Source: Pseudomonas hamedanensis (GTDB lineage: Bacteria > Pseudomonadota > Gammaproteobacteria > Pseudomonadales > Pseudomonadaceae). From it: a stretch of 64,000 nt of DNA. This document shows, piece by piece, positions 1 through 64,000 of the stretch; the first letter of the stretch is position 1, and every line of letters begins with the position of its first letter. The stretch is taken from assembly GCF_014268595.2 (NCBI RefSeq), contig NZ_CP077091.1:766501-830500 (forward strand). Reading direction: 5' to 3'. The notes beneath the pieces were generated by a model, which searched no databases, had not been told where the DNA came from, and saw nothing but the letters and a program-made list of their open reading frames with translations. Made by a program: the position numbers and the translations under genes.

Positions 1-1108
1 CTGACCCGGCGCTTTCGCGAGCAAGCTCACTCCTACAGTTTTTTATAGTGTCAGGAGGTTGTGTGTGCGGCGGGAGTCCATGTGGGAGCGGGCTTGCTCG
101 CGAATGCAATCTGGCAGTTGGAGAAGTGCTGACAGACCCGGCGCTTTCGCGAGCAGGCTCACTCCTACAGGTGCTTTTGTGGTGTCAGCAGGTTGTGTGT
201 GCGGCGAAAATCCATGTGGGAGCGAGCTTGCTCGCGAAGGCGATCTGTCAGTTGGAGAAGTGGCGACTGACCCGGCGCTTTCGCGAGCAAGCCCGCTCCC
301 ACAGGTGTTTTTGTGGTGTCAGCAGGGTGTGTGTACGGCGGCAATCCATGTGGGTGCGGGCTTGCTCGCGAAGGCGTTCTGTCAGTTGGAGCAGTGTTGA
401 CTGACCCGGCGCTTTCGCGAGCAAGCCCGCTCCCACAGGTGTTTTTGTGGTGTCAGCAGGTTGTGTGTGTAGCAGGAATCCATGTGGGAAGCGGGCTTGC
501 TCGCGAAGGCGATCTGTCAGTGGGTGAAGTGTTGACTGACCCGGCGCTTTCGCGAGCAGGCTCACTCCCACAGGTGTTTTTGTGGTGCAGGTTGTGTGTG
601 CGGCGGCAATCCATGTGGGAGCGGGCTTGCTCGCGAAGGTAATCTGGCAGTTGGTGAAGTGCTGACTGACCCGGCGCTTTCGCGAGCAGGCTCACTCCTA
701 CAGGTGTTTTTGTGGTGTCAGCAGGTTGCGTGTACGGCGGCAATCCATGTGGGAGCGGGCTTGCTCGCGAAGGCAATCTGTCAGTGGGTGAAGTGTTGAC
801 TGACCCGGCGCTTTCGCGAGCAGGCTCACTCCTACAGGTGTATTTGTGGTGTCAGGAGGTTGTGTGTGCAGCGGCAATCCATGTAGGAGCGGGCTTGCTC
901 GCGAAGGCGATCTGTCAGTTGGAGAAGTGCTGACTGACCCGGCGCTTTCGCGAGCAGGCTCACTCCTACAGGTGTTTTTGTGGTGTCAGCAGGTTGTGTG
1001 TGCGGCGAAAATCCATGTGGGAGCGGGCTTGCTCGCGAAGGCGATCTGGCAGTTGGTGAAGTGTTGACTGACCCGGCGCTTTCGCGAGCGAGCCCGTTCC
1101 CGCAGGTG
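1..1108. repeat. Tandem REPIN array, eight units of about 134 bp
   Basis: Eight near-identical units of 131-135 bp follow one another. Each holds a forward REP arm (GTGGGAGCGGGCTTGCTCGC type, beginning near 80, 214, 348, 484, 614, 749, 882 and 1016), a spacer of about 40 bp, an inverse REP arm (CTTTCGCGAGCAGGCTCACTCC type, nine copies) and a linker rich in TGTGTGTG. The two arms of a unit are complementary, as in Pseudomonas REPINs. The array starts at the window edge, so its left end is not visible. The last inverse arm, near 1078-1105, is more diverged. No gene is credible here; the short overlapping frames are repeat translations. Confidence 0.93.
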
Positions 1109-1203
1109 GGATCGGCTGCGGTCGAAACTAAATGAACGCACCGGCTCGCAGCGCAATCCACATAGGGACAAAGCACTGATAACAGCACAACGGGGGTGTT
1201 CAT

Positions 1204-1950
1204 ATGTCTCGTCTGCCCATCATCGGGGTCACGGCCTGTTCCTCGCAGATCGGTCCGCACGCCGTGCAAATGAATGACGACAAGAATTCGCAGGCGGTGG
1301 CCACGGCGGCGAAGGGGTTGCCGCTGATTCTGCCGATGTTTCCTGACTTGCTCGACCCGGCGCAGATCATCGCCAGCCTCGACGGTCTGCTGTTCACCGG
1401 CGCGCCGTCGAACATCGAACCGCATCACTATGGTGGCCGCCCGAACCCGCCGGGTACCGAGCACGATCCGGCGCGCGATCAATTGGCGCTGCCGTTATGG
1501 CGCGCCGCCGTTGACGCCGGTTTGCCGGTGCTCGGCCTGTGCCGGGGGTTGCAGGAACTGAACGTGGCGTTCGGCGGAACGCTTGATCAGCAACTCGACG
1601 AACCGGGGCCGGAACACGAACCGCCCAGCGACGAATCAATCGAGGAACAATACGCTCGCACTCACGACGTGACCGTGCAGCCGGGCGGTGTGCTGTCGCG
1701 GCTGGGCCTGAACGGGGTGATCAAAGTCAATTCAGTGCACGGACAAGGCATCGGGCAAGTCGCCGAAGGCCTGCGTATCGAGGCGATCGCCGAGGACGGC
1801 TTGATTGAAGCGCTGTCGGTGGACGGCAGCAAGGGCTTCGCCCTGGCGGTGCAATGGCACCCGGAATGGCACGTGATGGACAATGCCGATTACCGGGTGA
1901 TTTTCCATGCCTTCGGCGAGGCCTGCCGCCAGCGCGCGCAGTCACGCTAG
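1204..1950 (+). CDS. Gamma-glutamyl-gamma-aminobutyrate hydrolase family protein (PuuD/SpuA-like)
   Basis: Class I glutamine amidotransferase fold of the peptidase C26 group, 248 aa, the usual length. The nucleophile elbow GLCRGLQELN places the catalytic Cys at 113, and the His-Glu pair is in QWHPEW near residue 221. Family members hydrolyse gamma-glutamyl-GABA in putrescine breakdown, in the cytoplasm. The start is preceded by GGGGGTG. It stands alone between the REPIN array and the convergent xylH, with no puu/spu partners in view, so the polyamine substrate is inferred from family only. Confidence 0.82.
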   Translation: MSRLPIIGVTACSSQIGPHAVQMNDDKNSQAVATAAKGLPLILPMFPDLLDPAQIIASLDGLLFTGAPSNIEPHHYGGRPNPPGTEHDPARDQLALPLWRAAVDAGLPVLGLCRGLQELNVAFGGTLDQQLDEPGPEHEPPSDESIEEQYARTHDVTVQPGGVLSRLGLNGVIKVNSVHGQGIGQVAEGLRIEAIAEDGLIEALSVDGSKGFALAVQWHPEWHVMDNADYRVIFHAFGEACRQRAQSR

Positions 1951-1968
1951 CGGGCGGCGCGGCAACGC

Positions 1969-3105
1969 TCAGCGGCGGGCGGTGCGGGTGCTGACATCCA
2001 CCCACACGGCGAGCACCAGGATGCTGCCCTTGACGATCATCTGCCAGTAACTGTCGACATCGAGCATCGACATACCGTTGTCGAGGCTAGTGATCACCAG
2101 TGCCCCGAGCAGGGCGCCGTACACCGTGCCCGATCCGCCGCGCATCGAGGTGCCGCCGATAAAGCACGCGGCAATGGCGTCGAGTTCGCCCATGCTGCCC
2201 GCCGACGGCGAGCCCGCCGCAAGGCGCGCGGTATTGACCATCCCGGCCAACGCACACATCACCCCCATGATGCCGAAAATCCATAATTTCACTGCCTGCA
2301 CATTGATGCCCGACAGGCGCGTCGCCTCCATATTGCTACCCACCGAATACACCCGACGGCCGAACACGGTCTGGCTGGTGACGTAGCTGAACACACCGAG
2401 CAGCACCAACAGCAGCAACACCGGCACCGGAATCCCGTCGTAGCTGTTGAGGGTCACGACGAACCCGGTGATTACCGCGCCGATCAGCACCACCCGCAGT
2501 CCATCCCGCACCCGTGAATGCGCGGCCAATCCATGCAGCGCGCGGTTGCGGCGTTGCTTCCAGGTCAGGAACAGCGTCAGTGCGAACAGCACAATGCCCA
2601 ATCCGCTGCCCACCGCGTGCGGCAGATAACCCTGGCCGACATACACCAGTTCCGGCGACACCGGGGCGATGGTCGTGCCGCCGGTAATCCCCAGCAAGAT
2701 GCCGCGAAACGCCAGCATGCCACCCAGGCCGACGATGAACGAAGGGATGCGCAGATAGGCGGTCATGTAGCCGTTGGCCAGGCCGATCATCAAGCCACAC
2801 AGCGCGACCAGACTGAGGTTGGCCAGCAACGGAATGTGGTAGACAACGTCCAGAATCGCCGCCAGCCCGCCGAGCAAACCCAGCAGCGAGCCGACCGACA
2901 AATCGATCTCGCCGCTGATGATCACCAGCACCATGCCGCAGGCGAGAATCCCGGTGATCGACATTTGCCGCAGCAGGTTGGAGAGGTTGCGCGGGGTGAG
3001 GAAACCACCCTCGGTCTGCCAACTGAAGAACAGCCAGATCAGCGCCACGGCGATGACCAGCGCGAGCATTTTGTAGCGGGTGAACAGTTGTTTGACCTGA
3101 TTCAT
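1969..3105 (-). CDS. xylH: Xylose ABC transporter permease XylH
   Basis: A 378-aa polytopic inner-membrane protein of the BPD_transp_2 (RbsC/XylH) family. Many hydrophobic segments are visible, starting near residue 14, with the conserved GEIDLSVGS stretch near residue 65. It is last in xylA-xylF-xylG-xylH and directly abuts xylG, so it is translated from the same message. It forms the channel for D-xylose uptake with XylG and XylF. It converges with the amidotransferase gene, leaving only about 18 bp between them. Specificity for xylose rests on the neighbours. Confidence 0.93.
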   Translation of the reverse strand: MNQVKQLFTRYKMLALVIAVALIWLFFSWQTEGGFLTPRNLSNLLRQMSITGILACGMVLVIISGEIDLSVGSLLGLLGGLAAILDVVYHIPLLANLSLVALCGLMIGLANGYMTAYLRIPSFIVGLGGMLAFRGILLGITGGTTIAPVSPELVYVGQGYLPHAVGSGLGIVLFALTLFLTWKQRRNRALHGLAAHSRVRDGLRVVLIGAVITGFVVTLNSYDGIPVPVLLLLVLLGVFSYVTSQTVFGRRVYSVGSNMEATRLSGINVQAVKLWIFGIMGVMCALAGMVNTARLAAGSPSAGSMGELDAIAACFIGGTSMRGGSGTVYGALLGALVITSLDNGMSMLDVDSYWQMIVKGSILVLAVWVDVSTRTARR

Positions 3106-4662
3106 CTACGCGGACTTCCGATCATTATGGTGATGCCCATCGGGTTGGCTGAGCGCGGCGGCGAGCACCTGTTCCTGGGTCAATTGCTGGTTGATGAAGT
3201 CGCCGCGCAGGCGGCCATCGCCGATCACCAGCACGCGGTCGGACACCCCGAGCACTTCGGCCAGTTCCGACGACACCATGATGATCGCCACCCCTTCGGC
3301 AGCCAGCGCGCCCATGAGCTTGTAGATTTCGTACTTGGCGCCGACGTCGACGCCACGGGTCGGCTCGTCGAGAATCAGCACCTTCGGTTTGGTCAGCAGC
3401 ATCTTCGCCAGCACGGCTTTTTGCTGGTTGCCGCCCGAGAGGCTGGTGATCGGCAGAAACGGGCTGGCGGTTTTCAAGTGCAGGCGCGAGATTTCCCGCT
3501 CGATGCTGCCCAGTTCGGCTTCGGCGTCGATGCGTGTCAGTTTCGAATAGCTGTCGAGAACCGCCAGGGTGATGTTCTGCCCGACGCCCAGATCCGGAAT
3601 GATGCCTTGGCGCTTGCGGTCCTCGGGGACCATGCACAGGCCGGCGCGGATCGCTTTGAGCGGCGTGCGCGTGTCGATGCACTGGCCGTCCAGCCACACC
3701 TGCGCTTCGTAGCGCCCCGGATAGGCGCCGAACAGCGCGGACACCAGCTCTGTACGCCCGGCACCGACCAGGCCGGCAATGCCGAGTATTTCGCCACGCC
3801 TGAGAACGAACGACACGTCGTCGACGCGTTTGCGCTTCGGGCTGTCGACGTCATAGCAGGTGACGTGGCGTGCCTCGAAAATGACCTCGCCGACCTCGTG
3901 CGGTTCGGTGGGGTAGAGGTTGGCCATTTCGCGTCCGACCATTTGCGTGATGATCTGCGCAATGTCCATGTCGGCCATGGCCGTCGTCGCAATGTGCCGA
4001 CCGTCGCGAATCACCGCAATGGTGTCGCACACCGCAGCCACTTCATCGAGCTTGTGCGAGATGTAAACACAGGCGACGCCCTTGGCCTTGAGGTCACGGA
4101 TGATGTCGAGCAGCACCTCGATTTCCGAGCGGGTCAGGGCAGAGGAGGGCTCGTCGAGAATCAACAGGCGCGCCTGTTTGTTCAAGGCCTTGGCGATTTC
4201 CACCAGTTGCTGGTAACCCCCGCCGTACTGCGAAACCGGCAGCGAGACGTTCATGTCCGGCACTTTCAGCTCGCGCATCAGGGCTTCGGCGCGGTGGATC
4301 ATCGCCGGGTAATTCATGCGCCCGCCGGGCAAGGTCAGTTCATGGCCCATGAAAATGTTTTCGGCCACGGACAGGTCGGGCACCAGGGTCAGTTCCTGAT
4401 GGATGATGACGATGCCGGCCGCTTCCGTTTCGCCGATCGACTGCGCGCGCAGCGGCTGGCCATCCCAGAGGATTTCACCGTCCCAGGTGCCGTAGGGATA
4501 GACCGCCGACAGCACCTTCATCAACGTTGACTTGCCGGCGCCATTCTCGCCGCACAGGCCCACGCATTCACCGGGCCTGACCTTGATATCAATGCCATTG
4601 AGGGCTTTGACACCGCCGAAGGATTTGACGATGCCGTTCATTTGCAGCAGATAGTCGGACAT
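3106..4662 (-). CDS. xylG: Xylose ABC transporter ATP-binding protein XylG
   Basis: A 518-aa double nucleotide-binding-domain ATPase typical of sugar ABC importers. The first domain has Walker [10 protein letters not shown] near residue 39 and Walker [12 protein letters not shown]. The second has the degenerate P-loop GAGRTE, a clear LSGGNQQK signature and [14 protein letters not shown], the usual asymmetry in the RbsA/XylG family. It is a peripheral cytoplasmic membrane ATPase powering xylose uptake. A REPIN lies in the 158-bp gap to xylF, which may let xylF be expressed at a different level from xylGH. Confidence 0.94.
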
Positions 4663-4698
4663 GGGAGAGGCTCACAGACCAAGACTCGGACACTGGAC

Positions 4699-4789
4699 CT
4701 GTGGGAGCGAGCCTGCTCGCGATAACGTCAGTCCAGACACTGCTTTGCTGACTGACACGCCGCCTTCGCGAGCAAGCCCGCTCCCACCA
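4699..4789. repeat. REPIN between xylG and xylF
   Basis: Two REP arms in opposite orientation (GTGGGAGCGAGCCTGCTCGC and CTTCGCGAGCAAGCCCGCTC) flank a spacer of about 40 bp. It sits inside an operon, between binding-protein and ATPase genes, where a stable hairpin could limit transcription or protect the upstream message. Confidence 0.9.
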
Positions 4790-4820
4790 GGTTGTGCATG
4801 ATCAGAACGTTAAGGTCTGA

Positions 4821-5822
4821 TCACTTCCCGGCGATCTGTGCCTTGGTGTAGAAGCCGTCCTGTTCGAGCAGGTCGATGTTGTCCTTGGTCAGCGCGGTGG
4901 GCGTGAGCAGGATGGTGTCGACTTTTTTGCTGCCATTGTCGTACTGCGAGCTATAGGTCGGTTTTTCGTTGCGCGCCAGTTGCACCGACAGTTTGGCGGC
5001 TTCGGAGGCGATCAGTTTCAGTGGCTTGTAGACGGTCATGGTCTGCGTGCCGTCGATGACTCGCTTGACGGCGGCAAGGTCGGCGTCCTGGCCGGAGATC
5101 GGCACCTTGCCGGCCAGCTTCTGCGCGGCCAGGGCCTGGATGGCGCCGCCGGCGGTGGCGTCGTTGGAGGCGACGATGCCATCGATCTTGTTGTTGTTAC
5201 GGGTCAGTGCGTTTTCGACGATGCTCAGCGCCTCGGTCGGGTTCCATTCCTTGACCCACTGCTGGCCGACGATCTTGATGTCGCCCTTGTCGATCGCCGG
5301 TTGCAGCACTTTCATCTGGCCTTCACGCAGGATTTTCGCGTTGTTGTCGGTCGGTGCGCCACCCAGCAGGAAGTAATTGCCCTTCGGCGCAGCCTTGAGC
5401 ACACCGCCGGCCTGCATCTCGCCGACTTTTTCGTTATCGAATGAAATGTAGGCGTCGACATCGGCGTTAAGAATCAAGCGGTCATACGACACCACTTTGA
5501 TCCCGGCCTTCTTCGCCTCGGCGACCGCATTGGTCAGCACGGTGGCATTGAATGGAACGATGACGATCACGTCGACGCCACGGGAAATCAGGTTTTCGAT
5601 TTGTGAAATCTGCTTCTGCTCGTTGGCATCGGCCGATTGCACAAAGACCTTGGCGTTCATTTTTTCCGCCGCCGCGACGAAATAATCGCGGTCGCGCGAC
5701 CAGCGTTCGAGGCGCAGGTCATCGATGGAAAAACCGATTTTCGGGTTGGCCGAGTCGGCCATGACGGGTAACGAGAGCAGGGCGAGGGCGCCGGCGAGCA
5801 AGGTACGTTTGGCTTTGTTCAT
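4821..5822 (-). CDS. xylF: D-xylose periplasmic binding protein XylF
   Basis: A periplasmic sugar-binding protein (Peripla_BP_4), 333 aa from the chosen ATG. The frame is open 17 codons further upstream. The ATG at 5822 is preferred because AAAGGA lies about 10 nt upstream and it begins a clear signal peptide (MNKAKRTLL, hydrophobic core, cleavage near VMA-DS). The mature part starts NPKIGFSIDDLRLERW, like other XylF proteins. It captures D-xylose for XylGH. It lies between xylA and xylG in the operon. Confidence 0.94.
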   Translation of the reverse strand: MNKAKRTLLAGALALLSLPVMADSANPKIGFSIDDLRLERWSRDRDYFVAAAEKMNAKVFVQSADANEQKQISQIENLISRGVDVIVIVPFNATVLTNAVAEAKKAGIKVVSYDRLILNADVDAYISFDNEKVGEMQAGGVLKAAPKGNYFLLGGAPTDNNAKILREGQMKVLQPAIDKGDIKIVGQQWVKEWNPTEALSIVENALTRNNNKIDGIVASNDATAGGAIQALAAQKLAGKVPISGQDADLAAVKRVIDGTQTMTVYKPLKLIASEAAKLSVQLARNEKPTYSSQYDNGSKKVDTILLTPTALTKDNIDLLEQDGFYTKAQIAGK

Positions 5823-5908
5823 GGTGGTGCGTCCTTTTATTGTTGTTGGAAGACACTGCCTGACGAGGCGCATGGTGCGCCAGAAACTGTAGAACGTTGA
5901 TCGAGGTT

Positions 5909-5943
5909 CGCGGCGACAGAATTGTCATGGAAATGTCACCGCG
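5909..5943 (-). other. Inverted repeat between xylA and xylF
   Basis: Arms CGCGGCGACA and TGTCACCGCG pair at nine of ten positions around a 15-nt loop, in the 134-bp gap between the xylA stop and the xylF start. There is no T-tract, so it does not look like a terminator. A transcript-processing or stability hairpin is possible. Confidence 0.45.
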
Positions 5944-5956
5944 ACCCGCGTCGTGC

Positions 5957-7273
5957 TCAGGAATAAATGAACCGGTTGACGACGTTCTCGAGCATCTCCT
6001 GGCGGCCGCTGACGGCGTGTGGGTTGAGCTCGTTGCTGAAGGCGTGTTCGGCCAGTGATTCAAGACTGAATTCACCGGCCAGCACCGCCTGCCCTAACGG
6101 TTGTTGCCAGCCGGCGTAGCGCTGATCCTTGAATTTTTGCAGGCGGTCGTCCTGGACCATCGCAGCGGCGCGTTCCAGCGCCAGGGCGAGCACGTCCATG
6201 GCGGCAACGTGGCCGTGGAACAGGTCGATGTCGTCGAGACTCTGGCGGCGCACCTTGGAATCGAAGTTGAAGCCGCCATGGGTGAAACCTCCGGCCTTGA
6301 GGATTTCATAGGTGGCCAAGGTCATTTCCTCGACGCTGTTGGGGAACTGGTCGGTGTCCCAGCCGTTCTGTGGGTCGCCGCGGTTGGCGTCGATGCTGCC
6401 GAAGATGCCCAGTGAGGTCGCCGTGGCGATTTCGTGGTGGAAGCTGTGCCCGGCGAGCGTTGCGTGGTTGGCTTCGATGTTGACCTTGATTTCGTTTTCC
6501 AGACCGAACTGCTGGAGAAAGCCGAACACCGTGGCGGTGTCGTAATCGTACTGATGCTTGGTTGGCTCCTGCGGTTTCGGTTCGATCAGCAGGTCGCCCT
6601 TGAAGCCGATCTTGTGCTTGTGCTCGACCACCATGCGCATGAAGCGCCCGAGTTGTTCGCGCTCGCGTTTGAGGTCGGTATTGAGCAACGTTTCATAGCC
6701 TTCGCGACCGCCCCAGAGCACGTAGTTCGAACCCTTGAGGCGCTGTGTCGCGTTCATTGCGCTGAACACCTGGGCGGCGGCGCAGGCGAAAATCTGCGGG
6801 TCGGGATTGCTCGCGGCGCCAGCGGCGAAGCGCGGATTGCTGAAGCAGTTGGCGGTGCCCCACAGCAGGTTGATACCCGACTGCTCTTGATGACGCTCAA
6901 GGTGATCGACCATCTGCGCGAAGTTATGGCGGTACTCGCGCAGGGAGTTGCCTTCGGGGGCGACGTCGGTGTCGTGGAAGCAGTAATAATCGATGCCCAG
7001 TTTGCTGAAGAATTCGAACGCCGCCTCGGCCTTGCCGATCGCCAATTCCATGGGATCACCACTGCGCTGCCAGGGACGCTTGAACGTACCGGCGCCGAAT
7101 ACGTCGGAGCCCGGCCAGACGAACGTGTGCCAGTAGCAGACCGCCATGCGCAGGTGCTCGCGCATCGGTTTGCCGAGGACGATTTTATCGGCGTCATAGT
7201 GGCGGAAGGCGAGGGCGGATTCGCTGGCGGGGCCCTCGTAGCGGATCTTGTCGACATCGGGGAAAAACGACAT
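5957..7273 (-). CDS. xylA: Xylose isomerase XylA
   Basis: Converts D-xylose to D-xylulose in the cytoplasm. It is 438 aa, normal for the longer class II enzymes. The catalytic HDTD motif is at residues 100-103, the metal-ligand region includes [13 protein letters not shown] near 230, and [17 protein letters not shown] is intact. It is first in xylAFGH and divergent from xylR. No xylB (xylulokinase) follows it. In P. fluorescens a xylulokinase is known in the mannitol operon (mtlY), which could supply the next step. Confidence 0.96.
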
Positions 7274-7338
7274 GGGGCGGTCCTTTGTTGTTCTTGGTGT
7301 GCCTCGATACTAGCAACGGCGCAGGGCGTGCTGATTAT

Positions 7339-7366
7339 GAAAATCACCAACCGGGTGTGCGATTTT
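7339..7366. promoter_or_regulatory. Candidate XylR operator in the xylA-xylR intergenic region
   Basis: GAAAATC and GATTTTG form an imperfect inverted repeat (six base pairs perfect) around a 15-nt centre, between the divergent xylA and xylR starts. The position fits an operator for the AraC-type XylR, but no strong match to a published site can be claimed. Confidence 0.35.
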
Positions 7367-7439
7367 GACTATTGAGCTTCGCCGCGCGCGGGCCTAGTCT
7401 GTGTCGATCGCCTCGGCATCGAACGCCCGGATCCGACCC

Positions 7440-8621
7440 ATGAAAACCGTCCCGCCCGTGCACCGCATCGCCCTGTTGTTCAACGGCAGCAAGATCTACG
7501 ACCGGGGCATCATCAGCGGCATCGGCAACTACCTGAGCAGCACGCGCGCGTCCTGGGATCTGTTTCTCGAGGAGGATTTTCTTTGTCGCCTCAAAGGCAT
7601 CGAGCGCTGGCAGGGCGACGGGATCATTGCCGACTTCGACGATCCGCTGATCGGCGAAGCACTGGCTGGTATCAACAGGCCGGTGGTCGCAGTGGGCGGC
7701 TCTTATCAGGATGCGCGGGCGTACCCCAAGGGCATTCCCTACGTTGCGACCGACAACGATGCCTTGATGAAAATGGCCTACGAGCATTTGATCGAGGCAG
7801 GGCTGACGCGATTTGCCTGCTTCAGCCTGCCCGAGGCGCAAGCCAACCGCTGGGCGCAGGAGCGCGAAAAAGCCTTTCGCCGCTTGATGCAGCGCGACGG
7901 CCTGGAGGTTGAGATCTATCGCGGCATGGGCACCAGCGCGCCGCTGTGGGACAGCGCCGTCGAACAACAGATCGCCTGGCTGCAAAGCCTGCCCAAGCCG
8001 GTGGGGATTATCGCCGTCAGTGACGCCCGGGCGCGGCAGTTGCTCCAGGCTTGCCTGACCGCCGGCATCGCAGTGCCCGAGCAAGTCGCGTTGATCGGCA
8101 TCGATAACGATCCGCTGACCCGCAGTTTGACCCGGGTACCGTTGAGTTCAGTGATTCAGGGCACCGAGACCATGGGCCGCACCGCTGCGCATCTGCTCCA
8201 TCAGATGCTGCACGGTATGCCGTCCACGGGGACACAGATCCTCATCCCGCCGGACGCGATCAATGTGCAGACGTCGAGCCTGCATCAGCCGTTGGGCAAT
8301 CCGTATGTGATGCAAGCGCTGCTGTTCATTCGTCAGTACGCGTGTCAGGGCATCAAGACGGCGCAAGTGGCCGGGTATGTCGGCATTTCGCGCTCATCCC
8401 TGGAAGCGCATTTTCGCAAGGTCCGTGGTTGCAGCGTGCACGACGAGATCCTGCGCTTCAAACTGGCAGCCGCGGCCACTGGCCTGAACCATACCGGCGC
8501 GGCCATTGCCGACATCGCGCGCAGTTGCGGCTTCAAATCCGCGCAATACCTGCATACTGTGTTTCGCCGCGAATTTGGCTGCACGCCGCGTGAATACCAG
8601 CAGGGCGAGCGGCCTATCTGA
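7440..8621 (+). CDS. xylR: Xylose operon transcriptional activator XylR (AraC family)
   Basis: A 393-aa regulator with an N-terminal LacI/periplasmic-binding-like sensor domain (about residues 8-270, beginning HRIALLFNGSKIYDRG) and a C-terminal AraC-type double helix-turn-helix (about 285-390, with ISRSSLEAHFRKV and the FGCTPREYQ ending). This is the domain order and length of E. coli XylR. The ATG at 7440 is chosen over an upstream in-frame ATG at 7401 because the family N-terminus starts there. It is divergent from xylAFGH, which it should activate with D-xylose. Its 3' end overlaps the next, convergent, small gene by 8 bp. Confidence 0.92.
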   Translation: MKTVPPVHRIALLFNGSKIYDRGIISGIGNYLSSTRASWDLFLEEDFLCRLKGIERWQGDGIIADFDDPLIGEALAGINRPVVAVGGSYQDARAYPKGIPYVATDNDALMKMAYEHLIEAGLTRFACFSLPEAQANRWAQEREKAFRRLMQRDGLEVEIYRGMGTSAPLWDSAVEQQIAWLQSLPKPVGIIAVSDARARQLLQACLTAGIAVPEQVALIGIDNDPLTRSLTRVPLSSVIQGTETMGRTAAHLLHQMLHGMPSTGTQILIPPDAINVQTSSLHQPLGNPYVMQALLFIRQYACQGIKTAQVAGYVGISRSSLEAHFRKVRGCSVHDEILRFKLAAAATGLNHTGAAIADIARSCGFKSAQYLHTVFRREFGCTPREYQQGERPI

Positions 8622-8844
8622 AACGTGGCAGCGGCCGGTCGACGGGCTTGAGCGACGACAGCGTGTTGCGGATCAGCGGCGTGTCTTTTTCGATATCGTT
8701 CAGGCGGTCGCGGATGCGCAGGGCGGTGGGGTGGCCGCCTTGGTGATCGACCCAGTCGGCGATCTCCTTGCAAGCGGCGGCGAGGCGCGCCTGGCGGGCG
8801 TCAAGCAGGGTGAGGAGGGTGGTGATGGACTCTTTTTCGGACAT
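8614..8844 (-). CDS. Small hypothetical protein, 76 aa
   Basis: A short, mainly helical, charged protein (MSEKESITTLLTLLDARQ...) without signal peptide or membrane segment and with no recognised domain. It is supported as real by an excellent ribosome-binding site (GGAGGTG eight bases before the ATG) and by coding-like composition. It converges with xylR with an 8-bp overlap. Function unknown. Confidence 0.7.
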   Translation of the reverse strand: MSEKESITTLLTLLDARQARLAAACKEIADWVDHQGGHPTALRIRDRLNDIEKDTPLIRNTLSSLKPVDRPLPRFR

Positions 8845-8921
8845 GGAACACCTCCATTCAAGAACAGCAGTGAGTGATAGCCAAAGGCCGGCGAGTCACA
8901 GCTGATTTCAGTATAGACCCG

Positions 8922-9164
8922 CTAATCGCCGGCCTCCGCCCGGTGACGGTGGGCCGCTGACACAGAACTGGCTGCGTTGAGTCGCTGGCATTCGCGTTGC
9001 GCATCGAGCTGATCGTCGTAGCCGTCACCGATGAAACCGTTGGTACGCGCATCGCAGATACGGAACCAGGCCGTGGCTTCGGCCGGTGGCTGCGGGCGCT
9101 CCCCGGCGCGGCGTCCATGAATGACGATCTTGTTGCAACGCTTCACGATGAAGGGGTCTTCCAT
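8922..9164 (-). CDS. Small conserved hypothetical protein, about 80 aa
   Basis: A cytoplasmic 80-aa protein beginning MEDPFIVKRCNKIVIHGRR. An alternative GTG start at 9191 would add nine residues. The ATG is preferred on composition, although neither start has a strong Shine-Dalgarno. No domain recognised. It lies between the 76-aa gene and topoisomerase IB, on the same strand as both. Confidence 0.6.
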   Translation of the reverse strand: MEDPFIVKRCNKIVIHGRRAGERPQPPAEATAWFRICDARTNGFIGDGYDDQLDAQRECQRLNAASSVSAAHRHRAEAGD

Positions 9165-9251
9165 GGCGTCACCGCAGTTGATTCGTGTCACATCAACTAT
9201 AGAAGCCTATGGCGATTGTGCAAAAAATAGACAACTTGCGCGTATGCCTTC

Positions 9252-10289
9252 TCAGGAGGCTTGCGCCATCTCGCTCATTCGCTCCAGAAACATCGCCAGC
9301 GCCACTTCCTCTTCACGCAGGCCTTTGCGCGTACGTGGCCGTGGCAGTTCAGCGAGGGCGCCGCGCATGAAATGCTCGACCACGGCCGGATGGATGTAGC
9401 ATTTGCGGCACACCGCCGGCGTGTTTCCCAGTTGTTTGGCGACACTCTTCACCATGTCTACCACGTGGCGCTTGGCTTCGCTGTCCGATTCGTGGCGGAT
9501 CTCGCGCAATGTCGCCAATGCCAACGCACTGCCTGCCCAGGTGCGGTAATCCTTGGCGGTGAAATCGGCACCGGTGAGGGTTTTCAGGTAGGCGTTGACG
9601 TCGGACGAGGTCACGGTGTGGCGCTCGCCGTTTTCATCCAGATACTGAAACAGGTTCTGCCCTGGAATCTCAAGGCACCGCTTGATCACCCGCGCCAGGC
9701 GCCGGTCCTTGACGGTGATCTGATGTTCGATGCCGCTTTTGCCGCGAAACTGGAACAGGATCGCGCTGCCGTTGACCTCGACGTGGCGGCTGCGCAGGGT
9801 GGTCAGGCCGTAGGAGCGGTTGTCGCGCGCGTATTGCGTGTTGCCGACGCGGATCAATGTCGCATCGAGCAGCAGAATCACCGTGGCCATGACTTTGTCG
9901 CGGCTGAAACCGGGCGCGGCGAGCAAGGTTTCCAGCTGTTTGCGCAGTTTCGGCAAAGCCATGCCGAACTCGCGCAGGCGCGAATATTTGTCGGCATCGC
10001 GCACTTCGCGCCAACGCGGGTGATAGCGGTACTGTTTGCGCCCGCGGGCATCGCGGCCGGTGGCTTGCAAATGCCCGCACGGATCGGCGCAGATCCACAC
10101 GTCGGTGTACGCCGGCGGCACGGCGAGGGCGTTGATGCGTTTGATTTCCTCGGGATCGCTGATGCGTTGACCGGACGGGTCGAAATAACAGAATTTGCCT
10201 CGCAGCTTCTTACGCGTGATGCCGGGCTGGGTGTCGTCGACGTAATGCAGGTCGGCTGGCAGTGCAACGGTCAGCTCGGTATCGGACAT
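9252..10289 (-). CDS. DNA topoisomerase IB
   Basis: Poxvirus-type bacterial topoisomerase IB, 345 aa from the ATG at 10289. That start has AAGGAAA before it and begins MSDTELTVALP; the frame extends 35 codons upstream without a better start. Visible are the Arg-containing NRSYGLTTLRSRH, the Lys of FRGKSG, the Arg of YRTWAGS and the catalytic Tyr in KCYIHP. The position nine residues before that Tyr is Asn (LGNTPAV) rather than the poxvirus His, as known in the Deinococcus enzyme. It relaxes supercoils through a 3'-phosphotyrosyl intermediate. Its neighbours do not suggest a shared pathway. Confidence 0.92.
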   Translation of the reverse strand: MSDTELTVALPADLHYVDDTQPGITRKKLRGKFCYFDPSGQRISDPEEIKRINALAVPPAYTDVWICADPCGHLQATGRDARGRKQYRYHPRWREVRDADKYSRLREFGMALPKLRKQLETLLAAPGFSRDKVMATVILLLDATLIRVGNTQYARDNRSYGLTTLRSRHVEVNGSAILFQFRGKSGIEHQITVKDRRLARVIKRCLEIPGQNLFQYLDENGERHTVTSSDVNAYLKTLTGADFTAKDYRTWAGSALALATLREIRHESDSEAKRHVVDMVKSVAKQLGNTPAVCRKCYIHPAVVEHFMRGALAELPRPRTRKGLREEEVALAMFLERMSEMAQAS

Positions 10290-10357
10290 GGCAGGTTTCC
10301 TTGGCGGCAGATCAATAAAGCGATTGACCGCACGCCATGGCCGTCGTGCCAACGGAT

Positions 10358-11440
10358 TCAGGCCAGCACCGCAACCGCCTTGATTTGCGCCCAAAGCGCC
10401 TGCCCCGGGTGCACGCCCAAGTGGTCCCGGGAAAAACGCGTGATGCGCGCCAGCAGCGGCGTGCCGCCGGCGTCCAGTCGAATCAGCACGTGCGCGCTGT
10501 TGTCCGCCGCCTGTTCACTGACCACCGTGACTGGCAGCCGATTGAGAATGCTGCTCGACTCAGCGTTGTCCAGGGACAGGCTGACGTCCCGCGCATGCAC
10601 CTTGCAGCGCAAGGCCTGGCCCAGCGCCAGCGGTGCGTGGGTGACGCGGATGTGCATCGCGGTGGCGGGCAATTGCAGGCTCAGCAGTTGGTAGTCGGCG
10701 TCATAGGCGCTGACCTGGCCTTCAATAATGACGCCGGCGTCATCGCCCATCGCCATGGGCAAATCCAGCCGCGCCAGCGTTTCACCGATCGGGCCACTGG
10801 CCAGAGCCTTGCCGGCGCTGAGCAGCACCAGATGATCGGCCAGTCGCGCGACTTCATCCTGAGCATGGCTGACGTACAGCACCGGAATGTCCAATTCATC
10901 GTGCAGGCGTTGCAGGTACGGCAGGATTTCCCGTTTGCGCTGGCTGTCGAGTGCGGCCAGCGGCTCGTCCATCAACAGCAATTCGGGACTGGTCAGCAGC
11001 GCGCGAGCGATGCCCACGCGCTGGCGTTCGCCGCCGGACAAATGCTGCGGATGACGCTCCAGCAAATGGCCGATGCCCAGCAGTTCGCTGGCTTGCGCCA
11101 GGTCGACGCGGCGTTCCGCAGGGGCGATACGCTTGAGGCCGAATTGCAGATTGGCCCGCACTGACAGATGCGCAAACAGACTGGCTTCCTGAAAGACGTA
11201 GCCAAGCGCACGCTTGTGCGGCGCGACGAAAATACCCTTGGCGCTGTCCTGCCAGACTTGGTCATTGACCCGGATCAGTCCGTGGGCGGCGCGTTCAAGC
11301 CCGGCAATGCAGCGCAGGCAGGTGGTTTTGCCGGAACCCGAGTGACCGTACAAGGCCGTCACCCCCCGTCCCGGCAAATGCAGATCGACGTCCAGATTGA
11401 AATCCGGCCAGACCAGGTTCAGACGTACATCGATCATCAA
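10358..11440 (-). CDS. modC: Molybdate ABC transporter ATP-binding protein ModC
   Basis: A 360-aa ABC ATPase with Walker [10 protein letters not shown] near residue 31, signature [16 protein letters not shown], Walker [13 protein letters not shown] and the H-loop in YVSHAQDE. The C-terminal third (about 285-355) is the TOBE/Mop domain that binds molybdate in ModC proteins. It directly abuts modB, giving modABC in order on the minus strand. It energises molybdate import at the inner membrane. Confidence 0.95.
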
Positions 11441-12120
11441 TCAGCTCCAGCCCATGCGGGTTTTGCGGCTGGAGTACAGCGCCAGCAACACCACAAACGA
11501 AAACACCAGCATCGCGCCTGCCAGCCAATGGGCCTGAGCGTATTCCATCGCTTCGACGTGGTCGTAGATTTGCACCGAGACCACGCGGGTCTTGTCGGGG
11601 ATGTTGCCGCCGATCATCAGCACTACACCAAACTCTCCGACGGTGTGAGCAAAACCGAGGATCGCCGCGGTGATAAACCCCGGGCGTGCCAGCGGCAGGA
11701 TCACGCTGAAAAAAGTGTCCCAAGGCCCGGCCCGTAAAGTGGCAGCCACTTCCAGCGGGCGATCGCCGATTGCTGAAAACGCGTTCTGCAAGGGCTGCAC
11801 CACGAACGGCATGGAATAGATCACCGAACCGATCACCAGCCCGGTGAAGCTGAACGTCAGGGTGCCAAGGCCGAGCCACTGGGTGAACTGGCCGAGCGCG
11901 CCATGGGGGCCCATCAGCACCAGCAGATAGAAACCGATGACCGTCGGCGGCAGCACCAGCGGCAGCGCGACGATTGCGCCGACCGGGCCGCGCAACCATG
12001 AGCGGGTCCGCGCCAGCCACAGCGCAATCGGCGTGCCGATCAGCAGCAGGATGACCGTGGTCAGCGATGCCAGCTTCAGGGTCAGCCAGATTGCGGCGAA
12101 ATCCGCGCTCGTCAGCGACA

Positions 12121-12121
<1 letters not shown>
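11441..12121 (-). CDS. modB: Molybdate ABC transporter permease ModB
   Basis: A 226-aa inner-membrane permease (BPD_transp_1) with about five hydrophobic segments and the EAA-type loop ([14 protein letters not shown] near residue 145). The length is standard for ModB. The start codon overlaps the modA stop by one base and the 3' end abuts modC, indicating one transcript. Confidence 0.94.
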
Positions 12122-13035
<914 letters not shown>

Positions 13036-14100
13036 TCAATGCCGTTGCAGCCTGACGAGGCCTTCTTCAGCGAGTTGTCGCGTCAGTTCCGCGCAACCCA
13101 GCTCTTTGCCCAGCGTGAACGCCTGGCCCGCCCAGAGATTGGCGAACTGCTCTTCGTTTTTTGCCCGCAGCGGCATCAGTGCGCCACCGGCCAGGGGGAA
13201 TGCCGGCGCCTTGTCCGACATCGGCCCGAGTTCCCGCATGACGCGATTGAGAATGCCCCGCGCCGGTCGTCCGGTGAAAAGATTGGTGATTGCCGTCTCG
13301 CTCTCTTTGGCGGTGCGCAACGCGCGGTGATGGGCGGCGCTGACTTTCGCTTCGGGCGTAAACAGATACGCGGTGCCAACTTGCACCCCGGCCGCGCCGA
13401 GCATGAATGCCGCCGCGACACCGCGCGGGTCGGCGATCGCGCCAGCAGCGATGACCGGCACGCGCACAGCGTCGACCACTTGTGGCACCAGGGCAAACGT
13501 ACCGACCTGGCTGCTCAAATCCTCGCTGAGGAACATCCCGCGGTGACCGCCCGCCTCATAGCCCATGGCGATGATCGCGTCGCAGCCGTTCTGCTCCAGC
13601 CACACGGCTTCATCCACCGTGGTGGCGGACGAGAGAATTTTTGCGCCGGTGGCTTTGACCCGATCCAGTAACGACTTTTCAGGCAAGCCGAAGTGGAAAC
13701 TCACCACTTCAGGCCGAAACGCTTCCAGCACTTCGCAGGCGGCAGCATCGAACGGCGCGCGGTTGGACACCGGGGTGGGCGCGTCGAAGTCGACGCCCAG
13801 TTCGCGGTAATAAGGCTCCAGCAGGTTTTTCCAGTCGCGGGCGCGTTGCTCGTCGGCCGCCGGAGGCTGGTGGCAAAAAAAGTTGACGTTGAACGGTTTG
13901 CTTGTGTGCTGACGAATAGTTTTCAGTTCGTCGCGCAATTGCTCGATGCTCAGCATCGCTGCCGGCATTGAACCGAGTCCACCGGCATTGCACACGGCAA
14001 TCACCATGGATGAGTTCGTCGCCCCGGCCATCGGGCCTTGAATGATTGGCAACTCAATGCCGAGCAGATCAATAAGACGGGTGTCTGGCCATTGGCTCAT
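13036..14100 (-). CDS. Nitronate monooxygenase (2-nitropropane dioxygenase family)
   Basis: An FMN-dependent TIM-barrel enzyme of 354 aa, the family length. It opens LLGIELPIIQGPMAG, and carries the flavin/phosphate-binding stretches GYEAGGHRGMF near residue 182 and PVIAAGAIADPRG near 214. Family members oxidise alkyl nitronates, including toxic propionate 3-nitronate, to the carbonyl and nitrite. It is monocistronic, upstream of modA on the same strand. The substrate is inferred. Confidence 0.87.
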   Translation of the reverse strand: MSQWPDTRLIDLLGIELPIIQGPMAGATNSSMVIAVCNAGGLGSMPAAMLSIEQLRDELKTIRQHTSKPFNVNFFCHQPPAADEQRARDWKNLLEPYYRELGVDFDAPTPVSNRAPFDAAACEVLEAFRPEVVSFHFGLPEKSLLDRVKATGAKILSSATTVDEAVWLEQNGCDAIIAMGYEAGGHRGMFLSEDLSSQVGTFALVPQVVDAVRVPVIAAGAIADPRGVAAAFMLGAAGVQVGTAYLFTPEAKVSAAHHRALRTAKESETAITNLFTGRPARGILNRVMRELGPMSDKAPAFPLAGGALMPLRAKNEEQFANLWAGQAFTLGKELGCAELTRQLAEEGLVRLQRH

Positions 14101-14206
14101 GGGGGTTCTCCGAACGACGGAACGGGCAGGAACGGCTGAGCCGGTTTTTTAACAGCAAAACCCGATGTTCAGCCAGTTCGAAATTAAGAACATCTTGTGC
14201 AGCTTT

Positions 14207-16648
14207 TCAGCGCCGGTGTGCTCCGCCGCCGCCGAAAGAGCGATTCATGACTTGCGAAGAGCGATGGACATTCTGGGTGCGCTGGTTGCCCAAATGGCGT
14301 GCGGCGGATTCCCGGTTGAGGTTTTGCAATTGCGCGTTGTTATTGATTGGCGCCGGCCGTGCGGCACCGCCCTTGGGCATCGCTTGCCAGCCATTGTCGG
14401 TCTTCTTGTACACGTTGCCGTCGTGCCCCGCATACACATTGTCGTTGACCCGTGCGGCGCCGCTGTTGCGTCCGCGTACGCCGGCATATTGCGTGCTGTT
14501 GCCGGTATTGGGGTTGTACACCGCGCCGCGGTTGGCCGTGACCTGGGTGCCGTTGCGCACGTTGCCGACGGTGACACGCTCGCCGGCAATCGCCGCGCCT
14601 TTCGGTCCGACGGCGACGCCGCTGCGACCCGCCGCGTAATTGCCGGTATAGACATTGTGCACGGCGGCGCGTTGACCGGCCGCCGCGACACCGGTGCGCG
14701 AGTTGTAGGAAGACCCCACTTGCCCGGCCCAGCGATTCCCCGTCCAGGCGTTGTAACCGGCGCCATAGCGACTGACCGTCGCCCGATCACCCCATTGATG
14801 ATAGAGATTGCCGGTAGTACCCGCCCAGCCGCCGGGGCCCCAGGCGATGGCGCCGCCGCGATAACCATAGGCCGCGCCGCCCCAGGCCAGCGGCGCCGGA
14901 TACAAGCGTGGCCCCCAGGCGTAGCCCCAACCGTAATTGCCCCACCATGGATAAGCGCCCCAGCCCCAGCCCATCGCCACGGTGCTGCCGCCCCAGCTCC
15001 AGCCGAAGCCGAAACCGAACGTCCATCCGGTCCAGGGGGTGTAGCGAATCGCGACGCCAAAACCGTAAGTCACCGGTGGCCCGTACCAGACGCTTCCGAC
15101 CCAAGGTGTGTAGGGATAACCGGTGCCATACACCACTACACCTGTGGTTGGGTCAACGTTCGAACCCTGGTAACCCGGTGTATAGCCGACCACCACCGTA
15201 TCGCCGCTCGATTGGTAGACCTTGACGTAGGTGAGGTAATGCATCGGCGAGCTGGGGGGAATCGAATAGATCACCGCCGGTATCGACCCTGCGACCGCCC
15301 ACGGTCCGTTGAGTGTCGTGGCGGTGAACCAGATGCCGTTTTCCACGGCGTACCAGCTGTTGTTGTCGACCCTGATGATTGGTGTCGCACTGTTGATCAC
15401 GTATTGCAGCGATGTAGGGCTGATGGCTTTGAGCTGCGGTTCGCCATCGAACTGCGGCGCGGTCATGTTCACCGCGCTTTTTTTGATGACTGAGGTTTGC
15501 GCAATCGTCGCCGCGATGGCCGCTTCTTGCGCCTGCGGTGTGCCCGCGACCGAGGCCTTGACGTTTTCTTTTGCGCTGTCGTCGGGAATGGCGGCGAAGT
15601 CGGCGGGTAATTTGTCGGCCGGGACAAACGTCCACGGGCCGTTCATGTCACTGGCGCGAAACCAGCGCCCGGAGATCAGCACGTAGCTGTTCTGATCGCC
15701 GATTTCCTTGAAGATGTGGCCAGTGGTGTTGCTGACGTAGAGCAGGCTTGTGCCTTGAATCGGCAACCACTGCGCGGCGCCGTCCATAACGATCAGTTCG
15801 GTGGGCGTGGTGGCGATGAAAATCTTTGGCTGCGGCGGTTTGGCCAGGCTCGGCACTGTGTCCTGCGGGTCGCTCTGCCCGGTCAACAGGTCGACCTGGC
15901 GGCTCTTGATCGCCGCTTGCCTGGCCTTTTCAAGCTCCGCAGGCGGTGCCGCGAGGCGCTGATAATCGCCATCGAATCGCTCGGCCACCATCCAGCCATC
16001 GAAGACATGCAGATAGTGTCGACCCTGCGCGTCTTTGAGTAACAGCGGGCGGGTATTGATGACCCGTTGCAGCGCGGTGCCGTCGACCGCTCGATACGCC
16101 GGATCGCCATCGATGTAGACGAGCAGGGCGGGCACCTCGGAGGTGAGAATGCTCGGTGGCGTGTTTTCCAGCGGCGCGCTGTCTGCCCGGTGTTCCGCTG
16201 AGAGCACGCTGACGGCCGCTTCGAGCTGGTCGAGAGAAATGGTTTTTTTGCGGTTGCTGGCATCTTTTTGCAGGGCCGCTATCCAGATATCTGCCTGCGC
16301 GGCGTCGGCGGGAAAGTCGGCCTTGGTGACCTGGTATTGATCCAGCGCGACCCAGCGGGTGGCCTTGTCGACCAGGGTGTGTGCGCTGAACTGCACGATG
16401 CCATAGGTAGATTGGCCGTCGGCGCTCGTCGCTTCCACCGCTGCGCGTCCGTTGAGTGTGTAGCCATCCCAGCTGTCCAGTTGAGGTTGGTAAACGGTGA
16501 GTTTGGCCGTGCCGCTGGTGATGACTTGCGGCCATGTCGGCTCGTCCGCCACGGCGGTTTTTTTGCTGGCTGCGGGCGCCGCCCAAGCGTTGCCGAACAC
16601 CAGTGTGCAGAGCATCAACAGCATCAGTAACACGCGCGGGCAAGACAT
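14207..16648 (-). CDS. Large exported Gly/Trp/Tyr-rich protein of unknown function
   Basis: An 813-aa protein from the ATG at 16648 (GGAGC seven bases upstream), with a signal peptide (MSCPRVLLMLLMLCTLVFG, cleavage near AWA-AP). The first 450 residues hold two related modules, each with a WF(R/T)A..(M/L)NGPW motif (around 345 and 470). Residues about 520-630 form a tract dominated by Gly, Trp, Tyr and Pro. The last 180 residues carry repeated GNRWAG/GNYAAG/GNSTQYAG-like units and end SFGGGGAHRR. Pseudomonas homologues have been named carbohydrate-binding-like, which I cannot confirm. Probably periplasmic or surface-associated. No operon partner. Confidence 0.75.
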   Translation of the reverse strand: MSCPRVLLMLLMLCTLVFGNAWAAPAASKKTAVADEPTWPQVITSGTAKLTVYQPQLDSWDGYTLNGRAAVEATSADGQSTYGIVQFSAHTLVDKATRWVALDQYQVTKADFPADAAQADIWIAALQKDASNRKKTISLDQLEAAVSVLSAEHRADSAPLENTPPSILTSEVPALLVYIDGDPAYRAVDGTALQRVINTRPLLLKDAQGRHYLHVFDGWMVAERFDGDYQRLAAPPAELEKARQAAIKSRQVDLLTGQSDPQDTVPSLAKPPQPKIFIATTPTELIVMDGAAQWLPIQGTSLLYVSNTTGHIFKEIGDQNSYVLISGRWFRASDMNGPWTFVPADKLPADFAAIPDDSAKENVKASVAGTPQAQEAAIAATIAQTSVIKKSAVNMTAPQFDGEPQLKAISPTSLQYVINSATPIIRVDNNSWYAVENGIWFTATTLNGPWAVAGSIPAVIYSIPPSSPMHYLTYVKVYQSSGDTVVVGYTPGYQGSNVDPTTGVVVYGTGYPYTPWVGSVWYGPPVTYGFGVAIRYTPWTGWTFGFGFGWSWGGSTVAMGWGWGAYPWWGNYGWGYAWGPRLYPAPLAWGGAAYGYRGGAIAWGPGGWAGTTGNLYHQWGDRATVSRYGAGYNAWTGNRWAGQVGSSYNSRTGVAAAGQRAAVHNVYTGNYAAGRSGVAVGPKGAAIAGERVTVGNVRNGTQVTANRGAVYNPNTGNSTQYAGVRGRNSGAARVNDNVYAGHDGNVYKKTDNGWQAMPKGGAARPAPINNNAQLQNLNRESAARHLGNQRTQNVHRSSQVMNRSFGGGGAHRR

Positions 16649-16824
16649 TGTCAGCTCCATCGACAGGGCTGTTTTTGAAGGGATGACAGCCGTCGAAAAA
16701 GCATAGTCGCCCGCGATGGAAACGCCCGGCGGATACCCCGATTGGCGCAAAGTCGAGTGTGGCAACGTGTTGCGATGTGGTATTTGAAGGCACGCTATCT
16801 TCACAACAGCAACGAGAGGCCGTC

Positions 16825-17808
16825 ATGTTCAACGCCATAGTGATCGATAAAGACGACAGCGGTTATCGCGCCAGCCTGCAGCAACTCAATGACGCGCAAT
16901 TGCCCGAGGGCGATGTGACCGTGCAGGTTGCGTACAGCACGCTGAACTTCAAGGATGGCCTGGCAATCACCGGCAGCAGCCCGGTGGTGCGCAAGTTTCC
17001 GATGGTGCCGGGGATCGACCTTGCAGGCACCGTCGAAGCCAGTTCGCACCCGGACTACAAACCGGGCGATCAAGTGTTGCTCAACGGCTGGGGCGTCGGC
17101 GAACAACATTGGGGCGGTCTGGCGCAGAAGGCACGGCTCAACGGCGACTGGCTGATTGCGTTGCCCGAGGCGTTTACCCCGGCACAAGCCATGGCCATCG
17201 GCACCGCGGGATACACGGCCATGCTGTGTATTCTGGCGCTGGAGCGCAATGGCGTGACGCCGGACCGGGGGGAGGTGCTGGTGACCGGCGCCAACGGCGG
17301 TGTCGGCAGTTTTGCCATCGCGCTGTTGAGCAAGCTGGGTTATCGGGTCGTGGCGTCTACCGGTCGTGTGTCGGAGCATGAATACCTCAAGCAACTGGGC
17401 GCCGCTGAAATTATTGATCGTGCCACTCTGTCCGCGCCGGGCAAGCCGCTGGCCAAGGAGCGCTGGGCCGGGGTCATCGATTCGGTCGGCAGTCACACGT
17501 TGGCCAATGCCTGCGCCAGCACGCGTTCGGAGGGCACCGTGGCGGCGTGCGGTCTGGCCCAGGGCATGGACTTTCCCGCCTCAGTGGCGCCGTTCATTTT
17601 GCGCGGGGTGACGCTGGCTGGCATCAACAGCGTCACTCAGCCCAAGGCGCGTCGCCTACAAGCGTGGGATCGCCTGGCGACAGACCTCGACGTTGCTCTG
17701 TTGGCGCTGATCAGCCGCGAGATCAGCTTGAGCGAAGCCCTCGACGCCGCACCGCAGTTGCTGGCCGGCCAGCTTCGCGGACGCGTGGTGGTCGACGTCA
17801 ATCGCTGA
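16825..17808 (+). CDS. acuI: Acrylyl-CoA reductase-type quinone oxidoreductase (YhdH/AcuI family)
   Basis: An NADPH-dependent medium-chain reductase without zinc, 327 aa, from the ATG at 16825 (AGAGG upstream). It opens [11 protein letters not shown], carries [14 protein letters not shown] near residue 38, and has the Rossmann motif [12 protein letters not shown] near 152, all characteristic of YhdH/AcuI. Homologues reduce acryloyl-CoA to propionyl-CoA; a role in detoxifying acrylate is inferred. Its end overlaps the convergent ada by 11 bp. Confidence 0.87.
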
Positions 17809-18865
17809 GTTCACGGTCGAGTAACTGGCGTTTGCGCTCGACGCCCCAGCGATAGCCGGACAGGTTGCCATCGCTGCGCACCACGCGGTGGCAGGGAATC
17901 GCCACCGCGAGCTTGTTGGCGCCGCAGGCCTGCGCCACGGCGCGCATTGATGTCGGTGCGCCGATGCGTTGGGCAATTTCGGCGTAACTGGCGGTGCTGC
18001 CGCTCGGAATCTCCCGCAGCGCCTGCCATACGCGTTCCTGAAACGCAGTGCCTCTGACGTCCAGCGGCAGATCGAGGCCAATCGCCGGCGCTTCGACAAA
18101 CCCGACGACCTTGGCGATCAGCTGTTCGAAGTCGGTGTCGGCGCCGATCAGGTTGGCCTGGCGAAACTGATCCTGCAGATCGCACACCAGCTGATGCGGG
18201 TCGTCGCCCAGCAGAATCGCACAAATGCCGCGCGCGCTTTGCGCCACCAACAGCGCGCCGAGTGAGCATTGGCCGACAGCGAAACGAATGTCATTGTTGT
18301 GCCCGGCCGAGCGGTACTCAGCCGGCTTCATCCCCAGCAACCGATCGGCCGATTCATAGAAGCGACTATTGGAATTGAAGCCCGCCTCATAAAGAGCATC
18401 GGTAATCGAACCACCGCCCGCCAGACGCTCACGCACCCGGCGCGAGCGATGGGCAGCAAAGTAGCCTCTGGGCGTCAGCCCTGTAGCCGCCTTGAACACC
18501 CGGTGAAAATGAAACGGGCTCAACCCGGCTGCCGCGGCCAGTTCATTGAGCGACGGCAACGTCTCGGCGGACTCGATACGACGACAGGCGATCGCCACGG
18601 TGGCGGCACGTTGCGCGGCGACTTCACTGTGGTCCTTGCTGGCGCGCCTGCTCGGACGATAACCGGCGGCTTCTGCCTGTTCGGCCGTGTCGAAAAATTC
18701 GACATTCTTTGGCTTCGGCAGCCGTGCAAGGCTGCTCGGGCGGCAGTAGATGCCGGTGGTTTTCACGGCGTAGACAAATTGCCCGTCCGCCTGCGGGTCC
18801 CGCGCCACCACAGCGGCCCAGCGTGGATCAGCTTCGGTGTCGAGAGTGTAGGACTGCGTTTTCAT
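17798..18865 (-). CDS. ada: Ada-type methyltransferase/regulator with a degenerate zinc site
   Basis: A 355-aa protein in full Ada order: Ada zinc domain (1-80), AraC-type HTH (about 85-185) and O6-methylguanine-DNA methyltransferase (about 195-350, active-site PCHRVV with Cys325). E. coli Ada binds zinc through Cys38, 42, 69 and 72. The aligned residues here are Cys41, Ser45, Ser72 and Ala75, so only the methyl-acceptor Cys is left. O6-methylguanine repair should be intact; methylphosphotriester sensing through a zinc thiolate is doubtful. It follows alkB on the same strand after 86 bp containing Ada-box-like repeats. Confidence 0.9.
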
Positions 18866-18930
18866 GAGAGGACATCCGTTGGCCTGTTTGACTCAGGTTA
18901 ACCAGCCTTGATGATCGCAACACTCCGGGC

Positions 18931-18952
18931 CTTGCGCTCAAATTCTTGCGCT
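18931..18952 (-). promoter_or_regulatory. Two direct Ada-box-like repeats upstream of ada
   Basis: On the minus strand AGCGCAAG occurs twice, 14 bp apart, the proximal copy 66 bp from the ada start. E. coli Ada binds AAAGCGCA-type boxes (AATTAAAGCGCAAGA at ada), so both copies match the core. The distal copy overlaps the alkB stop codon. Confidence 0.55.
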
Positions 18953-19626
18953 TATCCGGCAAGGCGGAACGTCAGATTGATTCGTTGTTCGCCAAGTTGC
19001 GGGTGCCGGCCGTGTCTGATCGGCAGCACCCCATGAAAACGCAGGCGATCGACGCCGCCCCAGACCACCATATCGCCGTGCAGCAGGGGGATGCGCTGGC
19101 TCTTGTCACTGCGTGCGAAACCGCCGAACAGGAACATCGCCGGCAATCCCAGCGACAGCGAAACGATCGGCGCGGCGTAGGCCTTTTCGTCTTTGTCCTG
19201 ATGCAACGACATCTTGGCACCGGGGACATAGCGATTGATCAGGCAGGAATCAGCGTGGAAATCAGCAAAACCGGCCCGCTCGGCGGCGGCATGCGCCAAT
19301 TCGGCAAACACCGTCGGCATCGGCGGCCAGGGTAACCCGCTGAGAGGATCGACACGGGTGTAGCGATAGCCGCTGCGATCGGTTATCCAGCCCAGCGCGC
19401 CGCAACTGCTGGTGCCGACCGACATGCTGAAGCCCCCCGGCGTAACCATGTGCCGCAACGGGGCTGCGGCGAGAATAGCCGCCAGCTGCGTCAGCAACGA
19501 TTCGATGCGGGGCAAGGCGAAACCGCGCAGCACCCACGATTGCTCGCCGATCTGCTCGTTACGCGGTTGCTGTACGGGTTCGTGATCGCTGAACAGATCA
19601 AAAGGATTCGGTTGCATGGCGCTCAT
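18952..19626 (-). CDS. alkB: DNA oxidative demethylase AlkB
   Basis: A 224-aa Fe(II)/2-oxoglutarate dioxygenase that removes 1-methyladenine and 3-methylcytosine lesions. The metal triad is visible as H142-Q-D144 (within SLHQDKDE) and H198 (within RFHGVLP); R215 (EQRINLTFR) lies in the 2-oxoglutarate-binding strand. The length agrees with E. coli AlkB. Its start overlaps the stop of the upstream 2OG oxygenase by 4 bp (ATGA), so the two are translationally coupled; ada follows. Confidence 0.94.
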   Translation of the reverse strand: MSAMQPNPFDLFSDHEPVQQPRNEQIGEQSWVLRGFALPRIESLLTQLAAILAAAPLRHMVTPGGFSMSVGTSSCGALGWITDRSGYRYTRVDPLSGLPWPPMPTVFAELAHAAAERAGFADFHADSCLINRYVPGAKMSLHQDKDEKAYAAPIVSLSLGLPAMFLFGGFARSDKSQRIPLLHGDMVVWGGVDRLRFHGVLPIRHGRHPQLGEQRINLTFRLAG

Positions 19627-20333
19627 GACGCATCGTGGAAAATGATGCCTAGAGTATGCCGATTGCCACTGTGCAGGCGACTGACGCCGTGACGCATGGT
19701 CACCCGATAGTCGCCCCGCACACCTTTGACCGGCCGTTGATTGACGGCAAAAATCACCGCGTCACCTTTCTGTAAATCCAGCACCTGCGGGCGCGATTGC
19801 ATGCGCGGGCGCTGTTCGGTCAACACGAACTCGCCGCCCGTGAAGTCCCGCCCCGGTTGCGACAGAAGCAGCGCCACTTGCAGCGGGAACACCTGCTCGC
19901 CGTAGAGATCCTGGTGCAGGCAATTGTAATCCTGCGGGCCATATTGCAATAACAATGGGGTAGGGCGCTGTTGGCCGGCAGCATGGCAGCGCTGGATAAA
20001 TTCGGCATGAGTCGCTGGGAAACGCTGCGCCAGACCCATCCGCTCGTACCAACGGTTAGCCAGCGGCACCAGTCGCGGGTACAGCGCTGTGCGCAGACGT
20101 TCGACCGGGGCAGGAAGGGGATAGCTGAAATATTTGTATTCGCCGCGACCGAATCCGTGGCGCGCCATGATGACCTGCGAACGAAACGGCTCGGTCTGCG
20201 GATACAGAGCACTCAAGCGCTCGCAGGTTTCGGTCCGTAGCAATGAGCGGATGATCGCGCAGCCGTGCTGATCCAGTTGCTGCTCCAGGCTTGCCCAGTC
20301 GAGTGCATCCAGCCGGGAAGGTGACAGTGTCAT
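19623..20333 (-). CDS. 2OG-Fe(II) oxygenase, prolyl-hydroxylase-like, coupled to alkB
   Basis: A 236-aa dioxygenase distinct from AlkB. An HQD metal motif is present in NCLHQDLYGEQVFP near residue 137, with the distal His and 2OG-binding Arg in the C-terminal TMRHGVSRLHSGNRHTLG. The ATG at 20333 begins MTLSPSRLDALDW. It is first in the tight unit with alkB (4-bp overlap) and then ada, so a role in alkylation damage response is inferred. The substrate is unknown; a nucleic-acid or protein target are both possible. Confidence 0.82.
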   Translation of the reverse strand: MTLSPSRLDALDWASLEQQLDQHGCAIIRSLLRTETCERLSALYPQTEPFRSQVIMARHGFGRGEYKYFSYPLPAPVERLRTALYPRLVPLANRWYERMGLAQRFPATHAEFIQRCHAAGQQRPTPLLLQYGPQDYNCLHQDLYGEQVFPLQVALLLSQPGRDFTGGEFVLTEQRPRMQSRPQVLDLQKGDAVIFAVNQRPVKGVRGDYRVTMRHGVSRLHSGNRHTLGIIFHDAS

Positions 20334-20398
20334 GCCGACTCCTTGATGATCATCGAGGGAGCAGTCTAGGCAGGCCTTGGCGGCGGAACACTCCGCCA

Positions 20399-20406
20399 CT
20401 TGCGGT
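20399..20406 (-). promoter_or_regulatory. Possible Ada box upstream of the 2OG oxygenase-alkB unit
   Basis: ACCGCAAG on the minus strand differs at one base from the AGCGCAAG repeats ahead of ada and starts exactly 66 bp from the oxygenase ATG, the same distance as the proximal box from the ada ATG. The motif is short, so chance cannot be excluded. Confidence 0.3.
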
Positions 20407-20427
20407 CGAACTCTATGACAAGACGAC

Positions 20428-20598
20428 TTACAGCGCTTTGCTGACTTTGATGTCAGTGACTTCTTCGTCGGTGTGCAGCTTTTTCAGCGCCGCTTTCGCT
20501 TCCTCATCGGTGCCGGTCTCAAGCTCGGCGAACTCGAAACGCCGTTCACCGTCGAGCTTGTACTTGATGACGTATTTGGTTTTTTGCGCCACGGTCAT
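20428..20598 (-). CDS. Small hypothetical protein, 56 aa
   Basis: A 56-aa charged protein starting MTVAQKTKYVIKYKL and ending IKVSKAL. GAAAGGAAA lies directly ahead of the ATG, a strong ribosome-binding site. No membrane segment or known domain. It is located just downstream of the DUF1883 gene on the same strand (28-bp gap), so they probably share a transcript. Confidence 0.7.
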   Translation of the reverse strand: MTVAQKTKYVIKYKLDGERRFEFAELETGTDEEAKAALKKLHTDEEVTDIKVSKAL

Positions 20599-20626
20599 GG
20601 TTTCCTTTCAGAATAGGCTACGTGTT

Positions 20627-20929
20627 TCAGCTCAGTTTAGTGCTGGAGCGACGGATGATCTTGATCGAGTGAGTCAGCGTCGGCTTGCGCGTCACGCTGA
20701 TTGCGCGGCGATTGACGGTGTCGATCGTGATGTTCCAGAAGCCGGTGCTGGGCGCAGTGATGCGCGCCGGAAACGTGTCGAAGGCGCCACCGTGGTAAGT
20801 GTGACGGCCGCCATTCTTGAAGCTGCGGAAGTTGGCGTCGTTCATCAGACGGATGTTGCACATTTGCGAGCATTGGATGACGACGATGTCGTCTTCGTTA
20901 AGGTGTTCGCGCTGGTGAATAAATTTCAT
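20627..20929 (-). CDS. DUF1883 domain-containing protein
   Basis: A 100-aa protein starting MKFIHQREHLNEDDIVVIQC, the beginning of the DUF1883 family, with GGAGGC just upstream. A 25-codon upstream extension exists but has no ribosome-binding site. The family has a small beta-rich fold of unknown role. Likely co-transcribed with the 56-aa gene downstream. Confidence 0.8.
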   Translation of the reverse strand: MKFIHQREHLNEDDIVVIQCSQMCNIRLMNDANFRSFKNGGRHTYHGGAFDTFPARITAPSTGFWNITIDTVNRRAISVTRKPTLTHSIKIIRRSSTKLS

Positions 20930-21139
20930 GGGCGCCTCCAGAAGGGCTTTTTCTACAAAATCAAAACGATAGCTTGTCAATGAGCGCAGTTTATCAGCCC
21001 GCACGGGTTATTATCTGGCCGTCGGGCGTCGCTTTGACAATTTTGAACAGATATTCGCGATTGGATGCGGGTTAAATGCAAAAGGCTCCGGATAAAAACG
21101 GCATTTGTGCTGTCGGACGGTCTTTAACGGAGGTTAGGT

Positions 21140-21496
21140 ATGAAGTGGGGTGTGGTGTGTGTGCCGTGGATTCTGGCTCTGGCCGGTTGTGCGAATGTTG
21201 CCGAAATCAATGAAACACTGCCGACCATGAGCGTGATCTCCGGAAAGAAGCCCCTTGAATACGCGCAGTGCCTGTCCGATAAGCTCGCCGACAGCCGCGG
21301 CGCGCTGCAGTTGCAGCCGCACAAGGAAGGCGTGCGTGTGATCGTCCCCGGCAAGCTGTCTTCAGGCCCGGCGGCTGTGTTTGATATCGAGGACCGCTCC
21401 GGCGGCAGCAGTATCAAGCTGCATGAGCGCATGTCCAACGTGCCGGTTCGCCCGCATGATGTGCAGAAAGCCGCAAACGCCTGCATTTCCGGCTGA
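21140..21496 (+). CDS. Small lipoprotein, 118 aa
   Basis: Short signal sequence with lipobox LAGC (Cys17), so it is predicted to be lipidated. The mature part of about 100 aa has no domain that I recognise. The start follows ACGGAGGTTAGGT, a good ribosome-binding site. A strong terminator hairpin follows the stop. Confidence 0.78.
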   Translation: MKWGVVCVPWILALAGCANVAEINETLPTMSVISGKKPLEYAQCLSDKLADSRGALQLQPHKEGVRVIVPGKLSSGPAAVFDIEDRSGGSSIKLHERMSNVPVRPHDVQKAANACISG

Positions 21497-21519
21497 TAGA
21501 CTATCAGTCATCAGTATCG

Positions 21520-21554
21520 AATGCCGTCACAGTCACGCTGTGACGGCATTTTCA
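21520..21554 (+). terminator. Rho-independent terminator after the lipoprotein gene
   Basis: A perfect 13-bp stem (AATGCCGTCACAG / CTGTGACGGCATT) with a 5-nt loop followed by TTTC. It ends 15 bp before the next ATG. Confidence 0.85.
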
Positions 21555-21568
21555 TTCCGGGAGTCGCG

Positions 21569-21799
21569 ATGAAGCGAGAGCACGTGCGGGAGCGCCACGC
21601 AGAAGGCCTTATTTCTGCCACCCATGTCATCCAGAACCCGGCGAATCCTGGGGAGTGGATCGTGTTTTTCAAGAAGAGCGCCGGGCGCAGTTACTTTCTG
21701 GTCGACGAGAACGACGAAGTCGAATCTTTCAACCGGCTCGACGATCTTATCGACGTCGTGCGCGGTCTGGGCATCAAGTTCGCCGAAATTCACATGTAA
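21569..21799 (+). CDS. Small hypothetical protein, 76 aa
   Basis: A soluble 76-aa protein starting MKREHVRERHAEGL. GGGAG lies about 8 bases ahead of the ATG at 21569; the frame is open 16 codons upstream, but that part is the preceding terminator. The middle stretch EWIVFFKKSAGRSYFLVDE suggests a small alpha/beta fold. No family recognised. It ends 4 bp before the convergent lipoprotein gene. Confidence 0.68.
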   Translation: MKREHVRERHAEGLISATHVIQNPANPGEWIVFFKKSAGRSYFLVDENDEVESFNRLDDLIDVVRGLGIKFAEIHM

Positions 21800-21803
21800 G
21801 CCG

Positions 21804-22091
21804 TTATTTGCAGACCACGACGACCGAACGATTCTTGTAATTGCCGACATCGACGCCGAGGGTCTTGTCGCTTTCCGCTGGCGCAGGCGTGCCATCGGTG
21901 CCGACGATGCGATAGCCGGTGCCGGCGCAAGAAGCATCGGCTTTTTCGTAGCACATCGCCCAGGAGTTGGCTTCGCCGGAGCAATCGATGCTCAGGCCCT
22001 GTTCGCCGTTTTTAAGGTAGGTGGGTTGCGAGGTGGCACAACCGCCGACCAGCAGAAGTGCAAAAAGGGGCAGCAACGTTTTCTTGGTCAT
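21804..22091 (-). CDS. Small lipoprotein, 95 aa
   Basis: Signal peptide MTKKTLLPLFALLLVGGC with lipobox VGGC (Cys18), then about 78 residues containing four further Cys, which could form disulfides. Unknown function. Convergent with the 76-aa gene. Confidence 0.76.
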   Translation of the reverse strand: MTKKTLLPLFALLLVGGCATSQPTYLKNGEQGLSIDCSGEANSWAMCYEKADASCAGTGYRIVGTDGTPAPAESDKTLGVDVGNYKNRSVVVVCK

Positions 22092-22181
22092 ATCAGGTCT
22101 TCAGCGAGGGGGACTAGACGCTCTGACAGCGCCGCGGTGAAAAGGTTATAGCGTTTTGCCACTTGTTTGTATGCAGGCACA

Positions 22182-22207
22182 AAAAAGCCCTGCGCATGGC
22201 AGGGCTC
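22182..22207 (-). terminator. Terminator downstream of the 61-aa gene
   Basis: Read on the minus strand, AGCCCTGCC-ATGC-type hairpin with an 8-bp GC-rich stem is followed by six T. It lies just beyond the stop of the gene at 22226-22411. Confidence 0.8.
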
Positions 22208-22225
22208 TGCGTTTCCTGGCGCCGA

Positions 22226-22411
22226 TCAGTCTTGATCCTTGCCACGGCGTTTTGACGATGCCGGAGTGTCTGTGAACACCGATGCCACGTCTGTCGCCAT
22301 CTGTTCGCTGTCGAACGGCCCGGCGATGTGTTCGCCGTTGGTGGTGGTCAGCGTCCATTTGCCGTCTTTCTTGTCGATCACATACCCGTTGATGATTTTT
22401 ACCGCGGCCAT
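22226..22411 (-). CDS. Small hypothetical protein, 61 aa
   Basis: A 61-aa protein starting MAAVKIINGYVIDKK, with a lysine/arginine-rich tail. Its own terminator and a gap upstream indicate a monocistronic small gene. No known domain. The 258-bp stretch between it and galU should hold both divergent promoters; I see no clear operator there. Confidence 0.66.
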   Translation of the reverse strand: MAAVKIINGYVIDKKDGKWTLTTTNGEHIAGPFDSEQMATDVASVFTDTPASSKRRGKDQD

Positions 22412-22669
22412 CTAGTCTGTCTCGTTCGCTGGTTCAAAAGCCGCCATGATACCGGCAATTGCTCGCATCCGGGTCTGAAAAGCGTATGGTAGTGCCGTTT
22501 GCCGGCGTCTTGCGCTACGCTGACTGCGCCGCCCGAAACACCGATGGAACTATCGGCAAGAATATTTCTCTATGATGGCATCGGTTAGCCAGTGCGGGGC
22601 ATTGTAAGGTGCACGCCGCCTGATTAGACTGCGCCGAAACTCGTACACACAGCCTTTTCAAGGACTTAT

Positions 22670-23509
22670 ATGATCAAGAAATGCTTGTTCCCAGCAGCCG
22701 GTTACGGTACTCGCTTCCTGCCAGCGACTAAAGCCATGCCTAAAGAAATGCTGCCGGTGGTAAACAAGCCACTGATCCAGTACGGCGTTGAAGAAGCGCT
22801 GGACGCCGGCCTGACGGAAATCTCCATCGTTACCGGTCGTGGCAAGCGCGCTCTGGAAGACCACTTCGACATCAGCTACGAGCTGGAAAACCAGATCAAG
22901 GGCACCGACAAAGAGAAATACCTGGTCGGCATCCGCAAGCTGCTCGATGAGTGCTCGTTCTCCTACACCCGTCAGACCGAAATGAAAGGCCTCGGCCACG
23001 CGATCCTGACCGGTCGCCCGTTGATCGGTGACGAACCGTTCGCCGTGGTCCTGGCGGACGACCTGTGCGTCAATCTCGAAGGCGACGGTGTCCTGACCCA
23101 AATGGTCAAGCTGTACAAGCAGTTCCGCTGCTCGATCATCGCCATCCAGGAAGTCGACCCGCAGGAAACCAGCAAATACGGTGTGATCGCCGGCGAGATG
23201 ATCCGCGACGACATCTATCGCGTGCACAGCATGGTTGAGAAGCCAAAGCCGGAAGACGCACCGTCGAACCTGGCGATCATTGGTCGTTACATCCTGACTC
23301 CGGACATCTTCGACCTGATCGAACAGACCGAGCCAGGCAAGGGCGGCGAAATCCAGATCACCGACGCCCTGATGAAGCAAGCCCAGAACGGCTGCGTCAT
23401 GGCCTACAAGTTCAAAGGCAAGCGTTTCGACTGCGGTGGTGCTGAAGGTTACATCGAGGCGACCAACTTCTGCTTCGAGAACTTCTACAAGACGGGCAAG
23501 GCTTACTAA
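22670..23509 (+). CDS. galU: UTP--glucose-1-phosphate uridylyltransferase GalU
   Basis: A 279-aa nucleotidyltransferase making UDP-glucose for LPS, exopolysaccharide and trehalose-type pathways. The N-terminal signature AAGYGTRFLPATKAMPKEMLP begins near residue 9, with VLADDLCVN and the sugar-binding FDCGGAEGYIEA near 258. The length matches Pseudomonas GalU. Monocistronic with its own terminator. Confidence 0.97.
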   Translation: MIKKCLFPAAGYGTRFLPATKAMPKEMLPVVNKPLIQYGVEEALDAGLTEISIVTGRGKRALEDHFDISYELENQIKGTDKEKYLVGIRKLLDECSFSYTRQTEMKGLGHAILTGRPLIGDEPFAVVLADDLCVNLEGDGVLTQMVKLYKQFRCSIIAIQEVDPQETSKYGVIAGEMIRDDIYRVHSMVEKPKPEDAPSNLAIIGRYILTPDIFDLIEQTEPGKGGEIQITDALMKQAQNGCVMAYKFKGKRFDCGGAEGYIEATNFCFENFYKTGKAY

Positions 23510-23534
23510 GCCCGTTTGAGCTGTCTGCAAGATA

Positions 23535-23557
23535 AAGCCACCTTCGGGTGGCTTTTT
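23535..23557 (+). terminator. galU terminator
   Basis: AGCCACC-TTCG-GGTGGCT stem with a stable tetraloop, followed by five T, 26 bp after the galU stop. Confidence 0.9.
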
Positions 23558-23638
23558 CGTTTTCCGCCCTTATATGGATCGCAGCGCTTGCCCAATGGAT
23601 GGCTGCGGGTATGCTGATCGCCTGCCGAGGAGATAGAA

Positions 23639-24997
23639 ATGGCCTACGATTTTGACCTTTATGTGATTGGCGCCGGTTCCGGCGGTGTGCGGGCGGCGCG
23701 GTTTGCGGCCGGTTTTGGTGCGAGGGTGGCGGTGGCTGAAAGCCGTTATCTGGGCGGCACCTGCGTCAACGTCGGCTGCGTGCCGAAAAAGCTGTTGGTG
23801 TACGGAGCGCACTTTGCCGAAGATTTCGAGCAGTCGTCCGGTTTTGGCTGGAGCCTGGGCGAGGCGAATTTCGATTGGGCGACGCTGATTGCCAACAAGG
23901 ATCGCGAGATCAATCGCCTCAACGGTATCTACCGCAACCTGTTGGTCAACAGTGGCGTGACGCTGCATGAGGCGCACGCGAAGATCGTCGGGCCGCACGA
24001 GGTTGAGGTCGATGGCCAGCGTTACACTGCCGAGAATATTCTGATTGCGACCGGCGGCTGGCCGCAGATTCCGCAGATTCCAGGCCACGAACATGCCATT
24101 GGCTCGAACGAAGCATTCTTTCTCAAAGAGCTGCCCAAGCGTGTGCTGGTGGTCGGCGGCGGTTACATCGCCGTCGAGTTCGCCGGGATTTTCCATGGCC
24201 TTGGCGCCAACACTACACTGCTGTACCGCGGCGATCTGTTCCTGCGGGGCTTTGATGGTGCGGTGCGCAAGCATTTGCAGGAAGAACTGACCAAGCGCGG
24301 CATGGATTTGCAGTTCAACGCTGACATCGCGCGGATCGACAAGCAGGCCGACGGCAGCCTGAAAGCGACCCTCAAGGATGGCCGTGTTCTGGACGCGGAT
24401 TGCGTTTTCTACGCCACAGGTCGGCGTCCGATGCTGGACAACCTGGGGTTGGAAAACACCGATGTGCAACTCGACGACAAGGGCTTCATCAAGGTCGACG
24501 ACCAATATCAAACCACCGAGCCATCGATCCTCGCGCTGGGCGACGTCATCGGTCGTGTGCAGCTGACGCCTGTAGCGCTGGCCGAAGGCATGGCCGTGGC
24601 GCGGCGTTTGTTCAAACCTGAGCAATACCGTCCGGTGGATTACAAAATGATCCCTACCGCCGTGTTCAGCCTGCCGAACATTGGCACCGTCGGTTTGAGC
24701 GAAGAAGAAGCGCGCGAATGCGGCCATGAGGTGGTGATTTTCGAGAGCCGCTTCCGGCCGATGAAGCTCACCCTGACTGAATGTCAGGAAAAAACCCTGA
24801 TGAAACTGGTGGTCGATGCCAAGACCGACAAAGTGCTTGGCTGCCACATGGTCGGACCGGATGCCGGTGAGATCGTGCAGGGCTTGGCAATTGCCTTGAA
24901 GGCTGGCGCAACCAAGCGCGACTTCGACGACACGATCGGGGTCCACCCGACGGCCGCCGAAGAGTTCGTCACCATGCGTACGCCGGTCGGCGCTTAA
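23639..24997 (+). CDS. gor: Glutathione-disulfide reductase Gor
   Basis: A 452-aa FAD/NADPH pyridine nucleotide-disulfide oxidoreductase. FAD motif [10 protein letters not shown] near residue 11, redox pair C42/C47 in [18 protein letters not shown] motif [13 protein letters not shown] near 175, second FAD motif ALGDVIG, and the C-terminal HPTAAEE with active His436. It keeps glutathione reduced in the cytoplasm. GAGGAGATAG precedes the ATG. It overlaps the convergent KfrA-like gene by 4 bp. Confidence 0.95.
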
Positions 24998-26010
24998 GCG
25001 TCCTTCGGTTTGGCCACGTCTGGCGCCGCCGCAACGGTGGCTGCCAGACGCTGGCTTTCTTCAAGATTTGCCTGCGCTTTGCTTAATTCCTTTTCCAGCG
25101 TCTGATTGAGTTGCGTCTGCTCCTCGACGTTCTGTTTGAGCACCTGGCTTTCCAGTGAGGCCGCGCGCAGGCGTTCCTGGAGGAGAGTGCGCTCGCTGTC
25201 GACGCGAGTGGCTTGCTCCAGCAACTGATCCTGACGCAGATTGCTCTGCTTGAGCTGGTCCTGCATCAGGCTCAGTTCGCGCTGGGTGCCGCGGTTTTCA
25301 GTGAGCAGGCGCTCGTTGTCGCGGTGCAGCTGGGTGATTTCGTCCTGACGTACGAGGGCGCTTTGCTGGGCCTGGCGCAATTCGGCTTGCAATTGCTGAA
25401 CCTGGGCTTCGTGGCGACTCTGCTCCTGTTCGCGTTGTTCTCGGGCAGCGTTGCGGTAGTGCTCCAGCGCATCGCGGGCGTGCAGGTGCTTTTCTTCCAG
25501 TGAGCGAATCTGCTCATCCTTGTCCTGCAGGCGCAATTCAAAGTCCGCCAGCGCCTGATTCAGCCCGGCGTTGCGGGTCTGTTCGGTTTGCAGCATCGAG
25601 CGCGTATTGCTCAGGGCTTCGGACTCGCGCGCCAAGGCGGCGCCCTGAATATCGTGCTCGTGTTCGAGTTTCTCCAGGGCCAGACGTGTCTGCTTCAGCT
25701 CGGATTCCAGCGCCTCGCGCTGCTCCTCGAATTGTTCACGCGCCTGTTCGATGGGCTCCTGCGCCTGTTCTTTCAGGCGTTGCGCGAGGCGCGAGACCAG
25801 TGCGGCCAACTCGTCGTCGATCGGTTCCGCCGAGGCTTCGACGGGCTGTGCGCCGTCATCCAGTTCCTTTAGATAGCGGTGGATCGTGGTTTTCGAGCCG
25901 GTGTTGCCCATTTCAATGCGTACCGCATCGATGCTCGGGTGTTCGCCGCGAGCCAGAATCGCGGTGCGCGCAATCTGCACCAGGGCTTTGGTAATGCCGC
26001 CACGGGCCAT
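24994..26010 (-). CDS. KfrA-like DNA-binding coiled-coil protein
   Basis: A 338-aa protein. Residues 1-55 match the KfrA N-terminal DNA-binding region ([18 protein letters not shown]..., [17 protein letters not shown]). Residues about 70-325 are an almost unbroken Gln/Glu/Leu-rich coiled coil. Plasmid KfrA is an autoregulated DNA-binding protein linked to partition; the chromosomal role is unknown. It is divergent from a tyrosine recombinase, with an inverted repeat just ahead of its own start that is a candidate operator. Confidence 0.82.
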
Positions 26011-26033
26011 GTAAACTCCTACGGTTACGTACT

Positions 26034-26067
26034 GTGGTACATGACACTAAAGTACGCAGTGTACCAC
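26034..26067. promoter_or_regulatory. Inverted repeat between the KfrA-like and recombinase genes
   Basis: GTGGTACA and TGTACCAC, perfect 8-bp arms with an 18-nt centre, beginning 24 bp upstream of the KfrA-like start. The surrounding bases contain further GTAC-rich partial repeats. KfrA proteins repress their own promoters through inverted repeats, so this is a reasonable operator candidate. Confidence 0.45.
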
Positions 26068-26186
26068 GCTGAAAATAAAGTTAAATCTTTGATATAGAAG
26101 AGGCGGGATATACTGGTATTACCCAGTGTCAGGCGGCAAAATGCCGATTTGCATCCCTGAATCAGTACGCCGAGAGAAAACCGCCC

Positions 26187-27125
26187 ATGAGCGATATGGA
26201 TCGCTATCTGCAAGCAGCGACCCGTGACAACACGCGCCGCAGCTATCGCGCCGCCATCGAGCATTTTGAAGTGGTCTGGGGCGGCTTCTTGCCTGCAACA
26301 GCCGACAGCGTTGCGCGCTATCTGGTGGAGCATGCAGGGGTGCTGTCGATCAATACGCTGAAGCTGCGTCTGTCGGCGCTGGCGCAGTGGCACAACAGTC
26401 AGGGGTTTGCCGACCCGACCAAGGCGCCGGTGGTGCGCAAGGTGTTCAAAGGTATTCGCGCATTGCACCCGGCTCAGGAAAAGCAGGCCGAGCCGTTGCA
26501 ATTGCAGGATTTGCAGCGTGTGATCGATTGGCTGGAACACGAAGCTCAGACCGCCCGACAACAGCAGGATCGCCCTGCGTTGCTCAAGGCTTATCGAGAT
26601 CGCGCACTGATTCTGCTGGGTTTCTGGCGCGGCTTTCGCAGCGACGAGCTGTGCCGCTTGCAGGTCGAACATGTGCAGGCTCACGCTGGCCGCGGCATCA
26701 CCTTGTACCTGCCGCGCAGCAAGGGCGATCGCGAGAATCTGGGGCAGACCTATCAGGCGCCGGCGCTGTTGAAGCTTTGTCCGGTCCAGGCTTACATCGA
26801 CTGGGTCACCGAAGCGGCGCTGGTCCGTGGCGCGGTTTTTCGCAGCATCGACCGCTGGGGCAATCTGAACGAGGAGGGCCTGCACGCCAACAGCATTATC
26901 CCGCTACTACGCCAGGCCTTGCAGCGCGCGGGGATCGCCGCTGAGAACTACACCAGCCACTCATTGCGTCGCGGCTTCGCCACTTGGGCTCATCAAAGCG
27001 GCTGGGATTTGAAGTCGCTGATGAGTTACGTCGGCTGGAAGGACATGAAATCCGCAATGCGTTATGTTGAGGTCAGCCCATTCCTGGGAATGGCTCGGAT
27101 CATGGATAAGCCGGATCAAGCGTAG
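26187..27125 (+). CDS. Tyrosine recombinase/site-specific integrase
   Basis: A 312-aa protein with an N-terminal SAM-like core-binding domain (about 1-95) and a C-terminal phage-integrase catalytic domain. Catalytic positions visible: R151 in FRSDEL, K180, H258 and R261 in HSLRRGF, W284 in YVGWKD at the place usually held by His, and nucleophile Y293. Trp at this position is tolerated in Cre. No attachment site, phage or island genes are adjacent, so it looks like a resident recombinase paired with the KfrA-like gene. Confidence 0.88.
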   Translation: MSDMDRYLQAATRDNTRRSYRAAIEHFEVVWGGFLPATADSVARYLVEHAGVLSINTLKLRLSALAQWHNSQGFADPTKAPVVRKVFKGIRALHPAQEKQAEPLQLQDLQRVIDWLEHEAQTARQQQDRPALLKAYRDRALILLGFWRGFRSDELCRLQVEHVQAHAGRGITLYLPRSKGDRENLGQTYQAPALLKLCPVQAYIDWVTEAALVRGAVFRSIDRWGNLNEEGLHANSIIPLLRQALQRAGIAAENYTSHSLRRGFATWAHQSGWDLKSLMSYVGWKDMKSAMRYVEVSPFLGMARIMDKPDQA

Positions 27126-27130
27126 AGATC

Positions 27131-27168
27131 GTTTTCTTCTATTAATACAGTCACGTAATAGCGAAAAC
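27131..27168. promoter_or_regulatory. Inverted repeat between the recombinase and ahpC
   Basis: GTTTTC-N2-CTATTA and TAATAG-N1-GAAAAC form a near-palindrome with an 11-nt centre. It has no T-tract. It could be a regulator site for ahpC (ATCG-N7-CTAT inside it resembles half of an OxyR site) or a weak hairpin ending the recombinase message. Confidence 0.35.
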
Positions 27169-27262
27169 AAATCAGCAGTATCAGGTTTGCCAATGAGCCT
27201 TCCGTCCAGCGAATGGGTAGGATTCACCCATCAACTTCATAACCCCTGACGGAGAGTCATCG

Positions 27263-27826
27263 ATGCCTATCATCAACAGCCAAGTAAAACCGTTCAAAGC
27301 TACCGCGTTCAAAAACGGCGATTTCGTTGAAGTTTCGGACGCTGACCTGAAGGGCAAGTGGTCGGTCGTGTTCTTCTACCCAGCCGACTTCACCTTCGTC
27401 TGCCCAACCGAGCTGGAAGACCTGGCCGACAACTACGCTGAGTTCAAGAAGCTGGGCGTAGAAATCTACAGCGTCTCCACCGACACGCATTTTGCCCACG
27501 CTGCCTGGCACAACACTTCGCCAGCCATCGGCAAAATCGAATACACCATGATCGGCGACCCGACCCACGTCATCTCCCGCAACTTCGACGTGCTGATCGA
27601 AGAAGCCGGTCTGGCGGATCGTGGCACCTTCGTGATCAACCCTGAAGGTCAGATCAAAATCGTTGAGCTGAACGATGGCGGCGTTGGCCGTGACGCTTCC
27701 GAGCTGCTGCGCAAGATCAAGGCTGCTCAGTACGTTGCTGCACACCCAGGCGAAGTTTGCCCAGCCAAGTGGAAAGAAGGCGAGGCCACTCTGGCTCCGT
27801 CCCTGGACCTGGTCGGCAAGATCTAA
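27263..27826 (+). CDS. ahpC: Alkyl hydroperoxide reductase subunit C AhpC
   Basis: A typical 2-Cys peroxiredoxin, 187 aa: peroxidatic C47 in FVCPTE and resolving C166 in EVCPAKW. It reduces H2O2, organic peroxides and peroxynitrite in the cytoplasm and is re-reduced by AhpF, encoded 124 bp downstream. Codon use is strongly biased, as in highly expressed genes. The start follows ACGGAGAGT. Confidence 0.97.
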
Positions 27827-27894
27827 GTCTGTGACACGCAACGCAGGGCGGTACGCCGCACCTTCTTAAGTTAGCTGCACCGCCCAATAAAAAT

Positions 27895-27925
27895 GCCCGG
27901 GCGAGATTCGCTCGGGCTTTTTTTT
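27895..27925 (+). terminator. Terminator between ahpC and ahpF
   Basis: GCCCGGGCGA / TCGCTCGGGC 10-bp stem (one G-U pair) with a short loop and eight T. It should reduce read-through so that ahpC exceeds ahpF. Confidence 0.9.
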
Positions 27926-27950
27926 GCCTCAAATATAGGAAATCGCCCGT

Positions 27951-29513
27951 ATGTTGGACGCCAATCTTAAAGCCCAGTTGAAATCGTACCTGGAACGGGT
28001 CACCCAACCGATCGAGATCGTTGCATCCCTCGACGACGGTGCGAAATCCCGTGAAATGCTCGACCTGCTCAAAGACGTTGCGAGTCTTTCGAGCCAGATT
28101 ACTCTGATCGACAGCGGTGACGACGCACGCAAGCCATCGTTCTCGATCAACCGCCCGGGCGCTGACATCAGTCTGCGTTTCGCCGGTATTCCGATGGGCC
28201 ACGAATTCACTTCGCTGGTACTGGCGCTGCTGCAAGTCGGCGGCCACCCATCCAAAGCCAGTGCTGAAGTCATCGAGCAGATTCGCTCGCTCAAAGGCGA
28301 GTTCAGCTTCGAGACCTACTTCTCGCTGTCTTGCCAGAACTGCCCGGACGTCGTTCAGGCGCTGAACCTGATGGCTGTGCTCAACCCGAACATTCGCCAC
28401 GTCGCCATCGACGGCGCGCTGTTCCAGGATGAAGTCAATGATCGCAAGATCATGGCCGTGCCGAGCATTTACCTGAACGGCGAAAACTTCGGCCAGGGCC
28501 GCATGGGCCTGGAAGAAATCCTCGCCAAGCTCGACACCGGTGCCATTGAGCGTCAGGCCGAGAAGATCAGCGCCAAGGAAGCCTTTGACGTGCTGGTCGT
28601 CGGCGGTGGCCCAGCCGGCGCTTCGGCCGCCATTTATGCAGCGCGTAAAGGCATTCGCACCGGCGTTGCCGCTGAGCGCTTCGGTGGTCAGGTGCTGGAC
28701 ACCATGGCCATTGAGAACTTCATTTCCGTACAGGAAACCGAAGGCCCGAAACTGGCCACGGCGCTGGAAGAACACGTCAAGCAGTACGACGTCGACATCA
28801 TGAATCTGCAACGCGCCGACAAGCTGATCCCTGGCAAGAATGGCGAACTGCACGAAGTCCGCTTCGCCAGTGGCGCGTCCCTTAAAGCCAAAAGCGTGAT
28901 TCTCGCGACCGGCGCACGCTGGCGTGAAATGAACGTGCCGGGCGAGCAGGAATACCGCAATAAAGGCGTGGCGTACTGCCCGCACTGCGACGGTCCGTTG
29001 TTCAAGGGCAAGCGCGTGGCAGTGATCGGTGGCGGCAACTCCGGCGTTGAAGCGGCCATCGATTTGGCCGGTATCGTGTCGCACGTAACGCTGCTGGAGT
29101 TCGACGTGCAACTGCGTGCCGACGCCGTGCTGCAACGCAAGTTGCACAGCCTGCCGAACGTGACAGTCATCACCAGTGCGCAAACCACTGAAGTGACTGG
29201 CAATGGAGAGAAGGTCAACGGCCTGCGCTACAAGGATCGCAACACCGATGAATTGCGCACGGTCGAGTTGGAAGGGATCTTTGTGCAGATCGGCCTGCTG
29301 CCTAACACCGATTGGCTCAAAGGCACCATCGAGCTGTCGCCGCGCGGGGAGATCATCGTCGATAACCGTGGCGAGACCTCGATCCCGGGCATCTTCGCCG
29401 CCGGTGACGTCACGACTGTGCCGTACAAGCAGATCGTTATTGCCGTGGGCGAGGGCGCCAAGGCATCGTTGAGTGCTTTCGATCACTTGATCCGGACTTC
29501 GGCACCGGCGTAA
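27951..29513 (+). CDS. ahpF: Alkyl hydroperoxide reductase subunit F AhpF
   Basis: A 520-aa FAD- and NADH-dependent disulfide reductase that recycles AhpC. The N-terminal double-thioredoxin-like domain carries CQNC at 128-131. The thioredoxin-reductase-like part starts near 210 ([19 protein letters not shown]), with the redox pair in YCPHCDG near 343-346 and the terminal FAD motif [14 protein letters not shown]. Organisation and length are standard. Confidence 0.97.
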
Positions 29514-29528
29514 TTGCCAAGTCGGAAA

Positions 29529-29562
29529 TGAAAAAACCCATGAGCGATCATGGGTTTTTTTA
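29529..29562 (+). terminator. ahpF terminator
   Basis: AACCCATGA / TCATGGGTT stem with A-rich left and T-rich right flanks, 17 bp after the ahpF stop. It could also work in the other direction. Confidence 0.88.
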
Positions 29563-29592
29563 TGCCTGACTCAAATCCAATTGTTGGCCTTC

Positions 29593-29671
29593 GCCTGCTC
29601 GCGATGACGGTAGCGAATTCAATACTTTATTGACTGACAGACCGCTTTCGCGAGCAGGCTCGCTCCCACAA
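29593..29671. repeat. REPIN between ahpF and gloA, left arm truncated
   Basis: A complete inverse arm (CTTTCGCGAGCAGGCTCGCTCCCAC) at the right and only the CCTGCTCGCGA core of the forward arm at the left. Confidence 0.8.
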
Positions 29672-29688
29672 GTAAACCGGTCAGTCAG

Positions 29689-30210
29689 TTACAGCGGCGC
29701 AGGCTGGATGATCTCGACCCAGTAACCGTCCGGATCCTTGATGAACGCCAGGCTTTTCATGCGGCCATCGCTCAGGCGCTTCTGGAAATCACAGCCCAGT
29801 TCTTCAAAACGTGCGCATGCGGCAACGATATCCGGCACCGAAATGCAGATGTGGCCGAAACCACGCGGGTCAGTGTTGCCGTTGTGGTAGGCGAAGTCGG
29901 CATCGTTTTCGGTGCCGTGGTTATGGGTCAATTCGAGAATGCCGGGGATCGACTTCATCCATTGCGTGCGGGCAGCGGCATCGGCGGGGATCTGCGCTTT
30001 ATCCACCAGGGCGAGGAAGTACAGGCTGAACTCGGCTTCCGGAAAATCGCGCTTCTCGACCAGCGAAAACCCCAGCACGCGGGTATAGAAATCCAGCGAC
30101 CGGGTGATGTCCTTCACGCGCAGCATGGTGTGGTTGAACACGAAGTTACGGGTTGCGCTGTCTGGCGTGGCGGTAACGCCGGGGAAAGTGTTCAGTTCGT
30201 TGAGGCTCAT
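29689..30210 (-). CDS. gloA: Lactoylglutathione lyase (glyoxalase I) GloA
   Basis: A 173-aa VOC-superfamily enzyme converting the methylglyoxal-glutathione hemithioacetal to S-lactoylglutathione. It has [22 protein letters not shown] near residue 27, ELTHNHGTE near 98 and [11 protein letters not shown] near 122, with ligands as in glyoxalase I of this longer class. The ATG at 30210 has GGAGGG upstream; an upstream extension to 30303 is rejected. Confidence 0.94.
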
Positions 30211-30350
30211 GAGCCCTCCAATAACTATGGGCGAGTGGATGGACGCAATGATACGCAAGCCTGCCAGCATCACCAAATGAAAGGGCAAGCTTGCTCTGCG
30301 CACGGGCGAGGCTCAGACTTTGCAGCTCATCTCTGCGAGTGCGTGCGCTA

Positions 30351-30869
30351 ATGATCCGAGTGTTCAAGTCTGGGTTGGTTCTATTGGCCGTGGTTGCGGT
30401 CGGCACTTCGGTGTTCGCCGCCGAACCGCAAATTACCTGGCCAGCGGGCTGGGTAGTCGCGAAGCTTGCCGACGCGACGCCGTCGGTTTCCCGTCAGCGA
30501 GCCGTGAAAAATGATGCCGATGGCAATCAGGTAATGGTCATGGAGTTGACCATGACGCCGGTTGAAAGCGGGCATCAAGTCAACTTGCAGGGCGTGTTGA
30601 TGGAAATGCGCAAATCCATCCAGAAGGATTTTTTCCAGAGCGGTTACCAAAGTGTGTGCAACAAAGTGCATGCGTCAACGCTGGGGTCTTTGCCAGCGCT
30701 GGAGACGACCTGCACCATCACTGAGAACGGTCGCCATGTGCTGTCGCAAACACTGGTCGCCGCAGTCGAGGCGGGCCGGGCTTATGTTCTTTCCTATGCA
30801 GGGCAGGCAGAGGTTTATAAGGCGAGCACCGAGGAAATAGTCGCGGCAAGAAACAGCCTGAAACTTTAG
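30351..30869 (+). CDS. Exported hypothetical protein, 172 aa
   Basis: Signal peptide MIRVFKSGLVLLAVVAVGTS with cleavage near VFA-AE, then a periplasmic domain of about 148 aa with two Cys (SVCNKVH and ETTCTIT) that could form a disulfide. No recognised family. The ATG at 30351 is chosen for the signal peptide; the open frame goes 20 codons further. Divergent from gloA. Confidence 0.72.
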   Translation: MIRVFKSGLVLLAVVAVGTSVFAAEPQITWPAGWVVAKLADATPSVSRQRAVKNDADGNQVMVMELTMTPVESGHQVNLQGVLMEMRKSIQKDFFQSGYQSVCNKVHASTLGSLPALETTCTITENGRHVLSQTLVAAVEAGRAYVLSYAGQAEVYKASTEEIVAARNSLKL

Positions 30870-31048
30870 CAGAGTGTTATTTTGTGACAGGGTTAAATAG
30901 CCGAAGGGATTAAGCACAAAGTTGGACGTTGCACCGCAATCGCAACATTACGCAGCAAAATGTTTAGCGGTTCACCGCCCTTACGCTAGCAAATGCTGGC
31001 AACTTGCAGGATGAAAATCATTTCATTTGTTAAATATTGTCAATAAAA

Positions 31049-31076
31049 AAGCCCTGCTTCTGGCAGGGCTTTTTGT
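31049..31076. terminator. Bidirectional terminator between the exported protein gene and mvaU
   Basis: AGCCCTGC-TTCT-GGCAGGGCT stem flanked by six A and five T, lying between two convergent genes and closest to the mvaU stop. Confidence 0.88.
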
Positions 31077-31086
31077 TGGCGGAAGA

Positions 31087-31452
31087 TTAACCGCGCAACC
31101 AGGAATCAACGGTAGCTGCACCGTATTGTTCCTTCCAGGCCTTCAGGCCGCGGTGGTTGCCGCCCTTGGTTTCGATCAACTCGCCGGTGTGCGGGTTCTG
31201 ATAAACCTTGACCACGCGGGCGCGACGGGTTTTAGGCGCTGCGGACACTTGCAGGCCCGATTTTGCCGGGTTCGGATCGAGAATGGCGATGATGTCTTTC
31301 AGGCCTTTGCCGTAGGTTTTCATCAGCCCCTGGAGCTTTTCTTCGAATTCGATTTCTTTCTTGAGCCCGGCATCGTTCTTCAGCGATTCCAGCTGCTTGA
31401 GCTGTTCCTGAAGGGCCTTTTCAGCTGCACGAAATTCAGCGAGTCTGGACAA
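31087..31452 (-). CDS. mvaU: H-NS-family nucleoid protein MvaU, TTG start
   Basis: A 121-aa silencer protein of the MvaT/MvaU family. The N-terminal coiled-coil oligomerisation part begins M(S)RLAEFRAAEKALQEQL. The C-terminal AT-hook-like domain has TGELIETKGGNHRGLKAWK. The MvaU-type N-terminus begins at a TTG codon at 31452, with GGAG eight bases upstream. The only upstream in-frame start would add 14 residues without a ribosome-binding site. It represses AT-rich, often horizontally acquired, genes. The 184-bp upstream stretch is AT-rich. Confidence 0.9.
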   Translation of the reverse strand: MSRLAEFRAAEKALQEQLKQLESLKNDAGLKKEIEFEEKLQGLMKTYGKGLKDIIAILDPNPAKSGLQVSAAPKTRRARVVKVYQNPHTGELIETKGGNHRGLKAWKEQYGAATVDSWLRG

Positions 31453-31678
31453 TATCTTTACTCCAATAGTGTGTTTAGCTGATACCAACCGCAAACAAAG
31501 CTATAAGCCGGGAGCCTTGAAGCGACTCGGTGATAAATGGCTTACCCGCCAGTTTTGCTCAGGTTGAAAAAATTGTAGTAGTTAATCGCCCCAGAGTAAA
31601 TCCTGATCTTGTCTTCATGTAACAACAGCGCTTTTTTGTATCAATTTGGTGCGCCGGTCCGGTCGTTGTGTCATGTAG

Positions 31679-33214
31679 TTAATGGTGACTTAATGCGCTG
31701 ATGAAATCCGCGGCCGGCATTGGTTTGCCGAACAAATAGCCTTGCAGGAAGTTGACGTGGTGCGCGGTCAGATAATCAGCCTGGGCCTGAGTTTCGACAC
31801 CTTCGGCAACAATACCCAGGTCGAGCTTGGCCGAGAGTTCGATAATCGTGTCCAGAATATGCCGCGACAACGCGTCGATGCCGATCATCGCGACAAAACT
31901 TTGATCGATCTTGAGGAAGTCCACATTGAATTTGCGCAAGTAGCCGAGGCTGGAGTGGCCGGTGCCGAAATCGTCGATCGCGATCTTCACGCCCAGCAAG
32001 TGCAGTTGCTCAAACAATTGACGGGTAATGTCGGTGGGTTCAATCAGCTCTCGTTCCGTCAACTCCAACACCAGGCTTACGCTGCCAGCGACAAAGGCGT
32101 CGAGGAATTCGCGGCAGTCCTCGACCAGATCCAGATCCCGGCAATGGCTGGCAGTAATGTTGATACCGATGTGAAACGGTGTGGCGAACGTTGCCGAGTG
32201 CGGTCCCAGCAGGGCCGCGGTCTGCTGCATCAGTGAACGCGTCATGGGCACGATCAGCCCCGAATGCTCGGCGAAGGGAATAAACAGGTCCGGGCGCACC
32301 AGGCCCTCCTTGGGGTGATTCCAGCGCATCAGGACTTCGGCGCCTGACCATGCCTTGCTGTCACCATGAACCACCGGCTGGAAGTACGGAATGAACTCGC
32401 CGGCCTCCAGCGCACGGAGCATTTCGTGGCTCGGCGAGGTCGAGCGCTTCTGCACGATATGGCCAATGGCACCCGAGACCACGCCGAAAAAAATCAGCAG
32501 ACTGAACAAGGGCGGGTATTCGTCCGCCATGTAGCGCCAGACTTGCCCCTGCGGGAAACCCGCTGCGACGCTGAACGCGTAACGCGCGGAGTTCAGCGTG
32601 CTTTGCGCCACGGGCAGAGCGGGAAGCTCGCCCTGGTGCACGCTGCCGTCGGCGGACAGCCAATTCTCACCGACTTGCAGCACGAGCAAGGTCTGCCGGC
32701 CGATCAGGCGCAGGATGTTGCTCAGGTGATAGCCATCAAGCGTGGTCAGCGCGCCGCCGCGACCGTCGCTGAGGCGGTACACCAGCAGCGCGGTGTTGGG
32801 AGTTACCGGGTTACCGTTCATGAGCCACAGTTTGCCGGCGTGATAATCGCCCGCGTTGACCGCTTCCTTGAAGTCGCCGAACAGCGAGCTGCAATACAGG
32901 TCGTTGTCCCACACCAGATTGGTCGAGCGCACGAAGGGGCGACGGGTGACCTGTTCGCGCAAGGCCAGTTTCACCTCTTCGCAGGTTTTCCCGGCCAGTG
33001 GCAGCAGATCCCGGGCGGCCTGCGCGGTGTTGTCGAGCATTAACTCGAACTGGCGCAGCGCTTCCTCGGCGGTGTGCTGCGAACTTTGCTGCAAGGTGCG
33101 CTCAGCCTGCATATACAGAATCACGCTACCGAGCACGATGGGCAGCAGGCCGCTGAGCAGTGTCACGATGATGCGCGTGCTGCGCTTGCGGCGGGGTCTC
33201 ACGGTGAGCGGCAT
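31679..33214 (-). CDS. CSS-motif sensor EAL-domain c-di-GMP phosphodiesterase
   Basis: A 511-aa membrane protein: TM1 about 14-36, periplasmic domain with the CSS motif at 108-110 (and a Cys near 78), TM2 about 232-255, then a cytoplasmic EAL domain. The active residues look complete: EVL in GAEVLMRWNHP, the Asn in GINITASH, ELTERELI, IDDFGTGHSS, LKIDQSF and VAEGVET. Such proteins degrade c-di-GMP and are tuned by periplasmic thiol state. The ATG at 33214 is preferred over a 100-codon upstream extension that crosses the LysR gene's 3' end region. Confidence 0.9.
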   Translation of the reverse strand: MPLTVRPRRKRSTRIIVTLLSGLLPIVLGSVILYMQAERTLQQSSQHTAEEALRQFELMLDNTAQAARDLLPLAGKTCEEVKLALREQVTRRPFVRSTNLVWDNDLYCSSLFGDFKEAVNAGDYHAGKLWLMNGNPVTPNTALLVYRLSDGRGGALTTLDGYHLSNILRLIGRQTLLVLQVGENWLSADGSVHQGELPALPVAQSTLNSARYAFSVAAGFPQGQVWRYMADEYPPLFSLLIFFGVVSGAIGHIVQKRSTSPSHEMLRALEAGEFIPYFQPVVHGDSKAWSGAEVLMRWNHPKEGLVRPDLFIPFAEHSGLIVPMTRSLMQQTAALLGPHSATFATPFHIGINITASHCRDLDLVEDCREFLDAFVAGSVSLVLELTERELIEPTDITRQLFEQLHLLGVKIAIDDFGTGHSSLGYLRKFNVDFLKIDQSFVAMIGIDALSRHILDTIIELSAKLDLGIVAEGVETQAQADYLTAHHVNFLQGYLFGKPMPAADFISALSHH

Positions 33215-33329
33215 GGACGCATCCTGTTGCGATGAAGTGGGGCGCTTGAGTTCAGGCCTGGCGACGGCGCGGCGCCGGACAAACGTTGAAGCAAAAGGGA
33301 GGATAGATGGCGGATGACGCTTGTGCCGC

Positions 33330-34202
33330 TCATTGTTGGGAGACGGTTGTCGCCAGCTTGATAAAGGCCAGCGCTGCCGGTGAGGCCTGGCGCTGATCAA
33401 GCACGGCCAGACCGACCTGACGCTTGACGGCCGGCAGCAAGGGCCGTTTCTCGTAACCCGCGCTGACGTCGTCCGGTAATGAGCTCGCAGCGACAATTGT
33501 GATCGCGTCGCCACGGCTGACCGTGTCGAGGGTGCTGATCAGTTGCGAGCAACGATAACGGATGTTCGGTTGCAACCGCGCCGCCATGAACAGTCGCGAC
33601 ACCAATTCTGCGGAACCTGCCTCGGTGAGCACAAACGGGTCGTCGCACAGGTCCTTGAGTCTCAACGCTGACTGCGCCGCCAGTTGATGTCCGCGTGGGA
33701 GCAGCGCGACCATTTGATCTTCGAGCAAGGCGAAGGTGTCGAAACGCTCTTCGGGCAGCACCACGAATCCGACGTCGATGCGCCGCTCCTCCAGCCATTG
33801 AATAACTTGCCGATCCGGCCCTTCATCGATGTGCACTTCGATGCCCGGATGCGCCTGGCGAAAGCGCTGCAGAATCTTCGGTAACAGCCTGATCGACGAG
33901 GTCGGGCCGAACGAGCCGATGCGCAGCGTGCCGGTTTTCATGCCACGTGCATCCGCCGCTTCCTGGCGCAAGGTGTTGGCGAGGCCGAGCATCGCCCGGG
34001 CGCGCAGCAGCAGTTGTTCGCCGATATCGCTGAGTTCGACGTGGGATTGATGGCGCCGCAGCAGCTCGATACCCAGTTCCTGCTCAAGGGATTTCATCGC
34101 GTGGGACACCGCAGACTGCGAGATCCCCAGGCGCTGGGCGGCGAGGGTAAAGCCACGCAGTTCGGCCACGCGCGAAAATATTTCCAGTTGCGTGAGGGTC
34201 AT
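33330..34202 (-). CDS. LysR-family transcriptional regulator
   Basis: A 290-aa LTTR with an N-terminal winged HTH (1-60, LTLAAQRLGISQSAVSHAMKSLE) and a substrate-binding-like effector domain (about 88-285). The start lies back to back with an EamA transporter gene (78-bp gap), the usual arrangement for a LysR regulator and its target. The ligand is unknown. Confidence 0.88.
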   Translation of the reverse strand: MTLTQLEIFSRVAELRGFTLAAQRLGISQSAVSHAMKSLEQELGIELLRRHQSHVELSDIGEQLLLRARAMLGLANTLRQEAADARGMKTGTLRIGSFGPTSSIRLLPKILQRFRQAHPGIEVHIDEGPDRQVIQWLEERRIDVGFVVLPEERFDTFALLEDQMVALLPRGHQLAAQSALRLKDLCDDPFVLTEAGSAELVSRLFMAARLQPNIRYRCSQLISTLDTVSRGDAITIVAASSLPDDVSAGYEKRPLLPAVKRQVGLAVLDQRQASPAALAFIKLATTVSQQ

Positions 34203-34280
34203 GAGTATTTGCTCATTTTACGATGACGGATAATGAGCGGGATGATACGCCATCCCTTTACGGTATGGGTCTGGAGTGTC

Positions 34281-35228
34281 ATGCGTAACCTTGAGCAAGC
34301 CCATCGGGGCGAATCCGCTATGCCGGTGTACGTGACGCTGGCGGCCGTCACCATGATCTGGGGCGGGACCTTTGTCGCCGGGCGTTTTCTCGCCGGCAGT
34401 CTCAGTCCGATGTTCGCCGCCAGTCTGCGCTTTTTGCTGGCCAGTGCCGCGTTGCTCGGCTTCCTGTGGCTGGCGCGCATTCCACTGGCGCGGCCGACGG
34501 CACGGCAGTGGTTGCAGCTGAGTCTTCTGGGCTTGTTCGGGATTTTCTTCTACAACCTGTGCTTCTTTTATGGTCTGCAATACATCAACGCTTCACGCGC
34601 CTCGTTGATTGTCGCGTTGAATCCGGCGGTGATCGGCCTGGCTTCCTGGCTACTGTTCAAGGAGCGTCTCGGGCGAGTGAAAGTCACCGGCATCGTCCTC
34701 TGCATCGCCGGTGCCAGTCTGGTCATTGTCAGTCGCAACCCGCAGTTGCTGGCGGCAACCGCGGATGCGTGGGTCGGCGACCTGTTGATATTGGGTTGCG
34801 TGGTGGGTTGGGGCGTTTATTCGCTGTGTTCCCGCAGCCTCAATCAGAGCCTGGGGCCGCTGCAGACGGTCACTTACTCAATCCTTATTGGCACTGCCAT
34901 GTTGTGGATTTTGGCGGTCGTTCGTGGCGAACTGAGCTGGACTGCGCTGATCGAGCTTGGCACTGCGCAATGGTTGAGCCTGATCTATCTCGGCGTCTTC
35001 GGCTCGGCGCTGGCTTACATCGGTTATTACGATGGCATCCGTAAAATCGGCGCGACGCGCAGCGGCGTCTTCATCGCCCTGAACCCGCTGACGGCGGTAA
35101 TGCTGGGTGCGTTACTGCTCGGCGAGCAACTGACCCCCGCCATGTATCTGGGTGCAACATTGATTCTGCTGGGCATTTATCTGTGTAACAAAACCCTTGC
35201 ACCGATGGCAAAAAAGCGGATTTTATAG
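34281..35228 (+). CDS. EamA/DMT-family transporter
   Basis: About 315 aa with ten hydrophobic segments in two EamA repeats (first starting PVYVTLAAVTMIWGGTF, second near residue 160). Two starts are plausible: 34281 with GGAG upstream, chosen, or 34320. Likely an inner-membrane exporter or importer of a metabolite controlled by the divergent LysR gene. Confidence 0.85.
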   Translation: MRNLEQAHRGESAMPVYVTLAAVTMIWGGTFVAGRFLAGSLSPMFAASLRFLLASAALLGFLWLARIPLARPTARQWLQLSLLGLFGIFFYNLCFFYGLQYINASRASLIVALNPAVIGLASWLLFKERLGRVKVTGIVLCIAGASLVIVSRNPQLLAATADAWVGDLLILGCVVGWGVYSLCSRSLNQSLGPLQTVTYSILIGTAMLWILAVVRGELSWTALIELGTAQWLSLIYLGVFGSALAYIGYYDGIRKIGATRSGVFIALNPLTAVMLGALLLGEQLTPAMYLGATLILLGIYLCNKTLAPMAKKRIL

Positions 35229-35333
35229 AGGCAGCAGACAAGCCGGGTTACGCTGTGTAGAATCGGTTTACGCATACAATAATAATCGTCTTCTGGCAGC
35301 AGAAGCCTCGCCCGCAAGAGCCTTAGGTCGACA

Positions 35334-35429
35334 ATGAAGATATTCGGGTTTCAACTGATCTACGGTGACTTCCTCGCCCGCAGTGTGCGTGGCATCTCCT
35401 GCGCGCCACCCCAGACCTCACATGACTGA
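35334..35429 (+). CDS. Possible 31-aa small protein upstream of hpd
   Basis: An ATG-initiated frame of 31 codons (MKIFGFQLIYGDFLARSVRG...) ends 43 bp before the hpd ATG. AGG lies seven bases before its start. The hydrophobic/aromatic opening and basic middle are not obviously random, but the frame is short and unsupported by any family that I can name. It could be a leader peptide for hpd or a chance frame. Confidence 0.38.
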   Translation: MKIFGFQLIYGDFLARSVRGISCAPPQTSHD

Positions 35430-35472
35430 CAAATAACCCTGGTTAATTGATAAGAAATGATGAGGCGCCACC

Positions 35473-36549
35473 ATGGCAGATTTATACGAAAACCCAATGG
35501 GCCTGATGGGCTTTGAGTTCATCGAGTTCGCATCGCCGACGCCCGGCACGCTGGAGCCGATCTTCGAGATCATGGGCTTCACCAAGGTCGCGACCCACCG
35601 TTCCAAGAACGTGCACCTGTACCGCCAGGGCGCGATCAACCTGATCCTCAACAACGAACCCAACAGCGTCGCCTCGTACTTTGCCGCCGAACATGGCCCG
35701 TCGGTGTGCGGCATGGCGTTCCGTGTCAAGGACTCGCAAAAGGCCTACTGCCGCGCACTGGAACTCGGCGCGCAGCCGATCCACATCGAAACCGGTCCGA
35801 TGGAACTGAACCTGCCGGCGATCAAAGGCATTGGCGGCGCGCCGTTGTACCTGATCGACCGTTTTGGCGAAGGCAGTTCGATCTATGACATCGACTTCGT
35901 GTTCATCGAAGGCGTTGACCGCAACCCGGTCGGCGCCGGCCTGAAGATCATCGATCACCTGACCCACAACGTGTATCGCGGCCGCATGGCCTATTGGGCG
36001 AACTTCTACGAGAAGCTGTTCAACTTCCGCGAGATCCGCTACTTCGACATCAAAGGCGAATACACCGGCCTGACCTCGAAAGCCATGACGGCACCGGACG
36101 GCATGATCCGCATCCCGTTGAACGAAGAATCGTCCAAGGGCGCCGGCCAGATCGAAGAGTTCCTGATGCAGTTCAACGGCGAGGGCATCCAGCACGTTGC
36201 GTTCCTGACCGACGACCTGATCAAGACTTGGGATCAACTGAAGAAAATCGGCATGCGCTTCATGACCGCACCGCCAGACACCTACTACGAAATGCTCGAA
36301 GGGCGTCTGCCGAACCACGGCGAGCCGGTCGATCAACTGCAATCGCGCGGTATCCTGCTGGATGGCGCGTCGGAGCAGGGCGACAAGCGCCTGCTGCTGC
36401 AGATCTTCTCGGAAACCCTGATGGGGCCGGTGTTCTTCGAGTTTATCCAGCGCAAGGGCGATGACGGTTTCGGCGAGGGCAACTTCAAGGCCCTGTTCGA
36501 ATCCATCGAGCGCGATCAGGTGCGTCGTGGTGTGCTTGCCACCGAGTAA
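35473..36549 (+). CDS. hpd: 4-hydroxyphenylpyruvate dioxygenase
   Basis: Converts 4-hydroxyphenylpyruvate to homogentisate in tyrosine breakdown and pyomelanin formation. It is 358 aa, the length of Pseudomonas HPPD, with two VOC modules. Iron ligands are visible as His in [12 protein letters not shown] (near 162), His in [11 protein letters not shown] (near 240) and Glu in [21 protein letters not shown] (near 322). It is monocistronic with a terminator; hmgA and the rest of the pathway are not in the window. Confidence 0.96.
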
Positions 36550-36567
36550 TCGGCAACTGAAATGAAA

Positions 36568-36605
36568 AATCCCGGCCTGCAGCGATGCAGAGCCGGGATT
36601 TTTTA
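36568..36605 (+). terminator. hpd terminator
   Basis: AATCCCGGC / GCCGGGATT stem, which can extend through an inner CTGCA/TGCAG pairing, followed by six T. Confidence 0.9.
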
Positions 36606-36628
36606 TGCCTCACACAGATAACAAAAAA

Positions 36629-36719
36629 TGTGGGAGCGGGCTTGCTCGCGAATTCGGTCTACCATTCAACAATGAGGCTGACTGAACGGATGCCTTCGCG
36701 AGCAAGCCCGCTCCCACAT
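36629..36719. repeat. REPIN between hpd and rarD
   Basis: Forward arm GTGGGAGCGGGCTTGCTCGC and inverse arm CTTCGCGAGCAAGCCCGCTC with a spacer of about 38 bp. It lies between convergent genes. Confidence 0.92.
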
Positions 36720-36737
36720 TTTGAACTGAGCAGGGCT

Positions 36738-37619
36738 TTAAGGGCGGCGCTGGCGCATCAGGTGTTTAAAACCTTCGAAAACCAGCACCAGCACCGCCAG
36801 CCAGATCGGTATGTACGTCAGCCATTCGCCCGGCTTGATGCTCTCGCCCAGCAGCAGCGCTACCGCCAGCAACAGCACCGGCTCGACGTAACTCAACAGG
36901 CCAAACAGACTGAAAGGCAACAACCGGCTGGCAATGATGTAAACCACCAGTGCCGACGCGCTGATCAGGCCGAGCAACGGGATCAGCCACATCAGTCCCG
37001 GGTATTGAGCAAACACCGCCAGGCCTTGCTCGCCACCCCGCACAAACCACCAGGCGACCGGCAGCATCAACGTCATGTCCACCCACAATCCGCCCAGGTT
37101 GTCGGTGTTCAGGTGTTTACGCAGCACGAAATACAGCGGATAGCCGACCACGACCAGCAGCGTCGCCCAGGAGAAACCGCCGACCTGATACAACTCGTTC
37201 AACACGCCAAGGCAGGCAAGAAACACCGCGATTTTTTGCAGATACGACAAGCTTTCGCCGTAGGCGATTCGCCCGGTCAGCACCATCGCCAGTGGCAGCA
37301 GGAAATAGCCGAGCGACACGTCGAGGCTGTAGTCATTGAGTGGCGCCCACATGAACAGCCACAACTGCACGCCCAGCAGCGCGGACGACATGATCAGACC
37401 CGCGAGCCGCTTTGGTTTCGCCATCATCAGCCGGACGAGTTCCAGCACCCGCCGCCATTCGCCGGAGACCAGCATGAACACGGTCATGCAGGGCACGGTC
37501 AACAGCATCCGCCAGCCAAAGATTTCCACGCCGCTCAACGGGGTGAGCAGCGAAGTGTAGTAATACATGACGGCGAACAGCACCGAGGCTGAAACCGATA
37601 GAGCGATACCTTTAGACAA
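36738..37619 (-). CDS. rarD: EamA-family permease RarD
   Basis: A 293-aa polytopic membrane protein with about ten TM segments. The opening MSKGIALSVSASVLFAVMYYY, the GWRMLLTVPC motif and GYPLYFVLR are characteristic of the RarD (chloramphenicol-sensitive) branch of the DMT superfamily. The substrate is unknown. Monocistronic. Confidence 0.88.
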   Translation of the reverse strand: MSKGIALSVSASVLFAVMYYYTSLLTPLSGVEIFGWRMLLTVPCMTVFMLVSGEWRRVLELVRLMMAKPKRLAGLIMSSALLGVQLWLFMWAPLNDYSLDVSLGYFLLPLAMVLTGRIAYGESLSYLQKIAVFLACLGVLNELYQVGGFSWATLLVVVGYPLYFVLRKHLNTDNLGGLWVDMTLMLPVAWWFVRGGEQGLAVFAQYPGLMWLIPLLGLISASALVVYIIASRLLPFSLFGLLSYVEPVLLLAVALLLGESIKPGEWLTYIPIWLAVLVLVFEGFKHLMRQRRP

Positions 37620-37715
37620 ACTGTCCTCGCGGGTAGGAGATCAAACGGGGCGCGCAGGATACGTGGTTTCTGTGCTGAATATTGGCCGGATGCTCATGAT
37701 TTTCAACATGGCGCG

Positions 37716-39836
37716 CTAGGGCTTGGCTTTCAAAGGATTGCCAAAACGCTCGAGATACAACTCGCCAAATTTATACGACGCGTAATCGGAAACGTGGCCA
37801 ATGTCACGATACACCGGCACGCCATCTATGGTGGTCCTGCACGTTCCGTCCTGGCACTGCACATCTTTCGGGTCGATAACGACAAGGCTCGGATACTCGG
37901 CCTGCAGGTCACTGAACAGCGTCGCCATAAAGGGATCCTCAAGACCTGACCATCGCACCGAAGCACAAGAACGGCTGTGCTCGGCGCTGCCCATCAGTCC
38001 GCGCAGTTTCACCTGTTTGAGCAGGCATTCATTAATTCCCGTCGGCATCGGGAAGGTGTTCATCAACAGGATTGGCGTGGCGCCGCTCTTGACGATGATA
38101 GCCAATGCTTCGCGAATCGCTGTGCCGAGGCGTTGCTGCGACAGTTCGAGGCTGCGCGGGTCATCCAGTCTGGTGACGATGGAGTCGGTGAGGTACGCCT
38201 CCCAGAACTGGCCAATGATCACGTATTGAAATTGGCCGTTCGCGATAAGCTCGTAATAGCGCTGCGCGGCGGCGTGGCATTTTTCATAGAGAGCGTTCCT
38301 GGCCTTGTACCAGTTGTAGAGATAAATCCCGGGCAGCGCCAGACAGGCCGGATGACCCTGCGCCAGTACCGAAAGGCCGGCATCCCTGGCCAGCGTTTCG
38401 ACAAATCCCCAATAGTGATTGGAATAGGAATCACCCATCAGCAATACCTGTGGTTTTGCCTGCGCTGCGCCCATGATGCAGCCGGGGTTGCTACCGTCGC
38501 TGGCACCCAGACAGTCTTCACGATTAGCCGGTACAAACGCTTTCAAGGTACTGAACATAGCGACGGAGTCTTCACCAAAACGGTTCGGCCATCCTTCGTG
38601 GTTCCTGCCAGCCGAGTGCAGCAGCGACAGACCGATCGCGGGCACAATCATCAGCAACAGCAAGGTCTTGCCGAAACCGGCCCGCGCCTTGCGATAGCGG
38701 TTTTCGATGAGCACAAAAGACAGGTAGCCCGTCACGAACGTCAACGCGAAGTAGATGACTGTCACTGTCGGCGTCAAAGCGATACCCAGATAAGCCATCA
38801 CCGCGAGGATCGGCCAGTGCCACAGATACAGCGAGTAGGAGAGGGTGCCGATAAAGACCAGCGGCTTGAACGCCAGGATTCGCGACGTGAGGCTGGCATC
38901 GCCAATGCCTCGAAACAACAACACCGCCGTCGCGACGCAGACCGCGATAGCGTGGTAGCTGGGGAATCCGGCAAGAATGTCGTCTTGGACGGCACAGTAG
39001 CCAATCACCGCGAGCGCCAGTGCGCAAATCAGCGATGCGCTCAAACGGTTCAATCTGAATCGGTCTGAACTGAAAATGACCGCGCAGGAGCCGATCATCA
39101 ATTCGAAGATGCGTGCCGTGAAGTAATAGTAGTTAAGGTCGGGATACGCCCGAGACAGATACAGCGCCAGTGCCACGGCCGTCAGGGTCAGGCCCAGAAT
39201 CACAGCCTTGAACGCATGTTTGGCCACATAACGATCAAGCAGCCAGATACCCAGCGGCAGCACCAGATACCACTGCCATTCGATGGCCAGCGACCAGGTG
39301 TGCAATAACGGCAGACTGGCGGCATCGGCGGTCGCGTAGCCCGTTGTTACCTTGGAAAAGTACTGGTTGGAAATGAGTAGCGAGGTGTACTTCTCGCTTT
39401 TCAGAAAATCGATGAGGTCATCGGGCAAGTACAACAGCGTGGTGACCAGCAGGCTCACCAGCAACAACGCAATGACCGCCGGCTGCAAGCGCCAAATGCG
39501 GCGGGTGTAGAACCCGGTGAAGCTGAACGTGCCATTCTCCAGCGACTTCATGATGATCGACGTGGTCAGGTAGCCCGAAATCACAAAGAAAATATCGACG
39601 CCAATAAATCCGGACGGAAAAACGGCAAGTCCGCCGTGAAAGATCAGTACGAGCAGAACAGCAATCGCGCGCAGCCCGTCGATATCCGCACGGTATTCAA
39701 TAGAGGATTTGCGATGGCCGACAGCGGCGCTCGCCACGGCTGCCGCGGGCGGATGCGGGTCCGTTTCGTCACCAGGATTTTTCAACAGCAGCCCGCGCGA
39801 AACCTTTGCGGATACGTCAGCGGGGCGATTGAACAT
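37716..39836 (-). CDS. Surface-polysaccharide acyltransferase (Acyltransferase_3 plus SGNH domain)
   Basis: A 706-aa protein. An N-terminal cytoplasmic tail of about 45 aa is followed by an acyltransferase-3 membrane domain (about 45-400, with YRADIDGLRAIAVLLVLIFH, GVDIFFVISGYL and LLHTWSLAIEWQWYL). The C-terminal periplasmic SGNH domain (about 445-700) has nucleophile VLLMGDSYSNHYW and catalytic Asp/His in RDIGHVSDYAS. This two-part plan is that of OafA-type O-acetylases of LPS or exopolysaccharide. It stands alone, so the glycan target is unknown. Confidence 0.9.
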   Translation of the reverse strand: MFNRPADVSAKVSRGLLLKNPGDETDPHPPAAAVASAAVGHRKSSIEYRADIDGLRAIAVLLVLIFHGGLAVFPSGFIGVDIFFVISGYLTTSIIMKSLENGTFSFTGFYTRRIWRLQPAVIALLLVSLLVTTLLYLPDDLIDFLKSEKYTSLLISNQYFSKVTTGYATADAASLPLLHTWSLAIEWQWYLVLPLGIWLLDRYVAKHAFKAVILGLTLTAVALALYLSRAYPDLNYYYFTARIFELMIGSCAVIFSSDRFRLNRLSASLICALALAVIGYCAVQDDILAGFPSYHAIAVCVATAVLLFRGIGDASLTSRILAFKPLVFIGTLSYSLYLWHWPILAVMAYLGIALTPTVTVIYFALTFVTGYLSFVLIENRYRKARAGFGKTLLLLMIVPAIGLSLLHSAGRNHEGWPNRFGEDSVAMFSTLKAFVPANREDCLGASDGSNPGCIMGAAQAKPQVLLMGDSYSNHYWGFVETLARDAGLSVLAQGHPACLALPGIYLYNWYKARNALYEKCHAAAQRYYELIANGQFQYVIIGQFWEAYLTDSIVTRLDDPRSLELSQQRLGTAIREALAIIVKSGATPILLMNTFPMPTGINECLLKQVKLRGLMGSAEHSRSCASVRWSGLEDPFMATLFSDLQAEYPSLVVIDPKDVQCQDGTCRTTIDGVPVYRDIGHVSDYASYKFGELYLERFGNPLKAKP

Positions 39837-39899
39837 TTTTTATCCCTGGCCGGTGTCGAGCGATCAATCCATTCATTCCCTGACCGCGCTCGATTCAAT

Positions 39900-39926
39900 G
39901 AAAAACAGCCGATTGTATCGGCTGTT
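39900..39926 (-). terminator. Terminator of the aldo/keto reductase gene
   Basis: A perfect 10-bp stem (AACAGCCGAT / ATCGGCTGTT) with a 3-nt loop, followed on the minus strand by a T-tract, 18 bp past the reductase stop. Confidence 0.85.
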
Positions 39927-39944
39927 AAACACTTAGGGAAAATC

Positions 39945-40958
39945 TTAAACCTGAAGCGCTCTACGTCCCGAGACAAAATGGCTCACATCGTTGAACCCCG
40001 GCGTCGAGGCATGGCCCGGCGTCACCAGCGAATCGATAAATGCTTCATCCTGCGCGGTGATTTTGACTGCCTGCGCCAGGGTGTATTGCACCCACTGCGC
40101 TTCGGTCCGTGGCCCGACAATTGCCGATGTCACTGCCGCGTTGTTCAGCACCCAGGCAATGGCAAACTCGACCATGCCGACACCCCGTTGCTCGGTGTAC
40201 TGCTGGATCTGCTGGGCGATGCGCAACGACTCGACCCGCCATTCGGTTTCCAGAATGCGTTTATCCTGGCGTCCGGCCCGGCTGTTGGCGTCTGGCGTCA
40301 CATCCGGCGCGTACTTGCCGCTGAGCACTCCACGGGCCAGCGGGCTGTAAGGCACCACTCCGAGCCCATAGCTGTGGGCCGCGGTGATCTGCTCGGCCTC
40401 TGCCTGACGGTTGACGATGTTGTACAACGGCTGGCTGATCACCGGGCGATCAACGCCCAGTTTGTCGGCGATGCGAATCACCTCGGCAATCCGCCAGCCG
40501 CGATAGTTCGACAGGCCCCAGTAGCGGATCTTGCCTTGACGAATCAGGTTGCCAATTGCCGAAACGCTCACCTCAAGGGGCGTGTTGTGGTCTTCGCGGT
40601 GCAGGTAATAGATGTCGACATAGTCAGTGCCGAGCCGGTTCAGGCTGGCCTCCAGACCGTTGAAGATGTGTTTGCGGCTTAGACCGCTGCGGTTCGGCAC
40701 GCCGTCCACCGGACCAAAACCAACCTTGGTCGCTAGCACCCATTCGTGCCGATTGCGGGCAATCGCTTCACCCACGATCTCTTCGGAGCGGCCATTGGTG
40801 TAGACGTCGGCGGTGTCGATGAAATTGATGCCCTGATCCCAGGCTTTGTCGATGATGCGCAACGATTCCTCGGTGCTGGTCTGCTCGCCAAACATCATCG
40901 TGCCGAGGGTCAGGGTGGACACCTGCAAGCCTGAGTGACCCAGTGTGCGATAGCTCAT
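39945..40958 (-). CDS. Aldo/keto reductase
   Basis: A 337-aa NADPH-dependent reductase of the AKR family. It has the N-terminal LGTMMFGEQTS, catalytic-tetrad Asp and Tyr in FIDTADVYTNGRSEEIVGEA, the Lys of LATKVGFG and the His of YYLHREDHNTP. The substrate cannot be predicted. It is divergent from the Ig-like protein gene, with a perfect palindrome between them. Confidence 0.9.
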   Translation of the reverse strand: MSYRTLGHSGLQVSTLTLGTMMFGEQTSTEESLRIIDKAWDQGINFIDTADVYTNGRSEEIVGEAIARNRHEWVLATKVGFGPVDGVPNRSGLSRKHIFNGLEASLNRLGTDYVDIYYLHREDHNTPLEVSVSAIGNLIRQGKIRYWGLSNYRGWRIAEVIRIADKLGVDRPVISQPLYNIVNRQAEAEQITAAHSYGLGVVPYSPLARGVLSGKYAPDVTPDANSRAGRQDKRILETEWRVESLRIAQQIQQYTEQRGVGMVEFAIAWVLNNAAVTSAIVGPRTEAQWVQYTLAQAVKITAQDEAFIDSLVTPGHASTPGFNDVSHFVSGRRALQV

Positions 40959-41065
40959 GCCGAATCCTTTTGTCGGTGGGAAGGGGTAACCAAATACCAG
41001 AAGCGCTGAAACCGGCCAACCGTTTTGTCGAAAAGCGCATTCAGCAGCCGTTGGCCGTTCGTCGG

Positions 41066-41083
41066 GACTGTCAGATCTGACAG
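41066..41083. promoter_or_regulatory. 18-bp perfect palindrome upstream of the Ig-like protein gene
   Basis: ACTGTCAGATCTGACAGT reads the same on both strands. It lies in the 212-bp divergent region, 87 bp before the Ig-like gene start and 107 bp before the aldo/keto reductase start. It is too compact for a terminator and looks like a dimeric regulator site. Confidence 0.6.
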
Positions 41084-41170
41084 TAGTCGGGTCGACGCTT
41101 GTTCTGGCCTGATCCTAGGGGATGGCCTTGTAGAAAAGGCCCGCCCTTTCTTGAAATCAGGAGCGCTGTC

Positions 41171-43117
41171 ATGAGCATGCGAACTTTCGATGAGGTGTTG
41201 CCAGAGGACGCGGAAATCAACCTTTACGCGCCGCAACTCCCAGACAGCAACACATCAGTAGCCGGTGCCGATTGCGGTATCGCCAAGGCCTTTTACGATC
41301 TGCGGCCCGATGGCGCGACAGTCATTATCCATCCGGTTCTGGCGCAGCAGCCGCTGGATACATTTTCAATCCATGTGAACGGGCAGATGCGGGTCGACAG
41401 CCAGCAGGCCCAATCCACGAACGACACTGTGACCCTGCATATCCCGAAAAACCTGCTCAGATCCGAGCCGGGTTTCGTCAATGAACTCACTTACACAGTG
41501 AAACGCACCACCGGCGCCGAAGAAAACTACGAGCTGCCCTTGACGATTCTGTACAACGCCATTCGCCCCGGAATGGAGGACCAGAACGGCGATGAAGGGC
41601 ACTCCGAACTGGAGTTGGTTTTGCCTGGCGATGTGCTTCAGGACGGTATTGATGCCGACCGCGCAGCACTGGGTGTGCAGGTGTATTTTTCCTATCCCTA
41701 CTGCCGGGCCTACGACCGGATCCAGCTCAGTTGTAACGGCCATGATGTATATCGCGAGGTTCATCCCGACGAAGCACCCGCTGCACCGACCAGCGTGCCG
41801 ACCCGGATTGGTTTGTTGTTGAAAAAAACCGACCTGGAGGCGGCGGGCGATCATCTGCAGTTTTCTTTCTCCTATACGGTGAATGACCAGATCGGCAACA
41901 GCCCCGATTTGAATTCGCCGTGGTCAGCACCCATTCGGGTGGTTGTTGATCTGAAGGGCACACGGATGGCGGCGCCGGATATCGCTGAAGATCCGGATGA
42001 CCCTTATGATGCTCCGGACACCATCGACCTGAAAAAACTGGGCAGCAAAGACCTGACCGTCCAGGTGCATGTACTGGAGTCGCGGTGGGCAATCAGCGAT
42101 ACCGTCCGGGTGACATACCGCGCGACGCCTGGGACCGGGGCCGTGGTGGAGCATGTTGTCGAAGAACTTGTCGGCAGACTTCCGTTCGTGCACAAGTTGA
42201 TGATTCCCAATGCCAAGGTGATTGCTGACAGTGCTATTGCTGTGACGTGCCAGCAAGTGCGTGGGGGCGAGGTTACTGCAACGTCGAAAGTTGCGCGGGC
42301 ACGGGTGATCGTGAAGCCGGTTATTTTGGCGGTGAAGAATTCATCCGGGCTGGACGTGCAGAACGGTGGCACGGTTTCGGATAATAAAGTGGTGTTGTCG
42401 GGGGGCGCGCTGGCGGGGATGGTGTTGCGGATTTTTGATGGCGACGTGTTTATTGAAGAGGTTCAAACCGGAGCGAATTATAAGTGGCAGAGCAAGTTGC
42501 TACCGATTGCGGTTGGGCAGCACAGCTTTACCGTGAAGGAAAAAAGCGGAAACCAGCTCGAGTCAGATCCTTGGTTGATTGAACGATTGGCGTTCAGTAT
42601 CCATCGAGCACAAATGAAGCTTCATGGGTTCTCGGTAAAACTGACGCACTGGCCGAAAACCGGCGAAGATTCTATTGGTAATGCCGAAATCCGCAAACCG
42701 ACGGGCGGGGTTCCGCCATACGATTATGCCTCCTCCGACTCGCTGACTGCCTCTGTCACTGAGACGGGGAAGGTTGTTGGACTAAAACGTGGCGTGGCGA
42801 CCATTTATGTAACTGATCAGGAAGGTACAGCGCTTACTTATTTGGTAAGTGTTGAAAATGTATTTAAGTTGCAGGTCAGCGCTGAGAAACTGGCTTCGGA
42901 TACCGCAATTGTCTGGATGAACACGCTAGGAGGGCAGCACACGTATAACTATATTTTTACACGGGATTTACGGCGGGTTTACGTTGTATCTATTCCAGAG
43001 GCGATTAATTCATGTGTGATGAGTGGGAGGTACTATATATATATGGGGACGGATATGCAGTTCTGGGGTCATCAAGGCCGACAAAGCCTAACCTCCTGGT
43101 GCCTGACGCCGCTCTAG
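41171..43117 (+). CDS. Ig-like-domain protein of unknown function
   Basis: A 648-aa protein starting MSMRTFDEVLPEDAEINLY (AGGAG upstream). It has no signal peptide. Several beta-rich modules of about 100 aa fill residues 30-480. From about 490 a bacterial Ig-like (Big2-type) module is suggested by TGGVPPYDYASSDSLTASV and GLKRGVATIYVTDQEGTALTYLVSV. The last 80 residues (to WCLTPL) form a separate end piece with several aromatics. The 3' 300 bp are clearly more AT-rich than the rest. Possibly a secreted or surface adhesin exported without a Sec signal, or a toxin-like protein; function unknown. Confidence 0.72.
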   Translation: MSMRTFDEVLPEDAEINLYAPQLPDSNTSVAGADCGIAKAFYDLRPDGATVIIHPVLAQQPLDTFSIHVNGQMRVDSQQAQSTNDTVTLHIPKNLLRSEPGFVNELTYTVKRTTGAEENYELPLTILYNAIRPGMEDQNGDEGHSELELVLPGDVLQDGIDADRAALGVQVYFSYPYCRAYDRIQLSCNGHDVYREVHPDEAPAAPTSVPTRIGLLLKKTDLEAAGDHLQFSFSYTVNDQIGNSPDLNSPWSAPIRVVVDLKGTRMAAPDIAEDPDDPYDAPDTIDLKKLGSKDLTVQVHVLESRWAISDTVRVTYRATPGTGAVVEHVVEELVGRLPFVHKLMIPNAKVIADSAIAVTCQQVRGGEVTATSKVARARVIVKPVILAVKNSSGLDVQNGGTVSDNKVVLSGGALAGMVLRIFDGDVFIEEVQTGANYKWQSKLLPIAVGQHSFTVKEKSGNQLESDPWLIERLAFSIHRAQMKLHGFSVKLTHWPKTGEDSIGNAEIRKPTGGVPPYDYASSDSLTASVTETGKVVGLKRGVATIYVTDQEGTALTYLVSVENVFKLQVSAEKLASDTAIVWMNTLGGQHTYNYIFTRDLRRVYVVSIPEAINSCVMSGRYYIYMGTDMQFWGHQGRQSLTSWCLTPL

Positions 43118-43202
43118 TTCATTAATAGGTAAATGCGGGATTCAAAGAGCACTGATTGTTCCTGCGCAGGCATGGGAATGATCAAAACAAGAGGAATCCA
43201 AT

Positions 43203-43230
43203 AAAAACGGCCCAATCAAGGGCCGTTTTC
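43203..43230. terminator. Bidirectional terminator between the Ig-like gene and the MFS gene
   Basis: AAAACGGCCC / GGGCCGTTTT, a 10-bp perfect stem with 6-nt loop and A/T flanks, between convergent genes. Confidence 0.88.
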
Positions 43231-43245
43231 AGAAGGCATCTAAAC

Positions 43246-44556
43246 CTAAGCCCGTAACGTCCGCGTCATCCGCAACGCGAGCAAACTCCCACCGACAATC
43301 ACCGCCGCCAGCAGATACAACGCCGCATCCGTCGACCCTGTACTGTCCTTGACCCAACCCACCAGGTACGGGCTGAGGAAACCGGCCATCTGCCCCATCG
43401 AGTTGATCAGCGCCAGGCCACCGGCCGCAGCCCCTGCGCTCAACATGGCGGTCGGCACCGGCCAGAACATCGGCAGACCCGTCAGCGCGCCCATGGTCGC
43501 AATGGTCAAGCCGAGAATCGCAATCGCCGGGTTAGCGGCGAAATTCACCGCGATGACCAAACCGATCGCGCCCATCAACATTGGCACCACCAAATGCCAG
43601 CGGCGCTCTTTGCGCAAGTCTGCCGAACGCCCGACCACCAGCATGAACACCGCAGCCAGCAGATACGGAATCGCACTCAACCAGCCGATCACCAGGTTAT
43701 CGCTGAAACCCAGGTTCTTGATGATCGACGGCAGCCAGAAGTTGATCGCGTACACGCCGCTCTGAATGCAGAAATAGATCAGGCCAAACGCCCAGATCGC
43801 CGGGTTCTTGAACACCGCGAGCAGCGAGTCGGTCGCGGTTTTCGGTTTGTTGGCGAGGTCTTCGGCATGGTCGGCTTCGAGTACCGAGCGTTCGTGCGCG
43901 GTCAGCCATTTGGCATTGGCGAAGCTGTCGCTGAGCAGGAAATAGGCGAGGGCGCCGAGGATTACCGTCGGAATGCCTTGCAGGAGAAACATCCACTGCC
44001 AGCCGGCCAGACCGCCTTGGCCTGCGGCGAAGTGATTGAGAATCCAGCCGGAGAACGGGCTGCCGAGCAAGCCCGAGACCGGGATCGCCGACATGAACAG
44101 CGCCATGATCCGCCCACGGCGGAAGGTCGGGAACCACTGCGACAGGTACAGCACGACACCGGGGAAGAACCCGGCTTCGGCCGCACCGGTAAACAGGCGC
44201 AGGGTGTAGAACCCGGTGGGCGTGGTGACGAACAACAGGCAGGTCGACAGCGTGCCCCAGGTGATCATCATCAGCGCAATCCAGCGCCGTGGACCAAACT
44301 TTGTCAGGGCTAGGTTACTCGGCACGCCGCACAGCACGTAGCCAATGAAGAAAATACCAGCCCCGAGGCCGTACACGGTTTCGCTGAATTTCAGCGCGTC
44401 GAGCATCTGCAGTTTGGCAAATCCGACGTTGACCCGGTCGAGGTAGTTGAACAGGTAGCAGATGAAGATGAAGGGGATCAAACGCAGGGTGATGCGTTTG
44501 TAGACGGCGTTTTTACCGTCGTCGATGGTCTGGGTAGCAGCGGCGCTCTGCGACAT
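43246..44556 (-). CDS. MFS transporter, anion:cation symporter (ACS) family
   Basis: A 436-aa inner-membrane symporter with 12 predicted TM segments. The ACS signature follows the first helix (FNYLDRVNVGFAKLQM), and GAAEAGFFPGVVLYLSQW lies near residue 122. The ATG at 44556 is chosen (GAGAG upstream). Because the divergent gene is a CdaR-type sugar-diacid regulator followed by glycerate kinase, the likely cargo is glycerate or an aldarate; this is inferred from context. Confidence 0.87.
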   Translation of the reverse strand: MSQSAAATQTIDDGKNAVYKRITLRLIPFIFICYLFNYLDRVNVGFAKLQMLDALKFSETVYGLGAGIFFIGYVLCGVPSNLALTKFGPRRWIALMMITWGTLSTCLLFVTTPTGFYTLRLFTGAAEAGFFPGVVLYLSQWFPTFRRGRIMALFMSAIPVSGLLGSPFSGWILNHFAAGQGGLAGWQWMFLLQGIPTVILGALAYFLLSDSFANAKWLTAHERSVLEADHAEDLANKPKTATDSLLAVFKNPAIWAFGLIYFCIQSGVYAINFWLPSIIKNLGFSDNLVIGWLSAIPYLLAAVFMLVVGRSADLRKERRWHLVVPMLMGAIGLVIAVNFAANPAIAILGLTIATMGALTGLPMFWPVPTAMLSAGAAAGGLALINSMGQMAGFLSPYLVGWVKDSTGSTDAALYLLAAVIVGGSLLALRMTRTLRA

Positions 44557-44726
44557 GGCGGCTCTCTCTTTATTATGATTTTTTGCGATGCAAAGGGTAA
44601 CGTTGATCGCCCTGAGAGTCTCGGCCACCTCTGGCCGGATTGTCTTTGTGCCAGCGCACAGCGATTGCCGCCAAGCCCTGTGCCGGTGAACAACCGCGTG
44701 CCGTATTTTTCAAGGATCTGCCCACC

Positions 44727-45845
44727 ATGTTCGAACTCGATCACGACCTCGCTCAGGACATCGTCGACCGGGCGATGGCCATTTTGCCGTACAACGTCAA
44801 CGTCATGGACAGCCAAGGCTTGATCCTCGGCAGCGGCGAACCGGAGCGCATCAACACCCGCCACGAAGGCGCGCAACTGGTGCTGGCGAACGGGCGGGTG
44901 GTGGAGATCGACGCGCAGACGGCGGTGCACCTTAAAGGTGTGCAGCCGGGCATCAACCTGCCGTTGTTGCTCGACCAGCGCTTGATCGGGGTGCTTGGCA
45001 TCACCGGCGAACCGGAGCAATTGCGCACGTATGCCGAACTGGTGCGCATGACCGCCGAAATGCTCGTTGGCCAGCGCAATCAGCAAGCCGAGCAGCAATG
45101 GCGGCGGCAGCGTTGCGATGACCTGCTGGCGTTGCTGCTGAGTGAGGCGGGGGATTCGCCGCGTCTGATCGATGAGGCGCAACAGCTCGGGCTCAAGCCA
45201 CAATTGACGCGGGTGCCGTATCTGTTTGAGCTGGGCCTCGAGCATGGCCCGGGGCAAACCGTCGAGGCGCTGAGTGCCTGGCTGATGTCGCGTTACCCGG
45301 ACAGCTGGTGCGTGAGTTCGGCCAAGTCATCGCTGCTGTGGTGCCGGCCGGCAAGTCAGCACGTTGAGCATGACCGTCTGCTGGAAAAACTCGACGGCCT
45401 CGGCTGGAAGATTCTGCGCATTGCCGTCGGCGGGCAGGCCGATGGCCTGGCCGGGTTGCGCCGCTGTTATCGACGGGTCGGCGACTTGCTCGCTTATGGT
45501 CGTGATGTGCTGCCGCACTCGCGTTTATTGACGCTGAACCGTTATCGGTTGCCGGTCATGTTGTGGCGCCATCGCAACGATGATGCACTGGACGAATTGC
45601 TCAAACCATTGCGCAAGGTGATCGCCAAGGACAGCAACGGGCAACTGCTGGCGACCTTGCGTAGCTGGTGCGAGCACGACGGGCAGAGTCAGGCCTGTGC
45701 CGAGGCGCTGGGCATCCATCGCAACAGCCTGCGCTATCGCATGGAACGGATTGCTGAGCTGAGTGGGGTGGATCCTTTGAAGCTGGACGGGATGTTGGCG
45801 CTGTATCTGGGGGTGCAGTTGTTGCCGCAGACAGATCCGGGTTAA
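44727..45845 (+). CDS. CdaR/SdaR-type sugar-diacid transcriptional regulator
   Basis: A 372-aa regulator with an N-terminal sugar-diacid-binding domain (about 1-135, opening FELDHDLAQDIVDRAM, with NVMDSQGLILGSG) and a C-terminal PucR-type HTH (AEALGIHRNSLRYRMERIAELSG near 332-355). AAGGAT precedes the ATG at 44727; a longer frame from 44640 is rejected. E. coli CdaR activates garD, gudP and garK in response to galactarate, glucarate or glycerate. Here it lies between a transporter and a glycerate kinase. Confidence 0.88.
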   Translation: MFELDHDLAQDIVDRAMAILPYNVNVMDSQGLILGSGEPERINTRHEGAQLVLANGRVVEIDAQTAVHLKGVQPGINLPLLLDQRLIGVLGITGEPEQLRTYAELVRMTAEMLVGQRNQQAEQQWRRQRCDDLLALLLSEAGDSPRLIDEAQQLGLKPQLTRVPYLFELGLEHGPGQTVEALSAWLMSRYPDSWCVSSAKSSLLWCRPASQHVEHDRLLEKLDGLGWKILRIAVGGQADGLAGLRRCYRRVGDLLAYGRDVLPHSRLLTLNRYRLPVMLWRHRNDDALDELLKPLRKVIAKDSNGQLLATLRSWCEHDGQSQACAEALGIHRNSLRYRMERIAELSGVDPLKLDGMLALYLGVQLLPQTDPG

Positions 45846-45861
45846 TTGGGCGTCTTCAAAG

Positions 45862-45936
45862 ACGCCATCGCGAGCAGGCTCACTCCTACATTTGGAATGC
45901 GTACCCCCTGTAGGAGTGAGCCTGCTCGCGATAGGG
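45862..45936. repeat. REPIN between cdaR-like and glycerate kinase genes
   Basis: Arms ATCGCGAGCAGGCTCACTCC and GGAGTGAGCCTGCTCGCGAT are perfect complements over 20 bases with a spacer of about 28 bp. Confidence 0.9.
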
Positions 45937-46062
45937 CCGGAACATCCACCGCAAGGCTTTTGTGAAAATGAACAACAATCATCTCCCGCACTTGTGCACC
46001 CGACAGGCGTCAACGCCCATGCCGACTGGCAGCATGAAGGCCAATGCAACCGGAGAATTCGC

Positions 46063-47202
46063 ATGAAGATCGTCATCGCCCCCGATTCGTTCAAGGACAG
46101 CCTGAGTGCCCAAGGCGTTGCCGAGGCCATTGCCCTGGGTTTGGCGCAGGTCTGGCCGCACGCGACGCTGGTCAAATGCCCGATGGCCGACGGCGGGGAA
46201 GGCACGGTCGAGTCGATTCTCGCCGCGTGCGAAGGCCAATTGCGCCGCACCCGCGTGCGTGGGCCGTTGGGGGCGCCGGTCGACGCGGCCTGGGGCTGGT
46301 TGCCGGACAATCACACAGCAATCATCGAAATGGCCGAAGCCAGCGGCTTGCAGTTGGTGCCGCTGGGCCAGCGTGATGCGTGTATCAGCAGTACATTTGG
46401 CACCGGTGAGTTGATTCGCGCGGCGCTGGACGCTGGCGCGCAGCGAGTGATCCTCGCCATTGGCGGCAGCGCCACCAACGATGGTGGTGCCGGGGCGATG
46501 CAGGCGTTGGGCGCGAAACTGCTGGATGCGCAGAATCAGCCGTTGGTGCCCGGTGGCCTGGCCCTGGCGCAACTGGCGCGGCTGGACTTGAGTGAGCTTG
46601 ACCCGCGCTTGTCCAGCGTGCGCTTCGACATCGCCGCCGACGTGAATAATCCGCTGTGCGGCCCACACGGCGCCTCGGCGATTTTCGGTCCGCAGAAAGG
46701 CGCTTCGCTCGCGCAGGTTCAGCAACTCGATCAGGCACTGGGACATTTTGCCGAGCTGTGCGCTCAGGCGCTGGGCAAGGATGTGCGCGATGAGCCGGGC
46801 AGCGGCGCGGCGGGTGGTCTGGGGTTTGCCGCCAAGGCGTTTCTCGGCGCGCAGTTTCAGGCCGGTGTCGAGGTGGTGGCGGAACTGGTTGGACTCGCTG
46901 AGGCGGTCAAAGGCGCGGATCTGGTGATTACCGGCGAAGGCCGCTTCGATGCGCAGACCTTGCGCGGCAAGACGCCGTTCGGTGTCGCGCGTGTCGCTAA
47001 ACAATACGCCGTGCCGGTGATTGTCATCGCCGGCACCTTGGGTGAGGGCTATCAGGAGCTCTACCAACACGGCATCGACGCGGCGTTCGCCGTGACCAGC
47101 GGGCCGATGGCGCTGGAGCAAGCCTGCGCCGAAGCCCCGCGTCTGCTGCGTGAACGCGCCACCGACATCGCCCGGGTCTGGCAACTCGCCACCAAGCGCT
47201 GA
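46063..47202 (+). CDS. Glycerate kinase (GarK/GlxK family)
   Basis: A 379-aa type I glycerate kinase phosphorylating D-glycerate. Family motifs: MKIVIAPDSFKDSLSA at the start, CPMADGGEGTVE near 46, LAIGGSATNDGGAGAMQALGA near 130, and ITGEGRFDAQTLRGKTPFGV near 290. The ATG at 46063 has CGGAGAA ahead; an open frame reaching back to 45892 is REPIN-derived. It is downstream of the CdaR-like gene, separated by a REPIN. Whether the product is 2- or 3-phosphoglycerate is not visible from sequence. Confidence 0.92.
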   Translation: MKIVIAPDSFKDSLSAQGVAEAIALGLAQVWPHATLVKCPMADGGEGTVESILAACEGQLRRTRVRGPLGAPVDAAWGWLPDNHTAIIEMAEASGLQLVPLGQRDACISSTFGTGELIRAALDAGAQRVILAIGGSATNDGGAGAMQALGAKLLDAQNQPLVPGGLALAQLARLDLSELDPRLSSVRFDIAADVNNPLCGPHGASAIFGPQKGASLAQVQQLDQALGHFAELCAQALGKDVRDEPGSGAAGGLGFAAKAFLGAQFQAGVEVVAELVGLAEAVKGADLVITGEGRFDAQTLRGKTPFGVARVAKQYAVPVIVIAGTLGEGYQELYQHGIDAAFAVTSGPMALEQACAEAPRLLRERATDIARVWQLATKR

Positions 47203-47379
47203 TCCGCGAGCCTTCTACGAAAATATTTGCGACGAACCCGAAACCTTCCTCAAGCCTGGCCGATACAACGATCAGGCGCACACAAAATTCGCATAACAGT
47301 GACGCCGGACTGCCGCCCGCCCAGGGGCCAGTGATCACGGCATGGACGCTCGTAGTTTCTTTCTTTCGAGAGTCCGACC

Positions 47380-49005
47380 ATGTCCCTGCGTAATCTGAAT
47401 ATCGCGCCCCGTGCGTTCCTCGGTTTTGCCTTTATCGCCTTGCTGGTGATTGTTCTTGGCGTGTTCGCCGTCAGTCGCATGACGGTCATTCGTCAGGCTT
47501 CGATCGACATGGACACCAACCAGTTGCCAAGCGTGACTCACCTCAGCGTGGTCACGGAAAACGTCCTGCGCATGCGCATTCTCTCGTTCCGTGTGCTGGT
47601 CAATCGCGAACCCGCCAGCCTGCAAGAGGCGCAAACCCGCATCGCTGTGCTGGTCGACAAGGTGCGCAAAGCTCAGGCCAGCTACGCTGCGTTGCCGGCA
47701 GGTCCTGAAGAGCGCGCGGTCTTCCAGGCGTTTTCGACCACGCTCGACAATTACCTGCAAGCGCAGAACCAGATGCTTGAGCTGTCGCGCCAGGGCGATC
47801 TCGAAGCGCTGCGTGCGTTGATCAACACGCGCATAAAGGAAGGCACCGATCAGATGGGCGAGCAGCTCAACAAGCTGATCGGCATGAACACGGCCGGGGC
47901 CAGAGCGGCGGCGACACACGCCGGTGAAAACTATGACAGCGCCATCACCGGGATCATCATCGTTGCCGTGATAGCGGCGCTGGCCACGGTGTTGCTCGCC
48001 TGGTTACTGACCCGCAGCATCGTTACACCGCTTAACCGCGCCGTGCAGGCCGCGCAAACCATTGCCGGTGGCGACCTGAGCAAAGCCATCGAGATCGACG
48101 GCAAGGACGAACCGGCGCGTCTGCTGGAAGCCTTGGCCGCGATGCAAACCAATTTGCGTAAAACCATCGAACAGATTGCCGGTTCCGCTACACAACTGGG
48201 CGCCGCCGCCGAAGAGCTCAGCGCTGTCACCGAAGAAGCCTCGCGCGGCTTGCAGCAACAGAACAATGAAATCGAACAAGCCGCCACCGCCGTCAACGAG
48301 ATGACCGCCGCCGTCGAGGAAGTCGCACGCAATGCCGTGTCCACTTCCGAAGCGTCGAACCAGTCGACTCAAGCCGCCCGCGAAGGCCGCGATCAAGTAG
48401 TGAAAACCGTCGACGCGATCCAGACCATGACCCACGACGTGCAAAACACCGCGCAAATGATCGAAGGCCTCGCCGCGCAAGGTCGTGACATCGGCAAGGT
48501 GCTGGACGTGATTCGCGCCATCGCCGAACAGACCAACCTGCTGGCGCTCAACGCCGCCATTGAAGCCGCCCGCGCGGGTGAGGCCGGGCGTGGTTTCGCC
48601 GTGGTCGCCGACGAAGTGCGGGCCCTGGCCCATCGCACTGCGCAATCGACCCAGGAAATCGAGAAAATGGTCGCCGGCATTCAGAACGGCACCGGCGAAG
48701 CGGTTTCGTCGATGCAGCAAAGCAACCAGCGCACCCAGTCCACTCTGGAAATGGCCCGCGCTGCCGGTGTGGCGCTGGAGCAAATCACTCATTCGATCCA
48801 CCTGATCAACGAACGCAACCTGGTCATTGCCAGCGCGTCGGAAGAACAGGCGCAAGTGTCGCGGGAAGTCGATCGCAACCTGGTCAATATCCGCGACCTC
48901 GCCACGCAATCCGCCGCCGGCGCCAACCAGACCAGCGCCGCGACCCACGAGCTGTCGCGACTGGCGGTGGATTTGAACGCCATGGTGGCGCGTTTCGTGA
49001 TTTGA
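47380..49005 (+). CDS. Methyl-accepting chemotaxis protein
   Basis: A 541-aa transmembrane chemoreceptor: TM1 about 10-30, a periplasmic four-helix-bundle sensor about 31-187, TM2 about 188-210, HAMP about 211-263, and a cytoplasmic signalling domain with the hairpin tip [23 protein letters not shown] near 385. There is no obvious C-terminal CheR-docking pentapeptide. The ligand is not predictable. The 177-bp region upstream must hold its promoter. Confidence 0.93.
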
Positions 49006-49046
49006 GATACGGTGAAGGCTGGAAACCGCGCAATCAGGAGACGTAC

Positions 49047-50234
49047 ATGCGCTATTCAGCCTTGACCCAACGAATCGCCGGGGAGGGTGCCGCGGCCTGG
49101 CAGATTCACGACCGAGCGCTGGAACTGCGCGCCGAAGGTGTCGACGTTTTGTTGCTCAGCGTGGGCGATCCGGATTTCGACACGCCGTTGCCGATTGTGC
49201 ATGGCGCCATCGACAGCCTGTTGGCCGGCGATACGCACTATGCCGACATTCGTGGCCGGCTCGAGCTGCGCAGGCTGATTGCCGAGCGCCATTGCCAGCG
49301 CAGCGGTCAGCGCGTTGATCCGGACCAGGTGATTGTCCTGCCCGGCGCGCAATGCGCGGTGTATTCGGTGGCGCAGTGTCTGCTCGATCCGGGCGACGAA
49401 GTGATCGTTGCCGAACCGATGTACGTCACTTACGAGGGCGTGTTTGGCGCTTGCGGGGCCACGGTGATTGCGGTGCCGGTGCGGCCGGAAAACGCTTTTC
49501 GCGTCGACCCTGTAGATGTTGCCGCGCGAATCACATCAAAGACCCGCGCCATACTGCTCTACAGTCCGAACAACCCCAGTGGCGCAAGTCTGTCACTGCC
49601 GATCTGGCAGGCACTGGGTGCACTGTGCATTCGTCACGATTTGTGGCTGATCAGCGACGAGGTCTACAGCGAGCTTTTATATGAAGGCCAACACATCAGC
49701 CCGGCGAGCCTGCCGGGCATGGCCGAACGCACGGCGACGATCAACAGCCTGTCGAAATCCCATGCGATGACCGGTTGGCGCATCGGCTGGATGATCGGGC
49801 CGAAACCGTTGGCTGAGCATTTGGTGAACCTGTCGCTGAGCATGCTGTTCGGTCTGCCCGATTTTGTGCAAAAGGCTGCGCAGGTTGCCTTGGAGAGTGA
49901 CTTGCCCGAAGTGGCGCAGATGCGTGAGGAGTACCGCTTGCGCCGGGATCTTGTGTGCGAGCGTTTGCGCGATTGCCCGGGGCTGCGGCCGATTCGTCCG
50001 GATGGCGGCATGTTCGTCATGGTCGATGTCCGCCAGACCGGCCTCGGCGCCCAGGCGTTTGCCGAGCAGTTGCTGGAAGGCTATGGCGTGTCGGTGCTTG
50101 CCGGCGAAGCATTCGGGCCGAGCGCGGCGGGGCACATTCGGATCGGGCTGGTGGTGGATCGGGTCAAACTGGCGGATGCCTGCGCGAGGATTGCGTTGTG
50201 TGCGGTGCAGCTGTTGCAAGCGCGTAGTGCCTGA
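49047..50234 (+). CDS. aruH: Arginine--pyruvate transaminase AruH-like aminotransferase
   Basis: A 395-aa fold-type I PLP aminotransferase. The N-terminus MRYSALTQRIAGEGAAAWQI and LLLSVGDPDFDTP closely recall P. aeruginosa AruH. The PLP Lys is in SLSKSHAMTGWRIGW near 236, with SPNNPSG near 174 and SDEVYSELL near 208. AruH transfers the alpha-amino group of L-arginine to pyruvate. The start at 49047 has AGGAG upstream. aruI, which normally follows, is absent; an IS element sits directly downstream. A different amino-acid substrate is possible. Confidence 0.8.
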   Translation: MRYSALTQRIAGEGAAAWQIHDRALELRAEGVDVLLLSVGDPDFDTPLPIVHGAIDSLLAGDTHYADIRGRLELRRLIAERHCQRSGQRVDPDQVIVLPGAQCAVYSVAQCLLDPGDEVIVAEPMYVTYEGVFGACGATVIAVPVRPENAFRVDPVDVAARITSKTRAILLYSPNNPSGASLSLPIWQALGALCIRHDLWLISDEVYSELLYEGQHISPASLPGMAERTATINSLSKSHAMTGWRIGWMIGPKPLAEHLVNLSLSMLFGLPDFVQKAAQVALESDLPEVAQMREEYRLRRDLVCERLRDCPGLRPIRPDGGMFVMVDVRQTGLGAQAFAEQLLEGYGVSVLAGEAFGPSAAGHIRIGLVVDRVKLADACARIALCAVQLLQARSA

Positions 50235-50257
50235 AAAATTTGTATTGTTTGATCCGG

Positions 50258-50278
50258 CCCTTCGCGAGCAAGCCCGCT
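50258..50278. repeat. Left part of a REP split by the IS110 element
   Basis: The inverse arm runs to CTTCGCGAGCAAGCCCGCT and stops there. Its missing end, CCCACAGG, appears on the far side of the IS at 51447 onwards (with a shared CT). Confidence 0.85.
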
Positions 50279-50294
50279 TGTATGGTTAGACTTG

Positions 50295-50380
50295 AAGGGG
50301 TGGTGGGACGAACAGTTCGCATCTGACTGCTGTAACAGTACAGACCGTGGGAGACCTCGCCCCACCCCTTCCACCAAAAG
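50295..50380 (+). ncRNA. Candidate bridge RNA (seekRNA) target loop of the IS110 element
   Basis: In the transposase leader AAGGGGTGG (50295) pairs perfectly with CCACCCCTT (50362), enclosing 58 nt. On the 3' side of this loop is GTGGGAG (50347-50353), the exact complement of the target bases CTCCCAC across the right insertion junction. IS110 elements are known to use a leader RNA whose loops pair with target and donor. Full extent and the second loop are not resolved. Confidence 0.4.
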
Positions 50381-50480
50381 CGCCGATAGAGAATGCTTCG
50401 TTCAAGCGACGATAGAAACAAGCCTGCGCCTCTGGGTGAAACCCCTACAAGCTGTAAAACCTTAGCGTGGAGAAGTGCCA

Positions 50481-51431
50481 GTGGCAATGCGCGTGTCGAA
50501 GGCAATCGTGGGCGTGGACGTCGCCAAAGCTGAACTCGTTATTTATTTAGCAGATCCAGATCTGCTCACCTCGATAACCAATGAAAAGCTGGCCATAAAG
50601 CGCTGGCTTAAAACATTGGCGGGGCCCACTGCGATAGCTGTTGAGGCGACAAATATTTATCACGTCGACTTGGTTGAGTTGGCTCATGAGTCAGGTCACG
50701 ACGTCTACATCATCGACGGTTTTCAACTAAGTAATTATCGTAAAAGTATCGGTGGTCGCAGTAAAACGGACGCATCTGACGCCCGTCTTCTCGCCCGTTT
50801 TTTAAAAAACGAAGGTGAGGATCTGCGACCTTGGACCCCACCTCCGGCAGTCTACGGCAAGCTGCAAAGCCTTCTACGACGCAGAGCTTCGCTGATACGG
50901 GCCAAAACCAGCCTGACCCAGAGCTGGGCAAATGACGCCAGTTTGAAAGGCGTGTTCGCAACTTTCATAAAGTCTATAGAACGGCTGGATTTACTTGTTC
51001 AGAAAAAACTCAAGGAAGTCTTGCGCGAAGCTGGTTTGCTGGAAGAGGTTGCCAGATGCCAAGCCATCGAAGGTATAGGTTTTCTAACTGCAACTGCTTT
51101 GGTCATGGCATACAACCGAGGCGACTTTACCAGCGGGGACTCTTATATAGCGTTCTTAGGCATGGACCTGAGAGTGAGTGACTCGGGTCAAAAAAATGGC
51201 CGTAGATATTTAACCAAGCGAGGATGCTCGGAGGTACGTCGATTACTGCATAACGCCGCCATGTCAGCCTGCCGATCAAATGCCTGGAAAGAGTTCTACA
51301 ACCATCATCTCAGTTGCGGAAAAGCGACTACACAGGTGCTGGTGATGCTCGGCCGTAAACTTGCTCGAATAGCGTTCGCCCTGATGAAAAACCAGAGCGA
51401 ATACCAATCGAAAGGGGGAGTTATGGCTTGA
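50481..51431 (+). CDS. IS110-family transposase (DEDD recombinase)
   Basis: About 316 aa from a GTG at 50481, which has GGAG eight bases upstream; an ATG at 50487 is the alternative. The N-terminal DEDD RuvC-like domain shows IVGVDVAKAEL, AVEATNIYH and GRSKTDASDARLLARFL. The C-terminal Transposase_20 domain has AIEGIGFLTATALVMA and the putative catalytic Ser in LHNAAMSACR. Intact and probably active. Its codon use is more AT-rich than neighbouring genes, consistent with transfer. Confidence 0.94.
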   Translation: MAMRVSKAIVGVDVAKAELVIYLADPDLLTSITNEKLAIKRWLKTLAGPTAIAVEATNIYHVDLVELAHESGHDVYIIDGFQLSNYRKSIGGRSKTDASDARLLARFLKNEGEDLRPWTPPPAVYGKLQSLLRRRASLIRAKTSLTQSWANDASLKGVFATFIKSIERLDLLVQKKLKEVLREAGLLEEVARCQAIEGIGFLTATALVMAYNRGDFTSGDSYIAFLGMDLRVSDSGQKNGRRYLTKRGCSEVRRLLHNAAMSACRSNAWKEFYNHHLSCGKATTQVLVMLGRKLARIAFALMKNQSEYQSKGGVMA

Positions 51432-51446
51432 TGACAACCATAGAAT

Positions 51447-51536
51447 CTCCCACAGGTGACCGCATTCCAAGGTGCGGGCTTGCTCCCACAGTTGAAATGC
51501 ATTCCCCTGTGGGAGCGAGCTTGCTCGCGAAGGCGG
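51447..51536. repeat. Right part of the split REP and its partner arm
   Basis: CTCCCACAGG completes the REP interrupted by the IS. Further on are a partial GCGGGCTTGCTCCCAC and a complete forward arm GTGGGAGCGAGCTTGCTCGC, so the IS sits inside a former REPIN. Confidence 0.85.
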
Positions 51537-51556
51537 TTTAGCAGACGCCGAAAGCC

Positions 51557-52534
51557 TCAGCCCTGCCAAGCGGTGGGATTCACCAGATTCGCCGGCCTTT
51601 CCCCACCCAGCGCCGCCAGCAGATTCTCCACCGCACACCGCGCCATCGCCTCACGCGTCTCATGCGTTGCCGAGCCCATATGCGGCGTCGCCACCACATT
51701 ACTCAACTGCAACAACGGCGAGTCATGGTTCAGCGGCTCGCGCTCAAACACATCCAGCCCCGCCGCGCGAATGCGCTTGTTGGCCAAGGCATCGATCATC
51801 GCCGCTTCATCGACTACTTTACCGCGCGAGATATTGATGAAAATGCTCTCCGGTCGCATCAGCGCAAACTGCTCGGCGCCGATCAGTCGTTCAGTCTGCG
51901 CCGTCAATGGCAAGGTCAGGCAAATGAAATCGGCCTGCTTGAGCAAATCCTCGAGGCTGCGATATTGCGCGTCGAAACGTTCCTCGACCGCCGGTTTGCG
52001 CGACTGGCTGTGGTAGATCACCGGCATGCCGAAGCCGAAATGCCCACGCTGGGCCAGGGCCTCGCCGATGCGGCCCATGCCGATGATGCCCAGCGTCTTG
52101 CCGTGCACGTCGGTGCCGAAATGCGCCGGGCCGATGTTGCGACTCCATTGCCCGCCACGCACCATGTTGGCCAGTTCGACCACACGCCGGGCAGCGGCGA
52201 GGATCAGGGCGAAACCGGTGTCGGCGGTGGTTTCGGTGAGCACATCAGGAGTATTGGTGAGCAGGACGTTGCGTCGGCTCAGGTAATCGATGTCGTAGTT
52301 GTCGACACCTACCGAGACGCTGGCAATCGCCTCCAGTTGCGGCGCGAGATCCAGCAGCGCCGCATCGAGTTTCAGGCTGGCGCCGAGCAAACCGTGGGCG
52401 CGGGGCAGGGCATCGCGAAGTTGCATGAGGCCGTCGGCGTCGAGGCTTTCGATCAGCGTCACGTCAAACTGCTCTTGCAGCCGCACCATCAGCGCTGGCG
52501 AGAGTTTCTTGTACAGCACGATGTGTTTTTTCAT
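51557..52534 (-). CDS. kguD: 2-ketogluconate-6-phosphate reductase KguD
   Basis: A 325-aa D-isomer-specific 2-hydroxyacid dehydrogenase. NAD(P) motif LGIIGMGRIGEALAQRG near residue 147, substrate Arg in INISRGKVVDE near 231, and catalytic Glu and His in VFEREPLNHDSPLL and ATPHMGSATHETR. It is last in kguE-kguK-kguT-kguD, where it reduces 2-keto-6-phosphogluconate to 6-phosphogluconate. GhrB/TkrA-type activity is the alternative reading; the operon decides. Confidence 0.92.
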   Translation of the reverse strand: MKKHIVLYKKLSPALMVRLQEQFDVTLIESLDADGLMQLRDALPRAHGLLGASLKLDAALLDLAPQLEAIASVSVGVDNYDIDYLSRRNVLLTNTPDVLTETTADTGFALILAAARRVVELANMVRGGQWSRNIGPAHFGTDVHGKTLGIIGMGRIGEALAQRGHFGFGMPVIYHSQSRKPAVEERFDAQYRSLEDLLKQADFICLTLPLTAQTERLIGAEQFALMRPESIFINISRGKVVDEAAMIDALANKRIRAAGLDVFEREPLNHDSPLLQLSNVVATPHMGSATHETREAMARCAVENLLAALGGERPANLVNPTAWQG

Positions 52535-52545
52535 GGCAAATCCCT

Positions 52546-53844
52546 TCAGGAGTGCGCCGGCACGCGCGGCGTGGCGACGGCTTTGGCGACGACGCGATCA
52601 CTGGCGCCGGGCTTGAGAAAAATGGTCAGCACCACCGACAGCAATAACGCGCCGCTCATCAACAGATACGACGCGCCAGGCGAACCGGTGGAGCTGTTCA
52701 GGTAGCCGACCAGATACGAACCGCCGAAAGAGCCGAGCGCGCCCATGCTGTTGATCAGCGCCATCGCGCCGCCGGCGACGTTGGCCGGCAGGATTTCCGG
52801 GACAATGGCAAAGAATGGCCCGTACGGCGCGTACATGCAGGCGCCAGCAATCACGAGCAGCGTGTACGACAACCAGAAATGTTCGGCACCGAGCGCGTAA
52901 GAACCGTAAAACGCGATCGAAGCAATCAACAGTGGCGGCCAGACGAAGCGCTTACGCTTCTGTAATTTATCCGAACCCCACGACACCGCGAGCATGCCGA
53001 TCACCGCCGCCAGATACGGCAGCGCCGACAGCCAGCCGGCCTCGATCATGTCCATTTGCGCGCCGGCTTTAAGGATCGACGGCAGCCACAGGACGAAACC
53101 GTAAACGCCGATGCTCCAGCAGAAAAACTGCAGGGCCAGAATGATCACCTTTGGCGAACGGAACGCCTCGGCGTAATTCTTCACCGCTTTGATCCCGACC
53201 TGCTCAGCGGCAAGGGCGCTTTCCAGGTCTTGTTTTTCCTGCTCATTGAGCCACTTGGCCTGGGCTGGACGATCATCGGCCAGACGCCACCAGATAAACG
53301 CCCAGAACACCGCTGGCAAGCCTTCGATGATGAACATCCAGCGCCAGCTGAAATGCTGCACCAGATACCCCGAAACCACGGACATCCACAGCATGGTCAC
53401 CGGGTTGCCGAGGATCAGAAAAGTGTTGGCGCGCGAGCGTTCGGCGCGGGTAAACCAATGACACAGGTAGACCAGCATGGCCGGCATCACCGCCGCTTCG
53501 ACCACGCCGAGCATGAAGCGAATGACGATCAACCAGTAGGCGTTGGACACCACGCCGGTCAACGTGGCGAGACCGCCCCAGAGAATCAGGCTGACGAAGA
53601 TCAGCTTCTTCACGCTGTGCTTTTGCGCGTAGATCGCCCCCGGCACCTGAAAGAAAAAGTAACCGAGAAAGAACAGCGCCCCGAGCAGCGAGGACAGGCC
53701 CGGAGTGATCATCAAGTCTTCGGCCATGCCGGACGCGGCGGCAAAACCGTAATTGGCGCGATCCAGATACGCCAGGCTGTAGGTGATGAACACAATGGGC
53801 ATGATGTACCACCAGCGGCGGGTGGCAAGGGTTGCGGTTTTCAT
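52546..53844 (-). CDS. kguT: 2-ketogluconate transporter KguT (MFS)
   Basis: A 432-aa MFS permease of the ACS family, 12 TM segments, with TYSLAYLDRANYGFAAASG after the first helix and GVVEAAVMPAMLVYLCHWF near 117. It lies 11 bp upstream of kguD and 56 bp after kguK. It imports 2-ketogluconate, made in the periplasm, across the inner membrane. It is related to the MFS protein at 43.2-44.6 kb. Confidence 0.92.
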   Translation of the reverse strand: MKTATLATRRWWYIMPIVFITYSLAYLDRANYGFAAASGMAEDLMITPGLSSLLGALFFLGYFFFQVPGAIYAQKHSVKKLIFVSLILWGGLATLTGVVSNAYWLIVIRFMLGVVEAAVMPAMLVYLCHWFTRAERSRANTFLILGNPVTMLWMSVVSGYLVQHFSWRWMFIIEGLPAVFWAFIWWRLADDRPAQAKWLNEQEKQDLESALAAEQVGIKAVKNYAEAFRSPKVIILALQFFCWSIGVYGFVLWLPSILKAGAQMDMIEAGWLSALPYLAAVIGMLAVSWGSDKLQKRKRFVWPPLLIASIAFYGSYALGAEHFWLSYTLLVIAGACMYAPYGPFFAIVPEILPANVAGGAMALINSMGALGSFGGSYLVGYLNSSTGSPGASYLLMSGALLLSVVLTIFLKPGASDRVVAKAVATPRVPAHS

Positions 53845-53900
53845 GGTGTGACTCCTGAGCTTGTTGTTTTTGTCGCAGCAGGTTCAATGATTTACGGTGG

Positions 53901-54920
53901 CTATGCGGGCCTCTTCGCGAGCAGGCTCGCTCCCACAGGGGAGTGCATTTCAAATGTAGGAGCGAGCCTGCTCGCGAAGGCGGCCTCAAATTCAACGGAT
54001 AACTCCAGACGGGTCGGCAACCCTTCCATATCCCCGCGACTCTGCACCGCGCGACTGCCAATCCAGTTCGCTCGCTGCACCGCCTCGGCAAAGCTCTGGT
54101 GTTCCAGCAGGGCGCTGATCATCCCCACCGCGAAGCCGTCACCGGCGCCCACCGTATCGACGACGTTGGTCACCGGCACACCCGCGACAAAGCCCTGATC
54201 CAGATGCGTGCGGTAATAGGCGCCCTCCGGCCCGAGCTTGATCGCTACCGCCTCGGCACCCTGGTCCAGATAAAACGCGGCAATGTCCGCCGGGTCGTCG
54301 AAACCGGTGAGCAAACGGCCTTCACTCAATCCCGGCAGCACCCAATGGGCGAGCGCGGCGAGACGGTTGATCTCGCAGATCATCTCGCCTTCACTGGCCC
54401 ACAGGCTCGGGCGCAGATTGGGGTCGAACGACACGCTGCGCCCGGCGTTGCGCATCCGAGTCATCAGTTCAAACGACATTTCCCGTGCCGACGCCGACAG
54501 TGCGGGCGGAATCCCCGTGGCGTGCAAATGGCGGGCGTTAAGTAGCGATGGTGTGATCGATTGCGGCGACAGATGACTGGCTGCCGAACCGCAACGGAAA
54601 TACTCGACCTGCGGGTCGCTGCCATCGTCGTTGCGCGATTTGAACTGGAAACCGGTCGGATGCTGGTTATCGACGTCGACGTGACTGCAATCGAGTCCTT
54701 CGTTGACCAACGTCTCGACCACAAAGCGTCCGAGCGAATCGTTGCCGACCCGGCTCAGCCACGCCACGTTAAAACCCAGGCGTGACAGCCCGATCGCGAC
54801 GTTGCTGTCGGCCCCGGCGATGCGCTTGTGAAAATGCTCGACCGCGGCCAGATCGCCGGTCTGCTCGGCGACCAGCATCGCCATCGTTTCACCGAACGAG
54901 AGAATATCGATCTCAGACAT
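53901..54920 (-). CDS. kguK: 2-ketogluconate kinase KguK with a REPIN-encoded C-terminus
   Basis: A 339-aa PfkB-family kinase phosphorylating 2-ketogluconate. Motifs: [15 protein letters not shown] near residue 35 and the catalytic [18 protein letters not shown] near 256. The start overlaps the end of kguE by 8 bp. The last 27 or so residues ([20 protein letters not shown]...) are translated from a REPIN, and the TAG stop lies just past it. Relatives are about 310-320 aa, so the native stop appears to have been replaced by the repeat. Confidence 0.93.
53912..53983. repeat. REPIN overlapping the 3' end of kguK
   Basis: Arms CTTCGCGAGCAGGCTCGCTCC and GGAGCGAGCCTGCTCGCGAAG pair perfectly with a spacer of about 28 bp. 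It is read through by kguK and lies between kguK and kguT. Confidence 0.93.
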
Positions 54921-55695
54921 GGGCAGGCTCCAGGCGCGATTGACCGAGGCGGGCGAGGGCGGCGACGTGTTCGCGGGTCAGTTGCACCAGGTCATCGCCC
55001 TGCAGTGGATATTCGGCGGCGCGCATAACGCCTTGGTCCATGTGCCTTAGCAGTTGTTCCCACAGATGCAGGTCGCTGATGGCCGGCGGTACGGCGACCA
55101 GTTTGCCGTCGGCGCGACGGGCCACGGCTTTGCAATGCACATAACCTACGTGACGGCCGAGCGCGCGGGCGGCGCTGGCGGCGGACTGATCCTGCCAGTG
55201 CCAGTTGCCAATATCGAAGGTCATTTTGATCGGCAGATTGTGCTGCTCGACGGCGTCGAAGAAGCGCTGAAACGGCTCGATGCGCCCGCCCTGCAAGGTC
55301 TGATCGTTCTCTACCAGCAGTTGCACGGGGCTGTGTTTGAGCCGCTCGGCCAGCGCTTGCAGATCAGAATTGTCAGTGAAATAACCGAGCGACACCTTCA
55401 GCCATTTCGAACCGAACGCCTGGGCCTGTTGCAGCGCAGTGATCAATTCGGGATTCGGCTGCGCCTGGCCGGCGAGCCACAGTTCGGTGGGCGAGGAATA
55501 AATGCTTTGCAAGCCCTGCGCCTGAGTGGCCTGGGCCAACTGCGCTGGGTCTTCGCGGGTCAGCAGCTCTTCGCGCCATTCGATGCGATTGGCCCCGGCT
55601 GCCGCCAGAATATCGATGAAAGAATCTTGCCCACGCTGGCGCACAAGCTCGGCGCCGTAGCTGGACAGACTGATGGAAACGGCGGGTTTATTCAT
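54913..55695 (-). CDS. kguE: 2-ketogluconate utilisation protein KguE (sugar phosphate isomerase/epimerase family)
   Basis: A 260-aa AP-endonuclease-2-like TIM barrel (xylose isomerase-like superfamily), with [14 protein letters not shown] near 36, [10 protein letters not shown] near 130 and [11 protein letters not shown] near 160. It is first in kguEKTD. Its exact reaction in the pathway is not established. A PtxS operator lies 15 bp upstream of its start. Confidence 0.91.
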
Positions 55696-55709
55696 TGTTA
55701 TTGACCTCT

Positions 55710-55723
55710 GAAACCGGTTTCAT
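55710..55723. promoter_or_regulatory. PtxS operator at the kgu promoter
   Basis: TGAAACCGGTTTCA, a perfect 14-bp palindrome identical to the site known for PtxS in P. putida, 15 bp before the kguE start. PtxS should repress the operon until 2-ketogluconate is bound. Confidence 0.93.
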
Positions 55724-55768
55724 TTTTGTTCAAAAAATATCTGATGTTTTGTGTTGTTCTTTTGGGCC

Positions 55769-55841
55769 TCATCGCGAGCAGGCTCACTCCTACATTGGAA
55801 GGCATTTCAAATTGTAGGAGTGAGCCTGCTCGCGATGGCGT
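55769..55841. repeat. REPIN between ptxS and kguE
   Basis: Arms ATCGCGAGCAGGCTCACTCC and GGAGTGAGCCTGCTCGCGAT are perfect complements. It begins just after the ptxS stop and ahead of the kgu operator, so it separates ptxS from kguEKTD transcription. Confidence 0.92.
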
Positions 55842-55845
55842 CATT

Positions 55846-56874
55846 TCAAGCGCCACGGACCCCAAGGGTCGAGCCCCGCTCAACCAGCACCGGCGCAAAA
55901 TCCACCACCCGCGCCACCTCATCATCGCCGCGCAAACGCCTAAGCAGACACTCAAACGCCCGCGCGCCAATTTCCTGGGTCGGTTGCGCAAGAGCAGTAA
56001 TCCCGCTGCCCACCAAGGGATACCAGTCCAGATCATCCAGCGCGATCAGTCCGACATCCTCAAACAGGCGCACACCGAGCGCGCGCAACACACGAGTCGC
56101 CTCCAGCGCCGCTACGCCGTTGGCGCAAAACAGCGCTTTCGGCCCTGCATCGGTTCGGTTCATAAACGTCTGAAGTTGGCTTTCAAGATCATCACCGGTT
56201 TCAATAACTTCACCGGTTAACCCCGAGCGCTGCGCAACCTGCGCCTGAAAACTGCTGACCCGCTCAATCCGCGAACTGGTGCCGTCGAACGGTTCGGTGA
56301 CCAGCAATAGATCGCGATATCCGCGCTGCTCAAGGTGTGTGAGTGCCATTTCAATCGCTTGCGGGTTGTTCAGCCCGACCATGTCGCTGTCGAGCCCATC
56401 GACTTTGCGATCCACCAGCACCATCGGCATCTCGCGGCGCAACGCGTGTAACTCGTCACGGTGATGGCCAAGCGTGTTCACGATCAGCCCCTCGATGTTG
56501 TACGAGCGCAACAGCGCCAGATGCTGGCGCTCCTGTTCATCATCGCGGTCGGTATTGCACACCACCAGACTGTAACCGTGCGCACGGCAGGCGGTTTCCA
56601 CGCCGTGCATCACTGCAATCGAATAAGGGTTACGGATATCGGCGACCAACATGCCGATCAGACGCGTCCGACCGCGTTTCAGGCCGCGGGCCATTTGGTT
56701 GGGGCGATAGCCGAGTTCGCTGATGGCCTGTTCGATGCGCAGGGCAATGGCATCGGAGAGCAGGGCGCGGTCATCGCCAATGAAGCGCGAAACGCTCGCC
56801 TTGGATACGCCGGCGCGTTCGGCGACATCAAGCATGGTCACGCGACTGCGCTGGGCGATGGAAAAATCATTCAC
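55846..56874 (-). CDS. ptxS: LacI-family regulator PtxS
   Basis: A 342-aa repressor with an N-terminal LacI HTH (TMLDVAERAGVSKASVSRFI, residues 13-33) and a sugar-binding domain (about 65-340). It lies just upstream of kguEKTD on the same strand, and identical palindromes precede both transcription units, so it is PtxS, autoregulated and released by 2-ketogluconate. The start at 56874 is the family start. Confidence 0.93.
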   Translation of the reverse strand: MNDFSIAQRSRVTMLDVAERAGVSKASVSRFIGDDRALLSDAIALRIEQAISELGYRPNQMARGLKRGRTRLIGMLVADIRNPYSIAVMHGVETACRAHGYSLVVCNTDRDDEQERQHLALLRSYNIEGLIVNTLGHHRDELHALRREMPMVLVDRKVDGLDSDMVGLNNPQAIEMALTHLEQRGYRDLLLVTEPFDGTSSRIERVSSFQAQVAQRSGLTGEVIETGDDLESQLQTFMNRTDAGPKALFCANGVAALEATRVLRALGVRLFEDVGLIALDDLDWYPLVGSGITALAQPTQEIGARAFECLLRRLRGDDEVARVVDFAPVLVERGSTLGVRGA

Positions 56875-56925
56875 GGTCTGAAACCTTGTTATTGGATTTA
56901 TAGGGTGTCAGTGACTGAAAGGCAC

Positions 56926-56939
56926 TGAAACCGGTTTCA
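56926..56939. promoter_or_regulatory. PtxS operator at the ptxS promoter
   Basis: A second exact TGAAACCGGTTTCA, 52 bp upstream of the ptxS start, indicating autorepression. Confidence 0.92.
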
Positions 56940-57017
56940 GGAAACACCAAAAACAAATCCATCGTCAAGTGAATGATCGCCTGACCTCCACCCGACGCCG
57001 ACGGGCGGGGTTAACGG

Positions 57018-57659
57018 TCAGCCGAGCAAACCTGCCGCGATATTGATGGAGAAGCCCAGGATTGCGGTGTTGAACACGAAGCCGATCAAGGATTGCGCCA
57101 AAACGATTTTGCGCAGCTCCCGTGTGGCGACGCCGACATCTGCAGTCTGCACGGCCACGCCAATCGTGAACGAGAAGTACAGGAAGTCCCAGTAATTGGG
57201 CGTGGTCAGCCCTTCAGCGAAGCGTAGCGCGGGTTCCCTGCCGTCCCAGGTGTAGTAGAGGCGCGCGTAATGTACGCAGAAAATCACCCCGATCAGTAAC
57301 CATGAACCGATAACGGTCAACGCAGTGAAGCCGTAGTGAAGCAATTTTCGCGAGCTTTCCAGGTCCTTGCTGCCGGCCAGTTCTAGGGTAATGGCAGCCA
57401 GGCTCGCCAGCGCGGCGATGCACACCACGAATAGCACCAGGCCCGCATTTTCATCTTCGACTTCGGCGATGCGTTTGACGTCCGGCGCCTTGGCGCGCAC
57501 GGTCAGCCAGAACATCAGGATCAAGTACGCCCAGACACCGGCATTCCAGCCGATGAGGATTTTGCTGACGATCGAATCGGCGGGCGCCAGAAGTCCTGTC
57601 GCGAGGCCGAACAGTGTGGCGGCAGACAAGCGAGGATGGGTGCGGGCTAGGAAGCGCAT
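57018..57659 (-). CDS. DUF1345 membrane protein
   Basis: A 213-aa inner-membrane protein with about five hydrophobic segments; the DUF1345 pattern includes [13 protein letters not shown] near residue 38 and [20 protein letters not shown] near 155. The function of the family is unknown. Monocistronic, between ptxS and the RND pump. Confidence 0.84.
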
Positions 57660-57740
57660 GGGGACTCGATGGGCCAGGGCGGTTCAGATACCTTAGCCCA
57701 GCGATGTGAGGTGTGACTAGAATGCTGGCTGTATGCAAAT

Positions 57741-57834
57741 CCTGTGGGAGCGAGCCTGCTCGCGAAGACGTCGGTGGATTCGACATCAATGTTGGCAGAC
57801 CGGATGCATTCGCGAGCAGGCTCGCTCCCACAGG
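57741..57834. repeat. REPIN downstream of the RND permease gene
   Basis: Forward arm GTGGGAGCGAGCCTGCTCGC and inverse arm ATTCGCGAGCAGGCTCGCTC, spacer about 40 bp. It starts about 7 bp after the permease stop codon, where it may act as the 3' hairpin of the message. Confidence 0.92.
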
Positions 57835-57839
57835 TTCGA

Positions 57840-60800
57840 TCAGTGATGCTTGGTCAATCGCCGCACGAGCTTCATCACGACGACAAAGAACACCGGCACG
57901 AAGATCACCGCCAATGTTGCGGTGATCATCCCGCCGATCACGCCGGTGCCGATTGCCTGCTGACTTGCCGAACTGGCACCCGTGGCAATGGCCAACGGTA
58001 CTACGCCAAGAATGAACGCCAGCGAGGTCATGACGATCGGCCGCAGACGCAAACGCGCTGCTTGCAACGTCGCGTCGATCAGATCGTGACCTTCGTCGTA
58101 CAGGCTCTTGGCGAATTCGATGATCAGGATGGCGTTCTTCGCTGACAGGCCAATGATGGTGATCAAGCCAACCTTGAAGAACACATCGTTGGGCATCCCG
58201 CGCAGCGTCACTGCCAGCACCGCGCCAAGCACGCCCAGCGGGACTACGAGCAACACCGAAGTCGGGATTGACCAGCTCTCATAAAGCGCCGCCAGACACA
58301 GGAACACCACCAGCAACGACAACCCGAGCAGTATCGGCGCCTGGTTGCCGGACAAGCGTTCCTGCAACGACAAACCGGTCCATTCCTGGCCCAGACCTGT
58401 CGGCCCCTGCGCAACCAGACGTTCGATTTCCGCCATCGCCTCACCGGTGCTGTGCCCCGCAGACGGTTCGCCGGAGATCGCAATCGCCGGGTAGCCGTTG
58501 TATCGGGTCAACTGCGCCGGGCCTTGAATCCAGTTGGCCTGGACAAATGCCGACAGCGGCACCATGTTCCCGGCGTTGTTGCGCACGTGCATTTTCAGCA
58601 AATCATCGACCTGACTGCGCTGGTCGCCCTCAGCCTGCACCACCACGCGCTGCATGCGGCCCTGATTGGGAAAGTCGTTGATGTAGCTGGAACCCACAGC
58701 AGTGGACAGCACGTTACCAATGTCGGCGAACGATACGCCCAAGGCGTTGGCCTGCTTGCGATCGACGATCAATTGCACTTGCGGCGCTTCGGCCAGTGCG
58801 CTTTCACGCACATTCATTAATACTGGACTCTTTTCCGCGGCGGCGAGCAGTTCCGTGCGCGCCTGCATCAAGGTCGCGTGGCCGAGGCCGCCGCGATCCT
58901 GCAAGCGAAACTCGAAACCACTCGACGTACCGAGACCGTCCACGGGTGGCGGCAGCACTGAGAAGGCCATGGCGTCCTTGATCTGGCTCAGGGCAGCGTT
59001 GGCACGATCGGCAATCGAGCTTGCGGTATCGTCAGTGCCACGTTCCGACCAATCCTTCAGCGTAGAAAACGCCAGCGCCGCGTTCTGCCCGCTGCCGGAG
59101 AAGCTGAAACCGAGAATCACCACGCTGTCACTGATACCCGGTTCGCCGGCGTTATGCGCTTCAAGCTGTTCGGCCACTTGCACCGTGCGGTTTTTGGTTG
59201 CGCCGGGCGGCAATTGAATATCGGTGATGGTGTAACCCTGGTCTTCCGTCGGCAGAAACGAGGAGGGCAGGCGCGAAAAACACAGTCCCAGACCCACCAG
59301 CAGCACAACGTAGATCAACAGGTAGCGACCGGTGCGTTTCAGTGCATACCCGACCCAGCCCTGATAGCGATCGGTCAAGTGCTCGAAACGCCGATTGAAC
59401 CAGCCGAAGAATCCGGCCTTCTCGTGATGCTCGCCCTTGGCGACAGGCTTGAGCAATGTCGCGCACAGTGCTGGCGTCAAGGTCAGGGCGAGGAATGCCG
59501 AGAACAGAATCGAGGTCGCCATCGACAGCGAAAACTGCTGATAGATCACCCCGACCGAACCTTGCATGAACGCCATCGGGATAAACACCGCGACCAGCAC
59601 CAGGGTGATGCCGATAATCGCACCGGTAATCTGCGTCATTGCCTTGCGTGTGGCTTCCTTGGGCGACAGGCCTTCGGTAGTCATGATGCGCTCGACGTTC
59701 TCGACCACGACGATCGCATCGTCCACCAGAATGCCGATGGCGAGCACCATGCCGAACATGGTCAGCACGTTGATCGAGAAGCCCAGAGCCAGCATGGTCG
59801 CAAAAGTACCCATCAGAGCGACCGGCACCACCAGCGTCGGGATCAGCGTGTAGCGCACGTTCTGCAGGAACAGGAACATCACCGCGAACACCAGCAGCAT
59901 CGCTTCGCCGAGGGTGTAAACCACTTTGGTGATCGAGACCTTGACGAACGGTGAGGTGTCGTAGGGGATCTTGTATTCCACGCCTGCCGGGAAGTAACGC
60001 GCCAGCTCATCCATTTTTGCCCGCACCAGCGTTGCGGTGTTCAGCGCATTGGCGCCCGGCGACAACTGCACGCCGACGGCGGTGGAGGGCTTGCCGTTCA
60101 ACCGCGTGCCGAACTGGTATTCCTGACTGCCGATTTCGACGCGCGCCACGTCACCGATGCGCACGATTGAACCGTCGCGATTGGCCTTGAGCACGATGTC
60201 GGCGAACTCTTGCGGCGTCGACAACTGGCCCTTGACCAGAATCGTCGCGGTGATTTCCTGCGACGAGGGCGACGGCAGATCGCCGATGCTGCCCGCCGAA
60301 ACCTGAGCGTTCTGCGCAACGATGGCTTCGTTGACGTCAGCCGGGGTCAGGTTGAAGGCAATCAGTTTCTGCGGATCGATCCAGATGCGCATGGCCCGCT
60401 CGGCGCCATACAACTGTGCCTTGCCGACGCCGTCGAGACGCTTGATTTCGTTCATCACGTTACGCGCCAGATAATCGCTGAGCGCTACGTCATCGAGCTT
60501 GCCGTCGCTGGAGGTCAGGGTGATCAGCAACAGGAAGCCGGACGAGACTTTCTCGACCTGCAAGCCTTGCTGATTGACCGCTTGCGGCAGGCGTGACTCG
60601 ACCACCTTGAGACGGTTTTGCACATCGACCTGCGCCAGTTCCGGGTTGGTGCCGGGCTGGAACGTCGCTTTGATCGTCGCGCTGCCGAGGCTGCTCTGCG
60701 ATTCGAAGTACAGCAGGTGATCGGCGCCGTTGAGTTCTTCCTCGATCAGGCTGACCACGCTTTCATCGACGGTCTGCGCCGAAGCGCCCGGGTACACGGC

Positions 60801-60938
60801 ATAAATTTCAATCTGCGGCGGCGCGACATCGGGGTACTGCGCCACCGGCAACTGCGGGATGGCCAGCGCACCGGCCAACAGGATGAACAACGCGACAACC
60901 CAGGCGAACACCGGGCGGTCGATAAAGAACTGCGGCAT
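57840..60938 (-). CDS. RND multidrug efflux transporter permease (HAE1 family)
   Basis: A 1032-aa trimeric inner-membrane proton/drug antiporter. It begins MPQFFIDRPVFAWVVALFI and has the proton-relay region GILVDDAIVVVENVERIM near 400, two large periplasmic loops, and a second half starting near 535. It follows the adaptor gene with a 15-bp gap. No outer-membrane factor gene accompanies the pair, so it probably borrows a TolC/OprM-type channel, as MexJK does. The specificity is unknown. Confidence 0.94.
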   Translation of the reverse strand: MPQFFIDRPVFAWVVALFILLAGALAIPQLPVAQYPDVAPPQIEIYAVYPGASAQTVDESVVSLIEEELNGADHLLYFESQSSLGSATIKATFQPGTNPELAQVDVQNRLKVVESRLPQAVNQQGLQVEKVSSGFLLLITLTSSDGKLDDVALSDYLARNVMNEIKRLDGVGKAQLYGAERAMRIWIDPQKLIAFNLTPADVNEAIVAQNAQVSAGSIGDLPSPSSQEITATILVKGQLSTPQEFADIVLKANRDGSIVRIGDVARVEIGSQEYQFGTRLNGKPSTAVGVQLSPGANALNTATLVRAKMDELARYFPAGVEYKIPYDTSPFVKVSITKVVYTLGEAMLLVFAVMFLFLQNVRYTLIPTLVVPVALMGTFATMLALGFSINVLTMFGMVLAIGILVDDAIVVVENVERIMTTEGLSPKEATRKAMTQITGAIIGITLVLVAVFIPMAFMQGSVGVIYQQFSLSMATSILFSAFLALTLTPALCATLLKPVAKGEHHEKAGFFGWFNRRFEHLTDRYQGWVGYALKRTGRYLLIYVVLLVGLGLCFSRLPSSFLPTEDQGYTITDIQLPPGATKNRTVQVAEQLEAHNAGEPGISDSVVILGFSFSGSGQNAALAFSTLKDWSERGTDDTASSIADRANAALSQIKDAMAFSVLPPPVDGLGTSSGFEFRLQDRGGLGHATLMQARTELLAAAEKSPVLMNVRESALAEAPQVQLIVDRKQANALGVSFADIGNVLSTAVGSSYINDFPNQGRMQRVVVQAEGDQRSQVDDLLKMHVRNNAGNMVPLSAFVQANWIQGPAQLTRYNGYPAIAISGEPSAGHSTGEAMAEIERLVAQGPTGLGQEWTGLSLQERLSGNQAPILLGLSLLVVFLCLAALYESWSIPTSVLLVVPLGVLGAVLAVTLRGMPNDVFFKVGLITIIGLSAKNAILIIEFAKSLYDEGHDLIDATLQAARLRLRPIVMTSLAFILGVVPLAIATGASSASQQAIGTGVIGGMITATLAVIFVPVFFVVVMKLVRRLTKHH

Positions 60939-60953
60939 AAAAAAGCGTCCTGC

Positions 60954-62111
60954 TTACTGACCAGAAGTCTGGGCGAGTGGAAGAGGGGTTTCGTCGATCT
61001 GCACTTTTTCGCCGGGACGGGCATGTTGCAGGCCTTCGGTGATGATGCGGTCGCCGGGCTTGAGGCCGCCGGTAACAATCCAGCGATTGTTCTGCACCGC
61101 GCCCAGTTGCACCGGTTGCAGCGCCACACGCAGTTGCTCATCAACCGTCAGCACCTGGGCAACGCCGGCGCTGTCACGCTGTACGGCCCGTTGCGGCACG
61201 GTGATGCCGTTCTGGATAGTTGCTTGCTCGAGACGTACACGGATGAAACTGCCCGGCAACAGGTCGAGATCCGGATTGGGGAATTCGCTGCGCAGAATGA
61301 TCTGCCCGGTGCCCGGATCGACCGTGATGTCGCTGAATAGCAGTTTGCCCGGTAGCGGGTAGAGGCTGCCGTCATCCTGAATCAGCGTGGCTTTGACCTG
61401 ATCCCGGCCGACTTCCTGCAACTGCCCGGAGCGGAATGCGCGGCGCAGCTCGTTGAGTTCACGGGTCGATTGAGTCAGGTCGGCGTGGATCGGGTCGAGC
61501 TGCTGGATCAGTGCCAGCGGCGTGGTTTCGTTCTGCCCGACCAGCGCGCCTTCGGTGACCAGTGCGCGACCGATTCGGCCTGAAATAGGCGCGGTAACAG
61601 TGGCATAACCCAGGTTGAGCTTTGCCCGCGCCACCGCGGCTTTGTTGGCCGCAACGTCGGCGGCAGTCTGCCGTGCATTGGCGCGGGCGTTGTCGTAATC
61701 CTGAGCACTGATGGCCTTGTCGTCGATCAACTGCGCATAGCGCTGCTCCTGCAATTTTGCCTGGAAGGCGTTGGCCTCTGCTTTGCGCAGCGCTGCTTCG
61801 GCGCTATCGAGGTCTGCCTTGAATGGCGCCGGGTCGATGCGAAACAGCACCTCGCCCTGTTTGACGTCGCTGCCTTCGCGGAACACGCGTTGCAACACCA
61901 CACCGGCGACCCTTGCACGCACTTCGGCGATCCGTGGCGCGGCGATGCGCCCGCTCAGTTCACTGCTGATGGACAGAGGGCGGGCCTGGAGGGTCTCGAT
62001 GCGCACGGTCGCTGGCGGCGTCTGTTGTTCGGCGTTCGAGGATGAGTCACAGGCGCCCAGCGACAGCGCCATTGCGATCAGGCCGAGCCCGGCCAGCAGT
62101 TTCTTCGACAT
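60954..62111 (-). CDS. RND efflux periplasmic adaptor subunit (lipoprotein)
   Basis: A 385-aa membrane-fusion protein with lipoprotein signal MSKKLLAGLGLIAMALSLGAC (lipobox LGAC). It has the HlyD-type barrel-sandwich (RVAGVVLQRVFREGSDVKQGEVLFRID near 69), a long alpha hairpin (about 95-175) and a beta-barrel with GQIILRSEFPNPD near 250. ATG at 62111 with GGGGG upstream; a TTG two codons earlier is less likely. It joins the permease to an outer-membrane channel. Confidence 0.94.
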   Translation of the reverse strand: MSKKLLAGLGLIAMALSLGACDSSSNAEQQTPPATVRIETLQARPLSISSELSGRIAAPRIAEVRARVAGVVLQRVFREGSDVKQGEVLFRIDPAPFKADLDSAEAALRKAEANAFQAKLQEQRYAQLIDDKAISAQDYDNARANARQTAADVAANKAAVARAKLNLGYATVTAPISGRIGRALVTEGALVGQNETTPLALIQQLDPIHADLTQSTRELNELRRAFRSGQLQEVGRDQVKATLIQDDGSLYPLPGKLLFSDITVDPGTGQIILRSEFPNPDLDLLPGSFIRVRLEQATIQNGITVPQRAVQRDSAGVAQVLTVDEQLRVALQPVQLGAVQNNRWIVTGGLKPGDRIITEGLQHARPGEKVQIDETPLPLAQTSGQ

Positions 62112-62265
62112 GTACAACCCCCAATATTGATGGCCGCATCCTACGGCCAGACGAGGAGGTTAGCGGTGAAGCTTTGTAGCTGCTGTGTGAAATTGTGTAA
62201 GGGTTTTGCTCAGGGGCGGGTGAGGACGTATATCCTGCAGGCCTGAAATTTATTGCGACAGTTCG

Positions 62266-62336
62266 ATCGCTTTCGCGAGCAGGCTCGCTCCCACATTTGT
62301 CTACGATGTCCTGTGGGAGCGAGCCTGCTCGCGAAT
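62266..62336. repeat. REPIN in the pump/two-component divergent region
   Basis: Inverse arm CTTTCGCGAGCAGGCTCGCTC and forward arm GTGGGAGCGAGCCTGCTCGC separated by about 25 bp. It lies within the 263-bp region between the adaptor and response-regulator starts, close to the regulator's start. Confidence 0.92.
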
Positions 62337-62374
62337 GAGCCCTGACTGTCGCCACTGCATCTTCTGGAACACCC

Positions 62375-63076
62375 ATGCCCAACATCCTCCTGGTCGAAGA
62401 CGACACCGCCCTCGCCGAACTGATCTCCAGCTACCTGGAACGCAACGGTTACTCCGTCAGCGTCATCGGCCGTGGCGACCACGTGCGCGAGCGGGCGCGG
62501 ATCAATCCGCCGGATCTGGTGATCCTCGACCTGATGCTGCCGGGGCTGGATGGCCTGCAAGTCTGCCGCTTGCTGCGCGCGGATTCGGCGATGCTGCCGA
62601 TTCTGATGCTCACCGCCCGCGACGACAGCCACGACCAGGTGCTGGGCCTGGAAATGGGCGCCGACGATTACGTTACCAAGCCGTGCGAGCCGCGGGTGTT
62701 GCTGGCCCGGGTGCGGACGTTGTTGCGCCGCAGCAGTCTCGGCGAACCGTTGACGGTCAACGACCGCATCGTCATGGGCAACCTGTGCATCGACCTGTCC
62801 GAACGCACCGTCACCTGGCGCGAGCAAGCGGTGGAACTGTCCAGCGGTGAGTACAACTTGCTGGTGGTGCTCGCCCGGCATGCCGGCGAGGTGCTCAGCC
62901 GCGACCAGATTCTGCAACGCTTGCGCGGTATCGAATTCAACGGCACTGACCGCTCGGTGGACGTGGCGATTTCCAAGCTGCGGCGCAAGTTCGACGATCA
63001 CGCGGGCGAGGCGCGCAAGATCAAGACTGTGTGGGGCAAAGGCTACCTCTTCAGCCGCTCCGAATGGGAATGCTGA
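62375..63076 (+). CDS. OmpR-family response regulator (RstA-like)
   Basis: A 233-aa regulator: receiver domain 1-115 with acidic pair D9/D10, phosphoacceptor D52 in VILDLMLPG, Thr in LTARDD and Lys in DYVTKPCEP; C-terminal winged helix about 130-230 ending VWGKGYLFSRSEWEC. It resembles E. coli RstA and is followed after 4 bp by an RstB-like kinase. Divergent from the RND pump, whose expression it might control. Confidence 0.92.
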   Translation: MPNILLVEDDTALAELISSYLERNGYSVSVIGRGDHVRERARINPPDLVILDLMLPGLDGLQVCRLLRADSAMLPILMLTARDDSHDQVLGLEMGADDYVTKPCEPRVLLARVRTLLRRSSLGEPLTVNDRIVMGNLCIDLSERTVTWREQAVELSSGEYNLLVVLARHAGEVLSRDQILQRLRGIEFNGTDRSVDVAISKLRRKFDDHAGEARKIKTVWGKGYLFSRSEWEC

Positions 63077-63080
63077 GCTG

Positions 63081-64000
63081 ATGTTTCGCATCCTGTTTCG
63101 CCTGTATCTGGTGACGATCGTTTCGTACAGCGCGGCGATTTATCTGGTGCCGGATCTGGTGGTGATGGCCTTCAGGGATCGGTTCGTCACCTATAACCTG
63201 GATTTTTCCCGTGGCCTGCAATCGCTGATCACCAAACAGTTTCATGCTGCACCGCAGGATCAGTGGCCAACCATTGCGGCGACGATGGATAAGGAATTCC
63301 AGCCGCTGCACATAGTGCTGACGCGTATCGACGACGCGGTGTTCACGCCCATCGAGCAGGAGCGCCTGCACCGCGGTGAAAACGTGGTGCGCATCGGCGA
63401 CTGGGGCTGGCGCACGTTGGCGGTCACCCCGCTGAATGATGAGATGGCGGTGCGCATGGTCGTTCCGCCCGATCCCATGGACGTCGATTTGTTGTACTGG
63501 AGCATCAACGTGCTGATCGGCGCGACACTACTCGGCTGCCTGCTGCTCTGGCTGCGTCCGCACTGGCGCGATCTGGAGCGCCTGAAAAGCACCGCCGAGC
63601 GCTTCGGCAAGGGCCATCTGAGCGAGCGCACCAACATTGCCCCAAGCTCCAACATCGGCAGCCTGGCCAAAGTCTTCGACACCATGGCCGGTGACATCGA
63701 AAACCTCCTGAACCAGCAACGCGACCTGCTCAATGCTGTTTCCCATGAGTTGCGCACGCCGTTGACGCGGCTGGATTTCGGCCTGGCGCTGGCACTGTCC
63801 GATGATTTGCCGGCCCCTAGCCGCGAACGCCTGCAAGGGTTGGTCGCGCATATTCGTGAGCTGGATGAATTGGTTCTGGAGCTGTTGTCTTACAGCCGCT
63901 TGCAGAACCCGGCGCAATTGCCCGAGCGAATCGAGGTGGCGCTGGATGAGTTCATCGACAGCATCCTGGGCAGTGTCGACGAGGAGCTGGAATCGCCGGA
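63081..64000 (+). CDS. Sensor histidine kinase (RstB-like), cut by the window edge
   Basis: The frame is open from the ATG at 63081 to the last base, about 306 codons, so the ATPase domain is missing only because the window ends. Visible: TM1 about 5-27, a periplasmic sensor region about 28-140, TM2 about 142-162, HAMP (RPHWRDLERLKSTAERFGKGHLSE type stretch, near 160-215), and the phospho-His in NAVSHELRTPLTRLD near 222. The sequence after TM2 is strongly RstB-like. Partner of the response regulator just upstream. Confidence 0.92.
   Translation, partial: MFRILFRLYLVTIVSYSAAIYLVPDLVVMAFRDRFVTYNLDFSRGLQSLITKQFHAAPQDQWPTIAATMDKEFQPLHIVLTRIDDAVFTPIEQERLHRGENVVRIGDWGWRTLAVTPLNDEMAVRMVVPPDPMDVDLLYWSINVLIGATLLGCLLLWLRPHWRDLERLKSTAERFGKGHLSERTNIAPSSNIGSLAKVFDTMAGDIENLLNQQRDLLNAVSHELRTPLTRLDFGLALALSDDLPAPSRERLQGLVAHIRELDELVLELLSYSRLQNPAQLPERIEVALDEFIDSILGSVDEELESP

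Follow-up and report, generated by a model that had tools for sequence, protein, structure and literature searches.

A predicted bridge RNA in the left end of a REP-inserted IS110-group element of Pseudomonas hamedanensis

The element and its insertion site

The window, that is the whole stretch of 64,000 nucleotides of Pseudomonas hamedanensis DNA analysed here (NZ_CP077091.1, positions 766,501 to 830,500), carries an IS110-group insertion sequence, the features of which are collected in Table 1. The 6.05 Mb genome contains three identical copies of the element, including the one in the window. Comparison of the copies revealed that each interrupts a REP and has CT at both junctions. Empty orthologous sites in two relatives (G016 and G019) hold an intact REP with a single CT; four relatives were tried for this alignment, and only two (loci L165 and L167) were alignable over the site.

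Table 1. Features of the IS110-group element (positions in the window)
Feature	Position	Strand	Basis or remark
IS110-group insertion sequence	50279..51446	+	1168 bp; starts TGTATGG, ends CCATAGAAT; three copies alike inside, flanks differ
Left CT core	50277..50278	+	Closes REP left half (AAGCCCG-CT); three-copy comparison and empty orthologous sites
Right CT core	51447..51448	+	Followed by REP right half CCCACA; three-copy comparison, empty sites, junction sequence
Right end CATAGAAT, donor half	51439..51446	+	Common to the relatives read
Predicted bridge RNA, two stem-loops	50291..50441	+	Alignment of 36 leaders and covariance model; RNA ends inferred
Target-loop outer stem, 5' arm	50294..50303	+	Pairs with 50362-50371; arm-swap test
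Left target guide CAGTTCG	50313..50319	+	Columns covary with left target over 112 insertions
Core-facing bases CA of left guide	50320-50321	+	Directly after CAGTTCG
Hairpin between both target guides	50322..50344	+	Conserved; helix 3, 94.1% of cells paired
Right target guide GTGGGAG	50347..50353	+	Complement of CTCCCAC
Target-loop outer stem, 3' arm	50362..50371	+	Pairs with 50294-50303; arm-swap test
Donor loop closed by GCGC/GCGC	50380..50429	+	Helix 5, 98.4% of cells paired
Candidate left donor guide AGAGAAT	50388..50394	+	6/7 with right end ATAGAAT; sequence match only
Candidate right donor guide ACAAG	50418..50422	+	Complement of CT-TGT; sequence match only
IS110-family DEDD transposase/recombinase	50481..51431	+	316 aa from GTG 50481; matches to PF01548, PF02371, NF033542, IS621 and ISCro4

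The preliminary description of this locus, made from the letters of the sequence, had likened the element to the IS110 group by its long 5' leader and very short 3' end. This likeness holds: the leader measures about 200 nt, and the stop codon is 15 nt away from the core. The group is also indicated by the duplicated CT core, by the absence of long terminal repeats (only a 5-bp CCATA/TATGG lies near the ends) and by the predicted RNA in the long left non-coding end. In contrast, the IS1111 group is defined by subterminal inverted repeats of 7-17 bp and an RNA in the right end, and here the repeat measures 5 bp and the 3' end 15 nt.

Another complete REP in opposite orientation (window 51508-51531) lies about 60 bp beyond the insertion, indicating that the target REP belonged to a cluster. 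Elsewhere in the window (14-1104), about 16 REP copies alternate in orientation, with a 134-bp unit repeated about 8 times. PADLOC returned no match. In plasmid records, all 1073 matches were below 60% identity, and the 40 listed were relatives at 26-31% only.

The transposase gene

The start codon GTG 50481 was chosen by homologue length, while the open reading frame list begins at GTG 50475. The product matches IS110 models in both Pfam and NCBIfam, and the only PDB sequences matched at E <= 0.001 are the IS621 and ISCro4 transposases. These two were also the first structural matches of an AlphaFold2 model (mean pLDDT 79), followed by TIGR-Tas proteins. Across 46 aligned sequences, residues D13, E55, D97, D100 and S235 (numbering from GTG 50481) do not vary; they correspond, as judged from the alignment, to the published IS621 residues. 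The DEDD (RuvC-like) domain, Transposase_20 and the catalytic serine of the IS110 family are thus all present, the model being of low confidence around the serine (pLDDT <50 at residues 231-246, which include it).

A conserved two-loop fold in the leader

A perfect 9-bp stem between 50295-50303 (AAGGGGTGG) and 50362-50370 had been noticed in the leader at the outset. It is present as described, and a G-C pair at 50294/50371 extends it to 10 bp. Compared with shuffled sequences, 50291-50441 folds with modestly greater stability (z -2.06; 10 of 200 shuffles as good), and taken alone this fold of the window leader is weak evidence.

Relatives were therefore of interest for the covariance folding that the preliminary description had proposed as a check. 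A transposase match at E <= 1e-60 was found in 51 of 398 Pseudomonas genomes. In total, 123 transposase placements at 121 loci were read and 36 distinct leaders aligned; the regions read were 80 + 3 + 30 automatic loci, among the matches listed, with at most the best five candidates scored per genome. The resulting covariance model of two stem-loops matches 70 of the 398 genomes, among them all 51 with the transposase, so that a conserved two-loop fold, as expected of a bridge RNA, was indeed recovered. Among the 19 model-matching genomes beyond these 51, the cases inspected had the gene cut by contig ends or assembly gaps (e.g. G046) or lacked it (G298).

Of the cells in 47 distinct rows, 86.6% are paired, compared with 39.5-53.8% after sliding by 1-3 columns; for helix 4, which forms the outer donor stem, the figure is only 59.9%. 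Both-sided changes occur at 12 of 32 pairs versus 5.9 in shuffles, and pair types are not in excess (26 versus 24.0; 78 of 500 shuffles equally high), both counts being made on an alignment fitted to the structure. With the unadjusted alignment, the covariation term of RNAalifold was only -1.11 kcal/mol. The RNAalifold structure from this raw alignment, with both-sided changes at 3 of 23 pairs, was rejected because its outer stem was mis-registered; for this reason the structure was set by hand and the arms were also tested by swapping. Arms of the GGGAGGAGG clade reach about -26 kcal/mol with their own partners and about -19 to -21 with partners from two other clades, and swaps between these two other clades made little difference. 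Across all arms, the real pairing was equalled in 3 of 20000 permutations. No Rfam family matched 49800-52000 at E <= 1.

Some leaders deviate from the common arrangement. At one locus (G091, L025) the leader is just 119 nt long and the donor-loop motif was not found, with an intact transposase frame adjoining. At another (G298, L192), a REP-like site contains the target-loop leader in full, with no adjoining transposase and no recognisable right end, and a search of that genome at E <= 1e-5 found no relative of the transposase gene. A putative transposase-less multicopy derivative in G046 was rejected, as runs of N within the element mark an assembly gap.

Both target guides covary with the insertion site

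The loop inside the outer stem holds GTGGGAG (50347-50353), the exact complement of CTCCCAC at the right junction (51447-51453), as had been pointed out earlier. GTGGGAG occurs anywhere in a 202-nt leader in 2.2% of 20000 first-order random leaders, and this 7-nt match taken alone is weak evidence. The reading as a right target guide gains its force because the same loop at the same place in relatives covaries with the target. GTGGGAG accompanies CTCCCAC in 100 of 104 insertions. The remaining four (three CTCCTAC and one CTCTCAC) differ by G:T-compatible bases, and they are the only cases of the same loop bases in targets without CTCCCAC, the observation that would have spoken most directly against a guide. 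GTAGGAG is found with CTCCTAC in 4/4 copies in G094 and in one in G355. G080 speaks against the rule, since GTGAGAG faces CTCCCAC with one mismatch in 4/4 copies. With wobble counted, the right guide pairs at all 7 positions in 108 of 112 insertions.

The left target guide, to which the preliminary description could assign no position, was placed at 50313-50319 and tested by covariation. It was defined by the 9 nt before the conserved hairpin, which were compared with the 9 nt ending in the left core. Both ends were recognised in 117 rows, to which four G080 copies (right end beyond the piece read) were added; L007 and L010 are uncounted. After same-genome rows with equal flanks and L011 (no left flank) were dropped, the set comprised 112 insertions in 41 genome/contig units with 17 distinct 7-mers. 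L009 and L028 probably represent one insertion in a single genome present in duplicate, and one element is common to G004 and G139.

Mean identity between left guide and own target over positions 1-7 was 5.93/7, versus 4.83 when permuted (0/20000 as good). Collapsed to distinct guides, the values were 5.61 and 4.23 (0/20000), and register shifts of 1-8 either way gave an identity of at most 2.88. Pairing including wobble covers all 7 positions in 63 of the 112 insertions, 6 in 36, 5 in 8, 3 in 4 and 2 in 1. Genomes outside the rule-setting behaved alike: 30 loci yielded 24 further rows (L153 and L159 were without the hairpin motif as searched; L140, L150, L155 and L157 gave none, L155 and L157 being read separately), of which 10 paired at 7 positions and 11 at 6, with one each at 5, 4 and 3, wobble counted. 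A distant element outside both sets (G355) has the left guide TACGCGG and the target GTCGCGG. The guide of G382 fits only at one base off register, and poor fits were found in G186 (2/7) and G091 (3/7). With G080, G382, G186 and G091 as exceptions, both target guides are hence complementary to the target and covary with it, which answers in the affirmative the earlier question whether guide bases follow the flanks at other insertions. The flanks of L031 in G186 look rearranged, the left one being a repeat of the right (CTCCCACATTTGGTAG), and the left target misfits the guide.

For the left guide of the window element, Watson-Crick pairing with the three REPs covers 5, 4 and 4 of 7 positions, rising to 6, 6 and 5 when wobble is allowed; among the 17 guides, this one comes 5th or 6th for these targets. 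No sites of the form CAGYYCGCTCYCAC were found in the genome of the window element. The same guide CAGTTCG is present in G066 and G334; in one G334 copy, of which the right side lies beyond the contig, the left target reads CAGTCCG and is complementary at 7/7 with one wobble. The likeliest explanation is that the guide was picked up in a host whose REP dialect was different.

Choice among REP variants

Five REP variants, picked after the targets had been seen, were counted in 40 genomes, and 86 of the 112 insertions lie in a counted variant, the 26 in other left targets being left out. The best-fitting variant was used in 67 of the 86, compared with 49.2 expected from abundance (0/50000). Omission of two rows with a right half outside the counted pattern gave 65/84 (1/100000), and when each genome was left out in turn the excess stayed at least 13.6. 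Genome units lie above expectation in 26 of 34 cases (sign test p 0.003), while eight (G139, G205, G266, G289, G300, G333, G382 and G384) under-use their best-fitting variant. Wobble fits occur among these, namely the AGGCTCG guide in AAGCTCG (G205, G266, G289) and AAGCCGG in AAGCCAG (G333). This test controls for host REP content, and the permutation test does not. The label "off-REP", at one time given to some insertion sites, was withdrawn, as those sites may be REP variants.

The donor loop

The preliminary description had left the donor loop unplaced. The element ends hardly vary among the relatives read, so the loop is assigned provisionally to 50380-50429, with its two candidate guides, by sequence and the IS621 pattern. 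Because the GCGC-closed loop does not include it, a second ACAAG motif near 50445 was dropped as right donor guide. In the 103 rows with G at target position 7, the right donor guide is followed by C 102 times and by T once; in the rows with C at this position, the following base is G in four (G080) and T in four (G139 and G004), one row (G091) being unreadable. Two changes, of which one is complementary, thus suggest the published handshake pairing.

A weak promoter could form at the circle junction (TTGATG-17-TATGGT, 4/6 in each box; other elements have 3-5/6 in the first box), and a search of the linear locus found none. In the four G080 copies (L041/L095-L097), the right end is several hundred bases longer and includes a REP-like stretch ending GGCCTCCCACG.

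Interpretation and alternatives

Taken together, it is highly probable (roughly 0.93) that the left non-coding end of the element encodes a bridge RNA, which the DEDD recombinase uses to enter a REP at CT. The suggestion made at the outset, that the leader acts as a bridge RNA with a guide matching its REP target, is thereby supported for a predicted RNA. It draws on the gene family, the boundaries, the CT junctions and empty sites, as well as on the conserved fold, the guide-target covariation and the use of REPs beyond their abundance. The IS110 family is already known to use a bridge-RNA mechanism, of which the window element is a well-supported new example. By analogy with published IS110-family work, from which we infer that the RNA is made and bound, the left non-coding end would give rise to the bridge RNA, and its second (donor) loop would pair with the joined ends of the element itself. 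The recombinase and the RNA would then recombine the excised circle with a REP at the CT dinucleotide, leaving CT at both junctions; donor pairing, the circle and the order of these steps are predicted on the same grounds. Such a mechanism would explain the residence of these elements in REPs.

One objection is that the recombinase protein alone recognises REPs and the likeness of the leader is coincidental or captured REP sequence. Such recognition would fit the REP-like character of nearly all targets seen and the inheritance of both host REP type and element lineage. It leaves unexplained, however, why the choice within a genome tracks the guide beyond abundance, why guide similarity drops at a shift of one base and why the guides occupy fixed places within a conserved fold, so that we regard it as very improbable. 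A chance match of GTGGGAG and the stem in one leader is less credible still. The frequency of the 7-mer in random leaders (2.2%) and the z of -2.06 for the single-sequence fold would have allowed it, but it is already contradicted by the conserved position and the covariation seen in relatives.

It is similarly improbable, at about the level of recognition by the protein alone, that the leader is mainly a structured 5'-UTR controlling transposase translation. There is a precedent in ISPpu9, for which the cited sections report this kind of control (PMC8450116), and the leader here likewise precedes the gene; yet translational control alone predicts no covariation between loop bases and insertion site. 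A double role of the leader, as guide RNA and in translational control, is compatible with the data.

Core pairing and comparison with known systems

Bridge RNAs have been published for IS621 and one has been predicted for ISPpu10, according to the cited part of PMC11208160. IS621 and the window element share the recombinase fold, the CT core, an RNA in the left end with the target loop before the donor loop, and the left guide on the 5' side with the right guide on the 3' side, as far as the cited sections describe them (PMC11208160; PMC11208158). The two differ in protein sequence (identity about 23-25%), and the model obtained here begins directly at the target-loop stem, without a 5' stem-loop.

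A further difference concerns the core. Right guides end in AG in 112/112 rows, so that both core bases are paired. The bases that left guides present to the core are AT, CA or AA in 102/112 rows and CT in 10/112; by genome unit (n=40) there are 27 AT, 8 CA, 3 CT and 2 AA, and the 24 further rows give 15 AT, 4 CA and 5 CT. Judged from these bases, the left guide would usually pair just one of the two core bases, whereas the left guide of IS621 pairs both in the cited account (PMC11208158), an arrangement found here in the 10 rows with CT.

We propose only tentatively, and with more doubt than belief, that this clade follows a pairing variant of its own, in which the right guide pairs CT fully, the left usually leaves one core position unpaired (102/112), guides follow the REP dialect of the host and the handshake base shifts with target position 7. 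If guides follow each host's REP dialect, the REP repertoire of a genome shapes the guide. The core mismatch, if true, may prevent recombination of the element's own leader or may aid strand exchange. It is absent from the published IS621 pairing scheme and can be tested. A literature search found neither this mismatch pattern nor an abundance-controlled test of REP choice, and both may still be published. These elements form a natural series of one family with 17 left guides in hosts with countable REP variants, which makes guide-directed choice separable from site abundance, and they offer ready guide-target pairs on which the tolerance of mismatches can be tested.

Insertion of ISPpu9, ISPpu10 and ISPa11 into REPs has been known since 2006, and ISPpu10 sits in REPs with 2-bp repeats, as the cited sections state (PMC1525189). 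ISPpu10 (Pseudomonas putida, IS110 family) resembles the window element in its REP site and predicted bridge RNA and, through proteins bearing its name, in transposase sequence; the window element has a guide of its own. ISPpu9 is similar by description in its host genus, IS110 family, REP target and long structured 5'-UTR; unlike the window element, it is described with AG as its repeat, with one RNA antisense to the leader and with another RNA downstream, the two small RNAs being Asr9 and Ssr9 (cited parts of PMC8450116 and PMC1525189). The seekRNA of ISEc21 (IS110 type) lies upstream of tnp and has segments matching both target strands, and natural retargeting is reported for related elements in the portion of PMC11187229 cited. 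By these descriptions, ISEc21 is alike in the position and matches of its RNA and is set apart by another transposase length class and another target.

Proteins named ISPpu10 in databases share 84% identity (82% of the query covered) and 69% identity with the transposase of the window element. In addition, an 81% identical protein (P0020) is filed under mulberry (Morus notabilis), probably as a result of bacterial contamination of the plant assembly.
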